Origin: Archivesica marissinica
Taxonomy: Eukaryota > Mollusca > Bivalvia > Venerida > Vesicomyidae
Reading direction: 5' to 3'
Assembly: GCA_014843695.1 (NCBI GenBank)
Contig: CM026390.1
Span: 93,247,837 to 93,311,836 of the forward strand
Length of the DNA stretch: 64,000 bases
A program made the position numbers and the translations under genes. Shown in pieces: positions 1 through 64,000 of this stretch. The notes under the pieces were generated by a model, which saw only the letters and a program-made list of their open reading frames with translations, was not told where the DNA came from and did not search any database. The first letter of the stretch is position 1. Each line of letters starts with the position of its first letter.

Positions 1-212
1 TAATATGACCAAAATATCTAAAAAGATATATTAAAAAAAGAAGCTAATAATAATAAAACTAATAATATAAACTTTATTTTACAAGAGAAAGTAATTTGAA
101 CAATTAAGTCAATGCTAGAACTGACTAATAATAAAGACGAGTATGATGCGATATAAGTTGCTAGAACTAATAGTCATATACATATATAATTATAATTTTA
201 TCAGTTTAGTAT

Positions 213-701
213 TTAAAGCGACACTACATCAGTGAAAACACAATTTTCTACAGAATGTATTTTCCTATTATATGGTATAATTTATTTCCAAATATTAGCC
301 TCAAATACTGAGTATTTCAACTAATAAACAAACGTCGTATACGCGGTTTGTTGACATAACAAAATAATATAAACATTCATGCGTAATACAACTAGTGTAT
401 CCTGAATAACACGATGTACCGTTATATCTCACACGTGTGCATATTTATTTGTGGAATATTCTTAGTTAAAGTATCTCTAAATGACATTATCTCGCCGTTA
501 GTATTGACTCCGATGACAAACAAACGCTAATTCAGGAGCATGGATGACCGTTATATGAAATCATACTTTCAATCCACTAAAAACACTGTTTATTGATTCA
601 ATGTTAGTGTTCGAATGTACTTGGAAGAATGTGTAGTAGCAATGTATTTATACGTGAACAAATGCATTGTATTTGCTTATTGCGATGTAATGTCGCTTTA
701 A
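213..701. mobile_element. TTAA-flanked MITE, copy 1 (about 0.49 kb)
   Basis: Starts TTAA-AGCGACACTACATC and ends GATGTAATGTCGCT-TTAA, so the ends are inverted repeats each flanked by TTAA. A second copy in the opposite orientation (28856-29419) is similar throughout. A TTAA target duplication is characteristic of piggyBac and Kolobok-like elements; no transposase is present. The assignment to either superfamily is inference. Confidence 0.8.
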
Positions 702-2104
702 AGTTTGAACTGTGGATCGGAATGTGCCGTTGTGATGTGATAAGGGAGAGAAGTGTGACCCTGAATTCCAAAGCTTTCAGTAGCTTGTGAAGGTAAGGAT
801 TTGAGAATTCGAGTTCGAACATAGAAAGGTAGAAAGGTGCTAGGCCATTGAGTGCTTTTTGATAGCTAACAATTTATGGAAAAGTAATACAATTGAGCGT
901 TGAGAACAATTCGGAATAGGAAATGCAAAATCGTTGTCAAAACTTAATGTTTAACAATTGTAACTAACTAAATATGCTTTACAACTCTCCCAAATAACCA
1001 ATTACTTGTCTAGTTGGGTATCGATAAATGGGAATTAAAAATCATCGTGCGCATATGTATGAATGGAATTGTATGATATTAGACAATAAGTATAAGTCGA
1101 TTCATTTCAAGCTTGTCTTTAAATTAATGAAGTTGTCACCAAGGGATACTACCCCATGATTTTGGTGTGGAAATAATAGAATTGAGAGTTGTGGAACATG
1201 ATGGCACGTCACAGTGATGATGATGGGTGTTCTTCTCTCTTGCATCAACATTTCACAGGAAAGGTTAGATATTTCAAATTTGTTTACTTTATTTAAAAAT
1301 CGGACTATAAGTTTATATTTTCATAAAATGTTATGTACAGTAGTTTACACATCATGTATCTAATATGTTTTGAGGGGAAGATGTGTATAGATAATTATCG
1401 ATGCGGAGGATTAAACCTGATTTAATACATTGGGCATTTAATACATTGGGCATTTGTTATTTGACCAGCCATCGTGGTGCCATCTTGTTCATGAAAGAGT
1501 ATATATCGCAAAGAAACAGTTCTAAATAGTCTAAATCTAGATATTATATGAGAGTAAATAAGAGTCTAAAATAAATAAAAAATATTACCCTCGATTAGAC
1601 CTTTATCTATTTACTGGTGATATATAAGCACATAATGTTCACTCTCAATCAAGCATAATAATATTTACTTTATTCATTATTGTATGCATTCATTATGATA
1701 TATCTGTCAGTAAGACATAACTCATTGACAGTGGAAGCAGCGCAGCACTGCCCTCCATCATTTTATATTCGGGCGGATACCAATTATTGGTGACGATGTA
1801 GTTTTCACCTCAGCCAAAAGTGCATAACTACTTAACTTGTGTATTTTGGCAGAATGTCAATTTTTGTAAAAAGAACTTAGAAAATGAGTCCAAAGTCCTC
1901 AATAATGCAAGGACCTTTGGTGTTGAACCATTCAGACACAGAGCATTGGTATGGATATACTCCATTGACAGGGCTGTCTCCCATATGTTTTCTGGTTTGT
2001 TTCTTAGAACATGATTGTCCAGAGAGTGTGGCTTCTTTGGACACAGATTTGGGTATATCCTTGCTCTATTCACATATGTAATTGTTTAGTGTTATAAATA
2101 TCGT
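702..2104. other. AT-rich unique sequence, no gene seen
   Basis: No protein family or RNA gene is recognised. Small open frames on both strands at 1820-2081 overlap each other and show no conserved motif. A 17-bp tandem duplication (TTAATACATTGGGCATT) is near 1422-1456. Confidence 0.5.
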
Positions 2105-2345
2105 TTTAAGCTTAAACTTTATTAATTTTTACAATGATTGCGAAACAAGCTTTAACGGCTTATGTTAATCACTCTCGTTGGCGCCGATGAAAGCGTAAAT
2201 GCTGTCATTCATGTGGGACGAAACCGGGGTGCCCGAAGAAAGCCCACCTGGCAACCACCGTACCGTATCGCATACTTCCCGGTCTGGGGAGCATGCCCGG
2301 GTTGCATTAGTGAGAAGCGAGCGCACTAACAACGGCGATAATATG
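2105..2345 (-). mobile_element. tRNA-headed SINE, family B, copy 1
   Basis: Reverse-oriented copy of a roughly 245-bp SINE. Its consensus in this window has a tRNA-like head with GGTTCGATCC-type B box, a core reading GGTGGGTTTTCTCCGG on the sense strand, and a tail GAGTGATTAATATAAGTT ending in AAATAAATAAAGTTT. Diverged from the other copies. Confidence 0.75.
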
Positions 2346-2698
2346 ACGTACTGTTTTAGGTTTACCAATTCAAACTGCAAGTAGAAAGCAGAAAATATAG
2401 ACAATGAGTAAATTTTACTTTGCATAAATGTATTTGTTTAATAGCAGTAGCAAGACATGTCATGTGACATCACATGACCGGCTGGTACTTGACAAATGTC
2501 AATGCACGATATTTAACATAGTAATTGAAATTCACCTTAATATTGACTACATGAATGAAAACTTATAAGAGTAAAAAAAAAACCAAAAAAAAAAAACAAA
2601 CAACCCACACACATAGAACGTGCGTGTTTCATTTGGATTTGTGTTGATATTACCGCTAATAAGTATTTAAATAATCCTTGAGTCACTAGGAATAAGGT

Positions 2699-2963
2699 GG
2701 ATATGTAGTCCAATGGTTAACACGCTGGACTGGTAATACAGGGATCGCAGGTTCGATCCCCCGTCTAACGCTAATAAAATTAACAGTCTTTCAATTGGGA
2801 CTTTAAACCGAGGTCTCGTGTCGGAGCTTTACACCGTGTACGTAAAAGAACAAGAGGAGAATCCCAGATTCTGGAATTGGTCTATGTATCATTGCATTAC
2901 CCTTCAGGAGGCGTCGCTCATATGGGCAACCGGTAGCGACGATAAATAAACGTAAAACACACA
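2699..2963 (+). mobile_element. tRNA-headed SINE, family A, copy 1
   Basis: Head has TAGTCCAATGGTTAAC (A box) and GGTTCGATCC (B box), a middle including GAGGTCTCGTGTCGG, and a tail CGTCGCTCATATGGGCAACC through AAATAAACGTAAAACACAC. At least six more copies or fragments are in the window. A 3' poly(A)-like run precedes it at 2573-2603. Confidence 0.85.
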
Positions 2964-4278
2964 CTTGGAATAAGTCCTGTTTTGTTCAAGATTTGACTAA
3001 GTCACTAATATATGTACTTTACCTTTTCATGGGCTTGTACAACTGACGAAAACGGCCCAGGAAGACACTAAACCACTGACAAACAAAGATGTGCCCCACG
3101 TTTCCACAGAAAGGAAAACGAGTGTTGCCATTACTGGTGCCACCAATATCGTATGCAGACAACTTATAGAGGTACAGATTCAATATACGATTGAACAGTC
3201 TACGAACAGTAACCATGGTAACATATACAGTTACACAAACCATGCGTGCATACCCCATATATGGCCTATAACCATGTCATAAATCACACATGTCCCTATT
3301 CATAACGTCAACCATGGACACATGGAAAAACAAACAGACTCGTGTTCAAGCGCAATAGTTCAACCCCACTTATGCAGCTCGGGGGATTCGGAGTAACAAT
3401 CCAGATTACCACCAGCAGCAGTTGACGTACCCACAGTCTTCCATAGGACGCTATAGCCGACAAGTGCAGCTGCCTGATGGCCAGGAACCAAATTCTAGCT
3501 TCTAGTAATGTATATAGATGTAAATGATGTAATACACACACACTCCATCAACGGTTAGCACCGGCTTGCCGTTGGCATCGGTATGTCACTAGCGACATGT
3601 CCCACATAAAATGAAAGAACCTATGTGGAAAGTATAATATATTGATCTTCATTCATTAATTCAAAAGTATGATGAATCAGTCTCCAAATCACAAATATTC
3701 AAATTTGTTGACGACAGGCTGGTGGTTGGACACAGGCTTGCACAATACCAACCAACTAAAGAGTCCAGCTTTGACACAAAGTTGTAGTTAAATATATATG
3801 ACGCCAACTAATTCCCATGCTAATAACATTTATGGGATTTAGGCCGAACACCGGTCGGCCGGCAACAATTATACACTTGACTTAAAGATTATGATGCATG
3901 CATAGCCATGTTCTTAATGAAAGGATTTAGAGAGGGATTTAAGTGCAATATATGGGCCTCGCCACCCTTTCTCTTAAGTCTGCTATTATCCACCCAGACA
4001 CTTTAAAACTAAAATTAGACACTGTGGTTAACTGGGTCCTTTAACATCTTTTACCACTCAGTAGCATCATATACAGACCTCTAGATAAGGTGCCTATACG
4101 ATTAATTACGCATTGGTCTTTCAACAACAACAACACGTATTAAAATACATCGCCGTGCGTAAAATACGTTCTGAAGATTGAGACCTGTGCGTAATAAAAC
4201 GCATGATTTAGTCTCATGTGACCTTATAATCGATTAGAGGAACATGGTTCCGCTCAACCAAGCGCGCCATTCACAAAC
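2964..4278. other. Unique sequence, no gene seen
   Basis: Short opposing open frames at 3019-3541 carry no motif I recognise. There is a small inverted motif ACCGGCTTGCCGTTGGCATCGG near 3561-3582. Otherwise no RNA gene, mobile element end or tandem array was identified. Confidence 0.45.
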
Positions 4279-4972
4279 ATGGCCGTTTTGGCATTTGAAA
4301 TTTTACACGAGTTGCATTTAAATTTTCAGGACCCTTTAAGTTTAATAATTATGAGTAAATTACCCATTGCCGTAAAATACACTTTACACCAAAACGTATC
4401 TAGAGCTCTGATCATATATCATATTTATCATCTCCACAAGAGAATGGATCCACCGATTGTTATAGACCTAGAATTGTGTTCTGTACCATATTCAAGATTT
4501 AACAATGCGTATGCAGTAGACATTATTCAAATATTGGTGTACGGGGCATTAATAGGTAAGCGATACGTACAACGGGGCTTTAATAGGTAAGCGATACGTA
4601 CACTAGGGTGTTTAACACCTCTAAGCTGTGTATATATGTATATATACGTCACCGCCAGACTTGCAATAGGTGGTTAATGCATAGCGTGTATGTCTCAATA
4701 CTAATATGCACACGGTCCTGTAAACCGTCATATTTCTGCTAATAGGTTATTATAACAAAATCAATAATGTTCGAGACGAATCCAGAGTATTCTTAGTAAG
4801 GAAAATGATAGAGGGTATGAAACGGTTAAATAAGAGAAAATATACCAGAAATAAAAAAGATATGGATTCTTTGCAGAAAATAATTGACAGCTGGATGTCG
4901 GGAGTGTGCATTAAATTTCATTTAGACGAATTCGAACCTGAATCGTCTGTATTAGTACATGGTTTTAAATGA
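4279..4972 (+). CDS. Candidate two-exon gene of unknown function (167 aa)
   Basis: Proposed join of 4279-4555 and 4746-4972. The ATG lies in a strong context (A at -3, G at +4). Exon 1 ends ATTAATAG before GTAAGCG; exon 2 follows CTGCTAATAG. The split codon G|GT joins in frame, and the sum is 504 nt including a TGA stop. The first half is hydrophobic, with Ile/Leu/Tyr-rich stretches (ALIIYHIYHLHKRMDPP, IIQILVYGALIG). The second half is basic (MKRLNKRKYTRNKK) and then acidic (DEFEPESS). I do not recognise the family. A 31-bp tandem duplication (4542-4572, 4573-4603) copies the splice donor; only the first copy keeps the frame. A minus-strand open frame (4918-5130) overlaps its end. This could be chance or a transposon-derived fragment. 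Confidence 0.35.
4542..4603 (+). repeat. 31-bp tandem duplication spanning a candidate splice donor
   Basis: Two copies of a 31-bp unit containing TAATAGGTAAGCGATACGTA, with a few differences. Each carries a TAG|GTAAGCG donor-like site. In the proposed two-exon gene only the first donor (GT at 4556) preserves the frame. Confidence 0.8.
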
Positions 4973-5742
4973 TCATACATTGGGAAGCGACCTGCGCTTG
5001 GTGGTAAAGTCTCGTGCCATGGCTTTCTGCTGACAACTTGTCCATTCAGGCGAATTTTGAGTAAATCTTGGCATTTATGGGAGAACAAACAAAATGTCTT
5101 AGGCACATTGGTGTGACATACATCTAACAAAAGGCTATATTAGAACTTAATTAACTATAGCGGCATCATTGCTAGTACGTCATGAGAATAGTATTAAGTC
5201 ATATACAATTTCAATCCAATTAATGATCAGTTAGTAGACAGTTATGACGTCACAAGATAGTATTGCGCCGCAATGATAGTATTCCGTGATACAACCATGT
5301 ATGACAACTCAGTAATACAAGAGTTGTATGCTGATCATCATGGCCGTTGTCACTCACATATTGTGACATGATCGATTTCTATGAAACTTTAATGTACATC
5401 TACAGTCATGGTTTCTATAATATAGGTGCTACAGAATATGGATATTGGATAATCGATTCATATATAATAAGATATGTTTCCACCACACCAGACAAGCAGG
5501 TGCACATCATCATTTAAATTGGATAACTGTCTAAATGTGACATTTGATTTTAGGCCTGGCATGATATTGGAACACCTCACACAAGTGTGATACTGGTAGC
5601 CCACCGCAATTACTGAGCATACATTGTTGCGTAAATATTATTTGCCAAAAGCCTCTGGGCTACACTGAATGGCTGTTGAAAACTACCTGAAAACATATAA
5701 TGACAACTTATACATAAACTAAAATCTCTAACTGAAATCATA
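4973..5742. other. Unique sequence, no gene seen
   Basis: A minus-strand open frame of 70 codons (4918-5130) has protein-like composition (RKPWHETLPPSAGRFPM) but matches no family I know. The rest is AT-rich without structure. Confidence 0.4.
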
Positions 5743-6770
5743 ACACGAAAACAATATCGTTATAAGTTAGAAAAGGCACGGAAAAGATTTGATACGTATA
5801 TTGGGCTTTATTATATTTCCGATTTCCGGAGTGATTTAGGATATGTCTATTGGGCTTATCCTTCCGACACCCGGAGATACATGTTTGTCCGTACACGAAA
5901 ACAATATCGTGGAGAATGAAACCATAAGTCAGAAAAAGTACCATCGGAAAATTTAACACCCAGAAGAGAAGGGGGTTACATTCGTGAACCCGGAATACGT
6001 TCATCAACTATTTAGAAACTATGTTCACTTTGGGTGCAAAATAATGACTGATACATTGAGGGATGGTATTTACCAATTAGATATTCAAACGTAACATGCT
6101 ATCCCTAGTTGCTTAAGCGCAAGTTATACAAGAAATAGACGCTATCTCCCTCCATAATCTAGGATCTCGTATATGGCGGGACTTGGTACCCCGGAAAAAG
6201 ATGCTCTTTTACCGTGGTACCTGCGCCTTGGCGTAATAGCGTCTCTCTTGTATAATCTATAACTTTTATGTAGGTAATAGCAATGCCACTGCAGTGTACA
6301 ATAATATTTTGATCTATTGTTAGATGAGTAATTTAACATATCAAGTCAGTAAGGTATATTTGTATAGCAAGTACTTCCGAAAAGCCGGAGTTAATTGTGT
6401 TATGTTTACGATATTCCGAGTAAGGGCTTCCGAGTTTTTCCGGAGACATATATGATATGCCTATGGGCTTTTTTATGCTTCCGATATCAGGAGTGAATTG
6501 ATTTTGCCATATTGTCCCACCGGGGATGTGCATTTCACACTATTATTATCTATATCCTTCCGATGTCCGGGAGTGAGATATGATATGCCTATGGGCTTTA
6601 CTAGGCCTCCGAAGTCCGGAGGGATATAATTATGATATGCCTATGGGCTTTACTAGGCCTCCGAAGTCCGGAGGGATATAATTATGATATGCATATGGGC
6701 TTATGTTTCCGACATCCGGAGATAAATGAGTATCCGTGCTTAGTGCTTTCCATCTTCCGGAGTAATAATA
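5743..6770 (+). repeat. Degenerate repeat region built round a small hairpin motif
   Basis: About ten occurrences of CTTCCG-(4 to 6 nt)-CCGGAG, which can form a short stem. Examples start near 5817, 5861, 6374, 6426, 6476, 6557, 6606, 6658 and 6710. Most are followed by TATGATATGCCTATGGGCTT. From 6604 to 6707 there are two near-perfect 52-bp tandem units. An 18-bp direct repeat, ACACGAAAACAATATCGT, occurs at 5743 and 5893. No coding function is suggested. Confidence 0.7.
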
Positions 6771-6780
6771 ATAAGATTCA

Positions 6781-7555
6781 AAATTGAAAAGGAATCGATA
6801 CTAAATGTTGTACACTGCTTTGGGGTGGTTCAATCATTGCCAGCCATGGCCATACTTATGCCAATCATTCAATATTAAACATATAAACTATATCTTAGTC
6901 TTCGCTGATCTATTTGGTGACAATTAGTGTTTGAAATTAATTTTGGTCCAATGAGATGGCAGCATTTTTCAAACTTTGAACGAATTTATTTTAGTAAATC
7001 AGCTTTAAAACACTAAGCAGGTTAACGTTTATTAGTACGTATTTAAAAGATGACAGGCGCGATTTTGATGTTTCGGGGTATCAATCAATGCCGCGGGACG
7101 AAAGAGGGCGCAGACATGTAGAGAATGAACACAAATAATTTAAAACACTATAAGCAGGTTAAAATTTAGTAGTACGCATGCGCCGTGCCTGACCAATTTA
7201 ATTTTATAAATACGTACTAATAAACTTTAGCCTATACAAAGGAATTGCATGTTTTATAACATTATGAGTTTAAGAATTTCAAGACACTGTATCGTCTATT
7301 ATTTTAATACTCGATAAGATGACAACACTCTTATCAAGAAATACACAATTTTATTACGTACTAACATGGTATCTATGATATCTACTAAAATATATATGTG
7401 GATAGAATAGGCCGCTCAAGACAATACCGGATACCCGTGAATGTCTGTAAATCCCGTCGACCGAAAGGAAAACGGATGCTATATGCTATTTGATTATAAG
7501 ATCTCACCTATTATTCTATTACTTTTCGAGATGTACCACGCTATTTACGGTGCAA
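6781..7555. other. Unique sequence with a diverged direct repeat
   Basis: A segment with TTTAAAACACTA then AGCAGGTTAA is present near 7003 and again near 7138, followed both times by an AGTACG-like stretch; a partial inverted copy is near 7203. No gene recognised. Confidence 0.4.
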
Positions 7556-7850
7556 GTCACAAGCCGTGGCTGTGCGTAGCATACCGACCCAACTGTACAT
7601 CGATCAACAATCAGATCCCGATCCCATCCACACCGGATACCACGTGAGTGAATGAGACCGCAATCCGAAGTCGATCGAATATACAGCATGGAAAGCATCA
7701 CACCGATGCAACACCACCGAACCACCAACCGTGGCCGTATCATACCGACTTAGTTTGCCACACACCGTGGCAGTGAGTACACAACCAACTTACTCTGCCA
7801 CAAGCCGTGACAGTACACAACCAACTTACTCAGCCACAAGAGGTGGCAGT
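7555..7850 (+). repeat. Degenerate repeat of about 40 bp with GCCAC-GTGGC hairpins
   Basis: Recurring blocks contain AGCCGTGGC followed by CATACCGAC (near 7561 and 7728) or GCCACAAGCCGTGAC with ACACAACCAACTTACTC (7758, 7797, 7832). The GCCAC...GTGGC parts are self-complementary. Copies are diverged. Confidence 0.55.
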
Positions 7851-9228
7851 GCGTGAATCAACTTCGGTCCAAACGTATCACGCAACTATACTACAGCGTA
7901 TAGCAATATAAGCAAAGCAAAAACAACGCAGGAATTGCCATTAGAGGAGGGCAAAACCTATTACTACCCAACGGACCCACTCACTGATCAACCGTATGAT
8001 ACCTTTCCGTAGTACATCGTAAAATCTCAACCAATTTAGATTCCCTATCAGAGGTCCCTCATTCCCAAGTTGGATTGATTCCCAGAAACGAGAAGAGGAG
8101 CCCTGATCGGTTAAACACATTTAAACTACATTAATTATTTAATGTTATAAGAAGAAACCTATGAAGGATCCGTTTGCCTCTCGGTCGACATAATTTTAGT
8201 TAGAGCGACAATATTTATAGTTATGAAGTTACCAACAAATACACTTAAAGTTTACATATTATCATGTACACCAACTTGACCAAGTAATGTCAATATAGTC
8301 TGGAGAGCATCATGGATGCAACCATGTAGCGCTAAAACTGGAAAGTCAACAACGCACGTGCAAATACCAGTCCGTACACCAAGGCTTACACTTAAAACTC
8401 ATGACTATCCAAAATTTACGTGAATAATAACTGTGGAATCACCAAACCAAATGTTCCCTGTTCTCCTACATCCTAACACCGTGGTTGACGAAAGTTCGCA
8501 GACGGAATCATCATAACACCAATGACTGACGCCTGAGTGTGTTGTTTATTGTGTCGTCGTGGTAACATCTCCAATGTACTGTATAATGTATAACCATCGT
8601 GCTCTCCAGGTAACGAAACTATCAATACCATGTCACCATACGTTACGCCAAAACATCCTGTAAAATATATATACTCCACAGCAGTTACCAGTTCTAACAT
8701 GTCATGAATCAAATATGATATTGTTTATCGAACTATATGGATAAATTATGAAACCTGCTATCAATGATATAACACATGTGATCATTTGGCTCCTCTTGTT
8801 TATACATACATGAACTGTTTTCGCTTTATAACCACACACAATGGGTTCACATGTAGCAATGTTAACAGTAATTATTTAAAATACAATCAACCGTTCAAGG
8901 AAACACCATCTTAATATGGTAATATCTGATATATTAAATATAAAAGAGGCAAACATAAAAAACATAACACTGGTCAACATATAATGGGGTGTGGCGGGCG
9001 GGATAACAAATACAGCCCGACTGTCAGAGAATATCTAAGCACGTGCCATTAGCACGATGTTTTCCAACTATATTATACCCCCGGTTGGTACCCGACTTTG
9101 ATACCTTCGTAGTGCTATACAAACAGAAACCAGTAAAATCGGTCGACTATGACTAATATAATTTGAACAAAGCCGGTGCGTAGCCAACCACATTTCTGAA
9201 GGGGATCTCGAAAAATAACTGAAATTAT
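7851..9228. other. Unique sequence, no gene seen
   Basis: Short open frames only (for example 8473-8712, minus) with no recognised motif. No tandem array or mobile element ends were identified. Confidence 0.4.
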
Positions 9229-9610
9229 TTAAATTCTGAAATAATTTTGGATTATTGTCCCAAGATGTTTATTTTCAGAGATACATGATAGTATTTCATT
9301 TTTATAATGAGTATTACGAGCGTCAAGTATAAATATGACTAGACTTCGGACGTGAAGAACTATACATAGTTTTAGTTTGTGTTGCATTGACGTGCGATTC
9401 AAATAACAACAGTTATCAACATTTTGAAGATCATTTACCAGAGAAGTCACAATAGTATCTAAGGATTGACTAGTAGTTGAAAGAGAAATGTCATCTGCAA
9501 ATATATCTCCCACTGAGGTTTGTGTTGATAAAGGAAAGACATTTATAAAGAGTACAACAACATTGGACATAATACAGATCCCTGGGGAACAGTGCATGCT
9601 ATTTTAGACC
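9229..9610 (-). pseudogene. LINE reverse transcriptase fragment (palm domain)
   Basis: Minus-strand translation runs VPQGSVL, a short frameshifted stretch, then SVGDIFADDISLSTTSQSLD and NDLQNVDNCCYLNR. VPQGSVL and FADD are the conserved blocks before and at the catalytic aspartates of non-LTR reverse transcriptases. The fragment ends at SENKHLGTIIQN. It is isolated: no endonuclease or upstream palm is attached. The clade (Jockey/CR1-like) is inference. Confidence 0.85.
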
Positions 9611-9689
9611 AATAAATTAATTACCAGTTTATTTAACAAAATGGGTAATTTTGTCTAAAAATAGTAATATTGCTGGCAAAAAGTGCCGA

Positions 9690-10285
9690 TCCTGATGAGA
9701 CGGGTCATCTGGATTTACACTTTTTGTAAACCTATGTATTGGTATGTGGCGTTGAAAGAGTTATCGTTTCATGGGTTTCGTAATTATTATGGTATTGTTT
9801 TTTTTCTTAAGAAAATGGGATATCACTGACGCACATATGTTATACAGAGAAATAAGACAAGAAATGTATGGTGATATTATTTTGAATATTGATTACTTGA
9901 ACATGTCAGAAACTGATAAACTTTGCCTACTTATGAACACTTACCCCAGAAAATCAGCAAAATGTATAATGAAATCTTACATGCTAAGAAGAAGTATTAT
10001 GTATTCATAAATATTTGTGTACTATAAATGTCTTATATGTCCATATATGTATATTTGTACATACTTAATAACTTGTGAATTGAAATCATTTGTCATAGCT
10101 AATGGTACATTGTATACCGTTAACGGTTGTTAATAATTATAATTTAAAGTTTAAAGTGACTTATAGGTCCACTGGGCCGGGTGCTATAGTAACATTATAT
10201 ATTTATTGTAATATTGTATGTATGAACGCACATGTCACTATAATAAAAAATGTCTTATCTTATCTTATGTTCAAGTATCTACCAA
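9690..10285 (+). pseudogene. Probable LINE C-terminus and 3' end
   Basis: An open frame at 9771-10010 ends with MYGDIILNIDY, SETDKLCLLMN and KCIMKSYMLRR. That pattern resembles the short tail after the RT domain in many invertebrate LINEs (Cys/Tyr/Arg-rich region, then a DKxxxLMN-like block). It is followed by about 240 bp of AT-rich sequence and a 3' TCTTATCTTATCTTATG microsatellite tail. It points the opposite way to the neighbouring RT fragment, so the two are separate insertions or rearranged. Confidence 0.5.
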
Positions 10286-10553
10286 CAATAATATAATATC
10301 ATGTAGAGAGTAATAAGATTCCAGTCATTGTCTTTAATTAGTTAGTCTGAACTTAAAACCACATATTCCGTGGAGACGATGTCATAGCTCTTCAGATTAT
10401 ATTTATAGGAATAGTGCCACTGTAGACGTGTTGTTTGGGCGTCAATATAAGTATTTAAACCTTCTGTAATTTTGTAATTCGTAATGTTAATTTACATATG
10501 GAAGGAATCTTGTATGGAAGAATAATTTCTGTTCCAAAAAACGAACTTGCCTT

Positions 10554-10748
10554 GTTTGTGTCTACGTTTATTTATCGTCGCTACCGGTTGCCCATATGAG
10601 CGACGCCTCCTGAAGAGATTAGTCATTTTAGATTTTTGGAGGATAGTGCAATGATACAGACAGAGACTCATTCCAGAATCTCCTCTGGTTCTTTTATATG
10701 CACGGTGTAAAGCACCGACACGAGACATCGGTTTAAAGTCCCATATAT
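10554..10748 (-). mobile_element. SINE family A, copy 2 (3' part only)
   Basis: Reverse-oriented tail and middle of family A (TATTTATCGTCGCTACCGG, then GGAGGATAGTGCAATG). The tRNA head is missing. The element abuts the truncated transposase at 10743-10974, and an open reading frame crosses the junction. Confidence 0.8.
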
Positions 10749-10974
10749 CTCGTAGATGTGTGGTCCTGGTGTGGACGTCTTGACGCGCCGTAAGCACACG
10801 AGGCCTATCACTTCGGGATCTATCTTCCACCGTGCCTGTTGCATTGTAACATTGGACCAACTTCAGTACAGTGACACGAGTGCAGTTAAAGTGGCGTGCA
10901 ACCGCTAATTGTGAAGAGCCAGCACGCAACATCCCAACGGCTTCACATCGTTGATTTTCAGTGAGTCTCCCCAT
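10743..10974 (-). pseudogene. Tc1/mariner-like transposase, N-terminal helix-turn-helix fragment
   Basis: About 77 codons starting MGRLTENQRCEAVGMLRAG, then VARHFNCTRVTVLKLVQCY and RSRSDRPRVLTARQD. This is the paired-like DNA-binding head of Tc1/Tc3-type transposases: two helix-turn-helix units joined by a GRPR-like AT-hook, here DRPR. The DDE catalytic domain is absent. After residue 77 the frame runs into an antisense SINE, giving a chimeric 160-codon open frame that is not a functional enzyme. Confidence 0.85.
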
Positions 10975-11944
10975 GAATCAGTGTTGTTTTTTAATCCGTT
11001 TAAGGTGTACTTCTTTTTTCTAGGCTAAACTCAGTCTGTACAGCAACAGTTCGATTGAATTGGACGTGTCAATTGCTTTCTGTGAGCTAAATGAAACACG
11101 TGCTGTACGTTTCTGCATGGACTTGAGTAGTCGCTCATGAGGGGGAATCAATATTTGATGGACTGTATTTTTCAAAACGTTCAATCTGTTTCTTAGCCAA
11201 TTATGAAATAATTTGTAAAATAAAAATGTATATCTTCTTTTTCCTTTGACTGTAGGTCCGTTATAATTTTCAAGTTACTTTCAGAAGAGTGAGACAGCAT
11301 TTTCCTAACTGAGAAAACTCGATCATTCATTGGAAAGCATATTAACTAAATCACTATACAGTCTGTTTTAAAGTCGTGCGATTACTGGACATTCTCTCAG
11401 AATGAACCAATTCGAGGATACTTACTCCGACTATTATCCTCCCAATTATCCGGTGACAGAAACGTTTAATGAAATTCAAAGTGGTCTTGGCCTTTTTCGA
11501 CGGTGGGTTATCGTCATGACGAGACTTGAGCATTAACGACCACTCGTCCATCATAGATTCCAATTATTCTAGTGCTACAATTTCGTATAACGAGGATCAA
11601 TCAATGAAGCTGAAACGGGAATCGTAGTAGCAATGGCAATGTCGCTGGGATGCTACCGCCATTGAAGCTCAGACGACATCGACTCCTTTACTAAGGGTGC
11701 GACGGGTTTTCAGACGTACACGTACAATTGGATATGTTTATGAACAGCGATGCTGTCACATTCAGGATTTAACAGTAAATGTCCGGAAACCTGCTATTTG
11801 GTAACAGATGTGTCCAACTTAATATCGGATAATAATCGATGTTGCTCACTTAACATGTCCATCACCTGCGTGTAATTGGAGCGTGCGTGTTGCTACATCT
11901 TCGATGTACATGTACGTTCGGGCGCATTTATATGTTATATTTAT
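10975..11944. other. Unique sequence, no confirmed gene
   Basis: A minus-strand open frame (11354-11563) has a coding-like start with NPPSKKAKTTLNFIKRF and a good GTAAGTA donor at 11425, but no second exon or family could be identified. Nothing else recognised. Confidence 0.35.
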
Positions 11945-12201
11945 GTTATATTTCGGGTATTACGCCTGCATCAGCACCATTTTGGGCTATATCGCCGGCG
12001 GGCAATTTAACTAACAACACCTTTCCCGGGCAGGCTCCAGCAGTTAACCAGTACTTGTGTGCACCAACCTCCGTAAGAAACTGCCAACTTTTTCATATAA
12101 ATGAGACACGGCCTGAGCGGGGTTCGAACCCGTGACCATCAGTGATGATAGGTTACAGTGGTATACAAGTCAGTGACCTTAACCACTCGACCACGGAGGC
12201 G
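11945..12201 (-). mobile_element. tRNA-headed SINE, family D, copy 1
   Basis: On the minus strand the head has TGGTCGAGTGGTTAAGG (A box) and GGGTTCGAACCC (B box), consistent with a Ser/Leu-type tRNA ancestor. A middle follows with AAAAAGTTGGCAGTTTCTTA and CCAGTACTGGTTAACT-like sequence. The tail GCCGGCGATATAGCCC is shared with the copy at 48667-48812 but not with those at 25.9 and 27.7 kb. Confidence 0.8.
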
Positions 12202-12370
12202 GACTGGGCGCATTTAGAACTTGGTTGTTTTGTCATTATAGCTGTTAAGATAGTAGTAAAGTGCGGAAAGTGTCCTACACGTTTTCTATATTTCATAGGC
12301 CATTTCATCACGTTAGTATTGTCCAGTGCGGGTTTGATACAAAGATGTAAGGTTTGTGTATCAACCAAGA

Positions 12371-12602
12371 TGTGGAAGTGGTGGTAGAGCAGTGGTAGCG
12401 CGTTCGATGTGCGAAAGGTTCGGAGATCGAACCACGCTGGAGCCTTTACGAGTGTGCCCATAGGCAAGGCACTTAAATTCCACGTTGCCTCTTCTCTCTC
12501 CCTCGTGGGGATGGATTCCATCATGAATGAGGTCTCGAGAGTGATTAATATAAGTTATAAGAACTTGTTTCGCAATCGAGCTAAAATAAATTAGTATAAA
12601 CT
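12371..12602 (+). mobile_element. tRNA-headed SINE, family C, copy 1, with a long target-site duplication
   Basis: The head contains GTAGAGCAGTGGTAGCGCG and a degenerate B box, then GCCCATAGGCAAGGCA, TTAAATTCCACGTTGCC and the tail GAGTGATTAATATAAGTTAT through AAATAAATTAGTATAAA. A flanking direct repeat of about 30 bp (12341-12370 and 12603-12634, starting AAAGATGTAAGG and ending ATCAACCAAGA) marks the insertion. Confidence 0.88.
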
Positions 12603-12671
12603 AAAGATGTAAGGTGTTTGTGAATCAACCAAGACCATCCAATGAGTCGGTACATTTTGCTATGACGCTTT

Positions 12672-15600
12672 CCATCGACTTTCTGCAAGAACCATCGACT
12701 TTCTGCAAGAACCATCGACTTTCTGCAAGAACCATCGACTTTCTGCAAGAACCATCGACTTTCTGCAAGAACCATCGACTTTCTGCAAGAACCATCGACT
12801 TTCTGCAAGAACCATCGACTTTCTGCAAGAACCATCGACTTTCTGCAAGAACCATCGACTTTCTGCAAGAACCATCGACTTTCTGCAAGAACCATCGACT
12901 TTCTGCAAGAACCATCGACTTTCTGCAAGAACCATCGACTTTCTGCAAGAACCATCGACTTTCTGCAAGAACCATCGACTTTCTACAAGAACCATCGACT
13001 TTCTGCAAGAATCATGGACTTTCTGCAAGAACCATCGACTTTCTACAAGAACCATTGACACTCTACAAGAACCATCGACTTTCTACAAGAACCACCGACT
13101 TTCTACAAGAACCATCGACTTTCTGCAAGAATCATGGACTTTCTGCAAGAACCATCGACTTTCTACAAGAACCATTGACACTCTACAAGAACAATCGACT
13201 TTCTACAAGAACCATCGACTTTCTGCAAGAACCATTGACTTTCTACAAGAACCATCGACTTTCTGCAAGAACCATCGACTTTCTGCAAGAACCATCGACT
13301 TTCTGCAAGAACCATCGACTTTCTGCAAGAACCATCGACTTTCTACAAGAACCATCGACTTTCTGCAAGAACCATCGACTTTCTACAAGAACCATCGACT
13401 TTCTGCAAGAATCATGGACTTTCTGCAAAAACCATCGACTTTCTACAAGAACCATTGACACTCTACAAGAACAATCGACTTTCTACAAGAACCATCGACT
13501 TTCTGCAAGAACCATTGACTTTCTACAAGAACCATCGACTTTCTGCAAGAACCATCGACTTTCTACAAAAACTGACGACTTTCTGCAAGAACCATCGACT
13601 TTCTGCAAGAACCATCGACTTTCTACAAGAACCATCGACTTTCTGCAAGAACCATCGACTTTCTACAAGAACCATCGACTTTCTGCAAGAACCATCGACT
13701 TTCTGCAAGAACCATTGACTTTCTACAATCATCGACTTTCTGCAAGAACCATCGACTTTCTACAAGAACCATCGACTTTCTACAAGAACCATTGACATTC
13801 TACAAGAACAATCGACTTTCTACAAGAACCATCGACTTCTGCAAGAACCATGACTTTCTACAAGAACCATCGACTTTCTGCAAGAACCATCGACTTTCTA
13901 CAAGAACCATCGACTTTCTGCAAGAACCATCGACTTTCTGCAAGAACATCGACTTCTCAAAACCCGACTTTCTGCAAGAACCATCGACTTTCTGCAAGAA
14001 CCATCGACTTCTCAAGAACATCACTTCTGCAAGAACCATCACTTTCTACAAGAACCATCGACTTTCTGCAAGAACCATGACTTTCTACAAGAACCATCGA
14101 CTTTCTGCAAGAACCATCGACTTTCTGCAAGAACCACGACTTTCTACAAGAACCATCGACTTTCTGCAAGAACCATCGACTTTCTGCAAGAACCATCGAC
14201 TTTCTGCAAGAACCATCGACTTTCTACAAGAACCATCGACTTTCTACAAGAACCATCGACTTTCTGCAAGAACCATCGACTTTCTACAAGAACCATCGAC
14301 TTTCTGCAAGAACCATCGACTTTCTACAAGAACCATCGACTTTCTGCAAGAACCATCGACTTTCTGCAAGAACCATCGACTTTCTACAAGAACCATCGAC
14401 TTTCTGCAAGAACCATCGACTTTCTGCAAGAACCATCGACTTTCTACAAGAACCATCGACTTTCTGCAAGAACCATCGACTTTCTACAAGAACCATCGAC
14501 TTTCTGCAAGAACCATTGACTTTCTACAAGAACCATCGACTTTCTGCAAGAACCATCGACTTTCTGCAAGAACCATCGACTTTCTACAAGAACCATCGAC
14601 TTTCTACAAGAACCATCGACTTTCTGCAAGAATCATGGACTTTCTGCAAGAACCATCGACTTTCTACAAGAACCATTGACACTCTACAAGAACAATCGAC
14701 TTTCTAAAGACCATCGACTTTCTGCAAGAACCATCGACTTTCTACAAGAACCATCGACTTTCTGCAAGAACCATCGACTTTCTGCAAGAACCATCGACTT
14801 TCTGCAAGAACCATCGACTTTCTGCAAGAACCATCGACTTTCTACAAGAACCATCGACTTTCTGCAAGAACCATCGACTTTCTACAAGAACCATCGACTT
14901 TCTGCAAGAACCATCGACTTTCTGCAAGAACCATCGACTTTCTACAAGAACCATGACTCTACAAGAACATCGACTTTCTACAAGAACCATCGACTTTCTG
15001 CAAGAACCATCGACTTTCTACAAGAACCATCGACTTTCTGCAAGAACCATCGACTTTCTACAAGAACCATCGACTTTCTGCAAGAACCATCGACTTTCTG
15101 CAAGAACCATCGACTTTCTACAAGAACCATCGACTTTCTGCAAGAACCATCGACTTTCTGCAAGAACCATCGACTTTCTACAAGAACCATCGACTTTCTG
15201 CAAGAACCATCGACTTTCTACAAGAACCATCGACTTTCTGCAAGAACCATCGACTTTCTACAAGAACCATCGACTTTCTGCAAGAACCATCGACTTTCTG
15301 CAAGAATCATCGACTTTCTACAAGAACCATCGACTTTCTACAAGAACCATCGACTTTCTGCAAGAATCATCGACTTTCTGCAAGAACCATCGACTTTCTA
15401 CAAGAACCATTGACATTCTACAAGAACCATCGACTTTCTACAAGAACCATCGACTTTCTGCAAGAACCATCGACTTTCTACAAGAACCATCGACTTTCTG
15501 CAAGAACCATCGACTTTCTGCAAGAACCATCGACTTTCTGCAAGAACCATCGACTTTCTGCAAGAACCATCGACTTTCTACAAGAACCATCGACTTTCTG

Positions 15601-18600
15601 CAAGAACCATCGACTTTCTACAAGAACCATCGACTTTCTGCAAGAATCATCGACTTTCTGCAAGAACCATCGACTTTCTACAAGAACCATTGACACTCTA
15701 CAAGAACCATCGACTTTCTACAAGAACCATCGACTTTCTGCAAGAACCATTGACTTTCTACAAGAACCATCGACTTTCTGCAAGAACCATCGACTTTCTA
15801 CAAAACCGACTTTCTGCAAGAACCATCGACTTTCTGCAAGAACCATCGACTTTCTACAAGAACCATCACTTTCTGCAAGAACCATCACTTTCTACAAGAC
15901 ATCACTTTCTGCAAGAACCATCGACTTTCTGCAAGAACCATCGACTTTCTACAAGAACCATGACTTTCTGCAAGAACCTCGACTTTCTGCAGAATCATCG
16001 ACTTCTGCAAGAACCATCGACTTTCTACAAGAACCATCGACTTTCTGCAAGAACCATCGACTTTCTGCAAGAACCATCGACTTTCTGCAAGAACCATCGA
16101 CTTTCTGCAAGAACCATCGACTTTCTACAAGAACCATCGACTTTCTGCAAGAACCATCGACTTTCTGCAAGAACCATCGACTTTCTGCAAGAACCATCGA
16201 CTTTCTGCAAGAACCATCGACTTTCTGCAAGAACCATCGACTTTCTGCAAGAACCATCGACTTTCTGCAATAATCATCGACTTTCTACAAGAACCATCGA
16301 CTTTCTGCAAGAACCATCGACTTTCTGCAAGAACCATCGACTTTCTGCAAGAACCATCGACTTTCTGCAAGAACCATCGACTTTCTGCAAGAACCATCGA
16401 CTTTCTGCAAGAACCATCGACTTTCTACAAGAACCATCGACTTTCTACAAGAACCATCGACTTTCTGCAAGAACCATCGACTTTCTACAAGAACCATCGA
16501 CTTTCTGCAAGAACCATCGACTTTCTGCAAGAACCATCGACTTTCTGCAAGAACCATCGACTTTCTACAAGAACCATCGACTTTCTACAAGAACCATCGA
16601 CTTTCTGCAAGAACCATCGACTTTCTGCAAGAACCATCGACTTTCTACAAGAACCATCGACTTTCTGCAAGAACCATCGACTTTCTGCAAGAACCATCGA
16701 CTTTCTGCAAGAACCATCGACTTTCTGCAAGAACCATCGACTTTCTGCAAGAACCATCGACTTTCTGCAAGAACCATCGACTTTCTGCAAGAACCATCGA
16801 CTTTCTGCAAGAACCATCGACTTTCTGCAAGAATCATCGACTTTCTACAAGAACCATCGACTTTCTACAAGAACCATCGACTTTCTGCAAGAACCATCGA
16901 CTTTCTACAAGAACCATCGACTTTCTGCAAGAACCATCGACTTTCTGCAAGAACCATCGACTTTCTGCAAGAACCATCGACTTTCTACAAGAACCATCGA
17001 CTTTCTGCAAGAACCATCGACTTTCTGCAAGAACCATCGACTTTCTACAAGAACCATCGACTTTCTGCAAGAACCATCGACTTTCAAAACTTTCTACAAG
17101 AACCATCGACTTTCTGCAAGAACCATCGACTTTCTGCAAGAACCATCGACTTTCTGCAAGAACCATCGACTTTCTGCAAGAACCATCGACTTTCTACAAG
17201 AACCATCGACTTTCTGCAAGAACCATCGACTTTCTGCAAGAACCATCGACTTTCTGCAAGAACCATCGACTTTCTACAAGAACCATCGACTTTCTACAAG
17301 AACCATCGACTTTCTGCAAGAACCATCGACTTTCTGCAAGAACCATCGACTTTCTGCAAGAACCATCGACTTTCTGCAAGAACCATCGACTTTCTACAAG
17401 AACCATCGACTTTCTGCAAGAACCATCGACTTTCTGCAAGAACCATACTCGACTTTCTCAAGAACCATCGATTTCTACAAGAACCATGACTCTCAAGAAC
17501 ATCGACTTTCTACAAGAACCATCGACTTTCTGCAAGAACCATCGACTTTCTACAAGAACCATCGACTTTCTGCAAGAACCATCGACTTTCTACAAGAACC
17601 ATCGACTTTCTGCAAGAACCATCGACTTTCTGCAAGAACCATCGACTTTCTACAAAAACCAACGACTTTCTGCAAGAACCATCGACTTTCTGCAAGAACC
17701 ATCGACTTTCTACAAGAACCATCGACTTTCTGCAAGAACCATCGACTTTCTACAAGAACCATCGACTTTCTGCAAGAACCATCGACTTTCTACAAGAACC
17801 ATCGACTTTCTGCAAGAACCATCGACTTTCTGCAAGAACCATCGACTTTCTACAAGAACCATCGACTTTCTGCAAGAACCATCGACTTTCTGAACATCGA
17901 CTTTCTGCAAGAACCATCGACTTTCTACAAGAACCATCGACTTTCTGCAAGAACCATCGACTTTCTGCAAGAACCATCGACTTTCTGCAAGAACCATCGA
18001 CTTTCTGCAAGAACCATCGACTTTCTACAAGAACCATCGACTTTCTGCAAGAACCATCGACTTTCTGCAAGAACCATCGACTTTCTGCAATAATCATCGA
18101 CTTTCTACAAGAACCATCGACTTTCTACAAGAACCATCGACTTTCTACAAGAACCATCGACTTTCTGCAAGAACCATCGACTTTCTGCAAGAACCATCGA
18201 CTTTCTGCAAGAACCATCGACTTTCTACAAGAACCATCGACTTTCTGCAAGAACCATCGACTTTCTACAAGAACCATCGACTTTCTGCAAGAACCATCGA
18301 CTTTCTGCAAGAACCCATCGACTTTCTGCAAGAACCATCGACTTTCTCAAGAACCATCGACTTTCTGCAAGAACCATGACTCTACAAGAACATCGACTTT
18401 CTACAAGAACCATCGACTTTCTGCAAGAACCATCGACTTTCTACAAGAACCATCGACTTTCTGCAAGAACCATCGACTTTCTACAAGAACCATCGACTTT
18501 CTGCAAGAACCATCGACTTTCTGCAAGAACCATCGACTTTCTACAAGAACCATCGACTTTCTGCAAGAACCATCGACTTTCTGCAAGAACCATCGACTTT

Positions 18601-20029
18601 CTACAAGAACCATCGACTTTCTGCAAGAACCATCGACTTTCTACAAGAACCATCGACTTTCTGCAAGAACCATCGACTTTCTGCAAGAACCATCGACTTT
18701 CTGCAAGAACCATCGACTTTCTGCAAGAACCATCGACTTTCTACAAGAACCATCGACTTTCTACAAGAACCATCGACTTTCTGCAAGAACCATCGACTTT
18801 CTGCAAGAACCATCGACTTTCTGCAAGAACCATCGACTTTCTACAAGAACCATCGACTTTCTGCAAGAACCATCGACTTTCTGCAAGAACCATCGACTTT
18901 CTACAAGAACCATCGACTTTCTGCAAGAACCATCGACTTTCTACAAGAACCATCGACTTTCTGCAAGAACCATCGACTTTCTGCAAGAACCATCGACTTT
19001 CTACAAGAACCATCGACTTTCTACAAGAACCATCGACTTTCTGCAAGAACCATCGACTTTCTGCAAGAACCATCGACTTTCTGCAAGAACCATCGACTTT
19101 CTGCAAGAACCATCGACTTTCTGCAAGAACCATCGACTTTCTACAAGAACCATCGACTTTCTACAAGAACCATCGACTTTCTGCAAGAACCATCGACTTT
19201 CTACAAGAACCATCGACTTTCTGCAAGAACCATCGACTTTCTGCAAGAACCATCGACTTTCTGCAAGAACCATCGACTTTCTACAAGAACCATCGACTTT
19301 CTACAAGAACCATCGACTTTCTGCAAGAACCATCGACTTTCTACAAGAACCATCGACTTTCTACAAGAACCATCGACTTTCTACAAGAACCATCGACTTT
19401 CTGCAAGAACCATCGACTTTCTGCAAGAACCATCGACTTTCTACAAGAACCATTGACTTTCTACAAGAACAATCGACTTTCTACAAGAACCATCGACTTT
19501 CTGCAAGAACCATCGACTTTCTACAAGAACCATCGACTTTCTGCAAGAACCATCGACTTTCTGCAAGAACCATCGACTTTCTGCAAGAACCATCGACTTT
19601 CTGCAAGAACCATCGACTTTCTGCAAGAACCATCGACTTTCTGCAAGAACCATCGACTTTCTGCAAGAACCATCGACTTTCTACAAGAACCATCGACTTT
19701 CTGCAAGAACCATCGACTTTCTACAAGAACCATCGACTTTCTGCAAGAACCATCGACTTTCTGCAAGAACCATCGACTTTCTGCAAGAACCATCGACTTT
19801 CTGCAAGAACCATCGACTTTCTACAAGAACCATCGACTTTCTGCAAGAACCATCGACTTTCTACAAGAACCATCGACTTTCTGCAAGAACCATCGACTTT
19901 CTGCAAGAACCATCGACTTTCTGCAAGAACCATCGACTTTCTGCAAGAACCATCGACTTTCTACAAGAACCATCGACTTTCTGCAAGAACCATCGACTTT
20001 CTGCAAGAACCATCGACTTTCTACAAGAA
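12672..20029. repeat. 20-bp satellite array, about 367 copies, running into the assembly gap
   Basis: The unit is ATCGACTTTCTGCAAGAACC, with a common variant ACAAG for GCAAG. The first 15 or so units (to about 12980) are identical. Degenerate patches with small deletions occur near 13720-14160, 14700-14710, 14950-14975, 15800-16010, 17085, 17440-17500, 17890 and 18310-18400. The unit lacks stop codons in every frame on both strands, and 20 bp gives a 60-bp (20-residue) coding cycle, so long open frames of hundreds of codons arise automatically. I do not call any of them genes. Confidence 0.99.
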
Positions 20030-21029
20030 NNNNNNNNNNNNNNNNNNNNNNNNNNNNNNNNNNNNNNNNNNNNNNNNNNNNNNNNNNNNNNNNNNNNNNN
20101 NNNNNNNNNNNNNNNNNNNNNNNNNNNNNNNNNNNNNNNNNNNNNNNNNNNNNNNNNNNNNNNNNNNNNNNNNNNNNNNNNNNNNNNNNNNNNNNNNNNN
20201 NNNNNNNNNNNNNNNNNNNNNNNNNNNNNNNNNNNNNNNNNNNNNNNNNNNNNNNNNNNNNNNNNNNNNNNNNNNNNNNNNNNNNNNNNNNNNNNNNNNN
20301 NNNNNNNNNNNNNNNNNNNNNNNNNNNNNNNNNNNNNNNNNNNNNNNNNNNNNNNNNNNNNNNNNNNNNNNNNNNNNNNNNNNNNNNNNNNNNNNNNNNN
20401 NNNNNNNNNNNNNNNNNNNNNNNNNNNNNNNNNNNNNNNNNNNNNNNNNNNNNNNNNNNNNNNNNNNNNNNNNNNNNNNNNNNNNNNNNNNNNNNNNNNN
20501 NNNNNNNNNNNNNNNNNNNNNNNNNNNNNNNNNNNNNNNNNNNNNNNNNNNNNNNNNNNNNNNNNNNNNNNNNNNNNNNNNNNNNNNNNNNNNNNNNNNN
20601 NNNNNNNNNNNNNNNNNNNNNNNNNNNNNNNNNNNNNNNNNNNNNNNNNNNNNNNNNNNNNNNNNNNNNNNNNNNNNNNNNNNNNNNNNNNNNNNNNNNN
20701 NNNNNNNNNNNNNNNNNNNNNNNNNNNNNNNNNNNNNNNNNNNNNNNNNNNNNNNNNNNNNNNNNNNNNNNNNNNNNNNNNNNNNNNNNNNNNNNNNNNN
20801 NNNNNNNNNNNNNNNNNNNNNNNNNNNNNNNNNNNNNNNNNNNNNNNNNNNNNNNNNNNNNNNNNNNNNNNNNNNNNNNNNNNNNNNNNNNNNNNNNNNN
20901 NNNNNNNNNNNNNNNNNNNNNNNNNNNNNNNNNNNNNNNNNNNNNNNNNNNNNNNNNNNNNNNNNNNNNNNNNNNNNNNNNNNNNNNNNNNNNNNNNNNN
21001 NNNNNNNNNNNNNNNNNNNNNNNNNNNNN
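20030..21029. other. Assembly gap, exactly 1000 N
   Basis: One thousand consecutive N. The round length suggests a placeholder, so the true distance is unknown. The 20-bp satellite enters on the left and a different 28-bp satellite leaves on the right; their junction is not in the sequence. Confidence 0.99.
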
Positions 21030-21275
21030 CTCGGGACCCCACTTGTTAAAAGGCCTACTCGGGACCCCACTTATCAAAAGGCCTACTCGGGACCCCACTT
21101 GTCAAAAGGCCTACTCGGGACCCCACTTGTCAAAAGACCTACTCGGGACCCCACTTGTCAAAAGGCCTACTCGGGACCCCACTTGTCACTAGGCCTACTC
21201 GGGACCCCACTTGTCAATAGGCCTACTCGGGACCCCGCTTGTCAATAGGCCTACTCGGGACCCCACTTGTCAATG
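21030..21275. repeat. 28-bp satellite array, about 9 copies, emerging from the gap
   Basis: The unit is close to CTCGGGACCCCACTTGTC plus AAAAGGCCTA, GC-rich compared with its surroundings. It is unrelated by eye to the 20-bp satellite. The array probably extends into the gap. Confidence 0.97.
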
Positions 21276-21861
21276 AAAAGCAATGTACGAGGCAAAACTA
21301 CTCCAAATATTGGGGTTAGGTATTTCCATTTGAAATAGTCGAATGTGTAAGTAAACGAACGCTCATAGACCTATCGTTTCCAAGTCTGCTTATTGTAATA
21401 TTATGAATCGGTAAACTACTGTAATGTTGATGGGCTACGGCTCCCAATCCCCCATGCTACCGCATAAATTACCAAATATAGACGAAACCTATGATAGACG
21501 AACCGGTAAATAGACGAAATATACTACACCTACCGTGTGCAATCTCCTCAACTCGTCTGTTGACAAACCAGAAATTTACGATATTTTTTTATGCAGACTA
21601 AATGGAAACTGGTGTTCGTGCACGTTATCGTAGAAGGATCGACCCCGAAACAATTGGGATCGATTCCCTATTATAGCAGTATCTCCTGCGTTACGACATC
21701 GCTGTAGGGGCGGGGTACCAGGTTTGACGTATTTATATATACGATAGGTATAAGTACAATGTCACAAACTCGTAATCTACTTATCTATATCCACAACAAA
21801 TCATCCCAAGATATGCCCAACACTGTATGAATAAAACATATGCACAGCTTACGTTCATAAA
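21276..21861. other. Unique sequence, no gene seen
   Basis: No motif or RNA gene recognised. TAGACGAA occurs three times near 21479-21520. No mobile element ends until 21862. Confidence 0.45.
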
Positions 21862-22204
21862 CAGGCCCGTAGCCGCACTGAGGCAAATGAGACACTTAGT
21901 GTATACAAATTTATTTTAGCTCGATTGCGAAACAAGTTCTTTCAACTTATATTAATCACTCTCGAAACCTCATTCCTGATGGAATCCATCGCCACGAGGG
22001 AGAGAAGAGGCAACGTGGAATTTAAATGCCTTACATAAGGACACACACAAAAAGAGACACTCGCATCGGTTAGAATGTAACGACAGGTATAGTAAAACTC
22101 TGATAAAACTGCCTTCAGAATGCACAGACAAGCATCCACAAAAATAAGTCGGGGTGGGGGGGGGGGGTCGCCTCGTTTATTTTCAGATTCTGGCTACGGT
22201 ACTG
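21862..22204. mobile_element. hAT-like MITE, copy 3 (interrupted)
   Basis: The left end CAGGCCCGTAGCCGCACTGA and right end TCTGGCTACGGTACTG match the inverted ends of the copies at 25382-25625 and 51682-51963. A family C SINE fragment lies inside. The poly(G) run near 22155 corresponds to the GGGGGTCC-type box of the other copies. No clear flanking duplication. Confidence 0.65.
21905..22050 (-). mobile_element. SINE family C, copy 2 (head missing)
   Basis: Reverse-oriented tail and middle: TTTAGCTCGATTGCGAAACA, TATTAATCACTCTCG, and AGAGGCAACGTGGAATTTAA. It stops before the tRNA head. It is nested inside the hAT-like MITE at 21862-22204. Confidence 0.8.
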
Positions 22205-22308
22205 AAAACCCATCCGATAAACACTGATTACATGTATAAGCACAACTTATATATCGTCCATGTACATTGTATAATTGACCGGAAGTATATGTCCGTTGTA
22301 GTTTTTCA

Positions 22309-22860
22309 AGTAATTCTGAGAACAGTAAATCTGAGAACAATAATTCTGAGAACAGATAATTCTGAGACAGTAATTCTGAGAACATAATTACTGAGAACAG
22401 TAATTCTGAGAACAGTAATTCTGAGAACAGTAATTCTGAGAACAATAAATCTAAGAACAAATATTCTGGGAACAATAATTCTAAGTACAACTATTCCGAG
22501 AACAATAATTCTGAGAACAGTAATTCTGAGAACAGTAATTCTGAGAACAGTAAATCTGAGAACAATAAATCTGAGAACAAATATTCTGAGAACAATAAGT
22601 CTGAGAACAGTAAATCTGAGAACAATAAATCTGAGAACAAATATTCTGAGAACAGTAATTCTGAGAACAGTAATTCTCTGAACAATAATTCTGAGAACAG
22701 TAATTCTGAGAACAGTAATTCTGAGAACAATAAATCTAAGACCAAATATTCTGAGAACAATAATTCTAAGTACAACTATTCTGAGAACAATAATTCTGAG
22801 AACAGTAATTCTGAGAACAGTAATTCTGAGAACAGTAAATCTGAGAACAATAAATCTGAG
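22309..22860 (+). repeat. 15-bp minisatellite, about 37 copies
   Basis: Units such as AACAGTAATTCTGAG, AACAATAATTCTGAG, AACAAATATTCTGAG and AACAGTAAATCTGAG. Because 15 is a multiple of 3, the reverse strand gives long Leu/Phe/Ser-rich open frames with no gene evidence. The same unit recurs in reverse orientation at 24635-25072. The array ends directly at a SINE. Confidence 0.97.
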
Positions 22861-23100
22861 GAAGTCGTGATAGCGCAGTGGTTGCGCGTTCGCTCAAGGT
22901 GCGAACTTTCCGGAGTTCGAGCCCCATTGGAGCCGTTACGATTGTTTCCTTAGGCAAGGCATTTAAATTCCACAGTGCCTCTTCTCTCTCCCTCGTCGCG
23001 ATAGATTCCATCAGGAATTACGTCTCGAGAGTGATTAATATCGTGATATAATATTGTAAGAACTTGTTTCGCAATCGAGCTAAAATAAATTAGTATAAAG
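22861..23100 (+). mobile_element. SINE family C, copy 3 (full length)
   Basis: The head has TGATAGCGCAGTGGTTGCGC (A box) and GAGTTCGAGCCCC (B box), then GGCAAGGCATTTAAATTCCA, GAGTGATTAATATCG and a tail ending TAAAATAAATTAGTATAAAG. It abuts the 15-bp array on its left side; no clean flanking duplication was found. Confidence 0.85.
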
Positions 23101-23714
23101 TAACAGTGGCGTATCTAATGTGATTAATATTATTGTGAGATGACCGACCGCCAATTAATATGTAAACAATGGCAAGTGTAATGGTATTAAACAATCGGGA
23201 TAATTTTATTTTAACGGTACATGGTAATATCCAAATACAGGTAAATCAGGAGTATTATCCGATAATTGGCCTTAATTTGTATAGTTTCGTTTTCTTAAAT
23301 TTAAATGCATTAACTTATTTTGTAACCGTTTATCCGACTTGCAATCATGTTGTGTTTGTGTGGTGTATGTTCGAACCATACCATCGAATAACGTTTTTTT
23401 AACCATCGCAATTTTCGTTTCATTCTCATTGCAAGACATTTCTTTATTCATTTTAATGTTTACGATGTTACTACATGTAGATTCTATTAATATATACTTG
23501 CTTTGTCAGGCATATAGTGTAAATATAAATCTTAATTAACAATACATGCTTAGAAATACGCCACACTCTCACATAGAACACCATAAGGTACCGCCTTTTC
23601 AACATGCCTTTGTCAGCTGGACGCGATGCTTGCCGGGAGAGCAAGCTCACTTGTAGCTTCAGTTAGCACCGCACATGCATCACTGTATCGATGTCCCTGT
23701 CATTGAAATCATGA
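23101..23714. other. Unique sequence between inverted minisatellites; no confirmed gene
   Basis: A 77-codon open frame at 23169-23402 starts in a good context (ACAATGG) but has no recognised motif. Nothing else seen. Confidence 0.35.
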
Positions 23715-23940
23715 CCGAATGTCGCTTCTCACCAATGCAACCCTGGTTCGATCCTCATACCGGTAGTATGTGAGATGGTACGGTAGTCGCCAGATAGGAC
23801 AGGTGGGTTTTCTCCGGGTACTCCGGTTTCCTCCCACACGAATTACCACATATACGCTTTCATCCGCGCCAACGAGAGTGATTAATATAAGTTGTTAAAA
23901 CTTGCTTCGCAATCGTTGTAAAATAAATAAAGTTTAAAAT
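23715..23940 (+). mobile_element. SINE family B, copy 2
   Basis: B box GGTTCGATCC, core GGTGGGTTTTCTCCGGGTAC, and the tail GAGTGATTAATATAAGTTGT through CTTGCTTCGCAATCG to AAATAAATAAAGTTT. The extreme 5' end is diverged. Confidence 0.8.
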
Positions 23941-24004
23941 CGAATGTTTTCCAGATACAACTGCATCAGGCTTCGTTGACGTTATTTCCCTTGACCCTCA
24001 CAGG

Positions 24005-24212
24005 TGTAGATTCGAGTTCTAATGGAGGGTGTCTTTCATATGTGGATGCTATTCAGCTGGCGTACGGAAGGTTGGTGGTTATACCGGGTGCTCGTCTTTG
24101 CCTGAAACACACACACCTCGATGTATTCCATCAGAAACGAGACATTGAGTGCGATTAGATTAACGTTGGAAGAACTTGTTTCGAAATCAGGCTAAGCGAA
24201 ATTTGTATTGAC
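24005..24212 (+). mobile_element. Diverged SINE with a family-C-like tail
   Basis: The 3' half (GATGTATTCCATCAGAAACG ... AGAACTTGTTTCGAAATC) aligns with the family C tail at lower identity. The 5' half (GCTGGCGTACGGAAGGTTGG) is not the family C head. It may be an older or distinct SINE. Confidence 0.45.
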
Positions 24213-24634
24213 TATTAGAAAGTGGCAATTTGTTGGAAAACTGTTCGAGAAGCGTAATTAACGGATGTTATTAACAGGCTATTAAGCATGGTTGCTAAGA
24301 TACGACCGCAACAGTTGTCGCCCAAACAGTGCTTGTAGTAACTACTTCATGTCCTTGAGACAGGACATAAAATCTACACAGAATTCTATTATTTAACGCG
24401 ATCACCGAAGCTTCATCGATTGCTCGACGTGGAGACATCAGGACACAATGTTGATGCAATACAGACACACTTATTCTGTTTGATTAATTTTAATGTCGCA
24501 TCTAGTGATATTTGTTACAAATTACCGGATACGTGGAGTTTTGTTGGCGCCCAAACAAAAATAACAACATTGTGTTATTAAATAAACGCTTGTTTCTACT
24601 CAGTGTGAATTAGCTGTAGGCCTATGCACAACGT
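24213..24634. other. Unique sequence, no gene seen
   Basis: No motif, RNA gene or repeat recognised between the diverged SINE and the second 15-bp minisatellite. Confidence 0.4.
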
Positions 24635-25072
24635 ATGTTCTCATAATTATTGTTCTCAGAATATTTGTACTCAGAATTATTGTTCTCAGAATATATGTAC
24701 TCAGAATATTTGTTCTCAGAATTATTGTTCTCAGAATATTTATACTCAGAATTACTGTTCTCAGATTTACTGTTTCTCAGAATTACTGTTCTCAGATTTA
24801 TTGTTCTCAGATTTACTGTTCTCAGATTTATTGTTCTCAGATTTACTGTTTCTCAGAATTACTGTTCTCAGAATTATTGTTATCAGAATAGTTGTACTTA
24901 GAATTATTGTTCTCAGAATATTTGTTATCAGATTTATTGTTCTCAGATTTACTGTTCTCAGAATTACTGTTCGCAGAATTACTGTTCTCAGAATATTTGG
25001 TCTCAGAATATTTGTACTCAGAATTACTGTTCTCAGATTTATTGTTCTCAGAATTATTGTTCTCAGAATATT
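24635..25072 (-). repeat. 15-bp minisatellite, inverted relative to 22309-22860, about 29 copies
   Basis: Units such as CTCAGAATTATTGTT, CTCAGAATATTTGTT and CTCAGATTTACTGTT, the reverse complement of the array 1.8 kb upstream. Three in-frame reads on this strand are open, but only because the unit is a multiple of 3. Confidence 0.97.
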
Positions 25073-25381
25073 TTATTACTGCGCTTGTGGCGGTTTCATA
25101 AAAAGGTAATTTGAATATTACATTTGGACCAGAAAGTTCCTTGTACAGTTTGTTATATCATTCCTGGACACAAATTAACTAACATTCAGTAATATAATTA
25201 CATGTATAGTATGCTATAGTCTCTCAATTATAACAATTATTGTCAGATAATTGAGATTATATATATCATTACTAGCTCCCTTTTTCCGTGGAGAGTCAGT
25301 AGCAAACCCAAGAACCAATACTGGAGACAACCGTCGCAACGCTGCGCTACACTACGTGGCAGTGTGTCCAATGTATAAGTC

Positions 25382-25625
25382 CAGTACCGTAGCCAGAGGC
25401 AAATTTCAACCGAGGAAATCTAGGGGGTCCGGGGGCATATTCCCCCTTACAATTGAATGAGTTTAGACATATACTTATGTACTGACCGTTAAGCTCTCTA
25501 GCAGTCAACATTTTATACAGCAAAGGGATATTTTTGGCATTTTATTTATTACATTTATTTGTTTGGCTTTGGAAATATTAACAGAGGCAGCTGCCTCGGT
25601 GTGTCTCAGTGTGGCTACGGGCCTG
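25382..25625. mobile_element. hAT-like MITE, copy 1, 5-bp target duplication
   Basis: Ends CAGTACCGTAGCCAGAGGCA and (right) CAGTGTGGCTACGGGCCTG are imperfect inverted repeats. They are flanked by AAGTC at 25377-25381 and 25626-25630. Inside is TAGGGGGTCCGGGGGCATAT. The CAG...CTG ends and GTAGCC motif fit hAT elements; classic hATs duplicate 8 bp, so the 5-bp duplication is notable. Confidence 0.8.
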
Positions 25626-25854
25626 AAGTCCGTAGTTTAGCTTAGATTAATAATATGTTATTGTATATGTATACATAAACACAAGTATTGCATACATATA
25701 CACACATGGGTTGAACTACAGGTTATGACACCATTAGAGTCGGTCCTCCCCAGCTCATTTTACACAAGCATAGCTTATATAATGATGTCAGGTTAAACTG
25801 TGATACAATTGATGTATACGCTGACTTCAGAACTGCATCACTATAAAGATCAGA

Positions 25855-26022
25855 ACGTGTTTCATTTATATGAAAAAGTTGGCAGTTTCTTACGGAGGTT
25901 GGTGCAACAAGTACTGGTTAACCACTGGAGCCTGCCCGGGAAAGATGTTATTAGGTAAACTGCCCGTCGCTCAAATGGGAAACAGGTAGCGACGTTAAAT
26001 AAACTTGAATATAAAAAAAACA
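25855..26022 (+). mobile_element. SINE family D, copy 2 (head missing, alternative tail)
   Basis: Contains AAAAAGTTGGCAGTTTCTTA, GTACTGGTTAACCACTGGAG, then the tail CGTCGCTCAAATGGGAAACA to TAAATAAAC, which is the family A tail. It ends in an A-rich run. Confidence 0.75.
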
Positions 26023-26059
26023 AAGATGGATCCGTTCATGCACGGACTGCACCCAGTTA

Positions 26060-26185
26060 GAACCGTAGTGGATGGCTCCTCATTTGAAGAATTCGATACC
26101 CCCAGTGTAATTCGACCCAACAGCGGCTAGGTGCAAGTAATTTGTAGTCAACGACTTTAACCACTAGGCCACGAAGTCTCAATCC
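26060..26185 (-). mobile_element. tRNA-like SINE head fragment of another type
   Basis: On the minus strand GACTTCGTGGCCTAGTGGTT resembles a tRNA A box region and GGGGGTATCGAATTC lies where a B box would be. The downstream body does not match families A to E. Tentative. Confidence 0.4.
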
Positions 26186-26241
26186 CAAACAAGGTTGTGC
26201 AAATGCATCATACCGAATACACGTTTTTGTGACTCTGACTA

Positions 26242-26481
26242 AAAATTTATACAAATTTATTTTAGTTTAATTGCGAAACAAATTCTTACTACTTACTAGT
26301 ATATTAATCATTATTTAGACCTCATTTCTGTTGGAATCCATCGTCACGAGGAAGAGAGAAGAGGCAACGTGGAATTTAAAAGCCTTGCCTAGGGACAAAA
26401 TCGTAACGGCTCCAGCGGGGCTCGAACTCCGGGCCTTCGCACCTGAAGAGAACGCGCTAACGCTACGCTATCACGACTTCC
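26242..26481 (-). mobile_element. SINE family C, copy 4, with target-site duplication
   Basis: Full-length reverse copy with B box GGGGCTCGAACTCC (plus-strand reading). It is flanked by ACTCTGACTA at 26232-26241 and 26482-26491, a clean 10-bp duplication. Confidence 0.9.
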
Positions 26482-26491
26482 ACTCTGACTA

Positions 26492-27025
26492 TACGCATTG
26501 GGCGACCTTCTACAACAGCTACACTGAACCTATGACATCATTGTGAATGCTACTTGTATATGCAAATACCAGGTTTGGATTCCACTTCGTCACAGTGACG
26601 TCGCCAAATTCTGACCAATCTACGACATCGCCATTTCCAACTAATGACAATATAAATTCCTTTTCCTTACTACTGATTATGTGACAAGAAACATGCATAT
26701 ATATAGTCTAAGCATAATAAACACGTAGGATTGATCACCTACAACTGGCTTTTTAATGTCGTTTTTACGTTGGTGTACGCATTGCCTGGTGACAATCGTG
26801 TGTTGATATTGACATTTGATTTATATGTTTTATCATACTAGGGTTCACGAAGAGAGAAAGTGTTTCCTATCAGAATAATTGCATTTGAAAGAGTCGTTGT
26901 TTATTAATGTCTTCCTATACGTTGCTTTTTTGTGTTAAATATGCAGTGAAATATATATGAGGCTACTAGCTACAGTAGTTCTAGATCAACACGTGGCAGT
27001 TATTATCTTTTTTTAATTATTTTAT
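26492..27025. other. Unique sequence, no gene seen
   Basis: AT-rich with no recognised motif or repeat. Confidence 0.4.
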
Positions 27026-27638
27026 TTAAAGCAGCATTAGGCCTACATCATATGAAATAAAAGATATTTGAAAAATTCAATTTTAACGTATGGGTAGCAA
27101 TGCTGCTACACATTCTAGCATTATACTTTGTATGCTTATGTTCATTTGGTAAACAGTGTTTTTTGCGATAAAACAAACTCGAAACCGAAAGTAGGACTTT
27201 CCGAGTCGATCGGTCACGCACTTGTTTACAATCGGAATGCATCATCCACACTTGTTTACATTTGGAATGCATCGTCCCCAGTTGTCCCACGTTGTCTTTT
27301 TTAATTAAATTACTTGATATGTTGATTCATACCTCTGTTAGCTAAGTCTTTTAGGGACATGTATACATCCCCGCGAGGGGTTCGACATTAGAGGAAGATA
27401 GATAGATAGGCTTTCATGTTCAAAATATATACGTTGTTTTCTACATCCTCTGTTGTTTCACGCATGCGCGCTGTGCGTTTTTTTTTCATTTCGTGTGTTG
27501 ATAAACAAATTCGCGTATACGACGGTTTACATTTATTGAAATTTTATCGTTTCTGAGCGACTATTTCGATTTTTGTAAACACATTAGTATTTATATTTTA
27601 CCCAAAACATCCTTTATTACGATGTAATGCTGCTTTAA
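27026..27638. mobile_element. TTAA-flanked MITE, related type (about 0.61 kb)
   Basis: Begins TTAA-AGCAGCATTAGGCCTACATC and ends GATGTAATGCTGCT-TTAA. The ends differ from those of the copies at 213 and 28856 by only a few bases (AGCAGCAT versus AGCGACAT), but the interior is largely different. A family E SINE tail lies inside at about 27366-27415. Confidence 0.7.
27366..27415 (+). mobile_element. SINE family E tail fragment
   Basis: CATCCCCGCGAGGGGTTCGACAT matches, in reverse, the tail side of the family E copy at 32602-32812; followed by a short (GATA)n run. Confidence 0.45.
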
Positions 27639-27830
27639 ATTTATTTAACGTCGCTACCGGTTTCCCATTTGAGCGATGGGCAATTTACCTAACAGAACCT
27701 TTCCTGGGCAGGCTCCAGCGGTTAATCAGTACTTGGTGCACCAACCTCCGTAAGAAACGGCCAACTTTTTCATATAAATGAAACACGGTCTGAGCGGGGC
27801 TCGAACCCGTGACCATCGTTATTATCACGC
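27639..27830 (-). mobile_element. SINE family D, copy 3 (with family A tail)
   Basis: Reverse copy: the tail AACGTCGCTACCGGTTTCCC, then CAGGCTCCAGCGGTTAATCA, AACTTTTTCATATAAATGAA, and the head with GGGCTCGAACCCG. It sits directly after the TTAA of the MITE. Confidence 0.82.
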
Positions 27831-27904
27831 CATTAGCATTCCTTATATAACTGTGTGGACGAACGTCAGGGGAGGTAGCTAGAGCCACAGATTGGGCTAC
27901 AGTA

Positions 27905-28193
27905 TGTGTGTCTTACGTTTATTTATCGTCGCTACCGGTTGTTCATATGAGCGACGCCTCCTGAAGAGATTAGCCATTTTAGATTTGTGGAGGATAGTTC
28001 AATTGTACAGGCAGATACCCATTCCAGAGTCTCCTCTGGTTCTTTTACGTGCACGGTGTACAGCACCGACACGATACCTCGGTTTAATGTCCCATCTGAA
28101 AGACTATTAATTCTATCAGAGACAGACGGGGGATCGAATCTGCGATCCCTGGATTACCAGTCCGACGTGTTAACCACTGGACTACAGATCCAT
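27905..28193 (-). mobile_element. SINE family A, copy 3 (full length)
   Basis: Reverse copy from tail (TATTTATCGTCGCTACCGG) to head (GGGGGATCGAATCTGCGATC, TTAACCACTGGACTACAG). All parts of the family are present. Confidence 0.88.
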
Positions 28194-28855
28194 CTGGGGA
28201 GGGTTACAGTAGTTCCCTGTAACTCTTATGTAATTAGGGGGTTCCCACTGCTGATAAGATCTACTCTATCAAGCCAGACCAAGCGGTCGTGATTGGTCGG
28301 GTTCGCTCAACAGGAGCGGGTGGGGTGCTCTACATCGCTCGGCATAGTTCCTGTTTCCAATAGAAATAGCCAATATTGATTGATGTTTAAGGCTATAAAC
28401 ATGCAAATGTTTTATGCTAATAAACTTTATGTTATGTTTATGCTATGTTATGCTTCCAATAGAAATCTAATATGGATCGACAAGCCAATTTAGAAGCGAC
28501 CGTGTACAGATATAATGTGGTCGGGATAGGAAAATTATACAGATTAGTACCTGATTGTATCGCGATCTACTCGAGTAATACCCGTTCGCTTCCCGATCAA
28601 CGCTTTTCCTATTCGATATGTTGTCCAGATCAACTGGACCGTCACCCGACCACGCTCGAGCACTTCCTCGATCACTACACAACCGCTAATCGACCATACA
28701 CGTGACAGCGACACGATTAAAGTGGCTCGCAGAACTCGCATACGCTGCTAAGAACACGACGTGACCACATCTATATTATCTACAACTACAAGGATGCCGC
28801 GAAAATAAGTCATATAATTACATTGTATGCACATTGATATATAGATGTATTGTCA
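28194..28855. other. Unique sequence; one unsupported 77-codon open frame
   Basis: 28472-28705 (plus) is open for 77 codons with mixed, protein-like composition, preceded by CTTCCAATAG. TTCCAATAGAAAT occurs twice (near 28357 and 28453). No family was recognised and no splicing partner found. Confidence 0.3.
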
Positions 28856-29419
28856 TTAAAGCGACATTACATCGCAAAAAGCAAATAAAATGCTTTTTTC
28901 ACGTATAAATGCATTGCTACTACAAAGTCTTCTGAATACATCGAACACTAACATTGAATCAATTTAACAGTGTTTTGTGGTATACAAACTTTCAAACGTG
29001 AAATTGGGATTTCATATAACGGTCATCCAGGCTCCTGAATTGACGTGTGTTGTGATTGAAATCAATATTAAACACGCGATACTTTCGTTTAGAGATAATT
29101 TAATTAAGATTACTCTACAAATAAATATGCATAGGTACTCATGTGAGATATCACGGTAAATATGTAGCATAACTCGTGTTATTCAGGATAAACACTTTGT
29201 ATTGAGTATGAATGTATTAAGTATGAATGTATTAAGTATGAATGTATTAAGTATGAATGTCGATCCTATTTTGTTATGTCAACAAACCGCGTATATGACG
29301 TTTGTTTATTTGTTGAAATACTCTGTTTTGAGGCAAATATTTGGAAAAACATTATACCATATAATAGCAAATTACATTCTGCAGACATTTGCGATTTCGC
29401 CGATGTAGTGTCGCTTTAA
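28856..29419. mobile_element. TTAA-flanked MITE, copy 2 (inverted relative to copy 1)
   Basis: TTAA-AGCGACATTACATCG at the left and CGATGTAGTGTCGCT-TTAA at the right. Its reverse complement follows copy 1 (213-701) from end to end, including GATGACCGTTATATGAAAT and ATTGATTCAATGTTAGTG. It contains a private 15-bp tandem repeat. Confidence 0.85.
29199..29258. repeat. 15-bp tandem repeat inside a MITE, 4 copies
   Basis: Four units of GTATTAAGTATGAAT (first copy GTATTGAGTATGAAT). Absent from MITE copy 1, so it arose after the copies separated. Confidence 0.95.
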
Positions 29420-29704
29420 TTGTCTCATTCCCCCTTTTCTACTCTGCTAGACAAGTTCATATATCATCATATTCCATAACATAACATATTATATATAGTT
29501 TCTCTACTGTTCAGGTTTAACATTACTATATAGTTCCAATATGCAGTTTTCACTTATAGTCCTATCATTTGATTTGTATATGTGTTGAGGGCCTTTATTA
29601 TTATTATTCCACCATTTTCGGGAATATATGGTTAGTAACAAATACAGATATCACCATGAAATATCCATATTTGTAACACGAGCCGAAGGGCTTGTATTTA
29701 AATA
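29420..29704. other. Unique sequence, no gene seen
   Basis: AT-rich, with a short (TTA)n run near 29597. No feature recognised. Confidence 0.4.
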
Positions 29705-29716
29705 GCTTTGGTGAAT

Positions 29717-30008
29717 GTGTGTGTTTTACGTTTATTTAGTGTCGCTACCGGTTGCCCATATGAGCGACGCCTCCTGAAGAGATTAGTAATTTTAGATTTT
29801 GGAGGATAGTGCAATGATACAGACAGAGACCCATTACAGAGTCTCCTCTGGTTCTTTTACGTGCATGGTGTAAAGCACCGACACGAGACCTCGGTTTAAC
29901 GTCCCATCTGAAAGACTGTTAATTTTATTAGGGTCAGACGGGGGATCGAACCTGCGATCCCTGGATTACCAGTCCAGCGTTTTACCACTGGGCTACAGAT
30001 TCGTCTGT
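29717..30008 (-). mobile_element. SINE family A, copy 4, full length with 12-bp target duplication
   Basis: Flanked by GCTTTGGTGAAT at 29705-29716 and 30009-30020. Contains tail, middle and intact head (GGGATCGAACCTGCGATCCC, ACCACTGGGCTACAG). The exact duplication fits LINE-driven target-primed insertion and shows the element's full length, about 292 bp. Confidence 0.93.
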
Positions 30009-30020
30009 GCTTTGGTGAAT

Positions 30021-30564
30021 CTGTTAGGCATCTGAATATCAAGAGATAATTTCAGTTTCTATTCAACTAGACAATTAGTGCTTGAAAGCTCGTCAGATTT
30101 AAATCTGTCATTACGCAATATGCCACGCGACACACAGATTGCAATCTTGAAATACCGTCACGCAAAGGCCAGAGATTTGTTTTAATAGAGAGTGATTTAA
30201 TTAATTCTGACGTCACAAATCCTCTCTCAGATAATGGCCCCCCAAAGATGATGAGATACGGACATTACTGATCTCTTAAAATGATATTAAATGATTGATT
30301 TCTGAAGTTAGTCTGTGAAACATTGATTAGACAAGAGTTAATTCGTCGTGCATTTCGCCATCAATTTTTCTAATACTTCAATCAGTAATGACGAGCACGT
30401 AGTTTCGAACTACAAGCCAGCTAATTGGAAACTAACTATTATCGCCAGAGGTTACAAAACCGGCGTAAGCGATACATTGCGTGGATATTCAACAATCTTG
30501 TTTTTTGGCATTGAAGAACAGCTGCGCTAGTTACTATTTCGCTTTAATTCTATAAATATTATAT
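30021..30564. other. Unique sequence, no gene seen
   Basis: A 60-codon open frame at 30348-30530 has no recognised motif. No repeat. Confidence 0.35.
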
Positions 30565-30572
30565 ACAACCAC

Positions 30573-30821
30573 CTTAGTTTATATAGATTTATTTTAGCTC
30601 GATTGCGAAACAAGTTCTTATAACTTATATTAATCACTCCCGAGACCTCATTCCTGATGGAATCCATCGCCACGAGGGAGAGCGAAGAGGCATGTGGAAT
30701 TTAAATGCCTTGCCTAAGGACACAATCGTAACGGCTCCAACAGGGCTCGAACTAACTAACTAACTAACAGGGCCTTTCGCACCTGAAGCAAACGCGCTAC
30801 CACTACGCTGTCACGACTTCC
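30573..30821 (-). mobile_element. SINE family C, copy 5, with microsatellite inside the head
   Basis: Full-length reverse copy flanked by ACAACCAC at 30565-30572 and 30822-30829. Within the tRNA head, at the B box, an (AACT)n run at about 30748-30768 replaces the usual ACTCCG, probably a post-insertion expansion. Confidence 0.85.
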
Positions 30822-30829
30822 ACAACCAC

Positions 30830-31289
30830 TGCAACAGGCATCTAATCACGCCAAACGGTCAATTGAGGCGACACCTCTCTCTCTCTCTCATTGAGGGGTG
30901 TGGACGATACAGAAGACACACCTAGTTCTTTTACATGAAGAAGAAGAAGAATGCTTTATTAAAACGTACAGTGTTAATATTATTAATGTCAGACCGGGGA
31001 GCACTGACCCGGTTTATAACCAACTTGAATTATCGAGTATGGAAAAGTATCGTGTCTTTATAGCTTAGTCGAAATGTACAAAATTACAATATATGTATAT
31101 GGGGATACAATGATACTAACAATGCCGAACCGATCCGATGTAAGTTGTTAATATTAAACGGTTAACTAAACTGTATGTGTTGTATTGCGGGCTTGGGCGA
31201 CATCCCATGAAAATAGCTTCAAATGAAAGATGTAATTTACTGACTTATGAGACACCTTTTTATGAACATCAGTACTTCCCGTAACAATT
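30830..31289. other. Unique sequence with short simple repeats
   Basis: (CT)n near 30873-30888 and (AAG)n near 30938-30949. No gene recognised. Confidence 0.4.
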
Positions 31290-31395
31290 ATTTAACAAGC
31301 TGGCACCTCACCAACCAGTCATATCAGAACGAACCCCTGACGAGGTTCGAACATTCGACCTCGCGCTCCGTATGCGGACGCCTTAATCACTTCGT
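31290..31395 (-). mobile_element. tRNA-like SINE head of another type
   Basis: Minus strand: GAAGTGATTAAGGCGTCCGC (A box) and GTTCGAACCTCGTCAGGGG (B box region), followed by GGTGAGGTGCCAGC. The plan is like a tRNA-derived SINE but the sequence is not that of families A to E. A family C copy follows immediately. Confidence 0.5.
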
Positions 31396-31397
31396 TA

Positions 31398-31625
31398 ATA
31401 CAAATCTAGTTTAGCACGATTGCGAAACAATTTTTACAACTTATATTAATCACTCTCGAGAATTATTTCCTGATGGAATCCATCGCCACGTGGGAGAGGA
31501 TAGATGAGGCAACATGTAATTTAAATGCTTTGCCTAAGGGCACAATCGTAACGGCTCCAGTGGGGCTCGAACTCCGGGTCTTTCGCACCTGAAGCGAACG
31601 CGCTACAACTGCGCAATCACGACGG
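31398..31625 (-). mobile_element. SINE family C, copy 6
   Basis: Reverse copy, moderately diverged, from the tail (GCACGATTGCGAAACAATT) to the head (GGGGCTCGAACTCCGGG). No clear target duplication. Confidence 0.82.
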
Positions 31626-31999
31626 TAACAAGTAGGCTACGTAGACGGTATATTTTATGAGTGAAACTGACAAGACAGATTCCATTTTAATTGAATTCCT
31701 ACAGCGTACAAATGGCTGCTATATTCATCTGCACATAATAACGTGCTAACAATACACATGCACCTTGTTCAGACAGTATCAGCAGTTGGATGACAGCAAG
31801 TGGTGCAGGACTATGGCATTTCTTCATTTAGTTTAAACTATATTTATTTATTTGAATAAATATAGTCACGTATAAATAATATGTACATACATGTACGATT
31901 ATTGCACGCATACAAGTACACACATGTATCTCAATCAATTAGTTTCTTTTCAGATTTTAAATTTGAATGCATATATCGGACCAAACTATATAATAGTTA
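31626..31999. other. Unique sequence, no gene seen
   Basis: Includes a short palindrome, AACTATATTTATTTATTTGAATAAATATAG near 31837-31866. No gene recognised. Confidence 0.4.
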
Positions 32000-32200
32000 G
32001 TTTATACAAATATTTTAGCTCGATTGCGAAACAAGTTCTTACAATAGTATATTAATAACTCTCGAGGCCTCATTCCTGATGAAATCCATCGCCACGAGGG
32101 AGAGAGAAGCAACGTGGAATTTAAATGCCTTGCCTTAGGGCACAATCATAACGGCTCCAGCAGGGCTCGAACATCGAACATTCGCACCTGATGCGAGGTA
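32000..32200 (-). mobile_element. SINE family C, copy 7 (head incomplete)
   Basis: Reverse copy with tail and middle. The head breaks off after CGCACCTGATGCGAG. Confidence 0.8.
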
Positions 32201-32601
32201 TGGTATAATGATTATATAATATATAATAGTTATGTTTTAATATATTTTATTTATATTATAGAACACGGCATGGCACCAATGTAAAATTATACTAGAAGTA
32301 TTAGATCTTGCATAATTTAATCAGATGAATATCTCATAACGACACACCGTGACATCACAGAGTAATAATAAGCTATGATACAACTGTTCATAGTGGAGTG
32401 TGGCATAGAGCACAAGATAAGCTGGCGTCTCACTAAATACCCAATTAATTTGGTCAAAGAGCATGATTGTCTATTATGTATTATCTATTTTTGTTAAAAA
32501 TACTCCTTTTGTACATGCAACCGTTTTTCTGGATTTGTATATGACGTTCAGAATATGATATCTATATATGTCCGTATCTTCTCTTATAATTTGTATTTAT
32601 G
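32201..32601. other. Unique AT-rich sequence, no gene seen
   Basis: No motif or repeat recognised. Confidence 0.4.
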
Positions 32602-32812
32602 TATGTTCCTTTAATGTCAAACCCCTCGCGGGGACTTAGTTAGACATGTTTTCCTGAGCAGACTTAGCCGACCTAAGCGATTAACCAGTACTAAGCAATG
32701 TGTGTGAGGTGCCTTGCTCATGACACTACATACGTGGCCTGACCGAGTATCGAACCCGGGACCGTTCGATTCCAAATCCGACGCTCTACCACTGGACCAC
32801 GGACGACACTAA
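32602..32812 (-). mobile_element. tRNA-headed SINE, family E
   Basis: Minus strand head: CCGTGGTCCAGTGGTAGAGC (A box) and CCCGGGTTCGATACTCGG (B box), then a body with AAGGCACCTCACACAC and a 3' side with GTCCCCGCGAGGGG. The tail is unlike those of families A to D. Confidence 0.78.
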
Positions 32813-33097
32813 TACTATTAACATTGTGAATTTAGAAGTTCTAATTAGGGAAGTGTCGGGTGGACACTGAATTTGTCTTTCAATCTAGTCGCTCATTTTC
32901 TACAAGTAGTCTCACGGATAGTCTTAAATTGAACGCAAATGTCACACAAATACGCTATTTAATCATATTTCGTATCGTGTTGAAAATGTAATTGGGATAA
33001 TATCGGGTACATCAAATTTGTCTTTCTAACTCATTTTTCAACAAATTGTCACAAGAATAGTCTGAAGGGTACATATACCGTAAATGCCATATCAATG
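32813..33097. other. Unique sequence, no gene seen
   Basis: Contains a loose internal similarity (AAATTTGTCTTTC near 32869 and 33015). No gene. Confidence 0.35.
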
Positions 33098-33345
33098 GCT
33101 GTCCGGTCAGTGCAGTGGATAGCGCGGCTTATCACCAATGCGACTCGGGTGTCGATCCTCGGACCAGGAAGTATGTGAGATGGTACGGTGGTCGCCAGAT
33201 CGGACAGGTGGGTTTTCTCCGGGTACTCCGGTTTCCTCCCACACGAATGACCACATATACGCTTTCATCCGCGCCAACGAGAGTGATTAATATAAGTTGT
33301 TAAAACATACAATCGTTGTAAAATAAATAAAGTTTTTAAAACATT
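33098..33345 (+). mobile_element. SINE family B, copy 3 (near full length)
   Basis: Head GTCAGTGCAGTGGATAGCGC and GTGTCGATCCTCGG, core GGTGGGTTTTCTCCGGGTAC, tail GAGTGATTAATATAAGTTGT, ending AAATAAATAAAGTTTTTAAA. It has lost several bases of the CTTGCTTCG tail motif. A short open frame across it is not a gene. Confidence 0.88.
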
Positions 33346-33987
33346 AATGGGTTTTGAGATTTAGAATTTTGACGTAGGAATATAATAAGAAATATATACC
33401 CAATAAGTATATAGCAACTTAACACAAGAATGTAATTTGCTAAATTACTCATATAGTCCATGTGATAATACGGGGATTAGTGTGGTTTCTGTCTTCTAAC
33501 TTCACAGGTCCTGTGGCAAGGCACAATGGCTAGTCTTCGGGAAATATACTAGCAATAAACGCACATTGATGTAAAAAGTGTACTATAAATTAGATTTGCA
33601 ACAAACGTAGACCCAGACCAGCCGGCGCATTAAGTACTGCTGTCGGACCAGGGTCTGATGAACGCTCTGTAAAATGAACAGTTGCGATACAATAATGTGT
33701 TTCTCAAGCAGTAGACTTTGGTGTTTCTTTGGAAATGGAGGCTTGAGTGTACTCTACCACCCCCCTCCACCATTTCGAAAGATGCTAATCAGAATGACTC
33801 AATTAGATGCTCTGAAGTTCACCCACGTCGTTCTTGTTGCCACAACAAATTGTCTTGGGGGAATATCCCGAAACTCCTCTCTAAATGTACTGATTGGATA
33901 ATCTAGCTGTGTTAAAATCTATTATTATCACAAATGACGTGGGGAAACTTGGCCATATTACGTGTGTCTGTAAAATGTCATGTAAGA
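33346..33987. other. Unique sequence, no gene seen
   Basis: Open frames at 33674-33906 overlap in two frames and show no recognised motif. CAGACC near 33612 and GGTCTG near 33652 form a weak inverted pair. Confidence 0.35.
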
Positions 33988-34545
33988 CTATCATTAATGG
34001 ACACCATTCCGCAATCATGATGAAGCTGCTGTCGCATAGCCAAATAAACCGTACACATGTCGGTATCTGAGTTGCTCACAGCTGGCGAGCGTATATATAA
34101 AACGGCCATGTAAGTCTATCATTAATCAAACATACGGATCTGTAATCCACTGGTTAACACGTTGGACTGGTAATCCAGGGATCGCAGGTTCGATCCACCG
34201 TCTGACCCTAATAAAATTAGCAGTCTTTCATATGGGACTTTAAGCCGAAGTCTCGTGTCGGTGCTTTACAATGTGCACTTAAAAGAACCAGATGAAATTC
34301 TGGAATGGGTCTCTGCCTGTATCATTGCACTATCCTCCAAAAATCTAAAATGACTAATCTCTTCAGGACGCGTCGGTCATATGGGCAACCGGTAGCGACG
34401 ATAAACAAACGTAAACACATCATTAATCGAGACAATTCCGCAGTCATGGTTAAACTGCTGTAGCATAACCAAATAAAGCTTACACGTGCTGGTGTCTCGA
34501 CTGCTGTCTGATTTGCTCACAGCTGGCGAGCGTATAAAACATGCA
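33988..34545 (+). repeat. Duplicated segment of about 125 bp, split by a SINE
   Basis: The sequence from about 33990 (ATCATTAATGGACACCATTC ... GCTCACAGCTGGCGAGCGTA) recurs from about 34419 (ATCATTAATCGAGACAATTC ... GCTCACAGCTGGCGAGCGTA) with substitutions and small indels. The family A SINE at 34128-34418 lies between the two copies. Confidence 0.8.
34128..34418 (+). mobile_element. SINE family A, copy 5 (full length)
   Basis: Head ATCCACTGGTTAACACGTTG and GGTTCGATCC, middle, and tail CATATGGGCAACCGGTAGCG to AACGTAAAC. It is flanked by ATCATTAATC at 34118-34127 and 34419-34428. That 10-mer is also part of the surrounding duplicated segment, so it may not be a pure target duplication. Confidence 0.9.
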
Positions 34546-34964
34546 TGTAAAGTATATCTGATCCTAAGCAGACGTTTATATTACTCATGACGTCAGTAGC
34601 TAGACGATTCCTTCTTAGTTCCGCATTCTTACACGTTATTTGGTTAACGGTTTAATAATTATAAACGCCATAAACCTATATTTATATTTTATATTTTCAT
34701 TCAACTACTGGTACATGTGAACTTAAACACTGGAGAATATACCACTATTTAAGTGTACGTGTATACCTGTTTGTGTGAGATCTATGCTATTTTCGACTTT
34801 ATCGCTATTGTAGGCCTACTAATTTGTTTTCGCAGACATTTGGTAAATCAAATCAAATCAAATTAATTTGTTACTGTCGGTATCCCCATTCAGGTTGTAA
34901 CACACAACATACGCAAATTGGTTTAGAAATCTCTTTCAAAGTTAACACAAGATTTTATTCCGAT

Positions 34965-36345
34965 TGTCTGTGTCATTTCCCTTAAAGTATGGCTTCTGCT
35001 TCCTCTTTGGGAAAAGAGATGCCACAGAGAAGTCCTTCATCAGTCCATATACTGAACCTAGCGCTCAAGGTGAGTCCAGTGGTAGAGCCATCGTGGCTGC
35101 GTGTCCACAGGAGAATTGTGTGAGTGCTCTGTGCAACCGCTCCTAGTCGGTCATGAGCTTGGGGTCTAAAGGTCTTGCCGAACAGGTGTCAGTCAATCGA
35201 CATATCCTCACTAGAATCATTGAGGTTGTACTTTTGTGTGGCAGATAAATACTCCCATTGCGTGGTCACACTGAGGACCATATCAATAGTATGGCATTGT
35301 TGCACTGGTTTGCAAAAACAGACACTATATTAGCGGACCATCCGGCCTCGGACGGAGCTAAATATACATCGCCGGAGCCAAATATACACCATCGGAGCCA
35401 AATATACCTCGCCGGAGCCAATTACTAAATATACATCGCCGGAGCCAAATATACATCGCCGGAGCCAAATATACATCGCCGGAGTCAAATATACATCGCC
35501 GGAGCTAAATATAATCGCCTGAACCAAATATACATCACCGGAGCCAAATATACATCGCCGGAGTTAAATATACATCGCCGGAGCCAAATATACATCGCCG
35601 GAGCTAAATATACATCGCCGGAGCTAAATATACATCGCCGCTTGTGTTGAACTAAGTTCAAACTCAGTTATTTCTCAACTAATTCAGGCGTGTTCCTCTG
35701 CAATATTATTTGGAATCATGGCCGACGAAGCCACTGATAAGTCCACAAAGGAACATCTCTCAATATGCTTGAGATTCGTGGATGAGACAGGGGATACCGA
35801 GCCAATCACAAGAGAAAATGTGTGGGCTTTGCTAAAGCCGATAGCATAAAGGGGGAACATATATCCCAAATGAGTATTGGTGAAATAGAGAGACATGGAC
35901 TCGACATAAATTACCTGAGAGCACAGTGTTATGATGGGGTTTCCAAAATGAGTGGGATATTTAGCGGTGTTCAGGCTAGGATTCGTTAGAGTGCACGACT
36001 GCCAAACTACGTCCATTGCAAGGCACACTCGTTAAATCCAATTCCTTATTTCAATTGTTGTAAATAACCATGTACATGATAGAAAATAAATATGCTTAAA
36101 CCAAATCAAGCACTAGTATACAGCAGCACTATATCTGCCGTACGGATAATGACGTCGCTTTCGACTTCGACTAGTAGCCAAATACTACAATGCGCTAGAA
36201 AGGGGCGAGAGCAACAAAGAGCAATGGATGGTCGATCTAAGCTTAGAACGTTGTGCGAAACTGTGATGGTCCAACAGAGTAGATGCATTACATACGTTCA
36301 AGGCATCGTTTCCTGTCGTAGCCCAAACTCTAGAGGTCATCCACG
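34965..36345 (+). pseudogene. Degraded hAT-superfamily transposase (ZMYM1/DUF4371-like), interrupted by a minisatellite
   Basis: Plus-strand pieces in family order: a TTF-type zinc-finger remnant (FCFLFGKRDATEKSFI, about 35000); then HILTRIIEVVLLCGR, stop, ILPLRGHTEDHINS and ALLHWFAKTDTILADH (35180-35350). Next comes AKYTSPE at the start of a 20-bp tandem array. Past the array are FGIMADEATDKSTKEHLSIC (about 35710-35770), LRAQCYDGVSKMSGIFSGVQ and PNYVHCKAHSLNP (about 35910-36035), and finally a frame with WSNRVDALHTFKASFPVV (about 36270-36330). The order and motifs are those of DUF4371-type hAT transposases. Several stops and frameshifts show it is dead. Just after it, GCCCCCGGACCCCTA (36371-36385) resembles the box in the hAT-like MITEs. 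Confidence 0.88.
35354..35640 (+). repeat. 20-bp minisatellite (about 14 copies) inside hAT transposase codons
   Basis: The unit is GGAGCCAAATATACATCGCC, with GGAGCTAAA and other variants. The first copy, GGAGCTAAATATACATCGCC, is in frame with the upstream transposase and encodes G-A-K-Y-T-S-P, the conserved (K/R)YTSP block that precedes the IMADE(A/T)TD block. The array therefore looks like an expansion of these codons, with 20 rather than 21 bp per unit. Confidence 0.93.
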
Positions 36346-37179
36346 GTTTGAAAATTGTCCGAGGAGGATGCCCCCGGACCCCTACACTTCGGACATACAC
36401 ATCAATAGGTATCTAGTTAGGCCAATGCAAGTTGAGCACATGTTGTACTATGCAAGACAGGGCCGTGTGGGGTTTTGTGTGGGTTGTGTTTTTGTGTGGG
36501 TGTGGGGGTGGGGTGTGGGTTTTTTGTGGGGTTTTTGTTTTGTTTTGTGTTTGGGTGTTTTGGGTGTTTTGGTGTGTTTTTGTTTGTTTTTTGTTTGTGG
36601 GTTTTTTTGTAGGGAGTGTACAAGGCGGGAGTGTATTGATAATATATATTATCCAAGAATAATAACTCACTTATCTGGTACAATGTATAATATGAGTAAT
36701 TATTTCCCTTTATTTCCCTATGACTTTAGACCGTAAACAAACTTGACATACTTTCCGGAACCTGATTGGTCGAGAGTGAGTGTCCACGCCGTAACGTCAT
36801 TACCCATGCCGTGACATCACCGATGATTGACCGCCCTCGACCCCGAGAGGTCGGTGTTCTGATTGGTCGAACCCCTGGTCAGTCTATCGTCTATATTTAG
36901 TAAGGTATCACTTGAATCGGAAACGCCCTCTCCTTTTTTTGCGCGGTAATAAAAGCGCACCAAATAAGCACTATATCTACCTATCAATGGGGAAAGTCAA
37001 TATCAATTACAGAACTAGTCATGATAGGAAGTATCTGACTACATCCCCGTGTAACAAATGGGTTAACAAAATGGGCTATAACGCACTATCCGTGATATTT
37101 GCAATCTACAGTTACTGTAGTCACATATAACAATTATAATTCTGTATGCAAAAACTAAATTAAAGTTAAAACGACCAAC
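36346..37179. other. Unique sequence with a GT-rich tract; no gene seen
   Basis: Contains the GT tract at 36462-36612. A duplicated TCTGATTGGTCGA-like motif occurs near 36760 and 36858, with CCCTCGACC...GAGGTCGG between. A 72-codon open frame at 36912-37130 is unrecognised. Confidence 0.4.
36462..36612 (+). repeat. Strand-asymmetric G/T-rich tract
   Basis: About 150 bp almost free of A and C on the plus strand, with many GGG/GGGG runs separated by short T runs. Such composition can form G-quadruplexes. A 214-codon open frame passes through but is low complexity here. Confidence 0.85.
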
Positions 37180-37690
37180 GTGTGACCAATTTTACATATC
37201 ATATCTTCGACCAATACTCGAGTACGCTTCAACTGTCTGGGACAACTGTACTTTATATGAAAAAGAAACATTAGAAAAACTGCAATTCGAGGCTGCTAGA
37301 GTAGTAACGGGTCTATGTTGTATATACGTATAGGCGGAAGTGTATTATATCTCAGTTACGATACGTTTAGAAATACTCAAGATCAGTAATCCCATCTTCT
37401 GTTAAACTCTGGAATGATTTTGACAACGATATTCGCAACTCACCTTCACTCTCAAGCTTTACATCAAACCTTAATAGACATTAATAGAAGTTACTCAGTT
37501 TACCATGCTAGAATCAGAAACAAATGTAGTAATTTGAACTCTGATCTCTTTCGCAATCATGAACACTTCTCTTGTGAATGTGGGAATCCTAGAGAAGATG
37601 GGACTATGGACTGGACTCATTTTCTTGTATCATCGAGAATTAACGTGCTTGATAAATTGTATTATTTCATATAGCATTTGTAAGTTGTGA
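37180..37690 (+). pseudogene. LINE reverse transcriptase C-terminal fragment
   Basis: YISYLRPILEYASTVWDNC, then EKETLEKLQFEAARVVTGL, is the typical block after the RT domain in Jockey/CR1-like elements. After a frameshift come SVIPSSVKLWNDFDNDIRNS, SLSSFTSNL-like sequence, and NKCSNLNSDLFRNH with a CECG(N)P zinc-knuckle-like motif. It carries stops and shifts and is an inactive 3' fragment. Confidence 0.88.
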
Positions 37691-38632
37691 TCAGTGCGAT
37701 GTCATGAACAAGTCCAAACGGTGACATCGTGTAAATTTATATCAACTGTGAGCAGTGATCGGTCTATGAAATGTGATTTGCTAGTATTGTACATTTGGAT
37801 AATTGATTTGTCCGTTTTATGTTCTTGTTCGTGTATATGTTGTGCACACATGTCTCATTGCGATGAGCTAGTCTACAGAAACGTCTGACTTCCCCGTATT
37901 AATGATCCGGAACCTAGACAGTCAAGACATTACGTTTTATGTAGTAAATTTTCTGTCAATAATTAGCTAATATATATTCCAATCGGAAAATAAAATTTTA
38001 TTTATATATCGCATGAAACCTTATCGTATTAATCTATTTTAATGTCCGGGTATTAATCGGACAGGTGGGTTTTCTCCAGGTACTCCGGTTTCCTCCCACA
38101 CGAATGTCCACATTTACGCTTTAAACTTAAAAACAAGTAAGCTTTTAGTCTTGCATACCAGTGATGCCCTCGCGTATAAATTGATACTATATATGTTTTA
38201 CAATTCCAATATACTTTTCAATTATATCGCGTTCTAAGGGAGAAAGATATTGCTATCAAGCTCAAATTGATAGCCCGTTCATTTCTATTAGATGTACATT
38301 TTGTATATGCAATAAGGGAGTCAATTTATTAATAGAGACTTCAATTTCATAACTAATAAGTAACCGTTTTCAACCTTACTAAATTTCGAAGAGTTTATAC
38401 ATTTATAATTTAGAAATTTTGTTCGTTACAATTAAGCACATCAAATACTTCATATCTTTACACAGATAATTACTGCCATTCACACTAGATAGTTATTATG
38501 CAGCATCTATATTACTCGTCTGTGCAATATGATGACAGGAGATTAGTGTCAAGCAGTATAAACATTAATTGTTTGTTCTGTTGCATATTTGGATAATAAT
38601 AAACGTGTCTGTCATGGGCATTCTGGGTCCAT
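37691..38632. other. Unique AT-rich sequence, no gene seen
   Basis: Apart from a SINE B core fragment at 38056-38120, no motif or repeat is recognised. Confidence 0.4.
38056..38120 (+). mobile_element. SINE family B core fragment
   Basis: GGTGGGTTTTCTCCAGGTAC, then TCCGGTTTCCTCCCACACGA and CACATTTACGCTTT. Head and tail are absent. Confidence 0.7.
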
Positions 38633-38636
38633 GAAG

Positions 38637-38815
38637 ATTCAAAATTCACCCATTGGCTGCCCAACCTGGATAGGTGGGTGTTTCAAAACTCACCCATTGG
38701 CTACCCAACCTGGATAGGTGGGTGTTTCAAAATTCACCCATTGGCCGCCCAACCTGGATAGGTGGGTGTTTCAAAATGCACCCATTGGCTACCCAATCTG
38801 ATTAGGTGTGCGTTC
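38637..38815 (+). repeat. Tandem repeat of about 58 bp, 3-4 copies, ending in a B-box-like motif
   Basis: The unit contains CACCCATTGGCTGCCCAACC then TGGATAGGTGGGTGTTTCAA. Each unit can pair CACCCA with TGGGTG. The last copy continues into GTGCGTTCGAATCCAGCAC, which looks like a tRNA T-loop/B box. Confidence 0.85.
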
Positions 38816-39086
38816 GAATCCAGCACTAGCTAATATATATCCCGATATTCTGGCTGCATTACGCTAATCCAGAATCTGAACCAGGTTAAATAAATAATAA
38901 TTAAACTTTTCGTAAACTTTAAATTGTAAATTGGATCTTTTAATTATAGTCCGACCCGCCCCGGTACCTCACAACAAGCGAGATCACCAACTGACATACA
39001 CATACTACACAAGAACCGTAGACAGCCCGACAACAAATAACCCGGGTCGGCAATAGGTGTTCCTGGAATGACATAAGAAACAGAAT
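38816..39086. other. Unique sequence upstream of the polymerase relic
   Basis: No additional polymerase motifs could be read here with confidence. Confidence 0.35.
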
Positions 39087-39407
39087 GAAGTGGTTTTCGA
39101 CTTCAGAAAAGATATGGAAATGTACTGCCGATCAGACGTCGATATTCTGCGAAGGGCTAATCTACATTTCAGTGAATTACTGAATAGTGATATAAACCAC
39201 CAGCATAGATCCCTTCCAATACATCACGATCGCAAGCGTATGTACATGAGTATTTATAGGACGAATTTCTTGCAAACATAGTATCATGTTATAGTACGGG
39301 CGTCTCCCGGAAATGAAACATCCTGGATCCCCGGGAAATAGAACCACGAATAATGGCAAACTAAATACGACAATAAATGGGAAGGTTTGGAAGTCATATC
39401 ATAAATC

Positions 39408-41869
39408 AAGGCTAAACGACCTGTACCGGCTCTCATTGCAAGGCTAAACGACCTGTACCGTCTCTCATTGCAAGGCTAAACGACCTGTACCGTCTCTCAT
39501 TGCAAGGCTAAACGACCTGTTCCGTCTCTCATTGCAAGGCTAAACGACCTGTACCGTCTCTCATTGCAAGGCTAAACGACCTGTACCGTCTCTCATTGCA
39601 AGGCTAAACGACCTGTACCGTCTCTCATTGCAAGGCTAAACGACCTGTACCGTCTCTCATTGCAAGGCTAAACGACCTGTACCGTCTCTCATTGCAAGGC
39701 TAAACGACCTGTACCGTCTCTCATTGCAAGGCTAAACGACCTGTACCGTCTCTCATTGCAAGGCTAAACGACCTGTACCGTCTCTCATTGCAAGGCTAAA
39801 CGACCTGTACCGTCTCTCATTGCAAGGCTAAGCGACCTGTACCGTCTCTCATTGCAAGGCTAAACGACCTGTTCCGTCTCTCATTGCAAGGCTAAACTCT
39901 GTACCGTCTCTCATTGCAAGGCTAAACGACCTGTACCGTCTCTCATTTCAAGGCTAAACGACCTGTACCGTCTCTCATTGCAAGGCTAAACGATCTGTAC
40001 CGGCTCTCATTGCAAGGCTAAACCACCTGTACCGTCTCTCATTGCAAGACTAAACGACCTGTACCGTCTCTCATTGCAAGGCTAAGCGACCTGTACCGTC
40101 TCTCATTGCAAGGCTAAACGACCTGTTCCGTCTCTCATTGCAAGGCTAAACGATCTGTACCGTCTCTCATTGCAAGGCTAAACGACCTGTACCGTCTCTC
40201 ATTGCAAGGCTAAACGACCTGTACCGTCTCTCATTGCAAGGCTAAACGACCTGTTCCGTCTCTCATTGCAAGACTAAACGACCTGTACCGTCTCTCATTG
40301 CAAGGCTTAACGACCTGTACCGTCTCTCATTGCAAGGCTAAACGACCTGTACCGTCTCTCATTGCAAGGCTAAACGACCTGTACAGTCTCTCATTGCAAG
40401 GCTAAACGACCTGTTCCGTCTCTCATTGCAAGGCTAAACGACCTGTACCGTCTCTCATTGCAAGGCTAAACGACCTGTACCGTCTCTCATTGCAAGGCTA
40501 AACGATCTGTACCGTCTCTCATTGCAAGGCTAAACGATCTGTACCGTCTCTCATTGCAAGGCTAAACGACCTGTACCGTCTCTCATTGCAAGGCTAAACG
40601 ACCTGTACCGTCTCTCATTGCAAGGCTAAACGACCTGTACAGTCTCTCATTGCAAGGCTAAACGACCTGTACCGTCTCTCATTGCAAGGCTAAGCGACCT
40701 GTACCGTCTCTCATTGCGAGGCTAAACGACCTGTTCCGTCTCTCATTGCAAGGCTAAACGATCTGTACCGTCTCTCATTGCAAGGCTAAACGACCTGTAC
40801 CGTCTCTCATTGCGAGGCTAAACGACCTGTACCGTCTCTCATTGCAAGGCTAAACGATCTGTACCGGCTCTCATTGCAAGGCTAAACCACCTGTACCGTC
40901 TCTCATTGCAAGGCTAAACGACCTGTACCGTCTCACATTGCAAGGCTAAACGACCTGTACCGTCTCTCATTGCAAGGCTAAACGACCTGTACCGTCTCTC
41001 ATTGCAAGGCTAAACGACCTGTTCCGTCTCTCATTGCAAGGCTAAACGACCTGTACCGTCTCTCATTGCAAGGCTAAACGACCTGTACCGTCTCTCATTG
41101 CAAGGCTAAACGATCTGTACCGTCTCTCATTGCAAGGCTAAACGATCTGTACCGTCTCTCATTGCAAGGCTAAACGACCTGTACCGTCTCTCATTGCAAG
41201 GCTAAACGACCTGTACCGTCTCTCATTGCAAGGCTAAACGACCTGTACAGTCTCTGATTGCAAGGCTAAACGACCTGTACCGTCTCTCATTGCAAGGCTA
41301 AACGATCTGTACCGGCTCTCATTGCAAGGCTAAACCACCTGTACCGTCTCTCATTGCAAGGCTAAACGACCTGTACCGTCTCTCATTGCAAGGCTAAACG
41401 ACCTGTTCCGTCTCTCATTGCAAGACTAAACGACCTGTACCGTCTCTCATTGCAAGGCTAAACGACCTGTACCGTCTCTCATTGCAAGGCTAAACGACCT
41501 GTACCGTCTCTCATTGCAAGGCTAAACGACCTGTACAGTCTCTCATTGCAAGGCTAAACGACCTGTTCCGTCTCTCATTGCAAGGCTAAACGACCTGTAC
41601 CGTCTCTCATTGCAAGGCTAAACGACCTGTACCGTCTCTCATTGCAAGGCTAAACGATCTGTACCGTCTCTCATTGCAAGGCTAAACGATCTGTACCGTC
41701 TCTCATTGCAAGGCTAAACGACCTGTACCGTCTCTCATTGCAAGGCTAAACGACCTGTACCGTCTCTCATTGCAAGGCTAAACGACCTGTACAGTCTCTC
41801 ATTGCAAGGCTAAACGACCTGTACCGTCTCTCATTGCAAGGCTAAACGACCTGTTCCGTCTCTCATTGC
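39408..41869 (+). repeat. 32-bp minisatellite array, about 77 copies
   Basis: The unit reads AAGGCTAAACGACCTGTACC then GTCTCTCATTGC. Recurrent variants (GTTCC for GTACC, CGATC for CGACC, GCTAAACCACC, TACAGTC) recur in blocks, showing multi-unit duplication. It lies within the polymerase relic, between the YRTNFLQ motif and the NGGEV block. Confidence 0.99.
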
Positions 41870-41933
41870 GCAGGTCCCGAGAGCGCATGACACGTACAAG
41901 GAGATACATACATACAGTATGGCTTCCATGTAA
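41870..41933 (+). other. Junction between the 32-bp array and the polymerase relic
   Basis: In the same frame as the next segment this reads SMASM, stop, W; it resembles the stretch before the WxxxMEFV block, so the relic resumes within about 60 bp of the array's end. Confidence 0.5.
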
Positions 41934-42342
41934 TGGATAGCTTCTCAAATGGAATTTGTACGACGACTAGGTCAACCCATAGAGATTCAACACGCACTCA
42001 ACGGCGGGGAAGTACATATTCTGGAAAACAAGTATACGGCAGAAGGACGTATCGATAATTATTAATATATTCTGTCATACTATTTTGGTTTCTTTCCAGT
42101 CTGTACACCTACTACCTACATGAATTAATACAGTCTCTATCAGGAGTGACAGTCCGAAAGTATCACGGATGCCTTTGAGCCCATCCATACCGACTTCGGT
42201 ATCGCCATGGTTAAAGATTCTGGCACTCTGGGGATTGTATCATCCATACAAATCCAACGGGAAATGTCCACTATGTAAGACTTGCGTGAACGACGAGAGC
42301 CTTCGTAGGTACGTGGTGTAAGCCAGACATTCAAAAGGCCTT

Positions 42343-42590
42343 TTTTATACTTTATTTATTTTACAACGATTGCGAAGCAAGTTTTAGCAACTTATATTAA
42401 TCACTCTCGTTGGTTCGGATGAAAGCGTATATGTGGTCATTCGTGTGGGAGGAAACCGGAGTACCCGGAGAAAACTCACCTGTCCGATCTAGCGACCATC
42501 GTACCATCTCACATACTTCCCTGTCCGAGAATCAAAATCGGGTCGCAATGGTGAGAAGTGAGCGCGCTAACCACTGCGCTAATCGGACAG
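42343..42590 (-). mobile_element. SINE family B, copy 4, inserted in the polymerase relic
   Basis: Full-length reverse copy flanked by an exact 12-bp duplication, TCAAAAGGCCTT, at 42331-42342 and 42591-42602. Polymerase-like coding sequence is present on both sides, so the SINE arrived after the polymerase gene did. Confidence 0.95.
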
Positions 42591-42677
42591 TCAAAAGGCC
42601 TTGTAGAATGGGTAAACTCTCATCGATCTACGAGGTGCACGACTGAACCACATCCTTACTACGATCGACGAACAAAA

Positions 42678-42700
42678 CACACACACACACACACACACAA
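42678..42700. repeat. (AC)n microsatellite
   Basis: About eleven AC dinucleotides in the collapsed part of the polymerase relic. Confidence 0.95.
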
Positions 42701-42849
42701 ATATGCATTATATGTTTCTGGCGACTTTTACCACCTGGTGTGCACATCTCAATTTGCATGATGTACTGGATACACTGAGAGAGGATGTACTCTACTACTA
42801 TGGCCACAGTCATCGGGACGACTTGAATGAAATATCGAGACCGTATATC

Positions 42850-44850
42850 GCCTACAACATGCTAAAGGTTAATGTTATTTTGTCTACAATATGCTAACGG
42901 TTAGTGTTATCTGCTTATTTCACCTACAACATGCTAAAGGTTAATGTTATCTACTTATTTCGTCTACAACATGCTAACGGTTGTTAGGCTATCTACTTAT
43001 CTCACCTACAGTATGCTAACGGTTGTTAGGTTATCTACTTATCTCACCTACAGCATGCTAACGGTTGTTAGGCTATCTACTTATCTCACCTACAGTATGC
43101 TAACGGTTGTTAGGTTATCTACTTATTTCGCCTACAGCTTGCTAACGGTTGTTAGGCTATCTACTTATTTCCCCTACAGCATGCTAACGGTTGTTAGGTT
43201 ATCTACTTATCTCACCTACAGTATGCTAACGGTTGTTAGGCTATCTACTTATTTCCCCTACAGCATGCTAACGGTTGTTAGGTTATCTACTTATCTCACC
43301 TACAGTATGCTAACGGTTGTTAGGTTATCTGCTTATTTCACCTACAACATGCTAACGGTTGTTAGGCTATCTACTTATTTCCCCTACAGCATGCTAACGG
43401 TTGTTAGGTTATCTACTTATCTCACCTACAGCATGCTAACGGTTGTTAGGTTATCTGCTTATTTCACCTACAGTATGCTAACGGTTGTTAGGTTATCTGC
43501 TTATTTCACCTACAACATGCTAACGGTTGTTAGGCTATCTACTTATTTCCCCTACAGCATGCTAACGGTTGTTAGGTTATCTACTTATCTCACCTACAGC
43601 ATGCTAACGGTTGTTAGGTTATCTGCTTATTTCACCTACAGTATGCTAACGGTTGTTAGGTTATCTACTTATTTCACCTACAGCATGCTAACGGTTGTTA
43701 GGTTATGTGCTTATTTCACCTACAGTATGCTAACGGTTGTTAGGTTATCTGCTTATTTCACCTACAACATGCTAACGGTTGTTAGGCTATCTACTTATTT
43801 CCCCTACAGCATGCTAACGGTTGTTAGGTTATCTACTTATCTCACCTACAGCATGCTAACGGTTGTTAGGTTATGTGCTTATTTCACCTACAGTATGCTA
43901 ACGGTTGTTAGGTTATCTGCTTATTTCACCTACAACATGCTAACGGTTGTTAGGTTATCTACTTATTTCGCCTACAGCATGCTAACGGTTAATGTTATCT
44001 ACTTATTTCGCCTACAGCATGCTAACGGTTAATGTTATCTACTTATTTCACCTACAGCATGCTAACGGTTGTTAGGCTATCTACTTATTTCGCCTACAGC
44101 ATGCTAACGGTTGTTAGGTTATCTGCTTATTTCACCTACAGCATGCTAACGGTTGTTAGGCTATCTACTTATTTCGCCTACAGCATGCTAACGGTTGTTA
44201 GGTTATCTGCTTATTTCACCTACAGCATGCTAACGGTTGTTAGGTTATCTACTTATTTCGCCTACAGCATGCTAACGGTTGTTAGGTTATCTGCTTATTT
44301 CACCTACAACATGCTAACGGTTAATGTTATCTACTTATTTCGCCTACAACATGCTAACGGTTAATGTTATCTACTTATTTCGACTACAGCATGCTAACGG
44401 TTAATGTTATCTACTTATTTCGCCTACAACATGCTAACGGTTAATGTTATCTACTTATTTCGCCTACAGCATGCTAACGGTTAATGTTATCTACTTATTT
44501 CGCCTACAACATGCCAACGGTTAATGTTATCTACTTATTTCGCCTACAGTATGCTAACGGTTAATGTTATCTACTTATTTCGACTACAGCATGGTAACGG
44601 TTAATGTTATCTACTTATTTCGCCTACAGTATGCCAACGGTTAATGTTATCTACTTATTTCGCCTACAGCATGCCAACGGTTGTTAGGCTATCTACTTAT
44701 TTCCCCTACAGCATGCTAACAGTTGTTAGGTTATCTACTTATTTCGCCTACAACATGCTAATGGTTGTTAGGTTATCTACTTATTTCGCCTACAGCATGC
44801 CAACAGTTGTTATGTTATCTGCTAATTTCGCCTACAACATGCTAAAGGTT
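42850..44850 (+). repeat. 42/40-bp minisatellite array, about 48 copies
   Basis: The main 42-bp unit has CTACAGCATGCTAACGGTTG then TTAGGCTATCTACTTATTTC and GC. A 40-bp type has GGTTAATGTTATC in place of GGTTGTTAGGTTATC. The 42-bp type dominates to about 44330 and the 40-bp type from there to about 44660. The 42-bp unit (14 codons) is open, producing frames of up to 362 codons that I do not consider genes. The array begins at the end of the polymerase relic. Confidence 0.98.
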
Positions 44851-45357
44851 AAGTCACTATTCATAGTTATTGCGATTCCGGGAGGATGGCCAAAGTTTTC
44901 TTATTGATTGTTCGTTCCAGATTCCGTCTGGTCAGTATTGGACTAACTGATATCTACAAAGTCTAGTTGCATATAAAAACAAATAGTTTTCATTCAATGG
45001 ATGTGGGGACTAAACTTGGAGAAAAACGTAACTATTAAGTGAAATTGCGCACTCAAACATTCACCAGTGTGAATTCTGAATGTCGCATTTGGACGATTAT
45101 TTGCTTGACGGATTGTGTTGTCTGGCTCGAATGTCTTGACAGATGACATTTAGCTTTCAATGGGTTTAGATCAGACACGTAAGCAATAAATGAATGTCTG
45201 ATTTACAGATTTACATAATAATAATGTTCTGCTTGCATATATTTTCCTGGAATATGACACCTCCGTATTTTCCAGAGCTTGCACTAGGACCGTTGCTAGT
45301 CAACCCGGTTCTTCAAGAATTATAACAAAACTCGACCTACCATTTTGTCACATTTCA
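44851..45357. other. Unique sequence between two arrays, no gene seen
   Basis: No motif or mobile element recognised. Confidence 0.4.
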
Positions 45358-45363
45358 AGTTGC

Positions 45364-47407
45364 TATATGTTAATCATTATAAATCAAGCTATATGTTAAT
45401 CATTAAAGTCAAGCTATATGTTAATCATTATAAGTCAAGATATATGTTAATCATTATAAATCAAGATATATGTTAATCATTATAAATCAAACTATATGTT
45501 AATCATTATAAGTCAATATGTTTGTTAATCATTATAAGTCAAGCTATATGTTAATCATTATACGTCTAGCTATATGTTAATCATTATACATCTAGCTATA
45601 TGTTAATCATTATACATCTAGCTATATGTTAATCATTATACATCTAGCTATATGTTAGTCATTATAGTGGTTTGTTTGGTGTGTTCTATATGTTAATCAT
45701 TATAAGTCAAGTATATGTTAATCATTGTAAGTCAAGTATATGTTAATCATTATAAATCAATCTATATGTTAATCTTTGTGTTTGTTTTTGTGTGCTATAT
45801 GTTAATCATTATAAGTCAATTATATGTTGATCATGTAAGTCAAGTATATGTTAATCATTATAAGTCAAGCTATATGTTAATCATTATAAATCTAGCTATA
45901 TGTTAATCATTATACATCTAGCTATATGTTAATCATTAGCAGTCAAGCTATATGTTAATCATTGTAAGTCAATATATATGTTAATCATTATAAGTCAAGC
46001 TATATGTTAATCATTATATGTCTAGCTATATGTTAATCATTATAAATCAAGCTATATGTTAATCATTATAAGTCAAGCTATATGTTAATCATTATAAGTC
46101 AAGCTATATGTTAATCATTATAAGTCAATCTATATGTTGATCACTGTAAGTCAAGCTATATGTTAATCATTATAAGTCAAGCTATATGTTAATCATTATA
46201 AGTCAAGCTATATGTTAATCAGTATAAGTCAAGCTATATGTTAATCATTGTAAGTCAATCTATATGTTAATCATTATAAGTCAAAGCTATATGTTAATCA
46301 TTATAAGTCAAGCTATATGTTAATCATTGGCAGTCAAGCTATATGTTAATCATTATAAGTCTAGCTATATGTTAATCATTATAAGTCAAGCTATATGTTA
46401 ATCATTGGCAGTCAAGCTATATGTTAATCATTATATGTCTAGCTATATGTTAATCATTATATGTCTAGCTATATGTTAATCATTATACGTCTAGCTATAT
46501 GTTAATCATTATACATCTAGCTATATGTTAATCATTATACGTCTAGCTATATGTTAATCATTATACATCTAGCTATATGTTAATCATTATACGTCTAGCT
46601 ATATGTTAATCATTATACATCTAGCTATATGTTAATCATATACATCTAGCTATATGTTAATCATTATAAGTCGAGCTATATGTTAATCGGTGTAAGTCAA
46701 TCTATATGTTAATCATTATAAGTCAAGCTATATGTTAATCATTGTAAGTCAAGCAATATGTTAATCATTATAAATCAAGCTATATGTTAATCATTATAAG
46801 TCACGCTATATGTTAATCATTATAAGTCAAGCTATATGTTACTCATTGTAAGTCAATATATATATGTTAATCATTATAAGTCAAGCTATATGTTAATCAT
46901 TATATGTCTAGCTATATGTTAATCATTATATGTCTAGCTATATGTTAATCATTATAAGTCAAGCTATATGTTACTCATTATAAGTCAATCTATATGTTGA
47001 TCACTGTAAGTCAAACTATATGTTAATCATTATACGTCAAGCTATATGTTAACCATTATAAGTCAATATGTATTTTAATCACTATAAGTCGAGCTATATG
47101 TTAATCATTATAAGGCAAGCTATATGTTAATCATTATAAGTCAAGGTATATGTTAATCATTATAAATCAAAGCTATATGTTAATCATTATACGTCAAGCT
47201 ATATGTTAATCATTATAAGTCAAGATGTATGTTAATCATTATAAGTCAAGATGTATGTTAATCATTATAAGTCAAGGTATATGTTAATCATTATAAATCA
47301 AAGCTATATGTTAATCATTATAAGTCAAGCTATATGTTAATCATTGTAAGTCAAGCTATATGTTAATCATTATAAGTCGAGCTATATGTTAATCATTGTA
47401 AGTCAAG
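45364..47407 (+). repeat. 26-bp minisatellite array, about 78 copies
   Basis: The unit is TATATGTTAATCATTATAAG followed by TCAAGC. Variant blocks include ACATCTAGC, ACGTCTAGC, ATGTCTAGC and GGCAGTCAAGC, which cluster (for example 45555-45650 and 46430-46650). Two short insertions with TTTGTTTG-like sequence lie near 45667 and 45776. Confidence 0.98.
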
Positions 47408-47779
47408 CTTAAAATTCTTTCAAACGTGTGAGAGGTATAATCACTGAAGTTGTTCATTGAATGTTTATGGTCAGGGACAAACTGTAAGGTCGGTCTGGAC
47501 ACCAGAACATATATACCTGTATGGATGGGGGGAGAGGGTAAAATAATGGATAGTGTGTGAATTATTTTTCCAATTTATTAATATTAAATATGTATACAGC
47601 ATTCCAGCACTTTGGAGCTACAATCTCTCCCCTTATTTCAAAATGAAATACAACAGGTTGGCAAGTGTACAGTGCCAGTATTACAATATGTGCACAATAA
47701 GTAGAGAAGTGGAGTAGCCTATGTCGAGATAAACCACAACTGTTGAGAACACAGTACTGCACAGCAGCAAAACCCAAAA
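47408..47779. other. Unique sequence, no gene seen
   Basis: A 71-codon minus-strand open frame at 47562-47777 has no recognised motif. Confidence 0.35.
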
Positions 47780-48020
47780 CGCAGGTTCGATCCCCCGTCT
47801 GACCCTAATAAAATTAACAGTCTTTCAGATGGGACGTTAAACCGAGGTCTTGTGTCGGTGCTGTACACCGTGCACCTAAAAGAACCAGAGGAGACTCTGG
47901 GATGGGTCTCTGTCTGTATCATTGCACTATCCTCCAAAAATCTAAAATGACTAATCTCTTCAGGAGGCGTCGCTCATATGTGAAACCGGTAGCGACGATA
48001 AATAAACGTAAAACACACAC
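47780..48020 (+). mobile_element. SINE family A, copy 6 (5'-truncated at the B box)
   Basis: Starts GCAGGTTCGATCC and runs through the complete middle and tail to AAACGTAAAACACACAC. The 5' truncation fits incomplete reverse transcription. Confidence 0.9.
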
Positions 48021-48358
48021 CCATTGTGAAAATATTAATATTTTTAAATTATTTTTTCATGGCAGTAAAACATAATTATTTTAACTTTATGTGCGACTAC
48101 TGGACCTGCATGATTCCGTATAAAATAATGCACTATTGAATATACATACTTCCATCAAATCAAATAAATAATTCATTTGCAAATTGATCCTATATAAAAT
48201 GTAATTAAATTCTTACTAAAAGATCGTAGTACAATATGGTCTTAACAATTTGCAATCAGCTCCTCAAAACATAAGTAAAGTAAAGAAGGGGCTTAACGAG
48301 TTGTTTTGCAACTACAGGACATTTAGACTGGGAACAGTCGATATACTTTGCTTGGGTC
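48021..48358. other. Unique AT-rich sequence, no gene seen
   Basis: No motif or repeat recognised. Confidence 0.35.
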
Positions 48359-48483
48359 GGAGGTTATAAAACTGTTCTCAAATCTCAAGTGATATGATTG
48401 GTCGAGTCTGATATTTACACTTAGCTGAACCAATCGGATACTTGAGACTGAGTCTGAGATTGAAGAAAGGTTTTATAACCACC
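48359..48483. mobile_element. Small palindromic MITE (about 125 bp)
   Basis: Left GGAGGTTATAAAAC and right GTTTTATAACCACC are near-perfect inverted ends. Further in, TCTCAAGTGATATGATTGG pairs with CCAATCGGATACTTGAGA. Almost the whole element can fold back. Superfamily unknown. Confidence 0.75.
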
Positions 48484-48497
48484 AGGCCATGTCAGTC

Positions 48498-48557
48498 AAA
48501 TAGTGGTAACATGCTGGACAGGTTCGATCCCCCGTCTGACCCTAATAAAATTAACAA
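48498..48557 (+). mobile_element. SINE family A head fragment
   Basis: AGTGGTAACATGCTGGACAG then GGTTCGATCCCCCGTCTGAC and CCTAATAAAATTAACA. It has an internal deletion between the boxes and stops after the start of the middle region. Confidence 0.7.
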
Positions 48558-48666
48558 ACCGAACAAAATACTTCGACATAACCGAAGTTTGACTTAACAA
48601 AATTCGATATAAACTAATAAAACTTAGCCAGTTATATGTAGAATGATAGTGTCTGAAACGTGACTG

Positions 48667-48812
48667 TTATGTTATATTTCGGGTTTAACGCCTGCATTTT
48701 GGGCTATATCGCCGGCGGGCAGTTTACCTAACAACACCTTTCCTGGGCAGGCTCCAGCGGTTAACCAGTACTTGGGTGCACCAACCTCCGTAAGAAACTG
48801 CCAACTTTTTCA
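48667..48812 (-). mobile_element. SINE family D, copy 4 (5'-truncated), with 13-bp target duplication
   Basis: Flanked by TGAAACGTGACTG at 48654-48666 and 48813-48825. The reverse body runs from the TTATATTTCGGG tail to AACTTTTTCA. The tRNA head is absent; the clean duplication shows it inserted in truncated form. Confidence 0.9.
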
Positions 48813-48825
48813 TGAAACGTGACTG

Positions 48826-49204
48826 ATCCGACTTCGAGATAACAGGATAATTCGACATAACCGACTTTGACATAACGGATTTATACTGTATATAATTATT
48901 ATATACTCTGGGCATGAGAATGAAAATATTTGCTGCACATATAATATATATCTGCCAAGTAAGACGCAATAACTGTAGACCTCGACAAACTTCCCGTCTA
49001 TACACATGTACACAAAAACAAACATACTATTTTTTTAAAAATTCCTAGAAACCATATTACTTGGGGAGTGTTTACAGGCATTCATTGCACGGTAGAGAGT
49101 GAAGAGATGTCGCATATACAGAGAGCAGAACATATTAACAATTAATGCAAGTTTTCAAGTCCGACACTAGGCGTACTACAGGCACTAACGATACACAAGT
49201 TGTA
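48826..49204. other. PDAP1 downstream region, 3' UTR not delimited
   Basis: Includes near-repeated GACATAACCGA / CGACATAACC motifs (also near 48574). No poly(A) signal identified on the minus strand within 200 bp of the stop. Confidence 0.35.
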
Positions 49205-49242
49205 TCAAGATTTCTTCTTCGCCGCTTCTTTAGCTTCTTTAG
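49205..49242 (-). CDS. PDAP1: PDAP1 coding exon 6 (residues 172-183 and stop)
   Basis: Acceptor CTGTTTCAG, then CT completing an Ala codon, then [12 protein letters not shown] and TGA. The stop is at 49205-49207. No AATAAA is seen on this strand in the next 200 bp, so the 3' end is undefined. A 33-bp tandem array in intron 5 begins about 12 bp from the acceptor. Confidence 0.88.
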
Positions 49243-52200
49243 CTGAAACAGATAAACAGTAAGCTCAGGTAAATATTATGCTAGATTAACAGTAAGCTCA
49301 GGTAAATAGTACGCTAGATTAACAGTAAGCTCAGGTAAATAGTACGCTAGATTAACAGTAAGCTCAGGTAAATAGTACGCTAGATTAACAGTAAGCTCAG
49401 GTAAATATTACGCTAGATTAACAGTAAGCTCAGGTAAATATTACGCTAGATTAACAATAATCTCAGGTAAATAGTACGCTAGATTAACAGTAATCTCAGG
49501 TAAATAGTACACTAGATTAACAACATTTCTCAGGTAAATATTATGCTAGATTAACTAATCTCAGGTAAATATTATGCTAGATTAACAACAATCTCAGGTA
49601 AATATTACGCTAGATTAACAACATTTCTCAGGTAAATATTATGCTAGATTAACAATAATCTCAGGTAAATATTACGCAAGACTAACAATGTTTCTCAGGA
49701 AAAACGTTCTTGTATTTATAGAATATAGAAAATATCATCAATTATTTTTATTGCATTGCATTGACAAAAACTATTTCCCTGAATGAAAATTTACTAACTC
49801 TAGTCAAGGGAGATAATTATTGTGTTAGACAGACCTAATTTTTCCTCCTCTCGTTTTTTCGATGCGTCTTCTCTCTGTTTACGTATAAGTGCCAGTCTGG
49901 CCATGTCGCTGCGGGCCTCGTCAGTTTTCCCCTCCATGTGCATCTTCTGATAGCGCTCCTTGGCCTGCTGTTTTTCTACCTCTTCTCTGTAAAGTACAAA
50001 AGTAATACTGGTAACTAAGGAAACTAACTTGTAAATATGGAAACTAAGTTAACAGTAAATCGGTATACAAGTACAAAATACAGCATATCTTAGACTGATG
50101 CTTCCACCATCTGAAGAACATTGAAAACTAATTTAATCTTTTATTTTATACCTCAATGAAATACTTGCCAATGGGGTACCAAGTAATGTAAATCAGTTGA
50201 CAATTTTACATCGATTTAGCATTTTGCACAGTAAATCAACAGATGAAAGTTGTTAATTTGCTGTGTCACAGTGTGGGGTACTCTCGACCCATACACATTA
50301 ATACTAGGATGTTTATGCATAGTTTCAAAGCACAATCCTCGACAGTTTATGAGAATATTTTGACGAGTCCATGTTTTTCTGAAACCACTTTTATTATTTG
50401 CCAAAATTGAAATTCAAGGCCACTGTCTGGAAATAGTTTACATAATTATAAAGCATTGTTCTTGGTGGTTTTCGATGGCTGTTGCATCTAGTTGTTTACA
50501 TTGTGTTTTGTGGATATAATATTGCAAGCATAAATTTACTTGAGACATTATCATAATTACACGCTTCATTTGCAATGGATTTTTGCAGTTTAATTGAATA
50601 AAATTGATTTCACAATTCATGGTGGTAATAACCGAGCGGTCTAAGGTGCTAGTACTTCACACTGCGTTACAATACCACAGTTCCGTGTGAGTTCCAAACA
50701 TCGTACAATGAAGAATATCATGAATCTGCATAATGTTCATTTTATTATTAAATGATATTTTTATTCGAGTTATTAATGAATAAAAGATATTTTCCAAATT
50801 TGGGGTTGTTAAAAGTTTTATATTTATTTATTTTTTACGTGTTTTATTTCATTTTATGCAGTCTGTATATGTAATGCTATTACATTTCAATGTTTAACAA
50901 TTTAAATCTCCATTCCGTCTTCATTGGCAGTATCCGTTGAGCTGCCGCACTCATCAGCTGTAAGAATTTCATGAAGTTTGTTGCATATTTATATAAATTT
51001 TAAAGACAAAAAATATACCGGTACCTTCATTGAGGCTTGAACCCTGTACATTCGACACCACAAGCATTCTATATTACAACTACACTAACGAGGCTGATGC
51101 ATTTCACTACCTATAATTGCAAGGCTATATAATATCTATTGTGACATTACTGTGACCTACGGTCGACTGAATATGCAGATGTCTCGAGTAAGTTCAAGCT
51201 AGTAATACATAGATCTGACAATAATATTGTGAGCATAGACTACACAGTCCCGACTGTAACACTGCATATGTATCATACCTCTCCCTTCGACTCAGTTGTG
51301 TTCCTGAAGTAGGAGCCGTGTCTAATGCATCAATCTTCTTATTTTTCTTCAGGGCTCTATTCGGATTCTCTATTGCTATTAAGTGGGATACACCTTTATG
51401 TCTATCCTATAAACAAGAAATCACATGTATGGTTTCATTAAGCACAATGTCGGACACGCCTTTCACAGATCTGGTAAGGACATTATTATAAAATACGAGA
51501 AAACCCAATTCATTTGGATACAGTACAGCTTCAACTAACAATACATACGGTATACACATGCATACGTCAATTAATTTGAATCTGACAAGTAATGGCCATG
51601 CCCTTTCGCAGTGTTGAGCAGCATTCCTCGCAAGGAAATGCTTGTCTTATAGTTACGCTGTTACCAAAGATGATCTATTTACAGGCCTGTAGCCACACTG
51701 AGGCACACCGAGGAAAATTTCCAAACCAAAAAAATAAATAATGAAAAATTAAATAAATAAAATGCAAAAATATCCCTCTGCTGTATAAAATGTTGCCTGC
51801 TAGAGAGCTGAAAGGTCAGTACCGTACATAATTATACGTCTAAACTCATTAAATCAGAAAACACGGAATCAATCGCTTCTATACCCCAACAATTTTAAGG
51901 GCGAATATCCCCCCGGACCCCCTAGATTGCCTCAGTTGAAATTTGCCTCTGGCTACGATACTGATTTAGGCTGTCGTTTGTATTGAGATAGATTATTGCT
52001 AGAATATTAACCTAAATCTCTATGAAGGAAAGGGTTAAAATACATCACCATTAAATAGAACATATGAATAGAAGCAGTGACAACATTGTGTGTGAATATT
52101 TAGGGACAAGTCAGGGTTCCTAGGGCAACTATTTTGCCCAAGTCGCCCTCTAGAATGAGCCCGGGTATTGTGTGCACAACATGCCTGCACGCTATGGTGT

Positions 52201-55200
52201 TTAGATGTACTTGCTGTTACATGACATTCTGAGAGCAATAAATAGGAATTAGAGGCCCAGTTAAAATTCCAGGAGAAACATTTATATAGATGCGTTGATA
52301 ATCTAAGGACCATAACTCTGGTGCTCATCTCACAGCTTCTCGTAAACGTTGTACCCATACACCGCTACACACCGAACCCAAGTTTCATAACAATGAGTGG
52401 CTAATAGTAACAGAATTAGAAGCCCCTTGGAAAAAGGTATATCATTGTATCTACTACCGTACTCACAAACGTATGGACAGATAGGGCTACACTAACACCA
52501 CCCCAACCATAGCAGGGATACAACACCAATATGACTGACGGATAGGGCTACACTAACACCACCCCAACCATAGCAGGGATACAACACCAATATGATTGAC
52601 AGATGGGGCTACACTAACACCACCCCAACCATAGCAGGGATACAACACCAATATGATTGACGGATAGGGCTACACTAACACCACCCCAACCATAGCAGGG
52701 ATACAACACCAATATGATTGACTAATCTGAATATTTCTAAAGATATAATCTGGGGAGAAAATGTCACATGCTAATTCCTGATATAGAAATGTACTTCAGG
52801 CAAATGTGTGTATAAGAATCATGTACAGGTCTAATGTTGATGTTTATGAAGAACAAAACATAAACTTGCTACAAGATCAAACCTGCTGTACCCTACCAAT
52901 AATGTCGTGGAAAACTAAAGACAATTTCTTATTCTCTTACACACACCATGATCTGAGGAATGCCGAACAATGTTGTAAATATTCTCTTACACACACCATG
53001 ATCTGAGGAATGCCGAACAAAGTTGTAAATATTCTCTTACACACACCATGATCTGAGGAATGCCGAACAACGTTGTAAATATTCTCTTACACACACTATG
53101 ATCTGAGGAATGCCTAACAACGTTGTAAATATTCTCTTACACACACTGTGATCTGAGGAATGCCTAACAACGTTGTAAATATTCTCTTACACACACTATG
53201 ATCTGAGGAATGCCTAACAACGTTGTAAATATTCTCTTACACTATCGGAGTCTGAACTATCCGACTCGGAGCCGCTCTCCTCTGCAGTACCTCCTGTAGC
53301 TCCATCCTTCTTTTCCTTTTCCTCCTCTTCATCATCATCATCACCTCGTTCTTTCTGAAAAAGTAGATTTAAAATACACTGGTAAACAATGATTTATTGG
53401 GCATGATGATGCATATACCATGAATGTATAAGCTATCTAGTCAAATTCCAACAAAAGACTTCAAAATATAAATAGGTCAATTTCTAAAAATAGTGTAAAT
53501 AGTCACCTACATATGTAAGTATAAGGCTGTTTTGAGGCAAAACCATGATTAGTCAAAATCTGGATGGTGGCACGTGAGAAGAATTTTTAAGAATTTGTGC
53601 TATTTTTAGATGGCGCCATCTTGGATTTCATGGGAATTTTATTTTAACAAATTTTGAAAGGCTTCACCTAACGATCATACAAGCAGAGTTTCTTGAACAT
53701 TAGCTGATCAGTTCATGAGAAGAATTTGTTTGAAATCTCTCATAATGGGTTGACCTTTTGACCTTTCGATGGCCATCTTGGATGATGTAATTATTGTACC
53801 AGAGTGATCCCCTCATTGATACCTGGAACATGACCATATTCGCTCAAAAATCAAATGTGACCCCTACTTGACCCCATGTCCATTTTTAGTTTAAACAATA
53901 TTTATTTCTTTGAATAGACATAGTCTAGTTTAAACTTTATTTATTTTACAACGATTGCGAAGCAAGTTCTAACAACTTATATAATAATCACTCTCGTTGG
54001 CGCGGATGAAAGTGTAAATGTGGTCATTCATGTGGGAAGAAACCAGAGTACCCGGAGAAAACACACCTGTCCGATCTGGCGACCACCGTACCATCTCACA
54101 TACTTCCCGGTCCGAGGATCGAACCCGGGTTGCATTGGTGAGAAGCGAGCGAGCTAACCACTGCGCTAATCGGACATAGTCTAGTATACATAATATGTAC
54201 ATACGTGTAGGATTGAGGAGAAAGCATCCATTTTTGATCCCGGGGTCACCATTTGAACAACTTTGAGAGAGCAATGTACATCGATACACAATGACGTGAT
54301 TTAAACAATTATGTGATCCCCACCTACCAAGTATCATATATATGTATATTTGGTGGACCCAACGGTTACTGAGAAGACGTTTGAAATGTTCACATTTGAC
54401 GGACAGACACATTGTACTTCCATGATACTAGGGTTTTCTCTAGAGCGGAATGGCAGGGTGCCGCGCCCTGCCCCTTTTTAGCCCCGCCCTTTTGCCCTTT
54501 ATGCCCGATTTGTTCCGCCCTGCTGCCCAAACTAGAACCACGACTCTTTGATCATGCTTAATTAGCTGTCAATCATCGTAAGGTAGGTTAACGGTCAACC
54601 GTATATTAGCCGATACGTGTGATCTGTTTAATTTATCAATAATTAGTATATACTGTACACAACAGCTGGGGGCATAATTATGCCGATACCATAAGAAATC
54701 GATTTATCAATGGATTAATTGGTGATAATTGGATGACTGCAACTGTTAAAAAAAAGAAGAAGTAGGGCCTATGATTGTAACACCTAGTATTTCGAGAATT
54801 AGTTTTAACGTAATTACCGTTGAATGTAGACATTCAAAACGTAGATGCAAGACATGTTACTTAAAATAGAACTGGTTTCGCGCATTTCCGCCCTTTTCCG
54901 TTAGTCAATTGAACTACACGCTCCGAAAAGTCCCGAAAGTTACCTCATTTACGATCGGAACGAACCGGGCTGAGTGCGCGCGCAAGATGACGAAGAGTTG
55001 TCGTTATTTCAAAGGAAAATAGACTGACAAGGGAAACAAATCATTTAGCGACAATCACCTTAGACCACTGTACTCTGTTTTCTATTTGGTGAATTTGAAA
55101 AAAAACGTAAAATCTTTATCTCAACCAGCCGATCAGAATATAGTATCAACCACGCATAAAGAACGCCTTCATCACTTGCTCAGCCCAGGGTTATGGTCAA

Positions 55201-58200
55201 AACGCGTGGTTGATGTCATTATTCAGTTGGGTGGTTGAGAAAAAAGGCTTGCCGAAAAAAAAAAAAACGATCCGAAAATGAAAGTCATCCGGGAAAAAAG
55301 CAGTCAAAAGTCATTCCACTAACAATATGCACAAGAGGAATGTAGTGATTATCAAAACAAACCAGGTACAGTTAATTATGGGACATAGGGCTATTTACAG
55401 TACGAACAGAATTATTTGGGATTTCCGAAATGGACATCAAAATACCGAAATGGACTATTTATACAAGCTTCATCATATTGATTTCGTTCTGAATTGTGCT
55501 TTTCAAACCCGCTTTCAATTTAGCCATTGGGCAACGTTTTACAGCAAATTACTTTAGCATTTGAGCAAACTTTCTATCAGGTTTGGTCTGAAAACTCTTG
55601 TTAAAATATGCATCAGCAGCCTCTCATAATAAAGAATGTAGTTATCTTCTTCTTCTTGGTGATTTCGGCACTCCCTCAATATTGAGGATTATGTGTCGTC
55701 GCTGGTGAATTTTGAGATGATGATATTTACAATGATTAATTAACAAATAAGTGAATGTCCAAAGACAAATATACTACAGTGATTGTTTAAGATTTTGTAC
55801 ATAGAGTGAATGCTTTAGATCATGGTTGGGAGGGCATTTACGGGGATAAGTGCTTTAAAGCCATCAATTGTTATTGCTTCATGTGCAGCAAGGGGTAACA
55901 AGTTCCATTGGATGACGGTTCTTGGATATGTATCATACATAACATAACAGCTACACTGTCACTTCAGATTTTCATGGAAGAATCCAGCAATAGGTACATC
56001 TACATTGTAGCATATTAGTATATTTTATTACTGAAAGATTTCAGCCTAATTATTTCATTCATGATAAAGCGAACAAGTCTATAAAGGACTACACGCATGT
56101 GCAACTAAGTGTCTAAATCAGCCCCCAGTGTTATTGAAATATTGAAAAAAGGATGATTTTACCCTTCATGTCTTTGCATGCTAAATACCTCCCCCAATAG
56201 GCATGCTATGACCATAACAACAAGTCCTGAAGAACCCATGTAGGAGATTGCAACAATTGCACAAAATGGAGATAAAATAGTAATTTTGAAAATTAAGTAT
56301 ATAGCACAGCTAGGATAATGGTAAGCCTTTTTTCTCAACCACCAAACTGAATAATGACATCAACCACGCGTTTTGACCCTAACCCTAACCCAACCCTGGG
56401 CGGAGCAAGTGATGAAGGCGCGTTATGCGTGGTTGATACTATATTTTGATCGGCTGGTTGAGATAAAGATTTTACCTAGGAGTATTGACTGAAAATCAGT
56501 TCTGTACGAGAATATTTACAACTTTGTTTAACATTCCTAGATTTTTTACTCGAAATCACAGACGTGGGTTTTTTTTATCAGGATCTGCTTTTATGGTCAT
56601 AACGCGCATTTTGTGGCGGTTGTTTAGCCTGGGAACAGGCGTCGATATATTTTGCCTGGTCAGTCAAATAAATATATTTTAACACCGATACTATTAATTG
56701 GGCCGTATTGAGTTTCTGATCATATCAACGCCTGGGGAAAAGTGGGGGATTGTCCGTGTAATTATTGACTCGCATTAATCCTATTAATAGGCCTATTGGC
56801 ACGTGTCATTTTGCCAGAAGTTAAAAAGTGAAAAATCGACAGACTGTAACCCAGGCTAGCGGTTGTTTAGCATTTCAAAGAGATGAAGGATAAAATTAAT
56901 TTGTTTTCTAATTTTTTAGCGTATTATCATCCATTTTCAATTTTTCGTTAAAACTGAGGTCTGATTTCGTCCAAACTTGAACATTTATACATAAAGGTCT
57001 TATTGCCAAGTACAGTATCTGTTTGGAAACAAACGAGTGAAACATCTATACATACCCTCCACTGTTTTTCTCGCCTTTCTTTGTCCAACTGTTCTTTTAA
57101 AGTCACCTCATCTGTAAAATGGCGACTCCTTCCCTTGTAATTCTTCTTCGGAGCTCTACCACCACCTTACAATATAAGATCGAAATACTGACAGTGACAA
57201 TAGTCAAACTACCCCTCCCACATACACCATTAATCAATAAACTACCCCTCCCACATACACCATTAATCAATAAACTACCCCTTCCACATACACCATTAAT
57301 CAATAAACTACCCCTCCCACATACACCATTAATCAATAAACTACCCCTTCCACATACACCATTAATCAATAAACTACCCCACCCACATACACCATCAATC
57401 AACAAAATACCCCTCCCACATACACCATCAATCAACAAAATACCCCTCCCACATACACCATCAATCAACAAAATACCCCTCCCACATACACCATTAATCA
57501 ACCAAATATACCCTCCCACATACACCATTAATCAATAAAATACCCCTCCCACATACACCATTAATCAACCCAATACCCCTTTCCCACATACACCATTAAT
57601 CAACCAAATACCCCTCCACATACACCATCAATCAACAAATACCCCTCCAACATACACCATTAATCAACCAAATACCCCTCCCCCATACACCATTAATCAC
57701 CATACCCCTCCCACACATCTTAATCAACCAAATACCCCTCCCACATACCCCATTATCAACCAAATACCCCTCCCACATACACCATTAATCAACCAAATAC
57801 CCCTCCCACATACACCATTAATCAACCAAATACCCCTCCCAAATACACCATTAATCAACCAAATACCCCTCCCACATACACCATTAATCAACAAATACCC
57901 CTACCACATACACCATTAATCAACCAAATACCCCTCCCACATACACCATTAATCAACCAAATACCCCTACCACATACACCATTAATCAACCAAATACCCC
58001 TCCCACATACACCATTAATCACCAATACCCCTCCCACATACACCATTAATCAACCAAATACCCCTCCCACATACACCATTAATCAACCAATACCCCTCCC
58101 ACATACACCATTAATCAACCAAATACCCCTCCCACATACACCATTAATCAACCAAATACCACTACCACATACACCATTAATCAACCAAATACCCCTCCCA

Positions 58201-59010
58201 CATACACCATTAATCAATAAAATACCCCTCCCACATACACCATTAATCAACCAAATATACCCACCCACATACACCATTAATCAACCAAATAAGCACTAAA
58301 ACAAATTTTAAGAAATGTTTTAAAAACCATAAAAATAAAGAGTTAAAAATCACATTGATTGGCCAGACAATATATATAGACAGACTGATTAGCAACTACT
58401 TATTATATAATATCTACATAGATACAATATTAATTAAATTTGTCTTTATTATAGTCTCGTCAATGTACAAGTTAAAACATAATTATCACAGATTACTATA
58501 CTTACTGGTGCATTGCCATTCAAGAGACTTATCGCACTAAATTCTGTAACATTCTGTGCATACAGTGTTAATCCTACCTCATTTTATAAGGTTAAAAACT
58601 GCCATGAAATTAACAGAATTAAGAAACTAAATTTTAAAATCATTTTGTTTTGAAATTGACTCTAGCTGTAAATCTAAGCACATTCATTTTGAATATGTCG
58701 ATCCCGGGCGATCGCAAATTGTACGCTGCCAGTGATGGATAAATAACGTATAATGACTACAAACAATAATTTTAGTGGATAAATTTATAGTTTGACAAAT
58801 TGTGTCACTTCCATCAGACAAAGACCAAGCAAGTTATTTATGAAGGTATATCCCCGATACAGCCAATCAGCGAGTCATATGCTAATGTATCGGGGGTTTC
58901 TCAGCATGAGCAATTGGTGATGTCATTGTTTATTTAATCGCTTTATTGGGGGCTATAATTTAGGTGTTGCAGTAGCTAATGTGCTGTAAACAGAGGACAA
59001 AAAAGGTATA

Positions 59011-59049
<39 letters not shown>

Positions 59050-61317
59050 CACCAGGCCTGAGAATGTTTACAATTATTGTCTCCGAGACTGGAAAATCAC
59101 GTAACATTCAACATTTTCTACGGGCCCTAGATTTTTTATACACAGGCCTGTGGGCTTGTCGAATTTAAAGAGACAGGCCCGATTTTGAGGGGTATCGGGC
59201 TGTACGTGTGTATCGGTTGCCTGATGCAACCGTCACGTGGCTGGTCCAGCGGACAAATATAAACAATATGCCTGATGCAACTGTCACGTGGCTGGTCCAG
59301 CGGACAAATATAAACAATCATTTGGAGAATATTTCTACAGAAACTGATACGGGGTATGAGCAATTTAGGTAGCTATCCCTATTTAAAAAATCTACACCTA
59401 ACCCGAAAAATAGTTTCTATATACCATTTCTGATTAAGACCAATCAATGTTTTTATTCAATGATGTACTATATCAAAATAAGATATATAAAAAATAACAA
59501 GTACGCCATGCATAGGTGCCCTGAAGTCTAGAGTTCCCCATATAAACGGGTGCCGACCAGACACCATTGCGATAGCTGTATTGAGCAGCACGGTCACGCG
59601 ATGAAGCTAAAACTGTCAACAAGAGTTTTTTAAAGTTGTTTTCACAACTTAAGAAAAAAATAATATACGGCAAGTATAACATGTTAATTTTGTTATCTGC
59701 CTACTGCACAGGGATTCGGCACGTTTGGGGGTACTAGTATATATATTTAAGTACAGGGATTCTACTCTGTGGGATGTCAGATTTCGCATCGATCAGTAAA
59801 ATTACCCTATCTGAAACAATTTTGTACAAAGCTGTCCAAATATAACGCCTATCCCGAGTCTTTATATTGTTCTTCAAATAAAACACAACTTTAAGCTGCA
59901 TGCATGTATACTTTACAAACAATTGCCACAGACATTGGCCATAGCAGGTCACATTTCCATACTAGGACACGGGTTCTGTCAGCAACAAAAAAAAATCTTC
60001 GACGGGAGAGTTTTAACTGTGAATAACATTATCTATAAAATGTGTTTCCACTAACGTGTAGGTTTATTCGGCAAAAATGTACGTCAAAAAGAGATTTCGT
60101 AGCATTTTCAATTTGTTTTGAAAATTTCTAAAGCGGCGCAATTCGCATTGAAACGAGCGTTGAAACGAGCGTTCTGATTGGATTATTAGAATGTAACCAG
60201 ATGTTTTTTTATATATGAAGAATAATCATAATCCAATCAGAACGCTCGTTTCAACGCGAATTGCGCCGCTTTAGAAATTTTCAAAACAAATTGGTCCCGA
60301 CCGGAAGACCTTTTTCTATCAACAAATACTTTTTATTTCATCGAGATCGATCAAATAACACCTGAACGGCGCATTGTTTCATCGGGAACAGCAGGAAACG
60401 AAAAGTTGTCGTTTTGGCTGGGCGATCGGTTTTTGGCAACATACGATGTGAATGAATGCTTTTTTCTCATTGGTCAAAAATGAAACATGTAAATACATAT
60501 ATAAACAGCAGCCAATGAAATGCCGCTGTATATTCACCGCGGATCTTATCCAAAATGGAACAATTATTGAATTTTACTTTTGTTTTGTATTTGATTCCTG
60601 TATTGCTGTTGGATCTGCACGCCGAGGCTGCAAACAACATGATTCGCGAGAGAAAGATTCCATTTAACGAAGTATGAGTGATTTTTAGATGTTATGAGTA
60701 TTACACTGGGTAAAACGTCGAGAAAACATTCCGCCAAATCAAAAACCGAACACCCAGCCAAAACGACAACATTTCATGCCCTGCTGTTCACGATGAAACA
60801 ATGTGCCATTCTGGTGTTATTTGACCGATCTCCATGAAATAAAAAGTATTTGTTGATAGAATAAGGTCTTCCGGTCGGGACCACGAGGGCAAATCAGTGA
60901 TCTGGTCGTTTTTACCTAGTTTCTCGTCGATGTTTCTGCATGCATGTTTCAATTTCGTTGGTTGCCTTTATTATATATTACTTACTATATGACCATAGGC
61001 CAAAAAAAAAAAATGTGTCTGGTGCCTGTGCACCGAGCATAGGTTCCACTTTAATAACTTTACAAATACCATTCTAAGAGTTAGAAACAAAAGAAACCAC
61101 AAAATAACACCGGGAATAACGTCTAAATCATCTCATTCTATTAAAAATAGACAATAGACAAAGATATCCACAATCCGCGTTCTGCTCAACTTTCAGTAAC
61201 TTAAATATTATAACAAGTGCCTGTTTGTGTCATCATATATTAACATTTTCCATATCCTGCAACATATTCGTAAACATAGATCACCATAAATATGCAATTA
61301 TACACACCTCTTGGCAT
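49205..61317 (-). CDS. PDAP1: PDAP1, 28 kDa heat- and acid-stable phosphoprotein (PDGFA-associated protein 1), six coding exons
   Basis: Join of 61308-61317, 57056-57165, 53241-53354, 51279-51406, 49835-49986 and 49205-49242, read on the minus strand. The exons sum to 552 nt including the stop, giving 183 residues; the human protein is about 181. Family landmarks appear in order: MPRG start, KGRSRHFT near residue 14, an acidic DDDDEEEE run and [10 protein letters not shown] in exon 3, [43 protein letters not shown], then a Lys/Ala-rich C-terminus. All introns are GT-AG with compatible phases. PDAP1 is a small, charged, conserved phosphoprotein reported to bind PDGF-A; its biochemical role is poorly defined. 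The introns (4142, 3701, 1834, 1292 and 592 nt) hold minisatellites and transposons. No promoter or poly(A) signal was recognised. The identity is near certain; only the tiny first exon is less sure. Confidence 0.95.
49255..49688. repeat. 33-bp minisatellite in PDAP1 intron 5, about 13 copies
   Basis: The unit has AACAGTAAGCTCAGGTAAAT then AGTACGCTAGATT. It occupies most of the 592-nt intron and starts about 12 bp from the exon 6 acceptor. Later copies shorten or change to AACAACATTTCTCAGG. Confidence 0.96.
49835..49986 (-). CDS. PDAP1: PDAP1 coding exon 5 (residues 121-172)
   Basis: Acceptor CTTTACAG and donor GTCTGT. It encodes the charged helical core: [20 protein letters not shown], then [17 protein letters not shown] and a KKREEEK run. 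This is the strongest match to vertebrate PDAP1 in the window. The exon is distinctly richer in G+C than the AT-rich introns around it. Confidence 0.96.
49987..51278 (-). other. PDAP1: PDAP1 intron 4
   Basis: 1292 nt, GTATGA to CTTTACAG. It holds tRNA-like fragments near 50630-50705 (plus: AACCGAGCGGTCTAAGGTGC) and 51040-51105 (minus: GGGTTCAAGCC). Both are possible SINE heads without recognised bodies. The rest is AT-rich. Confidence 0.5.
51279..51406 (-). CDS. PDAP1: PDAP1 coding exon 4 (residues 79-121)
   Basis: Acceptor TTTATAG and donor GTATGA. It encodes [16 protein letters not shown], the family's most recognisable short block, and ends inside the Arg codon of LSRRER. The split codon is completed by the first base of exon 5. 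Confidence 0.94.
51682..51963. mobile_element. hAT-like MITE, copy 2, in PDAP1 intron 3
   Basis: Ends CAGGCCTGTAGCCACACTGA and TTTGCCTCTGGCTACGATACTG, flanked by ATTTA at 51677-51681 and 51964-51968. It is the inverted counterpart of 25382-25625, including TATCCCCCCGGACCCCCTAG and TATCCCTCTGCTGTATAAAA. Confidence 0.85.
52190..52475. mobile_element. Possible diverged repetitive element
   Basis: The style ACCATAACTCTGGTGCTCAT ... AAGTTTCATAACAATGAGTG ... CGTATGGACAGATAGGG resembles dispersed non-coding repeats with GGACAGAC-type ends common in molluscan introns. No second copy in the window. Confidence 0.25.
52476..52722. repeat. 61-bp tandem repeat in PDAP1 intron 3, 4 copies
   Basis: The unit includes GGATAGGGCTACACTAACAC, CACCCCAACCATAGCAGGG and ATACAACACCAATATGATTG. 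Copies are almost identical. Confidence 0.97.
52931..53240 (-). repeat. 50-bp minisatellite starting at the PDAP1 exon 3 splice donor
   Basis: Six full units plus a partial one. Plus-strand unit: ATTCTCTTACACACACCATG, ATCTGAGGAATGCCGAACAA, then CGTTGTAAAT. Read with the gene, each unit contains ATAGTGTGTAAGAGAAT or a close variant (CATGGTGTG, CACAGTGTG). The authentic junction reads GATAGT|GTAAGAGAAT. The donor and adjoining exon-end bases are thus copied every 50 bp into the intron. Confidence 0.95.
53241..53354 (-). CDS. PDAP1: PDAP1 coding exon 3 (residues 41-78), acidic segment
   Basis: Acceptor CTTTTTCAG and donor GTAAGAG (GT at 53240-53239). It encodes a Lys/Asp/Glu-rich stretch with DDDDEEEE and a Ser/Asp-rich end, [10 protein letters not shown], typical of casein-kinase-2-like sites in the family. 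Both boundaries are phase 0. The donor is the first of seven near-identical donor-like sequences, because a 50-bp tandem repeat starts exactly at this exon-intron junction. Confidence 0.93.
53560..54418. mobile_element. Possible diverged repetitive element interrupted by a SINE
   Basis: Contains GATGGCGCCATCTTGGATTT, GACCTTTTGACCTTTCGATG and, on the far side, GTTCACATTTGACGGACAGA. These are features of dispersed non-coding repeats in invertebrate introns. The family B SINE at 53930 lies inside. Assignment is uncertain. Confidence 0.3.
53930..54173 (-). mobile_element. SINE family B, copy 5, in PDAP1 intron 2, with 12-bp target duplication
   Basis: Full-length reverse copy flanked by ACATAGTCTAGT at 53918-53929 and 54174-54185. 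It has an intact B box (GGATCGAACCCGGG on the plus strand). One of the best-preserved copies. Confidence 0.93.
55107..56475. mobile_element. Foldback element with arms of about 150 bp (1.37 kb)
   Basis: The left arm 55107-55253 and right arm 56320-56475 are inverted repeats. The outer 29 bp (starting GTAAAATCTTTATCTCAACC) match perfectly. Each arm also has an internal inverted pair, TATCAACCACGC and GCGTGGTTGATG. The right arm contains CCCTAACCCTAACCCAACCC. The middle, about 1.07 kb, has no recognised coding region. Confidence 0.88.
57056..57165 (-). CDS. PDAP1: PDAP1 coding exon 2 (residues 4-40)
   Basis: Acceptor TGTAAG at 57167-57166 and donor GTATGT from 57055. It encodes the basic N-terminus, with [14 protein letters not shown] and then [15 protein letters not shown], and ends on a complete codon (phase 0). 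The acceptor has a weak pyrimidine tract. About 40 bp upstream of it in the intron begins a 33-bp minisatellite of about 1.1 kb. Confidence 0.93.
57208..58289. repeat. 33-bp minisatellite in PDAP1 intron 1, about 33 copies
   Basis: The unit has CCCCTCCCACATACACCATT then AATCAACCAAATA. Copies next to exon 2 use AATCAATAAACTA. Small deletions cluster in 57590-57730. Both strands are open in places (the unit is a multiple of 3) but this is intronic. Confidence 0.98.
58290..59210. other. PDAP1 intron 1, mostly unique
   Basis: Holds a 10-bp perfect inverted pair CCCCGATACA/TGTATCGGGG (58852-58861, 58886-58895) and a (GATT)n run at about 59012-59048. No gene recognised. Confidence 0.45.
59220..59319. 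repeat. 50-bp direct repeat, 2 copies
   Basis: GCCTGATGCAACCGTCACGT followed by GGCTGGTCCAGCGGACAAAT and ATAAACAAT, repeated with one or two changes. The first copy is preceded by CGGTTGCCTGATGCAACCG, a small hairpin. Confidence 0.95.
59331..60108. other. PDAP1 intron 1, unique
   Basis: Short minus-strand open frames (59473-59682, 59734-59952) have no recognised motif. Confidence 0.35.
60109..60293. mobile_element. Palindromic element (about 185 bp)
   Basis: The left arm begins CAATTTGTTTTGAAAATTTC and includes AAAGCGGCGCAATTCGC. The right arm is its reverse complement, ending GAAATTTTCAAAACAAATTG. The left arm has a private 12-bp duplication (TTGAAACGAGCG twice). It abuts the next inverted-repeat element. 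Confidence 0.88.
60293..60882. mobile_element. Inverted-repeat element with arms of about 150 bp (590 bp)
   Basis: Left end GGTCCCGACCGGAAGACCTT, right end AAGGTCTTCCGGTCGGGACC. The arms continue for about 150 bp with ATCAACAAATACTTTTTATT and its complement. No transposase. It directly joins the palindromic element on the left, possibly one composite. Confidence 0.88.
60883..61307. other. PDAP1 intron 1, unique sequence near exon 1
   Basis: Poly(A) run near 61002-61013. No motif recognised. Confidence 0.35.
61308..61317 (-). CDS. PDAP1: PDAP1 coding exon 1 (start codon, 10 nt)
   Basis: Minus-strand ATGCCAAGAG followed by GTGTGT. It encodes M-P-R plus the first base of a glycine codon, completed by GT at the start of exon 2. 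This gives the MPRG start that I recall from invertebrate PDAP1 proteins. I looked for other ATG-CCN-AAR/AGR-G|GT combinations upstream of exon 2 and saw none. The 5' untranslated part and transcription start are not defined; sequence just upstream is AT-rich. A 10-nt coding piece could match by chance, so a transcript is the decisive check. Confidence 0.6.
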
Positions 61318-62715
61318 TTTAAATCGTTTTTCAATCAAAATATTGCACAATTATTTGCGTGTTCAGGGACTGTTTGTTGTTTAAACACCTATGTCTTCTT
61401 TCTTGTATTTAAATAACAAATAAATGTCGTGAATTACTGACCGCTCCCTTATTGACGGTGGCGTTAGAATTACCTTGTGTGACAATATCATCAATTGATA
61501 TGACAAAAGTAAAGAATTGACACTTTTCTAGAAAAAGGTTATGTTAGAAACTCTAGAAATGGGCAAAAATGACGTACTTTTCTTTTGAAAATGGACAATT
61601 AAACGCATTTACTATGCTTAGCAACAGTATGCAACATATATAGTAAATAATAACGACGTTATGTTATGTCATATATGGGGGTTGTTGGGGGGTTGTGGTG
61701 GTGGTGGTGGTGGGGTGGGTTTTTGGGTTGGTTTTTGTGTTGTTTTGGGGGTGTTTTGTTGTTTTGTTGTGTTGTTTGTTAAAAAAAAAATATATAATTA
61801 TGCGACTAGAGCTATAACATGACAACAAGGACGAACCACTATCAAGAAAAGGACGACCTTTCTTATGACAATGGTCATTGGAAAATATGTCATGTCATTG
61901 CTTCAAATTAATTGAGAACGATATTATAGCTATGCATTTCAAAAATATGATTGATGTCATATTTGGAACTAGACATGACATGAAACCAACGAAGCACGTT
62001 TTGAATAGAACTACTTAAGCGCAAAGCTATTTTTTCAAATGAGTTAGAAAAGTACTACGTTCTATTTTGTGTTCCATTTTTGAGAAAGAGGATCAATTAA
62101 GAGCATTTTCTTGCTTCAAATTATTCGAAATCGTCTTCTAAAATGTCAATCATATAAAATAGTGTGTCAAACCCTGCCACGAAATCTTAAAATGGTGTAG
62201 AAAGGTATTATATTCTTAACATTTAACAATCTTTTTGTGTTTTATTCAATGTTCTTTTACATAATCTATGCATTTATTTGTTATTCCGTAGCACCCATTG
62301 TCAAACTTCAGTAACTGGTGTTTCACCCCAAAATTCCTCTTTTGGAGAGTTCATTGATGACCAATAAAACTAATGTTCTTCTACGAGTAGTAAATGTTAA
62401 TTTAATGTCATTAATAAATGTTGATAGCGTACACATTGATGTTAAAATAAAGCTTAAATTGCTTGATATATTTTAATAGATTGTATCTATTATTTTATAT
62501 GGTTCTGAGGTTCGGGTGAAGGATGTCGATACATTACATTTGAGATTTTGATATTTATGATCAGAATAAATACTATCATCTACTTGACATATAAGTCAAT
62601 GCGAATGCTAGCTGAGGGTGATGATACAGTACATTGTGGGTTGTGAGATATTACGTCGTGGTACTCTGGTCCCATTGACTGAATATGTGTAGTCCACATG
62701 CATTGACTCGTACAC
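61318..62715. other. Upstream of PDAP1 exon 1; no gene seen
   Basis: AT-rich. Contains the G/T-rich tract at 61676-61782. No core promoter element could be assigned with confidence. Confidence 0.35.
61676..61782 (+). repeat. G/T-rich tract about 360 bp upstream of PDAP1 exon 1
   Basis: Nearly A/C-free on the plus strand with repeated GGGG, (GGT)n and TTTTGG runs, followed by an A run. G-quadruplex-prone composition, similar in style to 36462-36612. Confidence 0.85.
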
Positions 62716-63612
62716 GTCATCTGCATCTATCAAACCGTCAGCGTTTACTTACAACATTAACTACACGTATATAACACAGTCTTCATATCTATCAAGCTGT
62801 CAGCGTTTTCTTACAACATTAGCAATATAGCACGTTCTCTGTAGCAATCAAGTCTTCGGTGTTTTCTTACAACATTAACTATATAGAACGTGCTCTGTAG
62901 CAATCAAGTCTTCGGCGTTTTCTAACAACATTAACTACATAACACATTCTCTGTAGCAATCAAGTCTTCGGCGTTTTCTTACAACATTAACTATATAAAA
63001 CGTGCTCTGTATCTGTCAATCCTTCAGCGTTTTCTTACAACATTAACTATATAAAACGTGCTCTGTATCTGTCAATCCTTCAGCGTTATCTTACAACATT
63101 AACTACACGTATATAGCACAGTATCCGTATCTATCAAGCTGCCAGCGTTTTCTTACAACATTAACTATATAGCACGTTCTCTGTAGCAATAAAGTCTTAG
63201 GCGTTTTCTTACAACATTAACTATATAGAACGTTCTCTGTAGCAATCAAGTCTTCGGTATTTTCTTACAACATTAACTATATAGAACGTGCTCTGTAGCA
63301 ATCAAGTCTTCGGCGTTTTCTTACAACATTAACTATATAGAACGTGCTCTGTAGCAATATAGTCTTCTGCATTTTCTTACAACATTAACTATATAGAACG
63401 TGCTCTGTAGCAATCAAGTCTTCGGCGTTTTCTTACAACATTAACTATATAGCACGTTCTCTGTAGCAATCAAGTTTTCGGCGTTTTCTTACAACATTAA
63501 CTATATAGAACGTGCACTGTAACAATCAAGTCTTCGGCGTTTTCTTACAACATTAACTACATAGCACGTTCTCTGTATCTATCAAGCGGTGCACGTTTTC
63601 TTACAACATTTA
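62716..63612. repeat. 56-bp tandem array, about 16 copies
   Basis: The unit includes AAGTCTTCGGCGTTTTCTTA, CAACATTAACTATATAGAAC and GTGCTCTGTAGCAATC. Outer copies use ATCTATCAAGCTGTCAGCG. Units vary by substitutions and small indels. Confidence 0.97.
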
Positions 63613-64000
63613 CACTAAATGTGGGTGATACAATATGGGTGGTAACAGTATGCATATATATAGCCTACTATTGTTTTTACATAACAACATAAACTGTAGC
63701 TGCGAGCAGAATAAACATATCGTATTAATTATATTGGATTCTAAGACTATGTATATACTATAAATATTAATCTGGATACATTTCGATTAGTGTAAGGACC
63801 ACGACCATACAATGTATTTATAAATAGATTTACCACGAACATCTGGCTGTTGTCAGAACCATATGGCCTACAGCGCCCACATGAATTGTACACAATAATG
63901 CTTTACTGACTGAAAAGGAGCTTGGTATTTGTTTCTAAATATCTAGTATGCTATTGTTAAGCACCGCTGGACATTGATTTCAACTAATTTGATTCAAACA
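63613..64000. other. Unique sequence to the window end
   Basis: AT-rich; no gene, repeat or mobile element end recognised. Confidence 0.35.

Follow-up and report, generated by a model that had tools for sequence, protein, structure and literature searches.

A clam PDAP1/PP28 gene with a 50-bp minisatellite beginning at its exon 3 donor

Minisatellite-like tandem repeats at exon–intron boundaries have been described in lancelets as mirages, and they are reported at both 5′ and 3′ boundaries (PMC3087553, PMC3902484). The genes named as carrying them are Adh3 and the globins BflGb6 and BflGb9, together with TnC and PGBD5, which are given in PMC3902484. According to the passages on these loci, many of the repeat units, not all, hold AG/GT signals, and splicing is reported to be regular (PMC3087553, PMC3902484). 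It has been suggested that such signals could act as cryptic sites, and it has been proposed that arrays of this type seed new introns (PMC3087553). In human, the minisatellite of IFI6 (also 6-16 or G1P3) is described as supplying multiple splice donors (Turri 1995, as cited in PMC2915984 and PMC4526556); there, donor use is reported for two of the repeat units further downstream, with three mRNA species and different isoforms as the outcome (PMC4526556). Human genes in segmental duplications are likewise reported to hold internal tandem repeats at exon–intron boundaries, which vary between paralogues and form novel introns with transcript support (PMC2812944). In abalone, a length-variable 27-bp minisatellite lies in a gene intron, and contact with a splice site is not stated in the passage that describes it (PMC6905558). 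In the titles, abstract openings and passages of the literature searched, no report of a splice-boundary minisatellite in a bivalve was found.

Here we describe such an array in a clam. The window, by which we mean the whole stretch of 64,000 nucleotides that was analysed, contains a complete PDAP1/PP28 gene on the minus strand (49205..61317). Its coding exons 1 to 6 lie at 61317-61308, 57165-57056, 53354-53241, 51406-51279, 49986-49835 and 49242-49205, all five introns have a GT donor and an AG acceptor, and the joined exons encode 183 amino acids; the position of exon 1 is based on frame and start codon only. Pfam analysis revealed a PP28 domain at residues 92-170 (E 3.2e-29, 101.6 bits, the cut-off being 25). 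The best protein match, with 1792 relatives found and 120 of them listed, came from Ruditapes philippinarum (86% identity, 100% query coverage), and the next among these best 120 came from Dreissena polymorpha (65% over 86%). From these matches the source would be a heterodont clam, and probably a venerid one. With the domain above its curated cut-off and the 183-residue frame intact, the gene is PDAP1/PP28. Exon 3 (53241..53354, minus strand), placed by this frame and by comparison with Ruditapes, encodes an acidic, Ser/Asp-rich segment that includes SSDSDS. The gene, its strand, exon 3 and the exon 3 donor had all been read in this way in an earlier note made from the letters alone, and the Pfam domain, the Ruditapes match and the intact frame confirmed that reading. 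Furthermore, the residues across the exon 3/4 junction were identical in Ruditapes (P0001), which fits use of the first donor.

When the window was analysed with Tandem Repeats Finder, a minisatellite was detected at 52930-53242 with a period of 50, 6.3 copies, 97% matches and a score of 563. It consists of six units in register, each starting with GTAAGAGAATA on the minus strand, and a 13-nt partial unit. Read along the gene strand, the full units start at 53240, 53190, 53140, 53090, 53040 and 52990, and a seventh, partial unit from 52940 matches for 11 nt (13 with the preceding GT) before it diverges. The units differ from one another at four columns, with GTTAGG in units 1-3 versus GTTCGG in units 4-6. 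Exon 3 spans 53354-53241 and its donor G is at 53240, which puts the array edge at 53242 within the exon by 2 nt, so that an array is indeed present at the exon 3/intron 3 junction, as had been proposed; the interval first drawn for it, which ran to 53354, had wrongly taken in exon 3 itself.

How much of the exon is repeated was read directly from the alignment. Going leftward from the junction, exon and unit end match at two positions, after which 4/18 of the next positions agree. The exon end reads CCGATAGT/GTAAG and the units read CATAGTGTGT/GTAAG, CACAGTGTGT/GTAAG or CATGGTGTGT/GTAAG. Because the match stops after 2 nt, the repeated segment is essentially intronic, consisting of the 50 nt with which intron 3 begins. 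Each unit had been described as holding GTAAGAGAATA preceded by ATAGT, resembling the exon end, or by a near variant of it. The first part held in 6/6 downstream copies; the second did not, as TGT stands ahead of it in register, again in 6/6. ATAGT occurs 4 nt upstream of the donor register in units 1 and 3 (2/6), and that position is occupied by ACAGT in unit 2 and by ATGGT in units 4-6.

We consider it likely that this array is a mirage-type intronic passenger minisatellite, in which the first donor is the one used and the unit is related to a monomer that occurs singly elsewhere in the gene. A 50-bp segment starting at the first base of intron 3 would have been duplicated head to tail six-fold, and each unit would carry the intronic half of the donor by duplication. 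The order of these events and the choice of donor are what we infer. The first donor is very probably the used one, since none of the other 12 sites tested yields the conserved PDAP1 protein, the in-register copies score lower, and normal splicing is reported for arrays of this type in lancelets; the remaining donors would be passengers. Some observations weigh against this reading: the edge of the 50-bp array meets the donor more precisely than chance placement would lead one to expect, although the array had been chosen for that feature; three of the extra sites outscore the real donor; the repeat donors of human IFI6 are reported to be in use; and mirage signals, as suggested in PMC3087553, could act as cryptic sites.

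Evidence for the relationship to a monomer came from a BLAST search of the window in which the unit and the array served as queries and the array itself was masked out. A single strong match was returned, within intron 2 at 56503-56542 (plus strand), with 85-88% identity across 41 bp and E values as low as 1.2e-7. The feature, a solitary and diverged monomer of the 50-bp unit at 56495..56542 (plus strand), is oriented opposite to the gene. A 21-mer, GAGAATATTTACAACNTTGTT, is exact in this monomer and in the six units, the chance expectation with up to three mismatches being 0.03 matches for a pattern that was picked after the BLAST match. Local alignment of the monomer scored 55 versus a background maximum of 29 (580 stretches), and with softer penalties the alignment spanned the whole period, from ATCA to AGAT. 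The monomer also contains the donor-like bases TGTACGAGAATA, so that bases of this kind are not restricted to the exon 3 junction. We then searched the window with 14 arrays, taking the opening six units or 200 bases of an array as its query and keeping hits to E 0.01. A relative away from the array's own edge was found for the 50-bp array only (1/14), and two others matched beside themselves. Given a relative of the unit elsewhere in the gene, the donor was probably within, or overwritten by, a repeat monomer that later expanded, and the array is then not a copy of a private junction. The 21-mer core occurred in no stretch of viral contigs, and the array had no match in plasmid records; neither collection is a likely source of clam repeats, and records near the source genome were possibly excluded from them.

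Other repeats were seen in the same region. In intron 2, two copies of a sequence of about 150 bp (55107-55253 and 56320-56475) stand 1.1 kb apart in inverted orientation with 89% similarity, and they perhaps represent the two ends of a single element. Outside this pair, at a distance of about 20-28 bp, is the monomer, and the stretch around it starts with CTAGGA and ends with TCCTAG. A dispersed repeat, perhaps a SINE, is located at 53929-54176, with eight further places in the window that match it in whole or in part.

The main alternative concerns the origin of the array. The earlier note had suggested slippage at the exon–intron boundary; boundary slippage would have copied the private PDAP1 junction, the intron 2 monomer would be a later stray copy from the array, and the repeats would be passengers in function. 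The coincidence of the array edge with the donor agrees with this suggestion, as does the ATAGT that resembles the exon end, displaced by 4 nt, in two of the six units. The support is partial, as only 2 nt of exon are shared in register, and a donor-like monomer exists in intron 2. The intron 2 monomer might have been copied from the array, but it is more diverged from the array (12-15% over 41 bp) than stretches within the array are from one another (2-6%). We therefore regard boundary slippage as possible and clearly the less probable origin. The odds of the two readings overlap, and the difference between them is one of origin only.

We also examined the array in the context of other arrays. 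Tandem arrays are common in the 64-kb window, where Tandem Repeats Finder gave 31 rows, some of them overlapping. In the same gene, a second array of about 13 units of 33 bp (49250..49687, minus strand) ends 7 bp before exon 6. The GTTAATCTAG of its units corresponds to GTTTATCTGTTTCAG at the real acceptor, and the last unit runs into the real exon 6 acceptor, CTTACTGTTTATCTGTTTCAG. Among the 12 earlier units examined, the acceptor-like TTAATCTAG was present in 12/12 and CTTACTGTTAATCTAG in 5/12. Another 33-bp array, of about 33 units, lies in intron 1 (57205-58291) and ends 39 bp before exon 2, and an array of four 61-bp units (52476-52722) lies further along intron 3, 518 bp from a splice junction. 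Elsewhere in the window, two 15-bp arrays (22311-22860 and 24636-25069) are inverted copies, 88% alike over 424 bp and 1.8 kb apart, and a 20-bp satellite with 371 copies covers 7.4 kb (12672-20029).

Array edges lay closer to splice junctions than expected under random placement in the window. With cut-offs set after the data were seen, with the 50-bp array already picked for its edge position, and with four junctions misplaced, by 1 nt for one of exon 1, one of exon 2 and one of exon 3 and by 11 nt for one of exon 5, placing 15 arrays at random against 10 junctions gave P = 0.012 for one or more edges within 2 bp and P = 0.00065 for two or more within 8 bp, and the three observed edge distances were matched in 0/20,000 random placements in the window. 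Under the same limits, when arrays were confined to their own introns the single-array P values were 0.0255, 0.0013 (the 50-bp array), 0.65 and 0.10, and Fisher's combination gave 0.001 for the four arrays and 0.048 when the array picked in the earlier note was left out. Because of the post hoc cut-offs and the misplaced junctions, this enrichment is only a lead, not a result. A broader proposal, in which splice-boundary minisatellites recur in clam introns, a dispersed monomer supplies the exon 3 donor and repeat number sets the number of competing, truncating donors, is in our judgement improbable.

To compare the real donor with the extra sites, we used a human donor matrix and a human 11-nt U1 end, both applied here to clam sites. 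The real exon 3 site, AGT/GTAAGA (53239..53240, minus strand; the slash marks the exon–intron boundary), is the sole one of 13 tested sites that keeps the 183-residue frame, and it is presumably the one used in RNA. Downstream of it are six in-register donor-like copies, TGT/GTAAGA, with G at 53190, 53140, 53090, 53040, 52990 and 52940 (52939..53190, minus strand). Among the 177 GTs in 53560-51281, the real donor scored 0.99 (rank 11) versus -0.47 for the copies (ranks 24-29), and the duplex with the U1 end was -5.3 kcal/mol for the real donor and -4.3 kcal/mol for the copies. About six extra consensus donors spaced at 50 bp had been claimed; six in-register GT sites are there, but they fall below the real donor and ‘consensus’ is too strong a word for them. 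The matrix and the U1 duplex together also picked out ATG/GTGTGT sites in units 4-6, with G at 53046, 52996 and 52946 (52945..53046, minus strand), which scored 3.51 with the human matrix (ranks 1-3 of the 177 GTs) and formed a U1 duplex of -6.6 kcal/mol. The donor-like sites beyond the real one are thus not uniformly weak: three of them outscore it, and these more competitive sites are other than those first named. On the same human matrix the real donor of exon 5, TAG/GTCTGT, scored just 0.15, so that a site cannot be taken as unused from its low score.

We then followed what the downstream sites would do to the protein, and for each of 12 downstream candidate donors we placed the intron sequence up to that site between exons 1-3 and exons 4-6. 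The results showed an identical product of 86 amino acids in 12/12 constructs, because unit 1 holds an in-frame TAG, and the frame stops after eight added residues. The stop lies 145-401 nt ahead of the exon 4/5 junction in all 12, and the 86-residue product loses the PP28 domain. Transcripts using the extra donors would thus encode a truncated protein and would probably be prone to nonsense-mediated decay, a fate that is predicted from the position of the stop. Two roles had been offered for the extra donors, the addition of protein stretches after the Ser/Asp-rich segment and the buffering of donor loss. Both were ruled out by this common early stop, which ends every extension tested and leaves no tested backup donor able to restore the PP28 domain.

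The same truncation can be turned into a function, in which downstream copies are sometimes used, the early-stop transcripts are degraded and repeat number tunes PDAP1 output. The six GTAAG copies and the three ATG/GTGTGT sites that score above the real donor would supply such a ladder, all 12 tested extensions stop at the shared TAG well ahead of a later junction, and IFI6 as described offers a human precedent. A protein search with the 86-residue query (ending VREYLQRC), in a database that may lack the source species, did not recover this product among the predicted proteins; 2 of 10 candidates matched, both of them exon 2 with intron read-through, and neither covers exon 3. Lancelet mirages, moreover, are reported without disturbance of splicing (PMC3087553, PMC3902484). 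We consider such tuning very unlikely.

Assemblies often give tandem arrays a wrong length, and the array could be an assembly artefact or have a wrong copy number, yet the four variable columns that separate units 1-3 from units 4-6 are not expected from a simple duplicated-read artefact, and we regard this alternative as very unlikely. A structured RNA array hiding the decoy donors was unsupported (fold z 0.33, with 59/100 shuffles folding at least as well). The window held no known RNA family at Rfam gathering scores and no tRNA by ARAGORN with the bacterial code, and translation of the unit as a protein-coding repeat gave no candidate with enough common words.

Collectively, the preferred reading is that of an intronic passenger array with its first donor in use. 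It appears to add a splice-site minisatellite to the lancelet and human cases in the literature found, and another array lies near an acceptor in the same PDAP1/PP28 gene. Taken alone, the case is of modest interest. Were the pattern widespread in clam introns, it would provide a natural test of donor choice among near-identical neighbours, and also of the proposal that arrays seed new introns (PMC3087553).

Compared with the described systems, the clam array is most like the lancelet mirages. As in those, it adjoins the boundary, with its edge at 53242 and the donor G at 53240, and its units hold splice signals, GTAAGA being present in 6/6 downstream copies. It differs in that the unit shares only 2 exonic nt in register, in the solitary monomer elsewhere in the gene, and in unit length, which is 50 bp in the clam versus the reported 150-160 bp in BflGb6, 157 bp in BflGb9 and 10-72 bp in Adh3. 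Judged from sequence, and with only 2 exonic nt in the unit, it is a candidate mirage in the strict sense. The likeness to IFI6, as that gene is described, is that minisatellite units offer donors downstream of an exon; the repeat donors of IFI6 are reported to be in use, whereas the candidate extensions in the clam would truncate the protein. With the boundary repeats reported in human segmental-duplication genes the clam array shares its position at an exon–intron boundary, and it differs from them in that its sequence gives no sign of a new intron.
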